The notes under the pieces: model-generated
Seen by the model: only the letters and a program-made list of their open reading frames with translations
The model's database searches: none
What the model was told of the DNA's origin: nothing
Source of the DNA: a virus
Strand: one strand, 5' to 3'
Length of the DNA stretch: 37,852 nt
Virus record (IMG/VR): IMGVR_UViG_3300010375_000011
Coordinates: 1-37,852 of that record
Shown: positions 1 to 37,852 of the stretch, one piece after another
Layout: every line of letters begins with the position of its first letter
How positions within the stretch are numbered: position 1 is the first letter of the stretch
Program-made: the position numbers and the translations under genes

Positions 1-1620
1 CCAGTGGTGTCCAACACGCTGATTCAAAGCACGTGGGCTAACTCCACGCTGTCGGATGTCGGCACGGCCATTAGCGACAGTCTCGACCGCTACGGCCGTG
101 GCGCGATGCAGGCCGCGCTAAAGAATATCGACGGCACCGCCGTGGCGCCCTCGATCACGTTTTCTAGCGAGGGCACTCTCGGCGCCTACCGCGTGTCGGC
201 GGGCGTGCTCGGCATCGCCGTGGCCGGCGCGCTCGTGCTGTCGATTTCCTCGACGGGCCTTAGCTTCACGAATCCGCTTGTCCTGCCGCTGGGCACGGCC
301 GCCGCGCCCGCGCTGACTTTCACGGCCAACACCAACACGGGCCTTTTTTCGCCGGGCACGAATCAGCTTGCGTGGTCGACCAACGGCGTGCAACGCATGT
401 CGATTGATGCCACGGGCTTGGTCACGGTGGCAAACACGCTGGGCGTGGGTGGCGCGCCGGCCCTCGGCAAGCTGCAAGTTATCGGCGGGGATGTCGTCAT
501 CGACAACGCCGCGAACTACTCCGCGAAGAATTCCGGCGGGACGGCCTCGTCCATCATGGCCCTTAGCGGGGCCAATCAATTGCAATTCGGCAACAGCGGG
601 GCCGTTACCTCGATTGCGTGGGCGACGGGCGGCTCTACCCGCATGACCCTGGACGGCAGCGGCTTGCAGCTCGCAAAAGCGATTTTCAGCGGCGTAACCG
701 AATCGGTGCGCATCCAAAACGATGGCGGGTATGTCAGCTTCTGGAACACGGCCAACACCACGCGCACGGGCACCCTATTGGGCACGGCCGGCACGTCGCT
801 TTCACTGATTTCCGAGAACGGCGCGACCCTGCAACTCGGCACGGCCGGCGCCGTTCGGATGACCATCGACGGCAGCGGCTATGTGGGCATCGGCCGCAAC
901 CCGATTTCGACGGTCGGAATCGCGATGAGCGATGGCACGATCACCACGCTTTACGGGTTCAACTATTCGAGCAACACGGTTTCCGGCATCGGCACGAACA
1001 GCGCGCACGCCCTCGGTTTCCTGACCAGCGGCAGCGAGCGCGCGCGCATTGACACCTCGGGCAATTTCCTAGTCGGTCTAACGGCGGCGACCTCCGGCAC
1101 CGCCGGCCGGGGCGTGCTGGAAATCAACGGTACGTCGTCGGCGCTGCTGGCGCTCGACGTTGCCGGCACGCGTAAGGGCTATTTCATCCATGACGGGACG
1201 AATGCGACTCTTGCGGCCGACGCCGGCACATTGCAATTCGTCGCAGGCGGAACGCAACGCCTGACCATTAGTACCGCTGGCGTTCTCACCGACACCAACG
1301 GGTTTGAACTCGGATACAAGGGCCTTCCGCAACAGAACCAAGCCGGCGCCTATACGCTGGTTGTCGGCGACCGTGGCAAACACGTCTATCAGCGTGCGGC
1401 CGCCGCCGTTACTGTGCCCTCTGGCACGTTCAGCGTGGGCGATGCCGTGACCATCGTTAACGGCACGAGCGGGACGATTTCTCTGACGCAAGGCGCTTCG
1501 GTCACGCTGCAACTTGCCGGCACGCTGACCACGGGTAGCCGCACGATCCTGGCCAACGGCGTAGCAAACATCCTTTGCGTATCGTCGAATCTGTTTTACG
1601 TGACGGGCAACGTGACATGA
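1..1620 (+). CDS. Tail fibre protein, 3' part (gene continues from 37685 across the contig join)
   Basis: The reading frame is open from base 1 (codon CCA) and is the continuation of the frame starting at ATG 37685; joined, the protein is 554 residues. The body has repeated beta-rich units of the kind ITFSSEGTLGAY, LTFTANTNTGLFSPGTNQLA and MTIDGSGYVGIG, typical of phage fibre shafts. The last ~110 residues (from about GFELGYKGLPQQNQAGAYTL) match the tip domain seen in many podovirus and siphovirus fibres, with Thr/Val-rich strands. It should act at the virion tip in receptor binding. A GTG at 4 could be mistaken for the start, but the true start lies at the other contig end. The gene overlaps the next by ATGA. 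Fibre assignment is confident; the receptor is unknown. Confidence 0.85.
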   Translation, partial: PVVSNTLIQSTWANSTLSDVGTAISDSLDRYGRGAMQAALKNIDGTAVAPSITFSSEGTLGAYRVSAGVLGIAVAGALVLSISSTGLSFTNPLVLPLGTAAAPALTFTANTNTGLFSPGTNQLAWSTNGVQRMSIDATGLVTVANTLGVGGAPALGKLQVIGGDVVIDNAANYSAKNSGGTASSIMALSGANQLQFGNSGAVTSIAWATGGSTRMTLDGSGLQLAKAIFSGVTESVRIQNDGGYVSFWNTANTTRTGTLLGTAGTSLSLISENGATLQLGTAGAVRMTIDGSGYVGIGRNPISTVGIAMSDGTITTLYGFNYSSNTVSGIGTNSAHALGFLTSGSERARIDTSGNFLVGLTAATSGTAGRGVLEINGTSSALLALDVAGTRKGYFIHDGTNATLAADAGTLQFVAGGTQRLTISTAGVLTDTNGFELGYKGLPQQNQAGAYTLVVGDRGKHVYQRAAAAVTVPSGTFSVGDAVTIVNGTSGTISLTQGASVTLQLAGTLTTGSRTILANGVANILCVSSNLFYVTGNVT

Positions 1621-2066
1621 GCGGCGTACAAATGATGTTCGTTGGCGTCAGTGCCGGCGGCCCCGTGACGTTCACCGCGTCCTGCATCAATACGTTGGCC
1701 GGGACAACCGGCCTTCGCTCGGCAGGTTTCACGCTCAATAGCGACGGCACGTCGAGCACTAGCCGCAGCCCGAGCGGGGGCACCGGCACGGCCACTTGCG
1801 GCCCGTGGTATTCGCCGAATCCGACCACGGGCGCGGGCAACAATTTTTGGGCAAAGCTCACGATCAGCTCTCAGAGCAACACCACGATTTCCGGCACGGT
1901 GGGCAGCGTGGTATCCCTCTCGGGTGGCGCGGGCTGGTCTTTCCAGAACTCGGCAACTAACGTCGAGGGCATCGGCACCGGGACTATCACGCTCTACGCC
2001 GACGCGGCCGGCACAAGCGTTGTTCTGACGGCCTCGGTAGGCTGGGACGTGGGATTCACGCCGTGA
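1617..2066 (+). CDS. Fibre-associated beta-rich hypothetical protein
   Basis: 149 residues starting at ATG 1617, whose ATGA overlaps the fibre stop codon; this coupling decides the start over an in-frame site 42 bases upstream. The sequence is rich in Ser, Thr and Gly with alternating short beta segments (PVTFTASCIN, SGTVGSVVSLSGG, GTITLYADAAGTSVVLTASVG) and lacks charged patches, signal peptide or membrane segments. Small beta-rich proteins directly after tail fibre genes are often fibre-tip or assembly proteins. That role is inferred from position and composition only. Confidence 0.75.
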   Translation: MSGVQMMFVGVSAGGPVTFTASCINTLAGTTGLRSAGFTLNSDGTSSTSRSPSGGTGTATCGPWYSPNPTTGAGNNFWAKLTISSQSNTTISGTVGSVVSLSGGAGWSFQNSATNVEGIGTGTITLYADAAGTSVVLTASVGWDVGFTP

Positions 2067-2266
2067 CGTGGGACGGGGAAGACCGCCGCAAGGCGCCGAC
2101 TATCTATGACCTCGACAAGCGCCTCGCGCTGGCCGAGGCCAACCTCGCCGCGCTAACTCGTGAGGTACACGCCATCAATTCCAACATCACGCGCGTGGTG
2201 TGGGTGGTTATCGCCGCCATCCTCGCCGCGCTTATTCAGTTCGCCCTCAAGGGCGGCTTTCGCTAG
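2063..2266 (+). CDS. Small membrane protein with N-terminal coiled coil (XhlA/haemolysin-like architecture)
   Basis: 67 residues from GTG 2063, overlapping the previous stop as GTGA. Residues ~15-42 are a heptad-like helix (DLDKRLALAEANLAALTREV) followed by one membrane segment at ~43-63 (VVWVVIAAILAALIQFAL) and a short basic tail. This is the architecture of XhlA-type proteins that cooperate with holins at the inner membrane. Its place at the end of the fibre transcript, far from the GH108 lysozyme, is unusual for such a role. The membrane topology is clear, the lysis role is only a possibility. Confidence 0.7.
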   Translation: MTWDGEDRRKAPTIYDLDKRLALAEANLAALTREVHAINSNITRVVWVVIAAILAALIQFALKGGFR

Positions 2267-2278
2267 AAAGGCAACCGC

Positions 2279-2482
2279 ATGTCCGACGCCATCCCCCTGA
2301 CCCTGACGGCCCAACAGCTCGACGTTGTCGCCAACGCCCTGGGCCAACGCCCCTACATCGAGGCCGCCCCGGTGCTCGATGAAATCTCTAAGCAGGTGCG
2401 CGCCTATAACGCCAGCCTGCCGCCGGCCAACGGCCCGACGCCGACCCCGGCCGACGCCGACAACGTGCCCGCGCTGCCCTGA
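2279..2482 (+). CDS. Hypothetical small protein
   Basis: 67 residues from ATG 2279, preceded by an AGAAAGG Shine-Dalgarno-like stretch. The first ~45 residues look helical and amphipathic (LTAQQLDVVANALGQRPYIE, VLDEISKQVRAYNASL) and the C-terminal third is Pro/Ala/Asp-rich and probably disordered. No family recognised. It is the last gene of the rightward late transcript, ending about 20 bases before a strong intrinsic terminator. Confidence 0.65.
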   Translation: MSDAIPLTLTAQQLDVVANALGQRPYIEAAPVLDEISKQVRAYNASLPPANGPTPTPADADNVPALP

Positions 2483-2502
2483 AGGCCGGCCCGGGCAAAA
2501 GG

Positions 2503-2528
2503 AAAGGGGCCCCGTAGGGCCCCTTTTT
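2503..2528 (+). terminator. Rho-independent terminator ending the late transcript
   Basis: A perfect 10-bp stem AAAGGGGCCC/GGGCCCCTTT (2503-2512 with 2517-2526) has a CGTA loop and runs into TTTTT. It sits just after the last rightward gene and before convergent leftward genes. Confidence 0.92.
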
Positions 2529-2564
2529 CATCCTCGGGGGTATCTTCCCCCTACCGCTCCACTT

Positions 2565-2816
2565 TCAGCCCCGAGACGGGGCCTTTGCGGCCTCGCGCGC
2601 GAGGTTGTCGGCGGTGTCCATGAACACGCCCCCCACGCCGAAGGCCATAAACATGGCGACCACGTACCCGAGGCGCGATAGGTTCATGTCCTGGCCGATG
2701 GCGGCAAGGCAGAACACGCAGGCCAGCAGGTAGCAGAACAGGCCGGCGCCGGTAAGGCAGCGCGTGCCGAACGAATAGACGTGATGCGGGGTCGCGGGGT
2801 GCGTAGAGGTGGTCAT
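2565..2816 (-). CDS. Small two-TM membrane protein
   Basis: 83 residues on the minus strand. The start ATG at 2816 has a good AAAGGAG Shine-Dalgarno and overlaps the upstream HTH gene stop as ATGA, so it is preferred over an earlier in-frame site. Two hydrophobic segments (~21-41, LTGAGLFCYLLACVFCLAAI; ~49-66, YVVAMFMAFGVGGVF) are joined by a short polar loop, with a charged C-terminus (DNLAREAAKAPSRG). Two-TM proteins next to lysogeny genes can be holins or superinfection-exclusion proteins. Co-transcription with the HTH gene favours expression in the lysogen, but this is inference. Confidence 0.75.
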   Translation of the reverse strand: MTTSTHPATPHHVYSFGTRCLTGAGLFCYLLACVFCLAAIGQDMNLSRLGYVVAMFMAFGVGGVFMDTADNLAREAAKAPSRG

Positions 2817-3091
2817 GATGCTTTCAGCTCCTTTAGTCTCGCTGCCGCCTTTTGACGGCCGCCCGGGACGGGCACGCCCGGGGCCGGGCGATACGCGGGC
2901 GACAGGCCCACTTTGATTAAAAACAGCTCCCATCGTGCGCGGTCGACCGGGTGTTTCCCGCGCTCATATTCCGACCACCGGGCCACGTCGCCGAGGTGAA
3001 CAAGGGCGGCGGCCTGGGCCTGGGTCAGCTCGGCATCGAGGCGCACCGCGCGGACGTTTTCGGGAGTCGGCTCTAGGATCATCGGCGGCAT
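2813..3091 (-). CDS. XRE-type helix-turn-helix protein
   Basis: 92 residues from ATG 3091; an internal ATG at 3082 (MILEPTP...) is an equally good start because neither has a clear Shine-Dalgarno. Residues ~11-50 form an XRE-like HTH (ENVRAVRLDAELTQAQAAAL, then DVARWSEYERG). The basic C-terminus (GGRQKAAARLKELK) is a tail. Family members are small DNA-binding proteins common in betaproteobacterial phages. A variant of the TAGCG-N5-CGCTA dyad lies immediately upstream (3093-3107), so autoregulation, and control of the integrase and other genes carrying the exact dyad, is plausible but inferred. It is followed by an ATGA-coupled membrane protein. Confidence 0.85.
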   Translation of the reverse strand: MPPMILEPTPENVRAVRLDAELTQAQAAALVHLGDVARWSEYERGKHPVDRARWELFLIKVGLSPAYRPAPGVPVPGGRQKAAARLKELKAS

Positions 3092-3092
3092 T

Positions 3093-3107
3093 GTGCGGGA
3101 AGCGCTA
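3093..3107. promoter_or_regulatory. Variant copy of the TAGCG-N5-CGCTA dyad
   Basis: GTGCGGGAAGCGCTA differs from the copy at 6867-6881 at three of fifteen positions and keeps the right half-site CGCTA. It abuts the start of the leftward HTH gene, where it could be an autoregulatory operator. The weak left half-site keeps confidence low. Confidence 0.4.
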
Positions 3108-3296
3108 AACGTTATCCAGACCCCCGCGCATAGTGTCACGGTTTGCCCGGCTTTCCCGCTCGATGCCGGCTCCGGGCGTGGTCAGTCCTACACCGCAGCT
3201 TTGCGGGATGGTTTGCAGTACAAAACAGGCCGTCACGCCGCTTTACCTATGAAACCTAGTGTTTTGGTCTGAAATCCTGGGGCAACAGTACGTAGA

Positions 3297-3316
3297 GGGA
3301 TAGAGCGGGATAAAGC
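3297..3316 (+). repeat. Tandem decamer GGGATAGAGC / GGGATAAAGC
   Basis: Two ten-base units with one mismatch, i.e. repeated once per helical turn. A 16/20 match, also a tandem decamer, is found reading leftward at 13239-13220 upstream of the recombination operon. Possible binding site for a regulator; function not known. Confidence 0.45.
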
Positions 3317-3409
3317 GCTTTTAGATCAACGACTTACGCCAGGTCTAACGGGATCGACCGGGACTGAGCGGGCATGGGGCTCGACACCCTGTTGCAGTAC
3401 GGATTACAG

Positions 3410-3424
3410 TAGCGGCTAGCGCTA
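3410..3424. promoter_or_regulatory. Dyad operator TAGCG-N5-CGCTA upstream of integrase
   Basis: TAGCGGCTAGCGCTA is a perfect 5+5 inverted repeat ending 33 bases before the integrase ATG. The same dyad with different central bases is found at 6867 and 10313, always outside genes. It is positioned to control integrase transcription; the likely binder is a dimeric HTH protein such as the product of the adjacent 2813-3091 gene (inference). Confidence 0.6.
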
Positions 3425-3457
3425 GTCCTTTCCTACTGCAAACCGGAGTCCCTGACC

Positions 3458-4849
3458 ATGAAAACGCAAGCCCTGAACGCCCGCACCCTCGACGCCTTCA
3501 AGCCCTCGGACAAGCCCGTCCAGACGGACGGCGCCGGCCTTGTTCTGCGCCTGCGGTTTGTCGACGGCAAGCGCCACCCCAAGGGCCACGCATGGCAGTT
3601 CAACTACACGCGCCCCGTGACCAAGGCGCGCAACACCATGGGCGTGGGCCTGTACCCCGCCATGTCGCTGGCCGAGGCCCGCGCCAAGGCCGCCGAGCTG
3701 CGCGCCATGGTCGCCAACGGCCAAGACCCGATGGAACAGCGCGCCGAGCAAGCGCAGGCCGAAGCCGCCGCCCTGGCCGTGGTCGCCGCCGATCAGGCCC
3801 GCGCCGCTAAGGACTTCGCGCCGGCCGGCACGCTGCAAGGCGTCTGCCAGGACTATCACGACCTCATGACGGGCAACGGCAATTGGTCGGCCGATCACGC
3901 CGCCGGCTGGCTTGCCATGTTCGCGCGCAAGGTGTTTTGCACGCCCCTGGCGCGCAAGCCCATTGCCGAAGTCACGCCGACGGAAGTCCGCGACCTGCTG
4001 GCCGCTATTGAAAAGGCCGGGCAAGTCCCCACGGCCCGCGCCCTGCGCAAATACATGGGCAACGTGTGGGACTACGCCATTGCCCACGGCCTCGCCACCG
4101 TTTGCGCCCCGCGCGTCATCGCCAAGCAACTTAACCGCCGCCACGTCGGTGGCAACAATCCGGCCGTCACCAGCGCGGAAGCCCTGGCGCCCGTCCTGGC
4201 CGCGATCCGCGACTATCAAGGCCTCGTCACCCGCGTGGCCCTTATGGTGCAAGTCGTTTGCTTTCAGCGGCCCTCGGACACGTGCTCGATGCGTTGGGAT
4301 CAGGTCGACCTCGACGCCGGCCTCTGGTTCATCCCGGCCGCCTCGGACGATGAGAACGCCTCGACCAAAATTGCCAACAGCCTGAGCGGGCATGACCACG
4401 TGTCGCCGCTGCCCCGCCAGCTCGTGGCCGAGCTGCGCGCCCTGCGCGACGTGACGGGTTGGTCTGAATGGGTTTTCCCGAGCATGAGCACGCAGCGCGA
4501 GGGCCTGCCCATCGCTAACGATGCCCTGTCGCAAGCGCTGCGGGACATGGGTTTCAAGGGCCAGCAGACCCCGCACGGCCTGCGCGCCACGGCCCGCACC
4601 ATGATTGAAGAAGTCCTCGACTTCCGCGCCGTCTATATCGAGGCGCAGCTCGCCCACAAAGCCGGCATCGAGGGCCTGTCCGGCGCCGTCAAGCGCGATG
4701 TCCTGGGCACGGCCTATAACCGGGCAACGCACCTCGAAAAGCGCGTCGCCATGATTCAGGCCTGGGCCGACTACCTCGACGGCTTGCTCGCGGACTACGC
4801 GGCGCGCATGGTGGCGCTGCCGGCGCCGCTGGAGCTGATTGCGGCCTGA
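3458..4849 (+). CDS. int: P4-type tyrosine integrase
   Basis: 463 residues from ATG 3458, with CCGGAG as ribosome site. The N-terminus (~1-90) has the DUF4102 arm-binding fold (LVLRLRFVDGKRHPKGHAWQ, MGVGLYPAMSLAEARAKA). A core-binding region covers ~125-230. The catalytic domain has R271 (CFQRPSDTCSMRW), H373 and R376 (PHGLRATAR), H400 (EAQLAHK) and the nucleophile Y420 (GTAYNR), so all key residues are present. The enzyme inserts and removes the phage at attB. The start is preceded by candidate arm sites and a dyad operator; the last 55 bases overlap a convergent excisionase-like gene, so the two transcripts are mutually antisense at their 3' ends. Confidence 0.95.
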   Translation: MKTQALNARTLDAFKPSDKPVQTDGAGLVLRLRFVDGKRHPKGHAWQFNYTRPVTKARNTMGVGLYPAMSLAEARAKAAELRAMVANGQDPMEQRAEQAQAEAAALAVVAADQARAAKDFAPAGTLQGVCQDYHDLMTGNGNWSADHAAGWLAMFARKVFCTPLARKPIAEVTPTEVRDLLAAIEKAGQVPTARALRKYMGNVWDYAIAHGLATVCAPRVIAKQLNRRHVGGNNPAVTSAEALAPVLAAIRDYQGLVTRVALMVQVVCFQRPSDTCSMRWDQVDLDAGLWFIPAASDDENASTKIANSLSGHDHVSPLPRQLVAELRALRDVTGWSEWVFPSMSTQREGLPIANDALSQALRDMGFKGQQTPHGLRATARTMIEEVLDFRAVYIEAQLAHKAGIEGLSGAVKRDVLGTAYNRATHLEKRVAMIQAWADYLDGLLADYAARMVALPAPLELIAA

Positions 4850-5079
4850 AGCTGCATCCAATCGTTAACCGTCTTGGCGCGCCAACGCACAGAGCGGCCG
4901 AGGCGGATAGGGACGGGGAATCGCCCCGTCGCCACCCATTTGCGCACCGTGTCGGGCTTGCAGCCGATCAGCTCGGCCACCGTGGGCAGCGTCAGCAGGG
5001 CGTCGGGGTTGGTGGACACCGCCGGGTTTTGTGCGGTGCGGGCCGCGCGCTTGCGGCGCGGCGTGGTCTGATCGTTCAT
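4795..5079 (-). CDS. AlpA/excisionase-like MerR-type HTH protein
   Basis: 94 residues on the minus strand; ATG 5079 is preceded by GAGG. Residues ~29-75 form a winged HTH of the AlpA/Xis kind (LTLPTVAELIGCKPDTVRKW, then GRFPVPIRLGRSVRWR and NDWMQ). The N-terminus is basic and probably disordered. As the last gene of the leftward early operon and convergent with int, it is the expected excisionase/recombination directionality factor. Its C-terminal 55 bases lie opposite the end of int. The DNA-binding fold is clear, the excisionase role is inferred from position. Confidence 0.8.
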   Translation of the reverse strand: MNDQTTPRRKRAARTAQNPAVSTNPDALLTLPTVAELIGCKPDTVRKWVATGRFPVPIRLGRSVRWRAKTVNDWMQLQAAISSSGAGSATMRAA

Positions 5080-5118
5080 CGTGGGGCCTCATAGGTTGCC
5101 CCTCTGCAATTTCAGTCG

Positions 5119-5134
5119 CGGGCCTTCGGGCCCG
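5119..5134 (-). terminator. Hairpin between two leftward genes; weak or no terminator
   Basis: CGGGCC-TTCG-GGCCCG is a 6-bp stem with a four-base loop immediately downstream of the leftward stop at 5138. No U-run follows on either strand, so it may instead stabilise or attenuate the message ahead of the excisionase-like gene. Confidence 0.35.
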
Positions 5135-5137
5135 TCG

Positions 5138-5416
5138 TCATTTCTTAGTCTCGGTCACGCTCACCGCGTCGGCGAGCTGGCGCAAAAGCTGCGCATTCAT
5201 GGCGCCGGTTTGCTCAAGGTCTAGGGCTAGCTGCGCGTTGACCTCGCGCACCGCTCGTAGTTCGTCTTTCAATGTCTCGCATTGCGCCCGCGCGCCGTCG
5301 CGGGCCAGCCGCATACCATGGCAGCGGTCGACCAGCAGCGCCACGCGGCGAGGATAGTCCGCCCGCTGCCACTCGTCATCGGGAAATAGTTCGTCGGGTA
5401 GCTTAGTGGGTTGCAT
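5138..5416 (-). CDS. Hypothetical coiled-coil protein
   Basis: 92 residues from ATG 5416, overlapping the end of the upstream gene by 14 bases. After an acidic N-terminus (LPDELFPDDEWQRADY) residues ~35-85 are a long heptad-like helix (ARAQCETLKDELRAVREVNA, then LALDLEQTGAMNAQLLRQLA), so it is probably an oligomeric helical protein. There is no signal peptide or membrane segment. No family recognised. It belongs to the leftward early operon between the excisionase-like gene and another small unknown. Confidence 0.75.
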   Translation of the reverse strand: MQPTKLPDELFPDDEWQRADYPRRVALLVDRCHGMRLARDGARAQCETLKDELRAVREVNAQLALDLEQTGAMNAQLLRQLADAVSVTETKK

Positions 5417-5681
5417 GGCTCATTTCTTTGCCCGTTGTCTCGTCAATCTCGACCACCATATCCGGGGTTCCCGCGAGTCGATCCGCGAGCACGCGAAACG
5501 CTGCGGCCTGTTGCGCCGCGTCCATATTGCCGGCCGTGCGAATGGTGTGCCCATCGGCAATCACCAGCGTAAGCCCGGCCCGTAGGTCTTTGGCTTGGCA
5601 ATACAGCATGATGATGCGCATTAGCTCGGTGCAATGCTCGATGGGCAGCTCGGCAAGGCCGGCCAATTCTTCATTGGTCAT
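5403..5681 (-). CDS. Hypothetical early protein
   Basis: 92 residues from ATG 5681. The sequence looks like a compact alpha/beta protein (PIEHCTELMRIIMLYCQAKD, LTLVIADGHTIRTAGN, AAAFRVLADRLAG), without membrane segments or a known motif. It overlaps both neighbours (11 and 14 bases), so it is translationally coupled within the leftward operon. No function can be assigned. Confidence 0.75.
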   Translation of the reverse strand: MTNEELAGLAELPIEHCTELMRIIMLYCQAKDLRAGLTLVIADGHTIRTAGNMDAAQQAAAFRVLADRLAGTPDMVVEIDETTGKEMSHATH

Positions 5682-5967
5682 CGTGATATCCCTTCGGCGC
5701 GTTCTGCGCTCTGAAAATCGCCAGGGCCGTGCGTGCTTGCTCGCGCCGGCTTAGGGTCGGATCGTCGGGCGATTCCGTGCCACCGCAGCACGTGCAGCGC
5801 CCGAGTAGGTGGTTAGCCCCGCCGATGACCATGCGCGCCTCGCACTCAAAGTGATAGACGCCAGGGCCGAGCGTGCCCACGTGGTCGACCCCGCGCAAAA
5901 CGGGCTCGTGGCAGCGCTCGCAGTTGCCGAGGCTTGCCGGTGGTTCAATGATGTGGGCGCTTGTCAT
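5671..5967 (-). CDS. Zinc-finger-like hypothetical protein
   Basis: 98 residues from ATG 5967, ATGA-coupled to the upstream gene. It has a likely zinc ribbon: CERC near residue 16, HFEC near 39, and a second cluster CTCC near 58. The C-terminus is a short helical basic/acidic tail (SRREQARTALAIFRAQNAPK). The Cys spacing suggests metal binding, perhaps for nucleic-acid or protein contact. Such small Cys-pair proteins are common in early regions of betaproteobacterial phages; the function is not known to me. Confidence 0.75.
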   Translation of the reverse strand: MTSAHIIEPPASLGNCERCHEPVLRGVDHVGTLGPGVYHFECEARMVIGGANHLLGRCTCCGGTESPDDPTLSRREQARTALAIFRAQNAPKGYHDDQ

Positions 5968-6182
5968 CGGTGCGATCCCTTCATACGCAGGACGGTGCGC
6001 CAGCGGCGTGCCTCGGGGGTGCGGTGTAGCGTATCGCTGCCTCGCCGCAACTTCCCATCAATCAGCTTACAGAACGCGCGGGGCTTGACCGCACGCGGCC
6101 TGCCCCGCCGCTCCAAGTCCCACCGCATGCGGGCAAGACATTCGCGCACGTCATACTCTTTGAATGGGCGACTGCGGATCAT
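5964..6182 (-). CDS. Small basic hypothetical protein
   Basis: 72 residues. The ATG at 6182 forms ATGA with the stop of the SGNH gene, which decides this start over an upstream in-frame one. Very Arg-rich (KEYDVRECLARMRWDLERRG, EARRWRTVLRMKGSHR), consistent with nucleic-acid binding, but no motif is recognised. Translational coupling to the upstream lipoprotein gene ties the two together in expression. Confidence 0.7.
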   Translation of the reverse strand: MIRSRPFKEYDVRECLARMRWDLERRGRPRAVKPRAFCKLIDGKLRRGSDTLHRTPEARRWRTVLRMKGSHR

Positions 6183-6811
6183 GCTTTCAGCCCGCGCATG
6201 CAAGGCGCGAGCTGTTGCTCGCCGATCCACTTTGCGCCCGCATCGTTCGGGTGCAGACCATCGGGCTTTTCCGCCAGCGTCCACGCGTGCGCGGGCAGGC
6301 GGCAATAGGTCGCACCCATGGCGGCGGCAACCTGCGCCTTAATCGCTTCGTATTGCTGGCGCGCGGCGTCGGCCGTGGGGTTGTCCACATAGGGCGAACT
6401 CTCCACGAGGATGGCGATATGCCCCGAGGCCTTCGCCGTCGTCACGAAATCTTGCAGCCCCGCGCGGTAGTCGTCCTGGCTGATTTTCGCGGCGTCATTG
6501 ATGGCGAAGTTAGCCGCCACGGCCGACGAATCGCTCGCGCGCACAAGGTCAAGAATCGGCACGCCGCCCACGGTCTGGATAACCACCGAACCCTTTACCG
6601 CGCGATTGCTGATCGGCAGCTTTGTCGCGCTGGCCGCGTAGTCGGGCGCGTCGGCCTGCTGGCCGTCATAGTCGGTCACGAGGGTGGAATCGCCGAAGAA
6701 TTCCACCGCGTAGGCGTGGGCCGGCGGCGGCGGCGGCGGGGCGTCGCTGCTGCCGCCGCCGCAACCGACCAGAAACAGGGCCACGAGGGCGGGGAAAAGA
6801 AACTTGGACAT
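6179..6811 (-). CDS. SGNH/GDSL-type hydrolase lipoprotein (probable lysogenic-conversion gene)
   Basis: 210 residues from ATG 6811, with an excellent GGGAGG ribosome site. A lipoprotein signal (MSKFLFPALVALFLVGC) gives a lipobox LVGC with Cys17, followed by a flexible Gly/Ser and poly-Pro linker (21-30). The mature part has SGNH block I, GDS at 40-42 with nucleophile Ser42; a Gly near 74; Asn105 in the FAIND block; and the block V motif DGLHPN with Asp184 and His187. It should be an esterase or acetyl-hydrolase anchored on the outside of the inner membrane or in the outer membrane. A perfect TAGCG-N5-CGCTA dyad lies just upstream, giving it its own control. It is unlike its cytoplasmic neighbours and looks like a moron that changes the lysogen's envelope or O-antigen; substrate unknown. 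Confidence 0.88.
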   Translation of the reverse strand: MSKFLFPALVALFLVGCGGGSSDAPPPPPPAHAYAVEFFGDSTLVTDYDGQQADAPDYAASATKLPISNRAVKGSVVIQTVGGVPILDLVRASDSSAVAANFAINDAAKISQDDYRAGLQDFVTTAKASGHIAILVESSPYVDNPTADAARQQYEAIKAQVAAAMGATYCRLPAHAWTLAEKPDGLHPNDAGAKWIGEQQLAPCMRGLKA

Positions 6812-6866
6812 GGTCAAACCTCCCAATGATGGAACCGGAATCATGCTCCATTTACCGGGCTTTGTG

Positions 6867-6881
6867 TAGCGGTAAGCGCTA
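6867..6881. promoter_or_regulatory. Dyad operator TAGCG-N5-CGCTA upstream of SGNH lipoprotein
   Basis: TAGCGGTAAGCGCTA is a perfect 5+5 inverted repeat in the 76-base gap upstream of the lipoprotein start at 6811. Identical half-sites occur at 3410 and 10313. A gap with its own operator inside an otherwise tightly overlapped operon suggests separate regulation of the lipoprotein gene. Confidence 0.6.
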
Positions 6882-6887
6882 ATTCCG

Positions 6888-7157
6888 TCACGCGTCGGGC
6901 TTCGCCGCGCCGTGCGCATCCATGGCGGCGGCCATGAACGCGAGCGATTGCAAGACCATGGGCGCGCCGGCCTCGTCCAGCAGCGCCGCGAAATCGCTGC
7001 CCTCTTGGGCCTCAAGGCATACAGCCAGCTTGCCGTTTTCCTGCACGGCAATCATGACGACGGAACAGCCCAAGGCCTCGCGCGCCTTCGCGCCGATGTC
7101 ATCTAGCTTGCGCACCCACTCGGCATCGATGGGCAGGCGGTTAAACGGGTCGGTCAT
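6888..7157 (-). CDS. Hypothetical early protein
   Basis: 89 residues; ATG 7157 overlaps the upstream stop as ATGA. Predicted alpha/beta: an N-terminal helix (EWVRKLDDIGAKAREALG), a strand pair (CSVVMIAVQENGKLAVCLEA) and a C-terminal helix (VLQSLAFMAAAMDAHG). No motif or known family. It is followed by the 76-base gap with a dyad operator before the lipoprotein gene. Confidence 0.72.
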   Translation of the reverse strand: MTDPFNRLPIDAEWVRKLDDIGAKAREALGCSVVMIAVQENGKLAVCLEAQEGSDFAALLDEAGAPMVLQSLAFMAAAMDAHGAAKPDA

Positions 7158-7411
7158 GCTGCCCTCAAAAAATAGATGAACACGCCCCACGTGATGACGG
7201 CGCTTATCCAGAACCACGCGCGCCCCTCGTGCCGGTAATAGTCCGTCACAAAGTCCTCACGGTCGGCGAATTCGCCGGGGTGCTTTTCTTCCATCGCCTG
7301 TATCGCCTCGCTGACGATTTCGCGCGGCCATAAGTAGCATTTGACGAGGCGCCATGTTGACCATGCGGCCAGGACAGCGGCCACGATGGCATGCCCTTCG
7401 GATTCGGTCAT
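7154..7411 (-). CDS. Small membrane protein
   Basis: 85 residues; ATG 7411 is ATGA-coupled to the upstream gene. A moderately hydrophobic N-terminal segment (~7-26, HAIVAAVLAAWSTWRLVKCY) and a clear C-terminal membrane segment (~65-82, AWFWISAVITWGVFIYFL) flank an acidic helical middle part. Probably an inner-membrane protein with a cytoplasmic central domain. Function unknown; early membrane proteins in this position can act in host takeover or exclusion. Confidence 0.7.
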   Translation of the reverse strand: MTESEGHAIVAAVLAAWSTWRLVKCYLWPREIVSEAIQAMEEKHPGEFADREDFVTDYYRHEGRAWFWISAVITWGVFIYFLRAA

Positions 7412-7746
7412 GCCCACGACCCCGGCAACGCGGGATCGCCGCCGAGGTATCCCGGCTGACTCTTTGCCACGCGGTCGCATGGCTGTTCAGGGCGCCGCGC
7501 GTGCCAGCCCTCGGGCGTGTCGTCCTCGCTTTGCAGCTCGGCGAAGCGCTGCGCGGCGAGGGCGAAGTCTCGGAAGCAAAACCGCCGCTCATACTGGCAG
7601 GTACGCGTGACGCCAAGGCAGATTGCGACGGTCGTTAGCAGTCGCACGAGGCCCGCGACCGTGCCGTCAGGCAGCAGGCGAACGTCGATATACCCGCCAT
7701 GCTCCAACAGCCACGGGCGCAGCTCGTCCCACTCTTTTTCGGTCAT
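7408..7746 (-). CDS. Hypothetical protein with one hydrophobic segment
   Basis: 112 residues from ATG 7746. The N-terminal part (EKEWDELRPWLLEHGGYIDV) looks like a small soluble domain, followed by a moderately hydrophobic stretch (AGLVRLLTTVAICLGV, ~30-46) and a Cys-containing segment (TCQYERRFCFRDFALAAQRF). The C-terminus is polar and Pro/Gly-rich. It may be membrane-associated. It starts two bases after the preceding gene stop and overlaps the next by ATGA. No family recognised. Confidence 0.68.
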   Translation of the reverse strand: MTEKEWDELRPWLLEHGGYIDVRLLPDGTVAGLVRLLTTVAICLGVTRTCQYERRFCFRDFALAAQRFAELQSEDDTPEGWHARRPEQPCDRVAKSQPGYLGGDPALPGSWA

Positions 7747-7748
7747 GG

Positions 7749-8315
7749 CTAGTGCCTCGTGGGCGGTTCGTTGTCGCCCTTGACCAAGGCGTCAAGCGCG
7801 GGGGCCAGTGCATCGCGCAGCATGCCGGTGCGGTCTTTCATGCGCAGGGCCTCGGCGGCATTGGCGCGGACGCGGTCATTGACGTTGACGAAAAACTCTT
7901 CGCGGTGTTCGGGCTTGATCGATAGCGCGGCGATCAGCCCGAGGTGATGCACCAGGGCCGACGAAAAGCCCGGCACCGTCTTGGTGGTCGCCGCCAGCGT
8001 GGCAAGCGTGCGCATCACGCCGACAGCGGCGTCACGCATGGTGTCATCCGTCAGCCGGTCGGCGGGCAGCTCCATGAGGCCAAAACGGTCACGGATGACC
8101 GCGCGCAGCTCGTCCTCGGTCGCTGCAATCAACGTGATGTCGATAGCCTCGGTGTCCGGCGCTTTCTCGGGCTTCAGCGTGAACGTCCACGAGGTTTCAT
8201 CGTCGCGCTTGACGCGACCAATGACGATGCCGCGCGCGTCGCTACTGCCTTCCTCGACGCCGCGCACCGTGAATGTCCCGGGCTCGCCCCCGATTGGTTC
8301 TAGCTCGACTTTCAT
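7749..8315 (-). CDS. Hypothetical early protein, 188 residues
   Basis: Two in-frame ATGs lie at 8321 and 8315. The AAAAGGA Shine-Dalgarno directly touches the first, so the second, with six bases of spacing, is the better start (MKVELEPI). The N-terminal ~75 residues look beta-rich (GTFTVRGVEEGSSDARGIVI, TSWTFTLKPEKAP, AIDITLIAATEDE). The C-terminal part is helical (TMRDAAVGVMRTLATLAATT and RVRANAAEALRMKDRTGML). No membrane segment or catalytic motif is visible. It lies downstream of a strong intergenic hairpin. Confidence 0.72.
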   Translation of the reverse strand: MKVELEPIGGEPGTFTVRGVEEGSSDARGIVIGRVKRDDETSWTFTLKPEKAPDTEAIDITLIAATEDELRAVIRDRFGLMELPADRLTDDTMRDAAVGVMRTLATLAATTKTVPGFSSALVHHLGLIAALSIKPEHREEFFVNVNDRVRANAAEALRMKDRTGMLRDALAPALDALVKGDNEPPTRH

Positions 8316-8346
8316 CCGCATTCCTTTTCGTTATTTGATCCCCTGC

Positions 8347-8368
8347 GGCCAGGGCGCCCGCCCTGGCC
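8347..8368 (-). terminator. Strong intergenic hairpin in the leftward operon
   Basis: GGCCAGGGC-GCCC-GCCCTGGCC is a perfect 9-bp stem with a four-base loop, between the leftward genes at 8381 and 8315. No U-run follows on the minus strand, so it may be a partial terminator, an attenuator or an mRNA stabiliser rather than a full stop. Confidence 0.45.
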
Positions 8369-8380
8369 GGCCGATGTCGC

Positions 8381-8710
8381 CTATTGCGTCACGTGGACTT
8401 GCCCGGCGCGGATCGCTTTCAACCACTCGGTATGACCCTTTGCGGCCTGTTCCCACGTCGCATAGCGCTGCCGGTGGTTCAACGGCTCGCCATCTCGAAT
8501 CAGCAGTGTCTCGAACGGGCAAGGGCGCCCCTTGTAGTTGCCGCCGACCCCGATAAACGCGGTGGATACGCGAATCCCATTGACCACGTCGACCGCGACA
8601 CGGTGCGGCTCTTTCATGAACTCCGACCATGCGAGCAGGCCATCGGCCCGGATCGGGTTTTTGTTGGCATCGAGAACGAACAGCAGCAGATTGCTTTTTT
8701 CGAGTGACAT
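8381..8710 (-). CDS. Conserved phage hypothetical protein
   Basis: 109 residues from ATG 8710. It opens with MSLEKSNLLLFVLDANKNPI and contains RVAVDVVNGIRVSTAFIGVG, PFETLLIRDGEPLNHRQRYA and TWEQAAKGHTEWLKA. I recognise this pattern as a small conserved protein of phage early regions, but no function is known to me. It is soluble, mixed alpha/beta and without Cys clusters. It ends before a 9-bp hairpin. Confidence 0.75.
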   Translation of the reverse strand: MSLEKSNLLLFVLDANKNPIRADGLLAWSEFMKEPHRVAVDVVNGIRVSTAFIGVGGNYKGRPCPFETLLIRDGEPLNHRQRYATWEQAAKGHTEWLKAIRAGQVHVTQ

Positions 8711-8737
8711 ACCGACTTCCCTTTCTTCAGTGGTTGG

Positions 8738-10153
8738 CTATTGCAAGTGTTGGGCTTGGGCGATGCCGTGGGCCCTCAATAGTTCCTCAATGGCATGCAT
8801 GACGTGGCCGGTTGAACGATCCACATAAATGGGCCGGATGCCTGCGGCCTCTACCTTGTGCGTCAACGTGTGGGGGATGCGCGAGCGGATCATGATGACC
8901 TCGCTGTTATCGCGGGCCTTGTATTCGTTGCGCGCGTCGCTGTCGAAAAAGCGCAAGTCCACGGGCTGGCCGATGAACGAACGGCGCACGGTGTTCACGT
9001 CGTCTTGCCGCAGGCCGATCACATCGACTTTGCAATTCTTCGGTTTGAACGCCACGGGCGTGGGGCTCGGGTCATGCAAGGGCGCGTCGGCCGGCTTGGT
9101 GTCCTGCGCAGGGGGCGCCGGTTGCAGCGGCGGCGGGGGCGTCACCGGGCCGCCTAGCTCGGCCTCGACCATGGCATGCACGGACTTGTGTAGCTCGGTC
9201 TGAATCATGGACGCGACCTCTTGCGCCGTGCGCGAGGCCGCTTCCATCATGCGCCCCTCTATGTGGTGCAAGACGATGGCCGAATGCGCAAGCAACAGCT
9301 TGTCCATCGCGTTGCGCAGGGTCGTCCCGAAGTCGGCAACCGCGCCCGTCATCGCCTCGCGCAGCGAGCCCGCAGCCACGGGTGGCAGGCCCTGCGCCGT
9401 GGTTTCCCCTGTCGCCTCGACATTCGCCGCAGGAATGGCCGTTTCCGTGGCTTGCTGGCCCTGTTCGGCGGGGGGCGTGGTCTGGTTGTCGACTGCCGCC
9501 GCGTCAGTCGTATCCGAACCCTCGGGGTGCGGCGGGTTGAAAGGGATGTCTTTGACCAACCAGATATTGTTCTGCGCCTCGGCGAGATTCTTTTCTAGCC
9601 TGCCGCCGTTGACGCTGGCTTGAATGCCACCAAGCGAGCGGCGCCGGTCACGCTCTAGGACTAGCTCTTGCGCCTCGATAACGAGGCGGCTAGTCGCATG
9701 CGGGACGCCGTGTGTCCGAAACCAGTTGACCATGCGCGCAATTAGCGCCCATTCCTTGGTCGTCCAGCGCGCGCCCGTGTAGTCGCGGCCTTCGTCGGCG
9801 CCCTTGGGAGAAAGTTTATTGCCGGCGGTGGTGTTGCGCGGCGGCTTCGGTGCGTCGGGGTTGGCCTTCGCGTAGGCCTCGGCGGGCGTCAAGACGACGT
9901 GCGGCTCGCGCTCTTCCGGGGTCATCTTGCGGACGATGTCCAGATACTTATTTAGGTAGATCGCGGCCGGCGCGCTGTGGCGCTGAATCCATGTGTCGTC
10001 ATGGTGACGGGCTCGCGCCAGGGCTTTGCGCTGGGCCTTTCCCAAGGCCGCCATGCGAGTTTCGCCGCGCTCTAACAACGGAAGCATATTGACCGCAACC
10101 CGTGTCCATTCGGCGGGTGTCCAGTTCAAACGCTTTTGCTCTTCGTCCGACAT
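8738..10153 (-). CDS. Large early protein with two Myb/SANT-like segments, function unknown
   Basis: 471 residues. The start is ATG 10153, preceded by AGGGG at suitable distance; an in-frame TTG lies six bases upstream. Two similar helix segments, WTPAEWTRVAVNMLPLLE (~11-28) and ARWTTKEWALIARMVNWF (~129-146), resemble Myb/SANT repeats. A low-complexity Pro/Thr/Ala middle (~210-260) separates them from a helical region (~270-330) and a second Pro-rich linker. The conserved-looking C-terminal domain (~375-470) contains CKVDVIGLRQDDVNTVRR and AAGIRPIYVDRSTGHVMHAI. It resembles a DNA-binding or nucleoid-interacting protein, but that is inference. It is first in its operon, behind a TTGACA promoter candidate and a dyad operator. 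Confidence 0.82.
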   Translation of the reverse strand: MSDEEQKRLNWTPAEWTRVAVNMLPLLERGETRMAALGKAQRKALARARHHDDTWIQRHSAPAAIYLNKYLDIVRKMTPEEREPHVVLTPAEAYAKANPDAPKPPRNTTAGNKLSPKGADEGRDYTGARWTTKEWALIARMVNWFRTHGVPHATSRLVIEAQELVLERDRRRSLGGIQASVNGGRLEKNLAEAQNNIWLVKDIPFNPPHPEGSDTTDAAAVDNQTTPPAEQGQQATETAIPAANVEATGETTAQGLPPVAAGSLREAMTGAVADFGTTLRNAMDKLLLAHSAIVLHHIEGRMMEAASRTAQEVASMIQTELHKSVHAMVEAELGGPVTPPPPLQPAPPAQDTKPADAPLHDPSPTPVAFKPKNCKVDVIGLRQDDVNTVRRSFIGQPVDLRFFDSDARNEYKARDNSEVIMIRSRIPHTLTHKVEAAGIRPIYVDRSTGHVMHAIEELLRAHGIAQAQHLQ

Positions 10154-10207
10154 ATCCAATCCCCTAGGTTTATGACCAGTTCATCACCAATCGATGACGG
10201 GCATCCA

Positions 10208-10237
10208 ATTGGAGCGGGCTCTACACCCAGTTGTCAA
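10208..10237 (-). promoter_or_regulatory. Candidate leftward promoter for the 10153-4795 operon
   Basis: On the minus strand TTGACA (10237-10232) is a perfect -35 box; TCCAAT (10213-10208) at 18 bases spacing is a 4/6 -10 match. The 12-base repeat TGGAGCGGGCTC, also present at 13196-13207, overlaps the -10 and spacer. Transcription would start near 10201, about 50 bases before the ATG at 10153. Confidence 0.45.
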
Positions 10238-10312
10238 CGCTGCGGTAACGCTTACTCGACTGTGCGCCATACGGTCGCCGGGCGTGACAACGTTATTTCC
10301 CTGCGAACGTGG

Positions 10313-10327
10313 TAGCGAATATCGCTA
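10313..10327. promoter_or_regulatory. Dyad operator TAGCG-N5-CGCTA in the leftward control region
   Basis: TAGCGAATATCGCTA is a perfect 5+5 dyad about 75 bases upstream (in leftward sense) of the TTGACA promoter box. It is the third exact copy in the genome and could allow the same regulator to act on integrase, lipoprotein and early operon. Confidence 0.6.
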
Positions 10328-10448
10328 ACTGCGATAGCCAACCGATAGACAACCGGGCGTAGTTTGCCTGAACAAATGCCCCGGCTGGCGGGTAGGATTT
10401 ACGGCAGGGAAAACCCATAGGCTGAACAGTTTCACAGGTATGAGAAAA

Positions 10449-10472
10449 GGGCGGCGGCGCGCGTGGCGCCGC
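10449..10472 (-). terminator. Candidate terminator of the recombination operon
   Basis: GCGGCGC-GCGTG-GCGCCGC (10454-10472) forms a 7-bp stem; on the minus strand it is followed by CGCCC and then TTTTC. It lies 68 bases after the last gene of the recombination operon. The short and slightly displaced U-run makes it a modest candidate. Confidence 0.45.
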
Positions 10473-10539
10473 GTGTCTGCGGCAACGGTTTGCAGAGGGA
10501 AAGCTAGGAGGGTTTGAGGCCGCAGAACCGCCCGCAAAC

Positions 10540-10767
10540 TTATTCGTGCGCGGCCTCGGCCTGGGCGTCGGTCACGGGTTCGGACGCGCGCTCGACGCGC
10601 ATGCCGGCGGTAATCAGGCGTTCCAAGTCGTCATGCGTGGCCGCGCGAACCTCGAACACGGTTGCCGCTGCATGGCGCAGGGCCGTAGCGCGGTACGTTG
10701 CACGGATCAGGCGTTGCGCCTTGGTGGCGGTGTCGGTCACGACATAGACGCGGGTGGGCGTGGTCAT
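10540..10767 (-). CDS. Small conserved early phage protein
   Basis: 75 residues from ATG 10767, which has a GAGGAAT ribosome site. MTTPTRVYVVTDTATKAQRL and ALRHAAATVFEVRAATHDDL are characteristic of a small conserved protein found with recombination genes in phages of Burkholderiales, as I recall it. The fold appears to be alpha/beta with no catalytic motif. It starts five bases after the Bet gene and closes the recombination operon. The role is unknown. Confidence 0.75.
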   Translation of the reverse strand: MTTPTRVYVVTDTATKAQRLIRATYRATALRHAAATVFEVRAATHDDLERLITAGMRVERASEPVTDAQAEAAHE

Positions 10768-10772
10768 GGTGG

Positions 10773-11621
10773 TTATTCCTCGGTGTTGGGAAAGCGGGTT
10801 GCAAAGGCGGCCTCTAGGGCCTTGCATTGCTCGGGCGTGAGCACGTCGGGGGCTTGTTCGAGCGTGGCCTCGACCACCTCGCGCGGCGCGGTCTGAACCA
10901 GCTTCAGCGCGTTATCGAACAGGGCTTGCGTGTCCGATTCCTCGGGCTCGAATTGCTCGAAATGGCTTTCGACCTGGCGCGCGTCTACGGTTTCTGCCGG
11001 GGCGTCGCCACGGTTGGCCGGCACGAACTCGCGCACGCGCGCGGCGGCCGTCGAGACGGGCTCGACGCGTTCAACAGGCCCCATGTTCACGATGCGCTGC
11101 GCCTCGTCCTCGTCATGGATGCCCGCGAAACCGAAGGCCATGCGCGCGCACTGGATCAGGGCCTTATGGCGCAGCATGCGGCGCGGGTGCGAGCGCCAGG
11201 GCGGCGTATCGCGCTTGCACTCGGCGAGGTATTCAGTAACCCGAATCGGGTGCGTGCGATCCTTGCGCCAGATAGAGCACGTGACGGCCAGGGCAGCGCC
11301 CTCGCCCGTCACCTCGAAATCGATGCCGTCTAGCTCGCGCTTTTCGTTGATGATGCGGGCCCACCCGTCGACCGACACCACGGGCACGATGCCGCCTTTG
11401 TCGGGGAACGCGAACAGCTCGCGCGTAAACGGGTTCAGGCCGTATTGCTCGGCCACGATCAGCAGCGCGGCCATTTGCTCATTCGTGACGGGCGTCCCGC
11501 TCTTAAAGGCCGTCGCCTTGAGCGTGGGCAGCAGGCCGTTAGCCGCGATGCCGAATCGGTCGGCCGTGCGCTCGACCAGCGAGTTACGCGGGGCCTCGGG
11601 GCGCGGGGCGTCGGCGCTCAT
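10773..11621 (-). CDS. bet: Bet/RecT-family single-strand annealing protein
   Basis: 282 residues from ATG 11621, ATGA-coupled to the upstream gene. The region QMAALLIVAEQYGLNPFTRE followed by LFAFPDKGGIVPVVSVDGWA, and later CSIWRKDRTHPIRVTEYLAE and RHKALIQCARMAFGFAGIHD, is the hallmark of the phage recombination protein Bet (RecT/Red-beta superfamily). It anneals complementary single strands produced by the partner exonuclease during phage recombination. The C-terminal ~80 residues are acidic and variable, as in other members, and may contact SSB or nuclease. A RecE-like nuclease lies two genes upstream, forming the usual pair. Confidence 0.93.
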   Translation of the reverse strand: MSADAPRPEAPRNSLVERTADRFGIAANGLLPTLKATAFKSGTPVTNEQMAALLIVAEQYGLNPFTRELFAFPDKGGIVPVVSVDGWARIINEKRELDGIDFEVTGEGAALAVTCSIWRKDRTHPIRVTEYLAECKRDTPPWRSHPRRMLRHKALIQCARMAFGFAGIHDEDEAQRIVNMGPVERVEPVSTAAARVREFVPANRGDAPAETVDARQVESHFEQFEPEESDTQALFDNALKLVQTAPREVVEATLEQAPDVLTPEQCKALEAAFATRFPNTEE

Positions 11622-11866
11622 TGCGTCACCTCGGGCACGCTGTCGACCTCGCCGCGTTCGGCCGCGCTCTCGGCCATCATGACCGCCATGTCACGCAGCG
11701 GGGGCGTCCGGGCGATGATGCCGAAGGCCATGCACAAGGCCACGTGCTCGGGGACTTCGTCGTCGTCGTCTCCGTCAAGTTTGGGGATCAGCAGGCCAAT
11801 ATCGCCGTTGGCGTGCAGCAGGATCGCCGCATCACCGGGGCGCAGGTTGATTTCTCCAGTGCTCAT
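11618..11866 (-). CDS. Hypothetical protein between Bet and the exonuclease
   Basis: 82 residues from ATG 11866. It has a small beta-rich N-terminus (LRPGDAAILLHANGDIGLLI), an acidic loop with four consecutive Asp (DGDDDDEV) and a C-terminal helix (PPLRDMAVMMAESAAERGEV). No known motif. Its place between nuclease and annealing protein, with ATGA coupling to Bet, suggests an accessory role in recombination or regulation, but nothing in the sequence proves it. Confidence 0.7.
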   Translation of the reverse strand: MSTGEINLRPGDAAILLHANGDIGLLIPKLDGDDDDEVPEHVALCMAFGIIARTPPLRDMAVMMAESAAERGEVDSVPEVTQ

Positions 11867-11873
11867 GGTGTCC

Positions 11874-12746
11874 TCACGGTTGGGCCGCGCTGAAGGCCCA
11901 GCGGGGCAGGTCGATAACTTGGATGTCCTGCGGGTAGCCGGGCCACGTGCCCGAGGCAATACAGGACGCATACAGCGACAGCGCGCGGGCATTCAGCTCG
12001 CGGCCGAGGGCCCGCGATTCGTCGGACAGCATGTAAGCCGCGCAGGCGTGCGGGAACTCGCTTTCGACCACCGCGAACACCATGCCGTGCACCTCGACGC
12101 CAAGCGCGGCCGAGACGCCTTCGCAGTACCACGGGTCTTGCATGTGATAGTGGAAATTCGCGCAGGCCTTCGCGAAGCCCTTGGGGCTGGCGTCGCTGGC
12201 CGTCTTGACATCGAGCAGCACCGCGCCTTTGCCGTGGGCCACGGGCGCCAGGAAATCGGGGCGGCACTTGCGCAGCAGCCCGAGCTGATCGCGCCACCAT
12301 ATCGAGCGCTCGGACTTGCCGCCGGCTGTTGCGAGTAGTTCGGCCACCTGGGGCACGGCGCGCAGGGCGTCGGCCTGACGCATGGCCGCGTCATGCTGCA
12401 ACGGCGTGATGACCTCGCGGTCGCCGGCCGCCGCGATGAAGGCTTTCCATTCCTTGGCGCGCTTGTCGACATCCGGGCCAACCACATACCGCGCATGGAA
12501 CTCGTCCGGCTCCAACAGGGCGCAATGAACCAGCGTGCCATTGACCATCGCAGGCGTGGGCGCCTTGGGCGGGGCGTCATGGGGCAGCGCCAGGGCGCGG
12601 TAATGCCATGGCGACTTGAGCAGGCGTTTCGCCCCGCTCACGCTCAGGCCCGGGCCCGCGTGGTAATCCGCATTGGGCAAACCGTCCATGCCGAAACCGT
12701 CGCCCTTGCCGAGGGCGTCAGGGTTGACCGTGTCACGCAGCAGCAT
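11874..12746 (-). CDS. RecE-like PD-(D/E)XK exonuclease (exonuclease VIII family)
   Basis: 290 residues from ATG 12746. The family signatures are visible in order: SGAKRLLKSPWHY near 37, GTLVHCALLEPDEF with His74, RPDF with Asp164, the DVKTA motif with Asp179 and Lys181, and the FHYHMQDPWY segment with Gln203. This is the RecE/DUF3799-type nuclease core, which resects double-stranded DNA 5'->3' to make substrate for Bet. It contains only the nuclease domain, not the large N-terminal extension of E. coli RecE. It overlaps the upstream gene by 14 bases. Confidence 0.9.
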   Translation of the reverse strand: MLLRDTVNPDALGKGDGFGMDGLPNADYHAGPGLSVSGAKRLLKSPWHYRALALPHDAPPKAPTPAMVNGTLVHCALLEPDEFHARYVVGPDVDKRAKEWKAFIAAAGDREVITPLQHDAAMRQADALRAVPQVAELLATAGGKSERSIWWRDQLGLLRKCRPDFLAPVAHGKGAVLLDVKTASDASPKGFAKACANFHYHMQDPWYCEGVSAALGVEVHGMVFAVVESEFPHACAAYMLSDESRALGRELNARALSLYASCIASGTWPGYPQDIQVIDLPRWAFSAAQP

Positions 12747-13104
12747 GGTCGGGGCCCTGCAATTCGGGTTCGCCGAAGTGGCCGCGCATCATGAGGGCGT
12801 CCATTTGCAAGACGGCGTGGCGAGCGGCCATGCGCTCGACCAAGAACAGGGCCACCGCGTCACCCTTGCGCGCGGCCTCGCCAATGACCATGAGGGCGCG
12901 GCAGGCCCCGAGCTGGCCGTCGCGCTCGGACAGGACATCGCGCAGGATCGCGCCGACCGGAATTTCCCCCGCGCCCTCGGCCTCGGCCGGCGCCGGCACG
13001 AATTGCGGTTGCAGGGTGTCGGCGCAGCGGTCGACCGCCTCGCGGACTTCGCGTTGCAGCGAGCGATAGAGCGCGGTCGCCGAGGGGGTAAGAGCACCTG
13101 ACAT
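12733..13104 (-). CDS. Hypothetical first gene of the recombination operon
   Basis: 123 residues from ATG 13104; a GGAAAG stretch lies rather far upstream as a weak ribosome site. Mostly helical (SATALYRSLQREVREAVDRC, ILRDVLSERDGQLGACRALM, VALFLVERMAARHAVLQMDA), soluble, and with no known motif. It is the first gene after the non-coding leftward control region and is translationally coupled to the exonuclease, so an accessory recombination or host-nuclease-inhibiting role is possible but unproven. Confidence 0.72.
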   Translation of the reverse strand: MSGALTPSATALYRSLQREVREAVDRCADTLQPQFVPAPAEAEGAGEIPVGAILRDVLSERDGQLGACRALMVIGEAARKGDAVALFLVERMAARHAVLQMDALMMRGHFGEPELQGPDHAAA

Positions 13105-13160
13105 TGCCGTTTCGCTTTCCGTTGGTGGGGAAGCGATTCGACATCTAGTTGCCCCTCGGC

Positions 13161-13175
13161 TGCAACAAAACGTCG
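13161..13175. promoter_or_regulatory. 15-bp operator candidate, left copy
   Basis: TGCAACAAAACGTCG is identical to 13809-13823. The two copies flank the CI-like repressor gene, one ahead of the leftward operon and one in the Cro-side promoter, as expected for OL/OR-type operators. Confidence 0.55.
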
Positions 13176-13194
13176 ATCAGCAAGCGGGGAAATA

Positions 13195-13210
13195 GTGGAG
13201 CGGGCTCCAC
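13195..13210. promoter_or_regulatory. Inverted repeat GTGGAGC-GG-GCTCCAC
   Basis: A perfect 7+7 inverted repeat. Its core TGGAGCGGGCTC (13196-13207) recurs at 10210-10221 in the other leftward promoter region, suggesting a common regulator of both leftward operons. Confidence 0.45.
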
Positions 13211-13219
13211 TCGATGCAC

Positions 13220-13239
13220 GGTCTATCGCGCTCTATCGC
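13220..13239 (-). repeat. Tandem decamer GCGATAGAGC / GCGATAGACC
   Basis: Reading leftward, two ten-base units with one mismatch between them, matching 16 of 20 bases of the tandem decamer at 3297-3316. Both elements point toward the gene they precede. Function unknown. Confidence 0.45.
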
Positions 13240-13257
13240 GTTTCCGATGCACCAATG

Positions 13258-13282
13258 AAAAAGCCCACCGCTAGGGTGGGCT
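13258..13282 (-). terminator. Rho-independent terminator downstream of the repressor gene
   Basis: On the minus strand AGCCCACC-CTAGC-GGTGGGCT is a perfect 8-bp stem followed immediately by TTTTTC. It lies about 50 bases past the repressor stop and insulates the recombination operon from repressor transcription. Confidence 0.9.
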
Positions 13283-13329
13283 CGCTACTGCAAATGGCCG
13301 TTCGTCGGATCGTTTTCGGCTCGATGTTT

Positions 13330-13734
13330 TCACCGCGCAGGACGCCGATGGTTTGTGTGTTGCGCTCTTGGGGGCGGCGGCAATCCGTGAAGCCTTGTTC
13401 CGACCTCGCAGACTTGATAGATGCGGGCGAACATCCGGTGTTGTTCCTCTTCGGGCAGCGCCTCGAACCACCGTGCTATCTCGGTGGCAAGGTAGCTCCA
13501 TTGCGTGGTGCAAATCTGTTCTGGCAGGTAGTCGCCCTCGCCCGTACAGAGCCAGTACAGATCGCAGCGCAAGAACCTTGCGGCCTTGGCTATGTGCTCG
13601 GGCTTCATGATCGCCCGAGGCCTTGCCTTGAGGTTGCTAATGGCCTGCGTGGTCACCTCGATGGCTTCGGCAAGCTGCCGGCGGCTTTTCCCTGCGTGCT
13701 TTAGGGCTAAGTCGATACGGTCTATCAAATTCAT
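13330..13734 (-). CDS. CI-like XRE repressor lacking a LexA/S24 peptidase domain
   Basis: 134 residues from ATG 13734, with a GAGG ribosome site. Residues ~5-60 are an XRE HTH (LKHAGKSRRQLAEAIEVTTQ, AISNLKARPRAIMKPEHIAK), followed by a CDLYWLCTGEGDY segment common in phage CI-like proteins. The C-terminal part is a short helix (LATEIARWFEALPEEEQHRM) and a basic tail; there is no S24 cleavage domain. Divergent to a Cro-like gene, it should be the lysogeny repressor. Without a self-cleaving domain, induction would need an antirepressor or another signal rather than RecA-stimulated autocleavage (inference). Confidence 0.88.
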   Translation of the reverse strand: MNLIDRIDLALKHAGKSRRQLAEAIEVTTQAISNLKARPRAIMKPEHIAKAARFLRCDLYWLCTGEGDYLPEQICTTQWSYLATEIARWFEALPEEEQHRMFARIYQVCEVGTRLHGLPPPPRAQHTNHRRPAR

Positions 13735-13807
13735 TTTTGACCCTCATTGAATGTTGACTGAGTGAGCACCGAGCGGGACGACGCCCTGTTGCTAGTTTAC
13801 CCGGGGG

Positions 13808-13836
13808 TTGCAACAAAACGTCGGCAGGCGTTGAAT
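13808..13836 (+). promoter_or_regulatory. Candidate rightward early promoter with overlapping operator
   Basis: TTGCAA (13808-13813) and TTGAAT (13831-13836) are separated by 17 bases. The 15-base repeat TGCAACAAAACGTCG (13809-13823) covers the -35 and spacer, so a repressor bound there would block transcription of the Cro-side operon. The start would lie about 25 bases before the ATG at 13869. Confidence 0.55.
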
Positions 13837-13868
13837 TGCCTTCCCGTAGTTTCCTCTAGACCAGCAAC

Positions 13869-14090
13869 ATGGACAAGGCCACCGCCTTTGAGCTGCTAGG
13901 CGGCGACGTGCGCACCGTCGCCCGTCACCTCGGTTGCACGGTGTCTGCGGTTCACAAGTGGCCCAAGGCCGGCCCTCTGCCCCGCGCCGTCGCTAACAGC
14001 GTGCTTGCCGCCCGCGTCCGGCTTCGCGCCGAAATCCTGCAAGCGCAGGGCATCCCGCTTGACCCCCTAGAGCAGCGCGCCCTGTCGTGA
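13869..14090 (+). CDS. Cro-like HTH protein
   Basis: 73 residues from ATG 13869. FELLGGDVRTVARHLGCTVS followed by AVHKWPKAGPLPRAVANSVL is typical of Cro/YdaS-type proteins, which recognise operators through the helix around GCTVSAVHKWP. It is divergent from the CI-like gene and the first gene of the rightward early operon, the Cro position. It should favour lytic growth by repressing the repressor promoter. It overlaps the next gene by GTGA. Confidence 0.87.
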   Translation: MDKATAFELLGGDVRTVARHLGCTVSAVHKWPKAGPLPRAVANSVLAARVRLRAEILQAQGIPLDPLEQRALS

Positions 14091-15022
14091 AGTATTACTC
14101 CCACAACGTGGGCGACTGGTTGCCCGCCACCGTCGATTTGTCCATGTGCCAGGAGGGCGCCTATCGCCGCCTCATGGATTGGTACTACAGCAATGAGCAA
14201 CCGCTGCCGCTGCTGTACGCCGACTGCTGCCGCATCGCCCGCGCCTCGGGCCGTGGCGAGCGCGACGCCGTGCGTCTGATCCTGGATCGCTACTTCACGT
14301 TGGCCGAGGACGGCTGGCATAACGTAGCGATCGATCGTCAAATCCAAAGCTACTCGAAAAACGAGCCAGCACGTACAAAAAAACGTGATGAAGCCGCCGC
14401 GCGTCAACGTCGCTCGCGGGAGCGCCGTGCGGCCTCTTGGGCGGCCTTGGTGGCACGAGGTATCAATCCCCCCTGGAAAGCCACTCAGTCCGTCTTGGAC
14501 GAGCTGTTGCGCAAACACGGAATCACGCTAGTTGTCACCGACTCTGTCACGCGTGACGTACAGCGTGACGCGGAAAGTGACTTCACGCGGGATCGCGCAA
14601 TAACCAGTAACCAGGAACCAAAAGAAAGCGCGTCACACGCCGCGCTTTCTGTGACGGCGGCCGATTCGCGCGACGTTGTCGTCATCGCCGGCACCGCCTC
14701 GCCGGCTCGCGTTTTGGCGGCTGGACGCGCCCTCAAGGCCTCGGGCTTCCCCATGCCGGAGGCCAACACCTCAGACCCTCGATTCCTGGCCCTGCTGCAA
14801 GCAGGGGTCACGGATGACGAACTGCGCATGACCGGTGCCGAGGCCGTGGCGCGCTCCAAGGGTTGGGGCTGGCTTGTCGCCACCATCGCCGGCCGGCATG
14901 CAGACGTTGCCAACGGATATGCCCCGCGCAGGGCCGCAAACGGCCCAAATCGAGGCGATCCGGGCCGGGTCGAGGGGTTGACGCCAACCATTGCCGCAAA
15001 GCCCCGAATTTCGCCGTCCTGA
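14087..15022 (+). CDS. DUF1376-type replication protein
   Basis: 311 residues from GTG 14087, coupled to the Cro-like gene through GTGA. The N-terminus MKYYSHNVGDWLPATVDLSM, then EGAYRRLMDWYYSNEQPLP, is the DUF1376 signature found in phage replication initiation proteins (lambda O-like position). A basic Arg/Lys-rich segment (~95-115) and a Ser/Thr-rich linker lead to a C-terminal region (~215-275) with PEANTSDPRFLALLQAGVTD and SKGWGWLVATIAGR, resembling DnaT/replication-associated C-termini. It probably binds the phage origin and recruits replisome parts. The origin itself is not identified. Confidence 0.82.
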   Translation: MKYYSHNVGDWLPATVDLSMCQEGAYRRLMDWYYSNEQPLPLLYADCCRIARASGRGERDAVRLILDRYFTLAEDGWHNVAIDRQIQSYSKNEPARTKKRDEAAARQRRSRERRAASWAALVARGINPPWKATQSVLDELLRKHGITLVVTDSVTRDVQRDAESDFTRDRAITSNQEPKESASHAALSVTAADSRDVVVIAGTASPARVLAAGRALKASGFPMPEANTSDPRFLALLQAGVTDDELRMTGAEAVARSKGWGWLVATIAGRHADVANGYAPRRAANGPNRGDPGRVEGLTPTIAAKPRISPS

Positions 15023-15081
15023 CCGCCAGGTCTACAGCCTTTCACCCTGAAACCCTGACCCACCTAGGCACCACCACCACC

Positions 15082-15390
15082 ATGCCCGCTCCATACTGCA
15101 ATCCAGACTGCAACGGCGCCGGCCCGCATCCCGCTCGATGCGCGCTCGACGCTAGCTCAGTCCGTGAGCTGGCCGGGCCCGAGGCTGCCGCCGGCCGGGC
15201 CGCGCCGAGCCCCCCGGGGGGGTCAAACCGGCGGGCGGGGGTGGCAGACGAAATCGAGGGGCCCCACCACGGCCGGGAGTCAAAAAACCCTGACCCCTTC
15301 GCCGACCTGACGCCCAACGACCGCGCCGAGGTTGAGCGGTTCCGCGAGTTTCTGCGCCAGCAGCCGCCCAAGCCTGCGCGCGAGGGCTGA
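15082..15390 (+). CDS. Hypothetical Cys/Pro-rich small protein
   Basis: 102 residues from ATG 15082. It starts MPAPYCNPDCNGAGPHPARC, with three Cys and a His that could bind metal, then a disordered Gly/Ala/Pro region and a short C-terminal helix (NDRAEVERFREFLRQQPPK). The ribosome site is weak. It lies between the replication gene and the PPC-motif protein, three bases from the next start codon. Function unknown; being a real gene is likely but not certain. Confidence 0.55.
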   Translation: MPAPYCNPDCNGAGPHPARCALDASSVRELAGPEAAAGRAAPSPPGGSNRRAGVADEIEGPHHGRESKNPDPFADLTPNDRAEVERFREFLRQQPPKPAREG

Positions 15391-15392
15391 CC

Positions 15393-16067
15393 ATGCACGG
15401 CGTCGACCCCCGCATGTTCGTCCCGCTGCCTGCCAGGGGCCGCGCGCGCGCCCCCTTCGCCTCGCTGGTCGTGGCGGTGCTGTACGCCCGCCGGGACAGC
15501 CACTACAAGGGGCACGCCTGCTGCGACGTCTTCGACATCGAGCGGGACGCCAGGACGTGGCGCGGCGGCGTGCCGGTGATTGCGCATCCGCCGTGCCGTG
15601 CGTGGGGTCGCATGCGAGACAAGGCCCAACCGCGACCGGACGAGGCCGGGCTCGCGCTGCTGGCAGTGGCGCAGGTGCGGTGCTGGGGCGGGGTGCTCGA
15701 ACACCCGCAGGGCTCGCGGCTTTGGGATGCGGCGGGCTTGCCCAAGCCGGGCCAGCGTGACGCGTGGGGCGGCTGGACGCTGCCGGTATCACAGCATTGG
15801 TGGGGCCATCGCGCCGAAAAGATGACGTGGCTTTACGTGGTCGGGTGCGAGCCCTGGAACGTGCCGGACATGCCGCTATCGCTGGCCGATCCGGTGGCGG
15901 TGGTGGCCCAACCGAAAAAGCGCAACGGCGTGGTGCGGCTTTACAAGGGCATGCCGGGGTGGAAACCGGAAATCAGCCGCAGCGAGCGGGAGAAGACGCC
16001 GCCGGACATGGCCGCGTGGCTCATCGAGCTGGCAAAGCGCTGCTACGCGGGGGGCGGCCATGCGTGA
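15393..16067 (+). CDS. Protein with PPC motif resembling a diverged C5-cytosine methyltransferase
   Basis: 224 residues from ATG 15393. The segment GGVPVIAHPPCRAWGRM has the PPC motif of C5-methyltransferase motif IV, preceded by CDVFDIERDA and followed by VLEHPQGSRLW, which recalls motif VI. Near the end, SEREKTPPDMAAWLIELA resembles the closing helix of such proteins. A clear AdoMet-binding motif I (DxFxGxG) is missing, so it may be inactive, need a partner, or act differently. It overlaps a PP-loop sulfur-transfer-like protein by eight bases, suggesting joint action on DNA or nucleotides. Family assignment is tentative. Confidence 0.65.
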   Translation: MHGVDPRMFVPLPARGRARAPFASLVVAVLYARRDSHYKGHACCDVFDIERDARTWRGGVPVIAHPPCRAWGRMRDKAQPRPDEAGLALLAVAQVRCWGGVLEHPQGSRLWDAAGLPKPGQRDAWGGWTLPVSQHWWGHRAEKMTWLYVVGCEPWNVPDMPLSLADPVAVVAQPKKRNGVVRLYKGMPGWKPEISRSEREKTPPDMAAWLIELAKRCYAGGGHA

Positions 16068-16923
16068 CCCGTTCGTCATCGAGGGGCCAACCTGCATCAG
16101 CTTCAGCGGCGGCCGGACTTCGGCCTACATGCTCTGGCGCGCGCTGCAAGCCCATGGCGGCAAGCTGCCCGATGACGCGCGGGTCGTGTTCGCCAACACC
16201 GGCAAAGAGGACGAGGCGACTTTGCGTTTCGTGCGTGACTGCGGCCAGCGTTGGGGCGTGCCCATTGTCTGGGTGCAATACCGCGACGCCGACGCGGTGG
16301 CCGACCGCTGGGAGGTGGTCACGTTCGAGACCGCCGCGCGCGAGGGCGAACCGTTTTCGGCCCTGAACCGGCGCCGCAACATGCTGCCCGCCCCGATGGC
16401 CCGTTTCTGCACGGGCGACCTAAAAATCAAACCGTCCAACGCCTATTGCCGTTCGCAGGGTTGGGCCGGCGGTTGGGATGCGTGGATGGGCATTCGCGCC
16501 GACGAACAACGCCGGGTCGCCAAGATGCGCGGCCGGCCTGCCGATGGCTCGGGAATCGAAACGCATTTGCCCCTGGCCGTTGCTGGCGTGACCCGTGACG
16601 AGGTGGGTGTGTTCTGGCGCGCGCAGGCCTTCGACCTCGGCTTGCCGAACATGAACGGCGTAACGATGCACGGCAACTGCGACCTTTGCTATCTGAAGCC
16701 CACAGGCCAGCTCGTGGCCCTGATTGCAGAGAAACCATCGCGCGCGACGTGGTGGATTGCGGAAGAGGCCTGGGCGAAGTCGATCACCCGCAACGCCAAT
16801 TGCCAAGGCATCCGGTTTCGCCCGCGCGACCCGACCTATACCGAGATGGCCCGGTTTGCCGCCGAACAGCGCGATATGTTCGATCCCGCCGAAGAGGCGA
16901 TCCCTTGTTTCTGCGGGGACTAG
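16060..16923 (+). CDS. PAPS-reductase-like PP-loop (adenine nucleotide alpha hydrolase) protein
   Basis: 287 residues from ATG 16060, overlapping the preceding gene by eight bases. The N-terminal PP-loop CISFSGGRTSAYML (SGGRTS at ~16-21) and VVFANTGKEDEATLRFV place it in the PAPS reductase/ATP-pyrophosphatase superfamily. Cys-bearing motifs ARFCTGDLKIKP, MHGNCDLCYLKP and the terminal CFCGD suggest a metal or Fe-S site, or sulfur relay. Phages use such proteins in unknown ways; related folds occur in DNA phosphorothioation (DndC) and tRNA thiolation. Assimilatory sulfate reduction itself is unlikely. A role in DNA modification with the PPC-motif neighbour is a hypothesis. Confidence 0.85.
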   Translation: MRDPFVIEGPTCISFSGGRTSAYMLWRALQAHGGKLPDDARVVFANTGKEDEATLRFVRDCGQRWGVPIVWVQYRDADAVADRWEVVTFETAAREGEPFSALNRRRNMLPAPMARFCTGDLKIKPSNAYCRSQGWAGGWDAWMGIRADEQRRVAKMRGRPADGSGIETHLPLAVAGVTRDEVGVFWRAQAFDLGLPNMNGVTMHGNCDLCYLKPTGQLVALIAEKPSRATWWIAEEAWAKSITRNANCQGIRFRPRDPTYTEMARFAAEQRDMFDPAEEAIPCFCGD

Positions 16924-16925
16924 GC

Positions 16926-17393
16926 ATGCTCTCTGACGATGTCATCGAGAAAATTCTCTCGAAACTGGCGCTGACCTATGGTGTCCGCTTCAATGACTTG
17001 TATGCCGGCATGGATGGCGCCATGGTGCGGCGCAACTGGCAAAAAGAGCTGGGCGACGTGTCGCGCGAGGGGATCGATTACGCCTTCGCGAACCTGCCCG
17101 AGAAATTCCCGCCGAACGTTCTCGAATTCCGCCGGCTCTGCTACTCGCGCCGCACCGAGGCCTCACGCCTTGCGCTGCCGCCGCCCAAGCCCGCGCGCAT
17201 GGGTGCTGACGAGGCCGAGCGCATGCGGGCGGCTATTGCGCCATTGCGCCGGATCAATAGCGATCCAAAGGCCTGGGCGCTGGCGCTGCGCGCGCGCGAG
17301 CTGGCATGCGAACGATTGACCAACGCGCAGCGGGCGGCATGGCGGGCCGCGCTGCATGAAACAACCCCGCCGGATGACGAGGCAACCGCATGA
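16926..17393 (+). CDS. Hypothetical replication-associated protein (lambda P-like segment)
   Basis: 155 residues from ATG 16926, two bases after the PAPS-like stop codon. YGVRFNDLYAGMDGAMVRRN, then WQKELGDVSREGIDYAFANL, PEKFPPNVLEFRRLCYSR, is a pattern I associate with phage replication proteins that resemble part of lambda P (helicase loader). The C-terminal ~70 residues are helical and basic. It could load or recruit the host helicase together with the DUF1376 protein. Family link moderate, function inferred. Confidence 0.68.
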   Translation: MLSDDVIEKILSKLALTYGVRFNDLYAGMDGAMVRRNWQKELGDVSREGIDYAFANLPEKFPPNVLEFRRLCYSRRTEASRLALPPPKPARMGADEAERMRAAIAPLRRINSDPKAWALALRARELACERLTNAQRAAWRAALHETTPPDDEATA

Positions 17394-17584
17394 TTGATCG
17401 ACGCGACTTTGACGAATGGTGGGAGCGCGAGCGCATCCGCAACGGTGGCGCGCAAGTCGGCGCCGACTACAAGCATTGGGCCGAGAAAGCGTTTTTCGCG
17501 GCGCAAGACTTGATCCGCGCGCAGGTGCTGAACAAGCATCGCACCGAACAGCGCGCGGCCCTGCTGCATCGGGTGAACTCATGA
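17390..17584 (+). CDS. Small hypothetical protein
   Basis: 64 residues starting within the last codons of the preceding gene (ATGA-type overlap). Charged and helical (RDFDEWWERERIRNGGAQVG, YKHWAEKAFFAAQDLIRAQV), soluble. Small proteins of this form are frequent in the replication regions of betaproteobacterial phages. No motif or function is identified. Confidence 0.7.
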   Translation: MIDRRDFDEWWERERIRNGGAQVGADYKHWAEKAFFAAQDLIRAQVLNKHRTEQRAALLHRVNS

Positions 17585-17784
17585 CCGCCGGCTTTGCATG
17601 GGCCGTAGCCGCGACGCTGGCCCTGTTCATCCTGGCCTCGTTTGTCGCGCTGATTTCGGGCTTGCTCGATGACCCGGGCGACTCCATCGCGCGCAGCTTT
17701 CTTTTCATCGTCTATGCGGTGCTGTTCCTGCTGCCCACGGGCATGCTGTGGCTCGCGTTCTGGTACTTCGGGAGCCTGCCGTGA
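17581..17784 (+). CDS. Small two-TM membrane protein
   Basis: 67 residues from ATG 17581, ATGA-coupled to the preceding gene. Two membrane segments (~5-27, FAWAVAATLALFILASFVAL; ~40-62, FLFIVYAVLFLLPTGMLWLA) flank a short acidic loop (DDPGDSIARS). It has no signal peptide cleavage site. Its position in the early operon, away from the lysozyme, argues against being the main holin; exclusion or host interaction is possible. Function unknown. Confidence 0.7.
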   Translation: MTAGFAWAVAATLALFILASFVALISGLLDDPGDSIARSFLFIVYAVLFLLPTGMLWLAFWYFGSLP

Positions 17785-18167
17785 AAGACCCCCGCGCGCC
17801 GCTGCTGATCCCGATGCAAACCGGGCGTGGGCAGAACTCGCGCGGGCACTGGCGCGTGGCCCACAAACGCAACCTCGCCGAGCAAGAGGTTGTCCTGTGG
17901 GAGCTGGCGCGCGTGACCAAGCCCGAAATCCCTTGCTCTTGCATCCTCACGCGCGTGGCGCCCTCGCGCGGCCTCGATGACGACAACCTCGCGGGCTCTT
18001 TGAAGAACGTTCGCGACGCGGTTGCCAAGTGGCTGGGCGTGGACGACGGCAAGCGCGAGACGGTGCGCTATCGCTATTCCCAACGGCGTGGGCCGTGGGC
18101 CGTGCAAATCGAGTTTGCCGAGCCCATGCGCGGCGCGCAATTCATCCTCGACTTGGAGACCCTATGA
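17781..18167 (+). CDS. RusA-like Holliday-junction resolvase
   Basis: 128 residues from GTG 17781 (GTGA overlap). The segment PSRGLDDDNLAGSLKNVRDA followed by VAKWLGVDDGK matches the RusA-family pattern of acidic residues (Asp67-69, Asp79, Asp88/89) that bind metal and cut branched DNA. The N-terminus MKDPRAPLLIPMQTGRGQNS and a central beta region fit the length of RusA (~120 residues). It would resolve replication and recombination intermediates before packaging. Assignment rests on the acidic motif and length. Confidence 0.72.
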   Translation: MKDPRAPLLIPMQTGRGQNSRGHWRVAHKRNLAEQEVVLWELARVTKPEIPCSCILTRVAPSRGLDDDNLAGSLKNVRDAVAKWLGVDDGKRETVRYRYSQRRGPWAVQIEFAEPMRGAQFILDLETL

Positions 18168-18658
18168 ATAACGCAAAACTTCAGCGAGCAACCGAGAACC
18201 TCAACGGTGTAGCCCTGCGGGTGCTTGAGGCCGTGCCGATTTCCGAACCGTGGACGGTCGCCGCGATTTGTTCCGAGGTGGGCCGGCATGGCTCGCGCGT
18301 GGACTTCAACATCGTTTTGGGCATCCTGAACACGCACAAGACCGCCGGGCTTGTCAAAGAGCCCATGGCGCAATATTTCCAGCGTGTCCACGTACCGGCG
18401 CCCGAGCCCAAGGCGCAAAAAACCGCGCAGGTCTTGCCCATGCCCAACACCCTTGCCGAACGCGAACCGCTGGACACCATCTCGGCCTTTGCGGCGCAGC
18501 TTCGCGCCTCGGGCCGGGCTCTCATCATGTGGGCCGATGACTTGGAACGCCTGGGCCTTGAGGCCGAGGCCCGGGTCGAGGCGGCCAAACAAGGCGGCGA
18601 AGAGCTGCAACAACTGCGGCAACTGAAATCGTTGCTGGCGTCTATCAACAGCAAGTAA
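18164..18658 (+). CDS. Hypothetical protein with winged-helix-like N-terminus
   Basis: 164 residues from ATG 18164, ATGA-coupled. The N-terminal ~65 residues (GVALRVLEAVPISEPWTVAA, ICSEVGRHGSRVDFNIVLGI, LNTHKTAGLVKEP) resemble a winged-helix DNA-binding domain. The C-terminus is a long helix (RVEAAKQGGEELQQLRQLKS) likely to form a coiled coil. It may be a regulator of early or late genes. The DNA-binding suggestion is inference from the pattern. Confidence 0.65.
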   Translation: MNNAKLQRATENLNGVALRVLEAVPISEPWTVAAICSEVGRHGSRVDFNIVLGILNTHKTAGLVKEPMAQYFQRVHVPAPEPKAQKTAQVLPMPNTLAEREPLDTISAFAAQLRASGRALIMWADDLERLGLEAEARVEAAKQGGEELQQLRQLKSLLASINSK

Positions 18659-18670
18659 AGGGGATACCTC

Positions 18671-18955
18671 ATGACCTACTCGTTTTCATTCAAGGCCGAA
18701 TCGAAAGAGGGCGCCATCGATAAGGCCTATGGCGAGCTAAACGCCGTTGCCGACCGCTACCCCGAACACCACGCCGACACGCCGGCCGCGCAAAAGGCCG
18801 TGGCCGCCATCATTTCCGCGCTCTCGGACGCGGACGCCGACGTGTCGGTCTCGTGCTCGGGTTGGCTGCAAGGCAACGTCTCGGGCGCGGAAATCACGGT
18901 CTCCACGGTGTCGCTGCAAGTCACGGCCAGCAACGTGCCCCGCGCCGCAAAATGA
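18671..18955 (+). CDS. Hypothetical early protein
   Basis: 94 residues from ATG 18671, with an AAAGGGG ribosome site. A helical N-terminal half (SKEGAIDKAYGELNAVADRY, AQKAVAAIISALSDADADVS) and a beta-rich C-terminal half (NVSGAEITVSTVSLQVTASN). No signal or membrane segment. I recall similar small proteins in other phages without a known role. It is ATGA-coupled to the following gene. Confidence 0.72.
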   Translation: MTYSFSFKAESKEGAIDKAYGELNAVADRYPEHHADTPAAQKAVAAIISALSDADADVSVSCSGWLQGNVSGAEITVSTVSLQVTASNVPRAAK

Positions 18956-19287
18956 CGCCATCCCGCCGCGTGCTGTCCATGCTCGGCCGCTGGCACCAGT
19001 GGCGCCGGGCCTATAGCGTCGAGCGGGGTTTTGCGCGGCCGTCTTATGCCTATGCCGACCATGACGAGGACGAACTAGAGCGGCTGACCATGCGCACGAT
19101 AGACGCGGAAATCGCGGTCTTGCCGCGCGACTGGCAGCTCGCTTTGCAGCATGTCGCCCGGGCCGAATGCATGGGCGTCGAGGTGCTGTTTTCGCCTCGC
19201 CTTGCTGACGACGTGAAACGCCGCAACGCGATAGAGCACGCACTGAGCATGATTGAAAAACGCCTGTTGCAAGCAGGCGTTATCTAG
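18952..19287 (+). CDS. Small basic protein in the late-antiterminator (Q) position
   Basis: 111 residues from ATG 18952, overlapping the preceding stop as ATGA. It begins MTPSRRVLSMLGRWHQWRRA, with an Arg/Trp-rich N-terminus, then YADHDEDELERLTMRTIDAE and a helical C-terminus (NAIEHALSMIEKRLLQAGVI). Length, charge and place, as the last early gene before a strong terminator and the terminase genes, are those of Q-like antiterminators or DUF1133 proteins. I do not see a diagnostic motif, so the role is from context. A hairpin (19259-19281) overlaps its end. Confidence 0.7.
   Translation: MTPSRRVLSMLGRWHQWRRAYSVERGFARPSYAYADHDEDELERLTMRTIDAEIAVLPRDWQLALQHVARAECMGVEVLFSPRLADDVKRRNAIEHALSMIEKRLLQAGVI
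19259..19281. other. Inverted repeat at the end of the last early gene
   Basis: AACGCCTG-TTGCAAG-CAGGCGTT is a perfect 8-bp stem with a seven-base loop, ending just before the TAG stop. A second hairpin (CCCCGG-N6-CCGGGG) lies at 19372-19389. Neither has a U-run; together with the true terminator at 19417 they structure the late leader RNA. Confidence 0.4.
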
Positions 19288-19416
19288 TTGCAGAATCCGC
19301 GCCGTGGGGAAAGTCGCGCCCACTTCGCACTAGCCACCCGACCTGAAATCGGGCCCCGGCATGTCGCCAAACCCCGGCCCTCCCCGGGGCGCGCTGATCC
19401 TCGAAAAGCACTCTTG

Positions 19417-19443
19417 AAAAGGCCCACCCGGGGCCTTTTTTTT
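19417..19443 (+). terminator. Rho-independent terminator upstream of the late genes
   Basis: AAAAGGCCC-ACCCG-GGGCCTTTT is a perfect 9-bp stem running into T8 (19436-19443), five bases before the start codon of the terminase small subunit. The position fits a tR'-like terminator that an antiterminator must overcome for late expression. Confidence 0.9.
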
Positions 19444-19448
19444 CGCCC

Positions 19449-19853
19449 ATGCAAGACGCTGTCATCCCTGCCACGAAAAACAAGGGCGGGCGCCCGCGTG
19501 GCTCGAAAACCGGCGCCAAGCCCAAGCCCATGACCCCGCGCGCGATGTCGCGCGAGCTGCGCGTCATGGCGATGACCTCGCTAGGTTTCGTGGGCGGCGT
19601 GAAGTATCTAGAACGCGTGGCGAAAACCAACCCCGCCGCATATCTCGCATTCCTTGCAAAAACGCTGGTCATGAAAGACGACAGCGACGACCAGGGCGAA
19701 CGCACCTACGCCGTGCAAGTCCTGCAAGTCGTGCCCGTGCCAACGCCGGGCGTCATCAATTCGCCCGTTGCCGGCCATATCGCGCGCGAGCACGTGCGCC
19801 TAGCCAGCAACGCGGGCGAAATCATCGAGAACGAGGCGCAGGGCAATGGCTGA
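19449..19853 (+). CDS. Probable terminase small subunit
   Basis: 134 residues from ATG 19449, directly behind the late terminator. A basic N-terminus with an AT-hook-like GGRPRGSKTGAKPKP leads to a helical domain (SRELRVMAMTSLGFVGGVKY, LERVAKTNPAAYLAFLAKTL) and an acidic C-terminal tail. It overlaps the start of the large subunit by eight bases. By position, size and DNA-binding N-terminus it is the packaging-site recognition subunit. No usable ribosome site is obvious in the hairpin, which is odd for a first late gene. Confidence 0.82.
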   Translation: MQDAVIPATKNKGGRPRGSKTGAKPKPMTPRAMSRELRVMAMTSLGFVGGVKYLERVAKTNPAAYLAFLAKTLVMKDDSDDQGERTYAVQVLQVVPVPTPGVINSPVAGHIAREHVRLASNAGEIIENEAQGNG

Positions 19854-21192
19854 AGCGATCACGGGCGGCTTTGTCCCGCGCCCCTATCAGCTCCCCTATA
19901 TGTTCGCCATGGACAACGGCTGCAAATTCGCCGTTTGGGTGATGCACCGTCGCGGCGGCAAAGACCGCACGGCCCTGGCGCAGACCTGCAAGGATGCGCA
20001 CCGCCGCGTGGGCCTGTATTGGCATTGCCTGCCCACGCTGAAACAGGGCCGCAAGGTGGTGTGGGACAACATCACGAGCGAGGGAAAAAACCTGATCGAC
20101 CAGACTTTCCCCGCGCACCTCGTCAAGCGCCGTCTTGAGGACGAAATGAAAATCGAGCTGCACAACGGTTCGATTGTTCAAGTCGTCGGGGCGGACAACT
20201 TCAATTCGCTTGTCGGCGCGTCGCCGGTTCACGTGACGTTTTCCGAGTGGTCGCTGACCGACCCCCGCGCGTATGACTTTGTCCGCCCGATCCTGCGCGA
20301 AAACAACGGGTCGGTGTCGTTCATCTATACGCCTCGCGGGTTCAACCACGGTTGGAAAACGCTAGAGGTTGCGCGCAAGCTGCCCAAGGCCTTTATGGCC
20401 GTCATGTCGATCCGCGACACGGGCGTTTTGACCGAGGCCGACATCGCACAAGAGCGGGCGTATGACATGCCCGAAGAGCTGATACAGCAAGAGTATTACT
20501 GTGACTTCGCCTCGGCCAATGTCGGGGCCATCGTGGGCCGCTATATCAGCGCCGCAGAACGTGACGGCCGCGTGACCGTTGACAGCCAGGTCGAACCCGG
20601 CGCGCGCGTTGTCGTCTCGTGCGACTTGGGCTTTCGTGACGCCGCCGCGTTCTGGTTCTGGCAGATCAATCCGGGCGGTTTTGACCTCGTGCATTACGAG
20701 GAAGCCAGCGGCCTGGACGCCTCGGAATGGATCACGCGCCTTAAAGGCCTGGACATCAAGATTTCGCATGTCTATCTGCCGCACGATGCCCGCGCCAAGA
20801 CCATGGCGTCGCGGCATACGGTGGCCGAGCAATTCGCCAAGGCCTTTGAATGCTCGGTCGTCCCGCAAGGCAAATTGCAAGACCGGATCAACGCCGCGCG
20901 CCTCGTGATTCCGCGTTGCCGGTTCCACCCGGACGCCTGCGCCCGGGGCCTTGAGGCCCTGCGCGCGTGGGCCTTCAAGTGGGATGACGACCGCAAGATT
21001 TTTTCGGCCGAGCCCGAACACAACTGGGCTTCCCACGGCGCCGACGCCTTTAGCTACGGCGCGCAAGTCGTGCGCGAGCTGCTGCGCAGCGAAGCCCCGA
21101 AAGAGGCCCGCGTTTTCGACGGCACCCATTACCCCTTTTCGCTAGAAGAGCTGCACGAGACCGTGGGCTATCGACGCGATAACCGCATGTAA
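19846..21192 (+). CDS. terL: Terminase large subunit (ATPase and nuclease)
   Basis: 448 residues from ATG 19846. Walker A-like HRRGGKDRTA (~34-43), Walker B with catalytic Glu in HVTFSEW (E134), and the coupling motif YTPRG (161-165) define the packaging ATPase. The C-terminal RNase H-like nuclease has Asp260 (VVSCDLGFRDAAAF), Asp314 (YLPHDA) and Asp400 (SHGADAFSY). It translocates DNA into the prohead and cuts it at the end of packaging. It is complete, and its length is normal for podovirus/siphovirus TerL. Confidence 0.95.
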   Translation: MAEAITGGFVPRPYQLPYMFAMDNGCKFAVWVMHRRGGKDRTALAQTCKDAHRRVGLYWHCLPTLKQGRKVVWDNITSEGKNLIDQTFPAHLVKRRLEDEMKIELHNGSIVQVVGADNFNSLVGASPVHVTFSEWSLTDPRAYDFVRPILRENNGSVSFIYTPRGFNHGWKTLEVARKLPKAFMAVMSIRDTGVLTEADIAQERAYDMPEELIQQEYYCDFASANVGAIVGRYISAAERDGRVTVDSQVEPGARVVVSCDLGFRDAAAFWFWQINPGGFDLVHYEEASGLDASEWITRLKGLDIKISHVYLPHDARAKTMASRHTVAEQFAKAFECSVVPQGKLQDRINAARLVIPRCRFHPDACARGLEALRAWAFKWDDDRKIFSAEPEHNWASHGADAFSYGAQVVRELLRSEAPKEARVFDGTHYPFSLEELHETVGYRRDNRM

Positions 21193-21201
21193 GGCACCGC
21201 C

Positions 21202-23352
21202 ATGGCAGATACCACCACCGCCGACGACGCCACGCTAGACGCGATGGGCGAATCCGACGCGCCGCAGGCGGGCAATCCGCTGGCGAAGTCGCAGGCCCTC
21301 GCGCGCAAGTGGCAGCTTGAAATCGCCGCCGCCCGCAAGTGGATGAAACGCTTTCAAAAGGCCGCGCGCGACTGCGAAAAGGCCTACCTTGACAGCTCGC
21401 AGGTTCGCGATGCGCTCGTGCGCACCTATCAAGGCAAGACCAACCTGTTTTGGTCAAACGTGCAGGTCATCCTGTCGGCCATCTATGGCCGCCTGCCCAA
21501 AGCGGAAGTCGACCGCAAGTTTGGAGACTTTGACGACGATGTCGCCCGCGTGGCCGGCATCATCATGCAGCGCATTCTGAACGGGGATATTGAACGCGAG
21601 CATGACGACACGTCGGCCAGCATGCGCGACGCGGTGCAAGACCGTTTCGTCTCGGGCCTGGGGCAAGTGTGGGTGCGCTATGACGTGGACACCGAGATTC
21701 AAGAGCATCCGCAGCTAGACCCGATGACGGGTCAGCCGCCCATCGATCCGGCCACGGGTCAGCCCGTCATCGATCCCGAGACGGGCCAGCCGCCCACGCA
21801 GCAAGTCGAAACGATCCTGAACGAAGAGGCCGAAGTCGACTACGTCTATTGGGACGATTTTCTCTATTCGCCGTGCCGTCGCTGGCGCGAATGCCGATGG
21901 GTCGCGCGCCGTGTCTACCTGTCGCAGCCCAAGCTCATGGCGCGTTTTAAGCTGACCAAAGAGCAGGCCGAAGAAATTCCCATGGTCATGCAGGCCCCGG
22001 CCGACAACCAGGGCGACCGCGAAACCGACGTTCTCAAGGCCACGCCGTTTAAGCAAGCCGCCGTGTGGGAGCTGTGGGACAAAGACTCGAACTCGGTTTG
22101 CTGGTTTGTAGAGGGATATCAAAACGTCCTCGACTACCAACCCGACCCGCTAGAGCTGGACGACTTTTTCCCCTGCCCGCAACCGGTCGTCGCCACCACG
22201 CTAACTAGCGCTTTCATCCCGCGCCCGGACTACTCCATGGCGCAAGACCTGTACAAAGAGCTAGACCGCATCAATTCCAAGCTCTCGCACCTGACCGACG
22301 CCGTCAAGGCGGCAGGCGTCTATGACAAGAACGCGGCGGGTCTGAAAAGCCTGCTGACAACCGCGGTTGAAAACGCCCTTGTGCCGGTCGACAACTGGTC
22401 AGCGTTCAGCGAAAAGGGCGCGCTCAAAGGCGCCATGGATTGGATGCCTATCGAACAGTTCGTCAACGCCATCGTGCAACTGAACCAGCGCAAGCAACAG
22501 TTGCAAAGCGACCTATACGAAGTCCTGGGCATCTCGGACATCATGCGCGGCGCCAGCGTTGCCAGCGAGACGGCCACGGCGCAGCAACTAAAAGTCCAAT
22601 ACGGTGGCGCGCGCCTGAGCAACCTGCAAAACGACGTGGCGCGATTCGTGTCGGCCACGATGCGCATTCGCGCCAACATCATTTGCAACGTGTGGCAGCC
22701 TCAGACCATCATCGAGCGCTCGCAGATCATGCGCACGCCCGACGCGCCTTTCGCGCAGCAGGCCGTGCAGTTGCTCAAGGATTTTGGAACCGCCATGTTC
22801 CGAATCGTGGTCACGGCCGACACGCTCGCCGCGCCCGATTGGGAGGCCGAGAAGACGGCCCGTACCGAATTCCTCGGCGCCGTCTCCAACTACATCATGT
22901 CGGCCGGCCCGGTCGTGCAGAGCAATCCGCAGCTCGGCGCGTTCATGATGAAACTGCTTCAGTGGGCCGCCGCCGGCTTCAAGGGTGCAAAGGGCATCGA
23001 GGGCGTTCTCGATCAGGCCGCGCGCCAGCTCGAACAGCAGGCGCAGACCCCGCCGCCGCCGGCACCGCCCAGCCCCGAGGATCAAAAGAACACCGCGCAG
23101 GCGGCCAAGTACAACGCCGAGGCCAACCGCACGCAGAAAGAGGCCGCCCTTATCCCGCCGCAGGAAATCCGCCCGCCGGGCTTCCCTCCTGGCGGTATCC
23201 CGGGCTTCCCGCAGCTCGGCGAAATCCCCGGCGGCTCGATGGCGCCTAACGCCATCCCGCACGGGGGCCCGCAACCAGCCGCGCAAGGCCTGCCCGCTGC
23301 CCCTGGCACGGTCGCGCCGATGCTGCCGGCCCAACTGCCGCCCATCCAATGA
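21202..23352 (+). CDS. Portal protein (head-tail connector)
   Basis: 716 residues from ATG 21202. The N-terminal half contains AYLDSSQVRDALVRTYQGKT, NLFWSNVQVILSAIYGRLPK and repeats of the DPATGQPVIDPETGQPPT kind; the central part has YSMAQDLYKELDRINSKLSH and SDIMRGASVASETATAQQLK, typical of large podovirus portals. The C-terminal ~120 residues are Pro/Ala/Gln-rich and disordered, and may bind scaffold. It forms the dodecameric DNA gate between head and tail. It follows terL by ten bases. Confidence 0.9.
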   Translation: MADTTTADDATLDAMGESDAPQAGNPLAKSQALARKWQLEIAAARKWMKRFQKAARDCEKAYLDSSQVRDALVRTYQGKTNLFWSNVQVILSAIYGRLPKAEVDRKFGDFDDDVARVAGIIMQRILNGDIEREHDDTSASMRDAVQDRFVSGLGQVWVRYDVDTEIQEHPQLDPMTGQPPIDPATGQPVIDPETGQPPTQQVETILNEEAEVDYVYWDDFLYSPCRRWRECRWVARRVYLSQPKLMARFKLTKEQAEEIPMVMQAPADNQGDRETDVLKATPFKQAAVWELWDKDSNSVCWFVEGYQNVLDYQPDPLELDDFFPCPQPVVATTLTSAFIPRPDYSMAQDLYKELDRINSKLSHLTDAVKAAGVYDKNAAGLKSLLTTAVENALVPVDNWSAFSEKGALKGAMDWMPIEQFVNAIVQLNQRKQQLQSDLYEVLGISDIMRGASVASETATAQQLKVQYGGARLSNLQNDVARFVSATMRIRANIICNVWQPQTIIERSQIMRTPDAPFAQQAVQLLKDFGTAMFRIVVTADTLAAPDWEAEKTARTEFLGAVSNYIMSAGPVVQSNPQLGAFMMKLLQWAAAGFKGAKGIEGVLDQAARQLEQQAQTPPPPAPPSPEDQKNTAQAAKYNAEANRTQKEAALIPPQEIRPPGFPPGGIPGFPQLGEIPGGSMAPNAIPHGGPQPAAQGLPAAPGTVAPMLPAQLPPIQ

Positions 23353-23552
23353 CCACGGACGAAGCCATGGCGGCGCTAGCCGCCGCCCGACTCGCGCTTT
23401 TTGCCGCGTCGCAGAAACGCGAGGCCGTTGTTTTGCGCCGCGTGCGCATCGAGGCGCCCGAATCGCTCGACAGCATTAACGCCGACATCGCCACGGCACG
23501 CGACGCCGTGATTCAAGCAATGACCGACGTGCAAACCGCCATGGGGGCCTAG
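23349..23552 (+). CDS. Small helical hypothetical protein in the head module
   Basis: 67 residues from ATG 23349, ATGA-coupled to the portal gene. Almost entirely helical (EAMAALAAARLALFAASQKR, INADIATARDAVIQAMTDVQ), probably a coiled-coil hairpin. Ends with TAG used as an ordinary stop. A structural or scaffold-helper role is possible; nothing specific can be read from the sequence. Confidence 0.7.
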   Translation: MTTDEAMAALAAARLALFAASQKREAVVLRRVRIEAPESLDSINADIATARDAVIQAMTDVQTAMGA

Positions 23553-23556
23553 TTCT

Positions 23557-23940
23557 ATGCCGTCCTATACCTTTCGTTGCGACGCCTGCGGCGAGCTGCT
23601 GACGCATGTCAGCTCGATCCGCGACTACATCGCCGACCGCCCGACGTTCGTTCACTGCGGCGCCCCCATGGATCGGTTTTTTGAAGTCGTGCCGGCCCTG
23701 GCGATCAACAACCCCGGCGCCGGGGATCGTCACTATGACGGCCTGCGCGCGCCCGATGGAACCGACATCAGCAGCCGCAGCAAACACCGCGAATACATGC
23801 GGGCCAATAACCTGACGACGGCCGACGACTTCACGCAGACATGGGCGAAGGCCGCCGAGCAGCGCGCCGCAACCCTGGCCGGGCATGACGCGACGCGCGG
23901 CGCCGACATCGCGCAGGCCATCGCCAAGCTAGGCGGCTGA
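23557..23940 (+). CDS. FmdB-like zinc-ribbon protein in the head module
   Basis: 127 residues from ATG 23557. MPSYTFRCDACGELLTHVSS, with Cys8 and Cys11, and FVHCGAPMDRFFE, with His33 and Cys34, resemble the FmdB zinc ribbon that is common in podovirus head modules. The remainder (LRAPDGTDISSRSKHREYMR, NNLTTADDFTQTWAKAAEQR) is charged and helical. Metal binding is likely; the role in virion assembly is unknown. Confidence 0.75.
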   Translation: MPSYTFRCDACGELLTHVSSIRDYIADRPTFVHCGAPMDRFFEVVPALAINNPGAGDRHYDGLRAPDGTDISSRSKHREYMRANNLTTADDFTQTWAKAAEQRAATLAGHDATRGADIAQAIAKLGG

Positions 23941-23983
23941 CGTTTCACGTGAACCTATTCAGCGATTACACCGCGCACTGAGC

Positions 23984-24003
23984 GGGATGCAGAGGGATAA
24001 CAA
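23984..24003 (+). repeat. Weak third copy of the tandem decamer motif
   Basis: GGGATGCAGA followed by GGGATAACAA repeats GGGAT exactly ten bases apart, immediately upstream of the scaffold gene. Outside GGGAT it resembles the elements at 3297 and 13220 only loosely. Confidence 0.25.
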
Positions 24004-24008
24004 AAGGC

Positions 24009-25130
24009 ATGACCATGGCAACCGAACTTGACACCAACACGGCCAGCGATACGGGCGGCGATGACGCCGAAGAGCTATCCCTGCGCGACACCATCGATGC
24101 GGCCTTTGAAGAGACCGCGACCGACGAACCGCAAGACACCCCGGCTAGCCGCGCGCGCGATGAGCAAGGCCGATTTGCCAGCAAGGCCGCCACGCCTGCG
24201 GCGCAGGTCGCGCCAGGGCCCGCGCCGGCCGCGCAGCAGGCACAGCAGGCCGCGCCCGACCTCACGCAGATAAACGGCCTGCCGCAACAGGGCCAGGGCG
24301 CCGCGCCCGCCGCGCCCGAGCTGAAGGCGCCCGCGTCCTGGCGCCCCGAGGCCCGCGAGAAATGGGCGTCCATCGATCCCGACATCCGCGCCGAAATCCA
24401 CAAGCGCGAGTCCGAGGCAAACCGGGTAGTTCAGACTGCGGCGCAGCAACGACAGTTTGTGGAGCAATTCGAAAAGCTCATGCAGCCTTACGAAATGTTC
24501 ATTCGGGCCGAGAACTCGAACCCGCTTGCGGCCGTCGATAACATGATGCGCACGGCCGCCGAGCTGCGGGTCGGCACCCCCATGGCGAAGGCCAATCTCG
24601 TGGCCGGGATCATCCGCAATTTCGGGATTGATCTACCGATGCTCGATAGCATCCTCGCGGGCCAGCCACCCCAAGGCGTGGTCAATCCCGCTCAAGCCCA
24701 ATTCCATGATCCGCGCGTCGACCAATTGCTCGCCATGCAAGCGCAGCAGGCGCAAGAGGCCGCGCGGTTTGAAAACGAGGCGATCCGCACCGGCTTGCAG
24801 CAATTCGCCGCCGCGCCAGGGCATGAGTTTTACGGGGACGTGGCCGGCATCATGGCCGACATGGTCGAGATTCAAGCGCGCCAGGGCCAGCCTATCGACC
24901 TCGAAAAAATCTATCAGCGGGCTTGCCAACTGCATGATGACGTGTCTACCATTCTCACGCAGCGAGCAGCCGCGCAAAGCGCCGGCAACAACTCGCGGGC
25001 GGTACTTCGCGCGAAGCGCGCCGCATCGAGCCTAAAGAGCGATCCGACCCCGGGCGGGGCCACGGCGCCTAAAAGCGACTCGATCCGCGCTGCCATCGAA
25101 GCCGCCATGGATTCGGCAGGCGACGCCTAG
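24009..25130 (+). CDS. Scaffolding protein
   Basis: 373 residues from ATG 24009 (a second in-frame ATG lies two codons on). An acidic N-terminus (GGDDAEELSLRDTIDAAFEE), an Ala/Gln/Pro-rich linker, LKAPASWRPEAREKWASIDP followed by DIRAEIHKRESEANRVVQTA, a long helical body and a basic C-terminal tail are typical of podovirus capsid assembly scaffolds. It stands between portal and major capsid genes, the expected order. It directs prohead assembly and is removed before packaging. Confidence 0.88.
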   Translation: MTMATELDTNTASDTGGDDAEELSLRDTIDAAFEETATDEPQDTPASRARDEQGRFASKAATPAAQVAPGPAPAAQQAQQAAPDLTQINGLPQQGQGAAPAAPELKAPASWRPEAREKWASIDPDIRAEIHKRESEANRVVQTAAQQRQFVEQFEKLMQPYEMFIRAENSNPLAAVDNMMRTAAELRVGTPMAKANLVAGIIRNFGIDLPMLDSILAGQPPQGVVNPAQAQFHDPRVDQLLAMQAQQAQEAARFENEAIRTGLQQFAAAPGHEFYGDVAGIMADMVEIQARQGQPIDLEKIYQRACQLHDDVSTILTQRAAAQSAGNNSRAVLRAKRAASSLKSDPTPGGATAPKSDSIRAAIEAAMDSAGDA

Positions 25131-25161
25131 CCAGTCCACCCCGGAAGCCTACGGCCCATCC

Positions 25162-25197
25162 GGTTCGCAAGCGCCATTAGACCGGCGCGGATGAACC
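25162..25197 (+). other. Imperfect hairpin in the major capsid leader
   Basis: GGTTC/GAACC and GCGCC/GGCGC pair around a symmetric internal loop, ahead of the capsid start. Downstream the leader reads ACTTTTTGGAG, a U-rich Shine-Dalgarno shared with the gene at 26301. It may stabilise the highly expressed capsid message; unproven. Confidence 0.3.
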
Positions 25198-25251
25198 CTC
25201 GGGCCATCTCCAAACGGTCGTGACTCACCACCACTTTTTGGAGCCCTCACC

Positions 25252-25929
25252 ATGGCTTTTCCGAACGTCACCGACATCGTCGCGACCACCATCGAGGCGC
25301 GCTCGCGCAAGCTGGCCGACAACGTCACCAAGAACAACGCTCTTCTTTCGCGCCTGAACGAGCGCGGCAACATCCGCACCGTGTCGGGCGGCTCGCTGAT
25401 CTTTGAAGAAATCAGCTTCGCCGAAAACGGCAACGTGGGTTGGTATTCGGGCTATGACCTGCTGCCGGTCGCCGCGCAGGATGTCATCAGCGCCGCGCAA
25501 TTCGACTTCAAGCAGGCGGCCTGCCCGGTCGTCATCTCGGGTCTCGACCAGCTCAAGAACGCCGGCAAAGAGCAATTTATCGACTTGCTCGAAGGCCGTA
25601 TCAAGGTCGCGGAATCGACCATGATGAACCTGCTTGCCGCTGGCGTTTACAGCGACGGCACGGGCGCGGGCGGTAAGCAACTGATTGGCCTGGACGCCGC
25701 CGTCCCGGTGAATCCCGCGACCGGTGTCTATGGCGGTATCGACCGCGCGACGTGGGCTTTCTGGCGCAGCAAGTCCACCACCATGGGCAGCACGGCCACC
25801 ACCACCACGATTCAGCCGGCCATGAATACCATGTGGTCGAGCCTCGTGCGCGGCATGGATCGCCCCGACCTGATCGTCATGGACAACTTCATGTGGGGCA
25901 TCTACATGGGGTCGCTCCAAGTGCAATAG
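25252..25929 (+). CDS. Major capsid protein, N-terminal 225 codons, ending at an in-frame TAG
   Basis: ATG 25252 has a GGAG ribosome site in a U-rich context (ACTTTTTGGAGCC). The sequence FPNVTDIVATTIEARSRKLA, NNALLSRLNERGNIRTVSGG, EQFIDLLEGRIKVAESTMMN, GIDRATWAFWRSKST and PDLIVMDNFMWGIYMGSLQ identifies an HK97-fold major capsid protein of betaproteobacterial podoviruses. At codon 226 the frame hits TAG (25927-25929), and coding continues in the same frame to TAA at 26217 with a conserved-looking C-terminus. The whole gene would encode 321 residues, a normal length for the family. Truncation here would remove about 95 residues of the fold, so the 225-residue product alone is unlikely to build a capsid. 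Alternatives are a CAG-to-TAG base error, an amber mutation, or readthrough. Confidence 0.85.
   Translation: MAFPNVTDIVATTIEARSRKLADNVTKNNALLSRLNERGNIRTVSGGSLIFEEISFAENGNVGWYSGYDLLPVAAQDVISAAQFDFKQAACPVVISGLDQLKNAGKEQFIDLLEGRIKVAESTMMNLLAAGVYSDGTGAGGKQLIGLDAAVPVNPATGVYGGIDRATWAFWRSKSTTMGSTATTTTIQPAMNTMWSSLVRGMDRPDLIVMDNFMWGIYMGSLQVQ
25927..25929 (+). other. In-frame amber codon inside the major capsid gene
   Basis: The codons read GTG CAA TAG CGT TTC ACG. Both sides are in the same frame with no other stop for 226 codons upstream and 95 downstream. One C-to-T change from CAG (Gln) would explain it. TAG is used as a normal stop by several other genes here (for example those ending at 2266, 16923, 19287, 23552, 25130 and 26489), so global reassignment of TAG is excluded. 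Confidence 0.9.
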
Positions 25930-25947
25930 CGTTTCACGTCGCCGACC

Positions 25948-26217
25948 GTGGGCAACCTCGGTTTCCCGACGATCAAATTCATGGATGCCGATGTCGTTCT
26001 CGATGGCGGTATCGGCGGCTTCGCCGTCACGAAGACCATGTATTTCCTGAACTCGAAATACATCTTCTTCCGCCCCCACGCCGACCGCAACATGGTGTCG
26101 CTCGCGCCGAATCGCCGCTATGCGATCAACCAGGACGCGGAAGTCCAAATCCTGGCCTGGGCCGGGAACATGACCAGCAGCGGCGCGCAATTCCAAGGCC
26201 GTCTGATCTCGCCGTAA
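25948..26217 (+). CDS. Major capsid protein, C-terminal part after the amber codon
   Basis: This frame is in phase with the preceding capsid segment; GTG 25948 is only a formal start and has no ribosome site. It encodes LGFPTIKFMDADVVLDGGIG, TMYFLNSKYIFFRPHADRNM and RYAINQDAEVQILAWAGNMT, the conserved C-terminal beta-rich part of the same capsid family. Independent translation is improbable. It is best read as the rest of a 321-residue capsid protein, and an intrinsic terminator follows at once. Confidence 0.75.
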   Translation: MGNLGFPTIKFMDADVVLDGGIGGFAVTKTMYFLNSKYIFFRPHADRNMVSLAPNRRYAINQDAEVQILAWAGNMTSSGAQFQGRLISP

Positions 26218-26263
26218 CCCAACGCCGGCAGCGGGGGCGCAAGCCCTCGCGCGGTTGCCTTCG

Positions 26264-26288
26264 CCCGGGGTTCCCCCCGGGACTTTTT
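26264..26288 (+). terminator. Intrinsic terminator after the major capsid gene
   Basis: CCCGGGG-TTCC-CCCCGGG (26264-26281) is a perfect 7-bp stem, followed by ACTTTTT. Its U-run merges with the GGAG ribosome site of the next gene. It may be only partly efficient, tuning capsid against downstream expression. Confidence 0.75.
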
Positions 26289-26300
26289 GGAGAAAGCGAC

Positions 26301-26489
26301 ATGCCCAAGTCCAAGGCTTCGGATACCCCAGACCCTACCGACGCGGCACCCTCGGGCGAGGATTTCCGCGCAGACCTGGCGCCGGCCAGTCCGCCGCAAT
26401 TCGACGCGGCCACCGACGACCCGGCGCACCCACTGCACCACCACGCCAAGCGCGACGCCCTCGTCTCGCCTGAACCCGCGAAGGAATAG
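26301..26489 (+). CDS. Small acidic, Pro/Asp-rich hypothetical protein
   Basis: 62 residues from ATG 26301, with a TTTTTGGAG ribosome site. The sequence is disordered-looking and rich in Asp, Pro, Ala and His (SDTPDPTDAAPSGEDFRADL, HPLHHHAKRD). It ends with TAG two bases before the next gene. Small proteins of this type follow capsid genes in several phages; the role is unknown. Confidence 0.65.
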   Translation: MPKSKASDTPDPTDAAPSGEDFRADLAPASPPQFDAATDDPAHPLHHHAKRDALVSPEPAKE

Positions 26490-26491
26490 AT

Positions 26492-27139
26492 ATGCCTGCA
26501 TCGTTCCAAACCGATGGCGCGCTGAACGCGTTTCAAGGCGGCAACGACATCGGCGGCGCCAATACCGGTATCGGTGTCGCGTCCAACCAGTCGGGCCCGC
26601 TCTCGACGCAAATTCAGTTCTCGACCACCACAACCGATTTCGTGGCCTGCCACATCGGCGACGGCGCGCTCGCGACCAGCGCGAGCAATACCGGCAACAT
26701 CGTGCAAGAGCCCCCCGCGATCACGGCGGGCACGGGCTACACAAACGGCACGTACAAGATTGAAAGCGACGCCAGCGGCGGCCAGGGCGCGCAGGCCGCT
26801 TCAATCTTCATCACCGTTTCGGGCGGCGCCATTACCGCCGCGCGCGTCAAGCGCCCCGGCTCGGGCTTCACCAGCGCCCCGACGTTCACGCTTGCCAACG
26901 CGGTAAACGTCAACGACGGCACCGGCATTGGCGCCGGCACGGGCGGCGCGGTAACGGTAACGGTCGGCCTCGACTCGCGCGCTGTCATGCTCGGCGCGGC
27001 CTTCGGCACGAACAAGGGTACGCGTCGACTTCAGGCCGCCGGCAGCGTTGCCAACGGCGCGGCCGTGTCCGGTGGTTATCTGAATCGCTCGGGCCGCACG
27101 ATGGTTGCGGGCGATCAGTGCTGGGCCGTGGCGCCCTGA
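26492..27139 (+). CDS. Probable head decoration or head-fibre protein
   Basis: 215 residues from ATG 26492. It is Gly/Ala/Thr-rich and beta-rich, with a module ITAGTGYTNGTYKIESDASG, ASIFITVSGGAITAARVKRP and GSGFTSAPTFTL that recurs in phage surface proteins. N-terminal (GGANTGIGVASNQSGPLSTQ) and C-terminal (GSVANGAAVSGGYLNRSGRT) parts look like capsid-binding domains. Directly after the capsid genes this suggests decoration of the capsid surface. The structural class is likely, the exact function inferred. Confidence 0.75.
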   Translation: MPASFQTDGALNAFQGGNDIGGANTGIGVASNQSGPLSTQIQFSTTTTDFVACHIGDGALATSASNTGNIVQEPPAITAGTGYTNGTYKIESDASGGQGAQAASIFITVSGGAITAARVKRPGSGFTSAPTFTLANAVNVNDGTGIGAGTGGAVTVTVGLDSRAVMLGAAFGTNKGTRRLQAAGSVANGAAVSGGYLNRSGRTMVAGDQCWAVAP

Positions 27140-27145
27140 CCCTAT

Positions 27146-27207
27146 GGGCCCGCTAAGGGCCACCGCGCCGGGCGAATTGCACTTTCCTAGCGTGCCGTGG
27201 CGGGCCC
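27146..27207. repeat. Inverted repeat in the gap after the decoration gene
   Basis: GGGCCCGC (27146-27153) and GCGGGCCC (27200-27207) are reverse complements about 46 bases apart. No U-run follows on the plus strand. It could fold the message between two head genes; there is no clear terminator here. Confidence 0.3.
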
Positions 27208-27225
27208 TCCAACTGAGAGAAAAAA

Positions 27226-27807
27226 ATGGAAACGTTTGATGGCGACCCGGCACTCTTCACCAAGGCCAACGCGGGCGACGACTCGCTCTTTGTCGTGTTC
27301 TATATGGGCACGATGAAAAACGAGGACAAGTCCATTGAAGCCGGCCGCCCGATCATCGATGACGTGGAATGCTGCCGCATCATCGTGCCGGGCGACAAAA
27401 ACAATGTCATTGACCGCCCCGCGACGGCCAGCGACAAGGCACGTTTTGCCAAGCAATACGCCCTGTTTAAGCAGGGCATGAAAGAGGACGACCAATCGAG
27501 CGGCACGCGCCTTACCGAATGGCCGTTTCTCTCGCGCGGCCAGTGCGAGGAATTCCGCTATCTCGGCATCCGCACCGTGGAACAGCTCGCCGAAGTCCGC
27601 GACGACGTGGTCGCCAAGGTTCCGGGCCTCGTGAACCTCAAGCAACACGCGGCCGTGTGGTTGGGCAAGACCAAGAACGCGGCCGAGGCGGCGAAGCAGG
27701 CCAAGCTCATGAGCGATCAGGCCAACCGCATCAGCACGCTTGAGGAAGTCGTGCGCGATCAGGCGGCCCGCATCGAAAAGCTGCTGACCAGCAACAGCAA
27801 GGCGTAA
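27226..27807 (+). CDS. Hypothetical virion-associated protein
   Basis: 193 residues from ATG 27226, behind GAGAGAAAAA. The N-terminal ~60 residues are beta-rich (DDSLFVVFYMGTMKNEDKSI, DDVECCRIIVPGDKNNVID), then RLTEWPFLSRGQCEEFRYLG and IRTVEQLAEVRDDVVAKVPG resemble a helix-hairpin-helix-like segment, ending in a coiled-coil tail (MSDQANRISTLEEVVRDQAA). I recall similar proteins in head-tail regions of podoviruses. A structural or connector role is probable, the mechanism is unknown. Confidence 0.75.
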   Translation: METFDGDPALFTKANAGDDSLFVVFYMGTMKNEDKSIEAGRPIIDDVECCRIIVPGDKNNVIDRPATASDKARFAKQYALFKQGMKEDDQSSGTRLTEWPFLSRGQCEEFRYLGIRTVEQLAEVRDDVVAKVPGLVNLKQHAAVWLGKTKNAAEAAKQAKLMSDQANRISTLEEVVRDQAARIEKLLTSNSKA

Positions 27808-27811
27808 AGCC

Positions 27812-28558
27812 ATGGCGGCTTTCAACAAGCAAACTACCGTCCTGGACATCATCCAGAACGCTCTAGGTCAGATGGGCCTGCCCGTCCCGGCCGCCGCGTT
27901 CAGCGACGGGAGCAACCTCACGGCGCAACAGTGCATCCGCCTGTTGCAGTCGCGCGGGCGCCGCTTGCTGAAGCCTACCGAAACCAACCGGTGGCAGGTC
28001 TTGCGCAAAACGTGGAGCTGCCCGACGACGGCGGGCGTTACCACGTACACCCTGCCAGCCGATTGGGATTCGTTTGAGGACTTGACCGGCTGGAACTTCA
28101 CCAGCCGATTGCCCATGCTCGGGCCGGCCACCGATCCGCAATGGCAGTGCCTCAAGGCCCGCAACCTCGGGTCGTCCACTATCAGCGTGATTTACCGGAC
28201 GCGCGGCGGCCTGTTCGAGATTTACAACGCGTTTAGCACGTCGCAAGACCTGCGCATTGATTACAGCTCGCGCGGCTGGATCATGGTTAACGGCTCGCCG
28301 CCGACCTATCAAGACGCGATCACGGCTGACGATAACGTCGTCCTCTTCGACGCCGAGCTAATGACGGCCGGCCTGAAGATGGATTTTTTGAACGCCAAGG
28401 GCTTTGACTCGACCGTCGCGCAAGAGGAATACGAGGAAATCCTAGAGCAAGCCCTGAACGCCGACAGCGACGCGCCGGTCTTGCAGGTCTCGCTCGCGGA
28501 TACCTATCCGCTGATTTCGACCACGTTTAACGCCCCCGATACGGGCTATGGGACGTGA
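27812..28558 (+). CDS. Head-tail connector / tail accessory protein
   Basis: 248 residues from ATG 27812. TTVLDIIQNALGQMGLPVPA followed by QQCIRLLQSRGRRLLKPTET and TYTLPADWDSFEDLTGW is the pattern of podovirus connector proteins of the P22 gp4 / tail-tubular-A type. The helical N-terminus would contact the portal and the beta-rich centre the tail hub; the C-terminal helix (QEEYEEILEQALNADSDAPV) may lock assembly. The gene order connector then propeller-like protein supports this. Confidence 0.78.
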   Translation: MAAFNKQTTVLDIIQNALGQMGLPVPAAAFSDGSNLTAQQCIRLLQSRGRRLLKPTETNRWQVLRKTWSCPTTAGVTTYTLPADWDSFEDLTGWNFTSRLPMLGPATDPQWQCLKARNLGSSTISVIYRTRGGLFEIYNAFSTSQDLRIDYSSRGWIMVNGSPPTYQDAITADDNVVLFDAELMTAGLKMDFLNAKGFDSTVAQEEYEEILEQALNADSDAPVLQVSLADTYPLISTTFNAPDTGYGT

Positions 28559-28559
28559 C

Positions 28560-30218
28560 ATGCCGAATCAGCTTCGCCGCTCGCAAGGCGTGGTGCATAC
28601 CACGCAGACCATTCCGCCGCCGACGCAGGGCCTGAATACTACGGGCGACGTTGCCGACATGGCGCCGACTGACGCCCTGGAAATGGACAACTTCATCGCC
28701 CAAGACCTCGGCTTGCAAATGCGCCTTGGGTGGTATGAATACGCGACCAACATCGGCGGCGACGCGACGCATGTTGTGCGCACGATCATGGCCTATAACG
28801 GCACGCCGTCGACCGCGATTGCCAACCCGCTGGCCGTATCGCAGCTCTTCGCCGCCACCGATCAGGGAATCTATTTCATCGAGGGCGGCGGCAACATGGC
28901 CGCGCTCGCCCCGGTCATCGCCCTGAGCGGCGCCCTAAACGCCGGCACGATGTCGTGGGCCATGTTCACGGCGGCCGGAGGCGCGCAATACCTCGTCGCG
29001 TGCAGCGAGACGGACGGCGGCTTTCTGTACAACGGTGTTTCATGGATGAAGATGACCAGCGCGGGCGGCCCTGGCCCCGGCATCATCACGGGCGTTAACC
29101 CGAACACGTTTGCTCAGGTGTGCGTCTGGAAACGCCGCCTCATGTTCACGCAGCGCGCCTCGTCGCAATGCTGGTTTCTGCCGGTCGGTGTCGTCGGTGG
29201 CGCCGCGCCGCTCTTCGACTTTGGCCCGCAGCTCGTCAGCGGTGGCGCCCTTGTGGGCCTGACCAACTGGACGCAGGACGATGGCGCCGGCATCGATGAC
29301 CGCCTCGTCATTCTCGGCAGCGCTGGCGACCTCGTTATCTATTCGGGCACCGATCCGAGCAGCGCGACGGCCTTTCAAAACGTGGGCGTTTGGTATATCG
29401 GGCAACCGTCTGTCGGCCGCCGCTCGATGACGACCAGCGGCGGCAACGTCTATATCCTGACGCAGTTTGGCGTTATCCCGGTCAATCAGGTTGTCCAAGG
29501 CGGCCTAGACAACATCCTGACCAGCGACACCGGGTTGCTTGTGCAACTGCGCAAGCTGCAAAGCCAGCTTGTAGAGGACTTCGCCACGCTGCTAAACGTC
29601 GACGGCTGGGAATTGATGAACATCCCCGGCCTCGCGCTGCTGCATATTGCGCGGCCCTCGATCAGCGTTGGCGAGAACATCCAATACGCATTCCAGCAGC
29701 ATCAGACCGCATGGTCGCGCTTGTTGGACGTGCCGGGCAAGACCTTCGCGCGCCGGCTTAACGAGGTGTATGCCGGCACCACGGACGGCCGCGTCTTGCG
29801 CGTGTTCTCGGGCAACGTGGACGGCCTGAAGCTGGACGGCACGGGCGCGACGCAGATTAACGCGCGATGCACGCCGGCCTTTAACTACCTCGGCGCCCCG
29901 ACGGTGCAGAAACAGGCGCTCATGCTGCGTCTTAACTTCATCGCGCAGGCCGTGCCCGCGTGGTCGCTTCTCATGAACACGGATTTTTCCGTGACCTCGC
30001 TAGAAGCCACGCCCGCCGCTACTAGCAGCGTGGGCAGCTTGTGGGATGCCAGCTACTGGGACAAGGACAAGTGGGCCGGCGGCGCGGCGGCCTATGGCGA
30101 ATGGCGCGCGGTCGAGGGCATCGGCTTCGCGCTGTCGCCGTCCATTTTCGTGAGCAGCAACGCGCAAACGACCTTGGCGTCCATTGAATACATGGTGAAA
30201 CCGGGAGGCCCGTTTTGA
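28560..30218 (+). CDS. Tail hub / stabilisation-type protein (beta-propeller-like)
   Basis: 552 residues from ATG 28560, one base after the previous stop (a GTG at 28548 is in frame but unlikely). The sequence is repetitive and beta-rich: EMDNFIAQDLGLQMRLGWYE, AVSQLFAATDQGIYFIEGGG, TFAQVCVWKRRLMFTQRASS, VGRRSMTTSGGNVYILTQFG. This pattern is typical of podovirus tail proteins of the tail-tubular-B / P22 gp10 kind that form the tail nozzle. It should assemble under the connector. Assignment is by pattern and gene order. Confidence 0.8.
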   Translation: MPNQLRRSQGVVHTTQTIPPPTQGLNTTGDVADMAPTDALEMDNFIAQDLGLQMRLGWYEYATNIGGDATHVVRTIMAYNGTPSTAIANPLAVSQLFAATDQGIYFIEGGGNMAALAPVIALSGALNAGTMSWAMFTAAGGAQYLVACSETDGGFLYNGVSWMKMTSAGGPGPGIITGVNPNTFAQVCVWKRRLMFTQRASSQCWFLPVGVVGGAAPLFDFGPQLVSGGALVGLTNWTQDDGAGIDDRLVILGSAGDLVIYSGTDPSSATAFQNVGVWYIGQPSVGRRSMTTSGGNVYILTQFGVIPVNQVVQGGLDNILTSDTGLLVQLRKLQSQLVEDFATLLNVDGWELMNIPGLALLHIARPSISVGENIQYAFQQHQTAWSRLLDVPGKTFARRLNEVYAGTTDGRVLRVFSGNVDGLKLDGTGATQINARCTPAFNYLGAPTVQKQALMLRLNFIAQAVPAWSLLMNTDFSVTSLEATPAATSSVGSLWDASYWDKDKWAGGAAAYGEWRAVEGIGFALSPSIFVSSNAQTTLASIEYMVKPGGPF

Positions 30219-30649
30219 TCGAAGCCACCGACCGCCGTTTCGTGAACGAGTTTTTTCGCTCGCGCCTAGGCATCGAGCTATCGGACGACTTCCGGGGCGT
30301 CCTGCACGTGCCCGACGCCTATCGCGGCGCGTCCTCGTCAATGGATCACGTCGCGATTGCCGTTGGCTACAACGGTTTTGTAGGCAAGACGTGTTGCATG
30401 CATGTCGTGATTCAAAAGCCCGAGGCGATGTCCCCGCGCATCGTGCGCGAGGCCTTCGAATTCCCGTTCAACGTTTGCGGCTGCCTTGCAGTGCTCGGGT
30501 TTGTCGACAGCGCCAACACGGCCGCAATGGACTTCGACCGCCGACTCGGCTTCAAGGAAATAGACCGCATCGAGGGCGCGGGCCTTGAAGGCGATCTAGT
30601 CATCTTTCGCATGTTGCGCGCCGACTGCCGTTGGCTCCGCGCTCACTGA
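30215..30649 (+). CDS. GNAT-like acetyltransferase-fold protein in the tail module
   Basis: 144 residues. The start is TTG 30215, which overlaps the previous TGA stop (TTGA) and has GGGAGG six bases upstream; no ATG fits. MDHVAIAVGYNGFVGKTCCM and REAFEFPFNVCGCLAVLGFV, then NTAAMDFDRRLGFKEIDRIE, show the GNAT fold, including the C-terminal Phe/Gly region, though the CoA-binding R/Q-x-x-G-x-G/A loop is not evident. Podoviruses often carry such proteins next to internal virion genes (as with T7 gp13). Enzymatic activity is doubtful; a virion assembly role is possible. Confidence 0.75.
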   Translation: MIEATDRRFVNEFFRSRLGIELSDDFRGVLHVPDAYRGASSSMDHVAIAVGYNGFVGKTCCMHVVIQKPEAMSPRIVREAFEFPFNVCGCLAVLGFVDSANTAAMDFDRRLGFKEIDRIEGAGLEGDLVIFRMLRADCRWLRAH

Positions 30650-30658
30650 GGTTTCATC

Positions 30659-31390
30659 ATGTCCAAGCTGACGCAAGCACTGATCCCGGGCTATGGCAAG
30701 GGCGCTGGCGCGTCCACCATGCCCAAGCCCTTGCAAGGCCTCGCGCCGGGCTGGGACGGCCTGCCTACGGGCCTGCCTTCAGGCGTGACTCACGCCGCCG
30801 ACACGGTCGCCAATCCCGTGGGCGGCATCACGCCGACCAGCAACACCGACGCGACCCCGAAATGGACGAAGGGCTTTCTAGACACCAGCTCGAACGGCAC
30901 GCCCGACACCGGGCCGAAGGGCCCCGGATACAACGTTTGGGCCGATCCTGACATCACAAAACGCGGTTGGGGTTGGGGCATGGGCGCCGATGGCGCCTTG
31001 CATACCGGGGTCGTCGGTGGCGGCCCTGCCGGCTCCATGTGGGGCCCGCAGGGTGGCGTCGCGCCTCAGACCGCCGCCGGCACCGGCAGCGTGGGCAACA
31101 CGGGGCCGGCCGGCATCAATCCCCACGCCATGGGGAGTCAGTTTCTCCAAGGCTTCAACGGCGCGCAGGGCGGCGCCATGAACAAGCTAGTTCAGGGCAT
31201 GCGCTCGATGGCGACGCCCGGCGGCTATACGCCTGCCGGTATGGGTGGCGCTGCGCCAGGTCTGACCGCCCAAACGCCGTCGCAAGGCATGCCGCAGGCC
31301 TCGCCGCAACAGTTCAACCCGCAGCAATACCTCGCCCTGGCGCAGCAAATGCGCGCCGGCCAGTCGCCGCAAGGCCCGACCACCGTTTAA
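30659..31390 (+). CDS. Gly/Pro-rich virion-associated hypothetical protein
   Basis: 243 residues from ATG 30659. Low complexity, with many Gly, Pro, Thr, Gln; segments such as LQGLAPGWDGLPTGLPSGVT, GWGWGMGADGALHTGVVGGG and a Gln-rich C-terminus (MPQASPQQFNPQQYLALAQQ). No catalytic or membrane motif. It lies between the GNAT-like protein and the S74-domain protein in the tail/ejection module, so a structural or ejected role is likely. Family not recognised. Confidence 0.7.
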   Translation: MSKLTQALIPGYGKGAGASTMPKPLQGLAPGWDGLPTGLPSGVTHAADTVANPVGGITPTSNTDATPKWTKGFLDTSSNGTPDTGPKGPGYNVWADPDITKRGWGWGMGADGALHTGVVGGGPAGSMWGPQGGVAPQTAAGTGSVGNTGPAGINPHAMGSQFLQGFNGAQGGAMNKLVQGMRSMATPGGYTPAGMGGAAPGLTAQTPSQGMPQASPQQFNPQQYLALAQQMRAGQSPQGPTTV

Positions 31391-31399
31391 GGCAAGACC

Positions 31400-32695
31400 A
31401 TGGGCAAGAAATCCACCCCGGCCGCGCCGGACTACACGCAGGCCGCGCAGCAAACGGCGGCCAGCTCGGCGGCCGTGACCAATCAACAGACGTGGGCGAA
31501 CCGCGCCAATCAGGTGACGCCTTGGGGCACTCAGACGTGGAGCAGCACGCCCACGATTGACCCGGCCACGGGCCAGCGGGTGGCGCAGTGGACGCAGACC
31601 ACGCAACTAAGCCCCGACCAGCAAAAAGCGCTCGACTCGCAGCAGGCCATCACGCAGCAGCGAAGCGACATCGCGCAGAACCTCATGGGGCGCGTGCAGC
31701 AGGAATATTCAACCCCGATGAATTGGGGGAACCTGACCGCGTTTCAGAACGCGCCCGGCGCCGGCAACGTCTCGGCGACGACTAACCCCTATGGCTTCAA
31801 TTCGTCGGCTATCGATACCTCACTGAACGGCCTTCATACCGGCGCCGAGAACAGCAGCAACGCGGCTAACGCCGCGTATCAGCAAGCGACCTCGCGCCTC
31901 GATCCTCAGTGGCAACACCAGCAACAGGACTTGCAAACGCAGCTTGCAAACCAGGGCATCTCGGTTAACTCCGACGCCTACACGCGCGCGATGCAGGATT
32001 TCAACAACTCGAAAAACGACGCGTACAACCAAGCGAATTACAGCGCCATTCAAGCGGGCGTCAACCAGGGGCAAACGCAGTTCGGCGAGGACTTGGGCAA
32101 GTCGCAGCAGCAGCTCGCCGCGCAGGTGCAGCAGCAGCAGCTCGGCCTCGGCCAGCAGCAACAGGGCTTCCAGCAGCAGCTTGCCGCGCAGGGCCAGAAC
32201 TACAACCAGCAATTGCAATCGTCCACGTTCCAAAACCAGTTGCGCAATCAGCAGCTCACGGACGCCATGACGCAGCGCGGTTTCTCGCTGAACGAGATTC
32301 AGGCGCTACTGAACGGGCAGCAAATCGGCATGCCGTCTTTCAGCGGATACAACACGGCCAACGCCTCGCAGGCGACCGACTACAGCGGCGCCGCGCAGAA
32401 CCAATACAGCGCGGCCATGGACGCTTACAACGCGGGGCAGGCGACGACCAATCAGCTTATCGGGGCGGCCGGTTCGCTGGGCGGGGCGGCCATGATGTTT
32501 AGCGACCGTCGCGTAAAGGCCGACGTGCGCCGCATCGGCACGCATGCGCGCCTGGGCGTGGGTGTCTACAGCTATCGCTACATCGGCGAGCGTGGCCGCC
32601 GCGTGGGTGTCATGGCGCAAGAGGTGCGCCGCGTGGCGCCGCATCTTGTCGACGCCGTGCGCGGCGTCCTGCGGGTGGACTATGCAAGCCTTTGA
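31400..32695 (+). CDS. Gln-rich virion protein with C-terminal S74 self-cleaving chaperone domain
   Basis: 431 residues from ATG 31400. A long Gln/Ala/Asn-rich helical body (QLAAQVQQQQLGLGQQQQGF at ~240-260) is followed by an intramolecular chaperone domain of the S74 type (~366-431): MFSDRRVKADVRRIGTH, VYSYRYIGERGRRVGVMAQE and VRGVLRVDYASL. Ser368 and Lys373, five residues apart, match the Ser-Lys dyad for autocleavage after trimerisation. Such domains normally cap tail fibres or spikes; here it ends a Gln-rich protein beside the lysozyme. Its last 14 bases overlap the endolysin start. Confidence 0.83.
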   Translation: MGKKSTPAAPDYTQAAQQTAASSAAVTNQQTWANRANQVTPWGTQTWSSTPTIDPATGQRVAQWTQTTQLSPDQQKALDSQQAITQQRSDIAQNLMGRVQQEYSTPMNWGNLTAFQNAPGAGNVSATTNPYGFNSSAIDTSLNGLHTGAENSSNAANAAYQQATSRLDPQWQHQQQDLQTQLANQGISVNSDAYTRAMQDFNNSKNDAYNQANYSAIQAGVNQGQTQFGEDLGKSQQQLAAQVQQQQLGLGQQQQGFQQQLAAQGQNYNQQLQSSTFQNQLRNQQLTDAMTQRGFSLNEIQALLNGQQIGMPSFSGYNTANASQATDYSGAAQNQYSAAMDAYNAGQATTNQLIGAAGSLGGAAMMFSDRRVKADVRRIGTHARLGVGVYSYRYIGERGRRVGVMAQEVRRVAPHLVDAVRGVLRVDYASL

Positions 32696-33224
32696 CGATG
32701 CCATCGCCAAGCTGTTGCCCATCGAGGGCGGGTACACCAACGACCCGGCCGACTCGGGCGGCCCGACGAATTACGGGATCACCGAGGCGACGGCGCGCGC
32801 GTTTGGCTATGAGGGCGACATGCAATCCATGCCGCGCGACGTGGCCGTCTGGATTTATCGCAAACGCTATTGGGACGCGCTCTCGCTCGACCCTATCGCG
32901 CTGCTGTCGCCCGAGGTGGCGCAAGAGCTGTTCGATAGCGCCGTGAACCTCGGGCCCGACGTGGCCGGCAAGTGGTTTCAGCGGGCACTGAACGCGTTTA
33001 ACAACGGCGCGACGAAATACCCGGACATGACGGTAGACGGTCGAATCGGGCCAATCACCGTTGCCGCGTTTCGCGCGTTCTTTATCGACCGTGGGCAGCA
33101 AGGCATCGCCGTGTTGCTTCGCGCCCTGAACGCGTTGCAAGGCGCGTTCTATATCGGCCTCGCCGAATCGCAACCGAAAGACGAGCGGTTTGTCTATGGC
33201 TGGATTGCTAACAGGGTGACGTGA
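32682..33224 (+). CDS. GH108 lysozyme (endolysin)
   Basis: 180 residues from ATG 32682, overlapping the S74 gene. The N-terminal domain has the GH108 motif LLPIEGGYTNDPADSGGPTN followed by YGIT, with catalytic Glu15, and ALSPEV-like helices; the C-terminal part (DGRIGPITVAAFRAFF, AFYIGLAESQPKDERFVYGW) is the peptidoglycan-binding type usual for this family. It hydrolyses the glycan strands of host peptidoglycan at lysis. No signal peptide, so a holin must release it. Its catalytic residue and length are normal. Confidence 0.93.
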   Translation: MQAFDDAIAKLLPIEGGYTNDPADSGGPTNYGITEATARAFGYEGDMQSMPRDVAVWIYRKRYWDALSLDPIALLSPEVAQELFDSAVNLGPDVAGKWFQRALNAFNNGATKYPDMTVDGRIGPITVAAFRAFFIDRGQQGIAVLLRALNALQGAFYIGLAESQPKDERFVYGWIANRVT

Positions 33225-33514
33225 TGACGTTTGCAAAAGACAAGGTCTTGCATTTCACGGCCGGCCTTATCGCCGGCTCCCTCGGCCTGCTGGTCTCGCG
33301 CCAGTTCTCGCCGCCGGGGATTGCAGGTGACGCCGTCCTGGCCGGCGCGCTGGCCGGCGTGGGCAAGGAAGCGTGGGACTACTGGGCGAACTCTCGCGCC
33401 CACAAGGTCGACCCGACCGCGCCCGCGCCGCATGACGTGGACTTGTGGGACGCGGTGTCGACGTTTCTTGGCGGCCTCGCCGTCGCCGTCGTTTTCTCAA
33501 TCGCTCACCGCTGA
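33224..33514 (+). CDS. Membrane protein of the lysis cassette (DUF2279/YfiM-like pattern)
   Basis: 96 residues from ATG 33224, whose first base is the last base of the lysozyme stop (TGATG); an overlapping GTG 33221 is less likely. DKVLHFTAGLIAGSLGLLVS, GALAGVGKEAWDYWANS and DLWDAVSTFLGGLAVAVVFS give three hydrophobic stretches and the HF...KE..D pattern of YfiM-like small membrane proteins. Its place directly after the lysozyme suggests a holin or accessory lysis role. No Rz/Rz1 pair is recognisable nearby. Confidence 0.72.
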   Translation: MTFAKDKVLHFTAGLIAGSLGLLVSRQFSPPGIAGDAVLAGALAGVGKEAWDYWANSRAHKVDPTAPAPHDVDLWDAVSTFLGGLAVAVVFSIAHR

Positions 33515-33521
33515 CTGCGCC

Positions 33522-34079
33522 ATGGACTGGAAAGAAATTGTCCGCACCGTCGCGCCGACCCTGGCCGGCGCCTTCGGCACGCCTGCGGCCGGCATCGCTG
33601 TAAAGGTGCTCGCCGACTCGCTGCTAGGCGGCAGCTCGGGCGACCAGCAAAAGGACGAGGCCGGCATCTCGGACGCCCTGGCCGCAGGCCTCACGCCCGA
33701 GATTCGCGCAAAGCTGATCGACGCCGACACGCAGCTAAAGACGCAGGCATTCGAGCTGCAAAAGCTGACGATCACCGACGCGACAACGCGCTACACCAGC
33801 GACGCGCAAGACCGCGACAGCGCCCGCCGCAACAATGTAGCCGGCCAGCAGGCCGCGCGCGTGTTCTGGTTCGCGGTGCTCATCTTCTGCGGCGTGGTGG
33901 GCATCGAGGGCGCGGTTTTGGTGTTGGGCCTGCCCAAAGACACCGATAGCCCGGAACTCATGGGCCGGATTCTCGGCACGCTCGACGCCGCGCTAATGGC
34001 ATCGGTTTATTACATCTTCGGCAGCAGCGCCAGCAGCGCGCGAAAAGACGAAATCAACGCCACCACCGGAGGCAAGTAA
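33522..34079 (+). CDS. Probable holin (3TM / gene-transfer-release type)
   Basis: 185 residues from ATG 33522. An amphipathic N-terminal region (DWKEIVRTVAPTLAGAFGTP), a charged helical middle, and two membrane segments at ~112-137 (FWFAVLIFCGVVGIEGAVLV) and ~150-168 (LGTLDAALMASVYYIFG) match the GTA_holin_3TM pattern as I recall it. It lies seven bases after a lysis-cassette membrane protein and next to the lysozyme. It would permit the lysozyme to cross the inner membrane. Holin versus other membrane role cannot be separated from sequence alone. Confidence 0.78.
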   Translation: MDWKEIVRTVAPTLAGAFGTPAAGIAVKVLADSLLGGSSGDQQKDEAGISDALAAGLTPEIRAKLIDADTQLKTQAFELQKLTITDATTRYTSDAQDRDSARRNNVAGQQAARVFWFAVLIFCGVVGIEGAVLVLGLPKDTDSPELMGRILGTLDAALMASVYYIFGSSASSARKDEINATTGGK

Positions 34080-34568
34080 ATGGCTCTCGCATACCCCCAA
34101 CAGGCGGCCATGCCGCCCGCAATCGACAGCAGCATGCAAGGCGCCCCGGGCGCCCCGCAGATGCCGCAACAGCTCATGGGCATTCAAGCGCAACAGCCGA
34201 TCCCGACGCCTGCGATGCAAATGCCCGGGCAGGTAAATCCGAACATCAATCCGGCGCTCGCGCAGTCGGTTATCGCGCTGAACAACCAGCAATCGCAGCA
34301 AGCGGCTATCGACCGCTCGCGCAAGCTGGCTGACTCGCTGCGCGCCGACTCGAAAGACCAGCTACAGGGCCAGCAGGCCGGGCGCGTCTACAAGTCTGCC
34401 GGTCTTGCCAACCTCGCCGCGTCGCTGGCTGACAGCTACGCGGGCTCGCAGATGAACAAGCGCGCCGACACGCAAACGGCGGACATGAACTCGCAGCGAA
34501 ACGCGGCCCTTGGCCAGTATTTCAACGCGCTAATCGGTCAAGCGCCCCCGCAGGGCTCGGGCCAGTAA
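34080..34568 (+). CDS. Gln/Met/Pro-rich virion-associated hypothetical protein
   Basis: 162 residues; ATG 34080 directly follows the holin TAA stop. Low complexity N-terminal half (PQMPQQLMGIQAQQPIPTPA, MQMPGQVNPNINPALAQSVI) and a helical C-terminal half (DRSRKLADSLRADSKDQLQG, LANLAASLADSYAGSQMNKR). Composition resembles its neighbours on both sides, which are likely internal or ejected virion proteins. No known motif. Confidence 0.7.
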   Translation: MALAYPQQAAMPPAIDSSMQGAPGAPQMPQQLMGIQAQQPIPTPAMQMPGQVNPNINPALAQSVIALNNQQSQQAAIDRSRKLADSLRADSKDQLQGQQAGRVYKSAGLANLAASLADSYAGSQMNKRADTQTADMNSQRNAALGQYFNALIGQAPPQGSGQ

Positions 34569-34577
34569 GGCACCACC

Positions 34578-35789
34578 ATGGCAACGGCATTTCCCAACGC
34601 GATGCGCGTCTCGGTTGGCGGCCCGGTCGGCAACAACGGCCAGCCGCAACCGTGGGCGCAGGTCGACCCGAGCGGCGGCGGCTATCAATACAACGACCCG
34701 TATCAAGCGCAAGTCGATTTCCTGCAACAGCGCATGGCCGCCCCGCAGGCGCCGACCTATACGCCTGAGCAAGTCACGCAGCGAAAGGCCGACAACGCCA
34801 ACCAATATGCGTTGGGCCTGCTGGGCACTCTGAGCGGCAATCAGGGCGCGGCCGATGTCGGCGGGCAGGTGCTGAAACAGGCGCTTGCCAACCGTCAGAC
34901 CCGCTACACGGATCACGGCACTTTCGACCCGATCAGCGGCGAATTCAACTACTCGCCCGACTACCTGCAAGAGCGCGATGCCGGCATGTTGCAAGGCGCC
35001 ATGCAGCGTCAGGCGCAGGCCGCTCTGAGCTGGCAAGAGACCCAGTCCCGCAACCAGCAACGCGCCGAGGCCGCCCAGCAGCATGCGCAACTGTTGGTCG
35101 CGCTCAAGAGCATGGGCGGCGGCCAGAATCAACAGGTGTTCCATCCGTGGGGCTACATGCCTGACGGCACGCCCGTGGTGACGAACACCAAAGACGGCAT
35201 GCAATACGCGATTGCCGTTGACCCCAAGACGGGCGCCAAGAGCTATCAGCCTGTCGCCAATCCCTCGGCCGTGGGCGCCATGCCCGCGCACGAGTGGGAG
35301 GCCGGCACGAAGGCGGCTAGCGAAAACCTCGCCAGCGCCGGCCGCATTGGTTTGCTGCTGGATCAGGTCAAGTCCAACCCGAAGGCGTTTGGCGGGCGCG
35401 GTTCGGCCGTGTCTGCGCTGCCTGCGGCGCTGCAAGGCATGGGCGCGAGCGCGCTCGGGCTGACGCCGCAAGACCTGACGGCGCGCGCTTCGCTCATGCG
35501 CTCGGCCTCTTTGGAGCTGAACCACCTATACGGCGCGGCCGTGTCGGCGCACGAGGAAGCCCGCGCGAATACGTTCCTGCCCAACATGAATGACACGCCC
35601 GAGACGATCATCCCCAAGCTCGAAGCCGCGCGCGATTGGGCCGCGAGCAACGCGGGCGCGGGTGGCGCAGGCGTGATGAACGCCGCCGCGAATCGCGGCG
35701 CGGGCACGCAGACTTATCCCGGCATGCCTGCCCCCGGTGCGCCGGGCGGCGGCGGCGCGCCGGCTGACCCGCTGGGCCTTCGAAAGTAA
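34578..35789 (+). CDS. Probable internal virion / DNA-ejection protein
   Basis: 403 residues from ATG 34578. Gln/Ala-rich helical N-terminal part (QAQVDFLQQRMAAPQAPTYT, QRQAQAALSWQETQSRNQQR), a central beta segment (FHPWGYMPDGTPVVTNTKDG), and a helical C-terminal domain (ASENLASAGRIGLLLDQVKS, LTARASLMRSASLELNHLYG) before a Gly/Ala/Pro tail. Composition and gene order (before a large membrane-penetrating protein) fit podovirus ejection proteins. No enzymatic motif is visible. Confidence 0.72.
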   Translation: MATAFPNAMRVSVGGPVGNNGQPQPWAQVDPSGGGYQYNDPYQAQVDFLQQRMAAPQAPTYTPEQVTQRKADNANQYALGLLGTLSGNQGAADVGGQVLKQALANRQTRYTDHGTFDPISGEFNYSPDYLQERDAGMLQGAMQRQAQAALSWQETQSRNQQRAEAAQQHAQLLVALKSMGGGQNQQVFHPWGYMPDGTPVVTNTKDGMQYAIAVDPKTGAKSYQPVANPSAVGAMPAHEWEAGTKAASENLASAGRIGLLLDQVKSNPKAFGGRGSAVSALPAALQGMGASALGLTPQDLTARASLMRSASLELNHLYGAAVSAHEEARANTFLPNMNDTPETIIPKLEAARDWAASNAGAGGAGVMNAAANRGAGTQTYPGMPAPGAPGGGGAPADPLGLRK

Positions 35790-35792
35790 GCC

Positions 35793-37673
35793 ATGGCCGA
35801 CCCTGTATCGAACCTCACTCTTAGCGACCTCGTGACGGGCGCGGCCACGCCGCCGCCCAAGGTCAAGGTATCGGACATCCGCGCCAAATACCCCATGTAT
35901 AGCGACCTGAGCGACGACCAGCTCTTGACCGCGATCCATCAAAAAATCTATCCCGAGATGAGTGCGCGCCAGTTCTATGGCGGCCTCGATTACGACACCG
36001 ACCGCGCCAAGCTCGATCCGACCAAGGACATGGGCGCGATTGACACTTTCCGGGCCGGCGCCGGCAAGGCCCTGGCCGACACATGGGGCGGCGTCAAGCG
36101 CATTGGCAACATGGTGGGCATTGGCGACTATGACCAGCAAGCCGCGCAGCAAGACGCCAAGACCGACGAACCGTTGATGAACACCACGGCCGGCAAGCTC
36201 GGCAACTTCGCCGGCAACGTGGCGCTTACCGCGATCCCTGTAGGCGCGGCAACGGGCGCTGTCGCGCGCGGCGTGACGACGGGCGCGCGCTACCTGCCCG
36301 GGGCCATCGCGGCGACTACGCGTGTCCTCGCGCCGACCATCGCGGCGGCCACGACGGGCGCGGCCACGGGCGCGATTCAGAACCCGGCCGACATGCAGCG
36401 CGGCGCCGAGATGGGCGCGGCCGGCGGCGCTGGCGGGGACTTGCTCGGCCGAGGCCTCACGCGCGCGGCCGGCGGTGTCATCGCCAATGGCGTGACCCCC
36501 GAGGCGCGCACGCTCATGGATCAGGGCGTAAACGTGCCGTTCTGGCAGGCGCAGCAGTCGCAACTGATCCGAGGCCTAGGCGAGCGCGCCAAGGCCCTGC
36601 CCATCGTGGGCGATGTCATGCGCAACGCCGAGGCCCGCGCCGGCCAGCAGTGGAACCGCATTGTTCAAAACGGCGCGAACCCTGCAACGCCGGTCATGGA
36701 CGAAGCCGGCAATATCCTGCGTTGGGAGACCACGCCGATTGCCGCCCAAGGCCAAGAGGGCATGCAGCAGCTCGGCCAGAAATTCCGCGACGCTTACGGG
36801 GCGATCTATAACAACCGCGTGTTGCCGGTCGGCCAGGGCACGCACGATGCAATTAACGACATCGTCAACCAGACCGCCGCCTATAACCCGTCCATCGCCG
36901 CTGACGTGGCCGGCGCGGCGCGTCAGGCCACGGACACGCTAGGCGTAGGCGTGGCCCCGACCGTTAACACCGTGACGCGTGGCGGCGCGCCGGTCGGCTC
37001 TGGCCGCATCTCGTCCACGCTGCGCACGCCGCAGACCTCGACGACGACGACCACGCTTAACCACGAGGGCGCCACCGGGCAACAGTTTCAGGACGCGCTC
37101 GGCCAGCTCGACCAGCGAATCAACGCCGCATGGCAGAACGGGCAGGCCGACACCGCGCAGGCGCTGCAAGGCATCCGCGACGCCGTCGACCAAGGCCGTT
37201 TTTCGGCGCTGCCGCCCGAGGTTCAGGCGCAGCTCGCGCCGACGAATGCGGCATATGCGAACTTCAAGACCTTGCAAAAAGCCGCGTCGACCATCGGCGC
37301 CGCGCGTAATGACGGCGTGGTGTCGCCGGGCCAGCTCGTCAACGCGATCCGCGCGCGCGATATGACCCCGGGTAAGTCGGCTTTCGCACAGGGCACGGCG
37401 CCAGGTCAGCAAGCCGCGCAGGACGCGCAAAAGGTTTTCGGCTCGCGCTTGCCCGAGGTGGGGCCGGGCACGGCGGAAAAACTCATGCTCGTGGCCGGCG
37501 GCGGCCTCGGCTGGATGGCGCCCACGGCGGCAATCGGCGGCCTGCTGCTGACCGCCCCGGGCCAGCGCCTTTTGCAAGGCGGCTACGGTTTCCAACAGTG
37601 GGCCCGCTCCCACCCCGACGCGCTCGCCAACGCGCTGCGCACGACGGCGGTTTCTGCGGCTGACACCAAGTAA
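35793..37673 (+). CDS. Large internal virion protein with hydrophobic segments (DNA-injection type)
   Basis: 626 residues from ATG 35793. The N-terminal SDIRAKYPMYSDLSDDQLLT followed by AIHQKIYPEMSARQFYGGLD is a motif I recognise from large podovirus ejection proteins. Ala/Gly/Thr-rich hydrophobic stretches (~145-205: VALTAIPVGAATGAVARG, IAAATTGAATGAIQNP) and a C-terminal one (~565-590: MLVAGGGLGWMAPTAAIGGL) could insert into host membranes. The middle part is helical with polar loops. It probably leaves the capsid and helps genome passage through the envelope. Function by analogy. Confidence 0.78.
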   Translation: MADPVSNLTLSDLVTGAATPPPKVKVSDIRAKYPMYSDLSDDQLLTAIHQKIYPEMSARQFYGGLDYDTDRAKLDPTKDMGAIDTFRAGAGKALADTWGGVKRIGNMVGIGDYDQQAAQQDAKTDEPLMNTTAGKLGNFAGNVALTAIPVGAATGAVARGVTTGARYLPGAIAATTRVLAPTIAAATTGAATGAIQNPADMQRGAEMGAAGGAGGDLLGRGLTRAAGGVIANGVTPEARTLMDQGVNVPFWQAQQSQLIRGLGERAKALPIVGDVMRNAEARAGQQWNRIVQNGANPATPVMDEAGNILRWETTPIAAQGQEGMQQLGQKFRDAYGAIYNNRVLPVGQGTHDAINDIVNQTAAYNPSIAADVAGAARQATDTLGVGVAPTVNTVTRGGAPVGSGRISSTLRTPQTSTTTTTLNHEGATGQQFQDALGQLDQRINAAWQNGQADTAQALQGIRDAVDQGRFSALPPEVQAQLAPTNAAYANFKTLQKAASTIGAARNDGVVSPGQLVNAIRARDMTPGKSAFAQGTAPGQQAAQDAQKVFGSRLPEVGPGTAEKLMLVAGGGLGWMAPTAAIGGLLLTAPGQRLLQGGYGFQQWARSHPDALANALRTTAVSAADTK

Positions 37674-37684
37674 AGGGGCACAAC

Positions 37685-37852
37685 ATGCTGCGTAATTCCT
37701 CGGGCATCTATTCGTTGCCGGCCGGCAATCCAGTGGTGTCCAACACGCTGATTCAAAGCACGTGGGCTAACTCCACGCTGTCGGATGTCGGCACGGCCAT
37801 TAGCGACAGTCTCGACCGCTACGGCCGTGGCGCGATGCAGGCCGCGCTAAAG
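37685..37852 (+). CDS. Tail fibre protein, 5' part (continues at position 1)
   Basis: ATG 37685 with an AAAGGGG ribosome site begins MLRNSSGIYSLPAGNPVVSN, a typical podovirus fibre N-terminus that binds the tail. The contig ends after 56 codons, but the last 123 bases repeat the first 123, so the frame continues as the segment 1-1620 to give a 554-residue protein. It follows the internal virion protein by 11 bases. Confidence 0.88.
   Translation, partial: MLRNSSGIYSLPAGNPVVSNTLIQSTWANSTLSDVGTAISDSLDRYGRGAMQAALK
37730..37852 (+). repeat. 123-bp terminal direct repeat, identical to 1-123
   Basis: Bases 37730-37852 equal 1-123 exactly. It lies in frame inside the tail fibre gene, so the most economical explanation is an assembly overlap of a circular or circularly permuted genome rather than a biological terminal repeat. 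Confidence 0.95.

Follow-up and report, generated by a model that had tools for sequence, protein, structure and literature searches.

The window analysed here spans an entire virus record (37,852 bases), and within it the gene for the major capsid protein (MCP) is interrupted by a single in-frame stop codon. The frame opens with ATG at 25252, meets TAG at 25927-25929 (codon 226, in the context CTC CAA GTG CAA TAG CGT TTC) and stays open beyond it as far as TAA at 26215-26217, full readthrough of 25252-26217 giving 321 residues. Residues 1-224 match the phrog_9953 'major head protein' profile (E 4e-77), and the N-terminal part shares 62-68% identity with its counterparts in Stenotrophomonas phage BUCT555 and Myxococcus phage Mx9, which together with Myxococcus phage Mx8 are the best-matching named phages by capsid. 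The full-length frame aligns across the stop with 79 relatives at 50-99% identity (an 80-sequence alignment), the C-terminal part carrying the alignment of the same relatives onward. With Gln placed at the stop, the AlphaFold2 model of the full-length frame is of moderate confidence (pLDDT 74.6, pTM 0.73), and its PDB matches are HK97-fold capsids (best E 2e-9). The region is an HK97-fold MCP gene of phrog_9953 with one TAG interruption; where the family has a single uninterrupted frame, this frame is broken at codon 226, which makes the gene a lesioned family copy. A first-pass annotation of the DNA had described this frame, its stop and the 321-residue product, and had assigned both halves to one capsid family; all of this is borne out, the last point by phrog_9953 on the N-terminal side and by the shared alignment on the C-terminal side.

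Two simple ways around the stop were rejected. An intron or insertion at this point is ruled out, as the frame runs on codon for codon, and an internal restart would have to use the next GTG, at 25948, which is preceded by no visible ribosome-binding site and from which only 89 residues could be made. We also note an open frame of 323 codons antisense to the entire capsid gene (25225-26196, minus strand), which probably results from GC-rich codon use.

Table 1. Features of the window, with positions counted from its first base
Feature	Position	Strand	Remarks
Exact 123-base direct terminal repeat	1..123 and 37730-37852	+	inside tail fibre frame
Tyrosine integrase	3458..4849	+	PF00589, PF13356, PF22022
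Terminase large subunit	19846-21192	+	PHROG matches phrog_2, phrog_12082 (terminase and portal); frame open
Portal	21202-23352	+	PHROG matches phrog_2, phrog_12082 (terminase and portal); frame open
Gene directly upstream of the capsid gene, in scaffold/protease position	24009..25130	+	no family match; ends TAG
N-terminal 225 codons of MCP gene, HK97 fold	25252..25926	+	phrog_9953 match; BUCT555/Mx9 identity
Another private C-to-T substitution, A224V (GCG to GTG)	25922..25922	+	5 bases upstream of the TAG change
In-frame TAG, codon 226	25927..25929	+	every viral relative compared has Gln (CAG/CAA) here
C-terminal 95 codons and TAA	25930..26217	+	10 synonymous/0 nonsynonymous differences from L002

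The genome around the capsid gene (Table 1) also holds recombination and tail genes, and its tyrosine integrase marks it as a temperate phage. This temperate phage further carries a phosphoadenosine phosphosulfate reductase-like auxiliary metabolic gene (16060-16923; phrog_424, E 1e-48). Two complete relatives have terminal repeats of 127, the usual metaSPAdes value. A MEGAHIT k-mer list ending in 123 has been run by JGI, there for metatranscriptomes (PMC6243002). The 123-base repeat of the window thus looks like the overlap of a circular assembly, equal to an assembler k-mer, rather than a biological terminal repeat, and on this reading the phage is probably complete. The nearest prophage that we found, in Ramlibacter monticola (76-77% identity in the capsid), hints at a Burkholderiales host.

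Was the rest of the phage intact, as the first-pass annotation had proposed? Judged against the frames of 211 related loci, the capsid TAG is the only coding-frame stop in the window with broad multi-relative support, in a survey that kept coding frames because unfiltered stops were mostly wrong-frame or antisense. Across nine late genes, the columns on which at least 97% of relatives agree show one other departure, a conservative Y-to-F change in the terminase. Together with the circular assembly, these observations agree with an otherwise intact phage, its left half being less well tested for integrity as it has few relatives, and generally poor sequence quality can be set aside. The capsid TAG is therefore not part of a wider decay. 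An independent second capsid gene, which the first-pass annotation had named as a sign against its reading, did not emerge either: the 20 window proteins searched against PHROGs gave no family match for one.

Codon 226 among relatives

Codon 226 is a glutamine codon wherever we could follow it in viruses, with 143 CAG and 42 CAA among 185 distinct viral capsid DNAs, none of which has an internal stop within the aligned capsid gene. Five named phages (BUCT555, Mx9, Mx8, ppBjS10J-1 and RHph_I3_18) carry CAG. Copies in bacterial genomes that cover the codon encode Gln in 48 of 49 cases and Glu in the remaining one. A pattern scan of IMG/VR returned no contig with TAG in the capsid motif and at least 120 with CAR in the same motif, the absence of TAG holding for the records visible to such scans, from which near-identical records may have been hidden. 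Three further searches gave no matches: one of a phage collection by nucleotide similarity, one of IMG/VR with the recombination protein, and an initial genome scan using one sequence. Across the 211 related loci, the stop is aligned to the residue of a relative in 201 alignments, every one of them Gln; as no other stop is comparably supported, we regard the observation as more than chance.

In the 80-sequence alignment both Q226 and R227 are invariant, as the first-pass annotation had stated for homologues when it proposed a C-to-T change from a Gln codon. That origin is upheld by the CAG and CAA codons of the relatives and by the comparison of private changes below, and the search for TAG or CAG in related phages that it had called for returned CAG or CAA throughout the viral relatives and TAG nowhere. 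The stop is thus confined to one genome and lies a single step from the ancestral codon. Because the relatives carry Gln and none of them, over 230 phages and prophages together, carries TAG, we read it as a private C-to-T change and not as a conserved recoding signal.

Capsid genes of relatives are interrupted in other ways. One is split at about codons 67-69 by a group I intron (L114:4982-5277, minus; RF00028, 80.6 bits). Another is split twice (L152:4920-6981, minus): an insertion of about 260 bases lies near codon 65, close to the intron site of the former, and a second one, of about 850 bases, near codon 90. No match to an Rfam family reaches threshold in these insertions. Frameshift-like lesions, at first seen in 3 of the 185 viral genes, fell to 1 of 185 once two had proved to be insertions, one of them the group I intron; the apparent frameshift that is left, at about codons 234-241 (L078:3936-3960), is the sole other point-type lesion among the 185 viral copies.

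Constraint past the stop and private changes

The nearest relative, L002 (99% in the N-terminal part), differs from the window by 32 synonymous and 3 nonsynonymous codon changes before the stop, and by 10 synonymous and no nonsynonymous changes in the 95 codons past it. Since neutral drift would lead one to expect about 7 nonsynonymous changes among 10, the part past the stop has been under selection for almost the whole time since the two split, so that the lesion is either very young or its product is still made. This supports the earlier suggestion that the event is recent or the C-terminus is used, and the lack of decay in the C-terminal part would be explained equally by continued use.

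The change itself is of the commonest private kind in both lineages, C-to-T making up 11 of 18 private changes on the window branch and 22 of 39 on the L002 branch. Codons 224 and 226 are the only capsid positions whose residues occur in at most 1 of 80 relatives, and both are private C-to-T changes; such a pair, 5 bases apart, would fit a poorly covered patch. Valine at position 224 is natural in phage Mx8, which makes A224V a tolerable residue.

Readings of the stop

We consider it very probable that the TAG reflects a recent C-to-T nonsense substitution, private to this genome and placed at an otherwise invariant Gln codon, rather than a recoding device, counting together a real inactivating mutation and an error of the consensus. 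At the level of sequence, the private state, the single C-to-T step, the intact surroundings and the constraint past the stop are established by the comparisons above; from them we infer the loss of capsid function and weigh a biological against a technical source, and the likelihoods that we attach to the readings are judgements, not computed values. Were the TAG present in the DNA, ribosomes would halt after 225 of the 321 residues, and an HK97 fold deprived of its final 96 residues would give no capsid, leaving a defective genotype that might be kept as a lysogen, replicate without packaging or be packaged by a helper. To such a real inactivating amber in the sampled phage, helper-dependent or carried by lysogens, we give about an even chance: it takes one step of the commonest type, the integrase is present, and no rescue is seen, with neither a tRNA in the window nor a second capsid among the 20 proteins searched. 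It would need to be very recent, given that nothing else has decayed and that the contig closes as a circle, which points to free or concatemeric DNA; such DNA is awkward for a capsid-less genotype, though a defective prophage, once induced, would excise and replicate all the same. Were the TAG absent from the DNA, it would be a consensus base error, the population having Gln at 226 and the contig having followed a wrong branch where coverage was thin. We hold this to be a serious possibility, at somewhat under even odds, since the only two near-unique residues of a strongly constrained gene lie 5 bases apart as private C-to-T changes, the remaining genome is intact and its DNA circular, and no relative has TAG. 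Against it, the conserved sites elsewhere speak against a general quality problem, MEGAHIT normally requires a k-mer to occur twice, natural changes in the lineage are themselves most often C-to-T, and V224 occurs in Mx8. From the options listed in the first-pass annotation, sequencing error and a real amber mutation thus stand, whereas programmed readthrough is unsupported for want of any relative with the stop.

That last proposal, a programmed readthrough site yielding two capsid proteins of different length, draws on the preserved downstream frame and on the CAA 5' and C 3' of the TAG, which resemble part of known leaky stop contexts. The same bases are ordinary inherited coding sequence of the family, codon 225 being Gln in 58 of 80 sequences and Arg 227 invariant, and the stop recurs in none of the 185 viral and 49 bacterial copies and nowhere in the IMG/VR scan. 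RNA folding past the stop is weak in the window and is not seen in its nearest relative (z against shuffles of -1.65 for the window, 0.03 for L002 and 0.00 for L004), so that no conserved stimulatory context or RNA structure was found 3' of the TAG in these three folds; and, on the structural model, termination here would cut the HK97 core short. An evolved readthrough site at codon 226 therefore finds no support in these sequence comparisons, and we rate it as very improbable. Maintenance of the amber by a host suppressor tRNA is also improbable, if slightly less so: a supE-like tRNA would put back the Gln typical of the family, and the C-terminal part is constrained, but the phage has no tRNA, and suppression would also extend to other genes here whose TAG stops lie at conserved ends. 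There is, taken broadly, a slim chance that the phage tolerates a real amber, with enough full-length capsid made through low-level readthrough or by a host suppressor, and a leaky stop being newly used in the most abundant structural gene.

Reassignment of TAG to an amino acid throughout the phage (genetic code 15) we regard as next to impossible. The in-frame TAG does sit at a Gln codon, but it is the only one and affects one gene; the upstream gene at 24009-25130 terminates with TAG where its family conserves the gene end, a place at which 175 relatives stop with TGA, TAG or TAA; and no tRNA gene, hence no phage-encoded suppressor tRNA, was found in the window. TAG is accordingly still in use as a terminator, global reassignment is refuted, and its exclusion in the first-pass annotation is sustained.

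Relation to known systems

Phages that use code 15 read TAG as Gln at numerous sites and may also encode suppressor tRNAs. TAG is reassigned to glutamine in crAss-like phages (PMC7886860, PMC9523058), and the capsid gene studied here resembles those cases in having TAG where relatives have Gln. In contrast to them, the window has one such TAG, no tRNA, and other genes that TAG still terminates. The same capsid protein is found in BUCT555 and in Mx8 and Mx9 (phrog_9953; 59-68% identity over the N-terminal part), and the gene order of BUCT555 is alike, with the capsid gene after the terminase and a gene of similar size; unlike that of the window, the capsid genes of these phages are uninterrupted and have CAG at codon 226.

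In-frame stops are reported to be widespread in prokaryotic genes and most frequent in the mobilome category, sequencing errors being named as one source (Belinky et al. 2021, PMC7918605). As a single CAG-to-TAG step with constraint kept downstream, the capsid stop is like the sporadic nonsense substitutions of that study, and the kind of event is already known; that study counted only stops common to at least two genomes, whereas the capsid TAG occurs in one. A private single stop in a metagenome contig should prompt a comparison with relatives and with the reads before anyone proposes recoding or readthrough. If the amber proves to be real and tolerated, the phage would be a notable case of a natural conditional capsid mutant.
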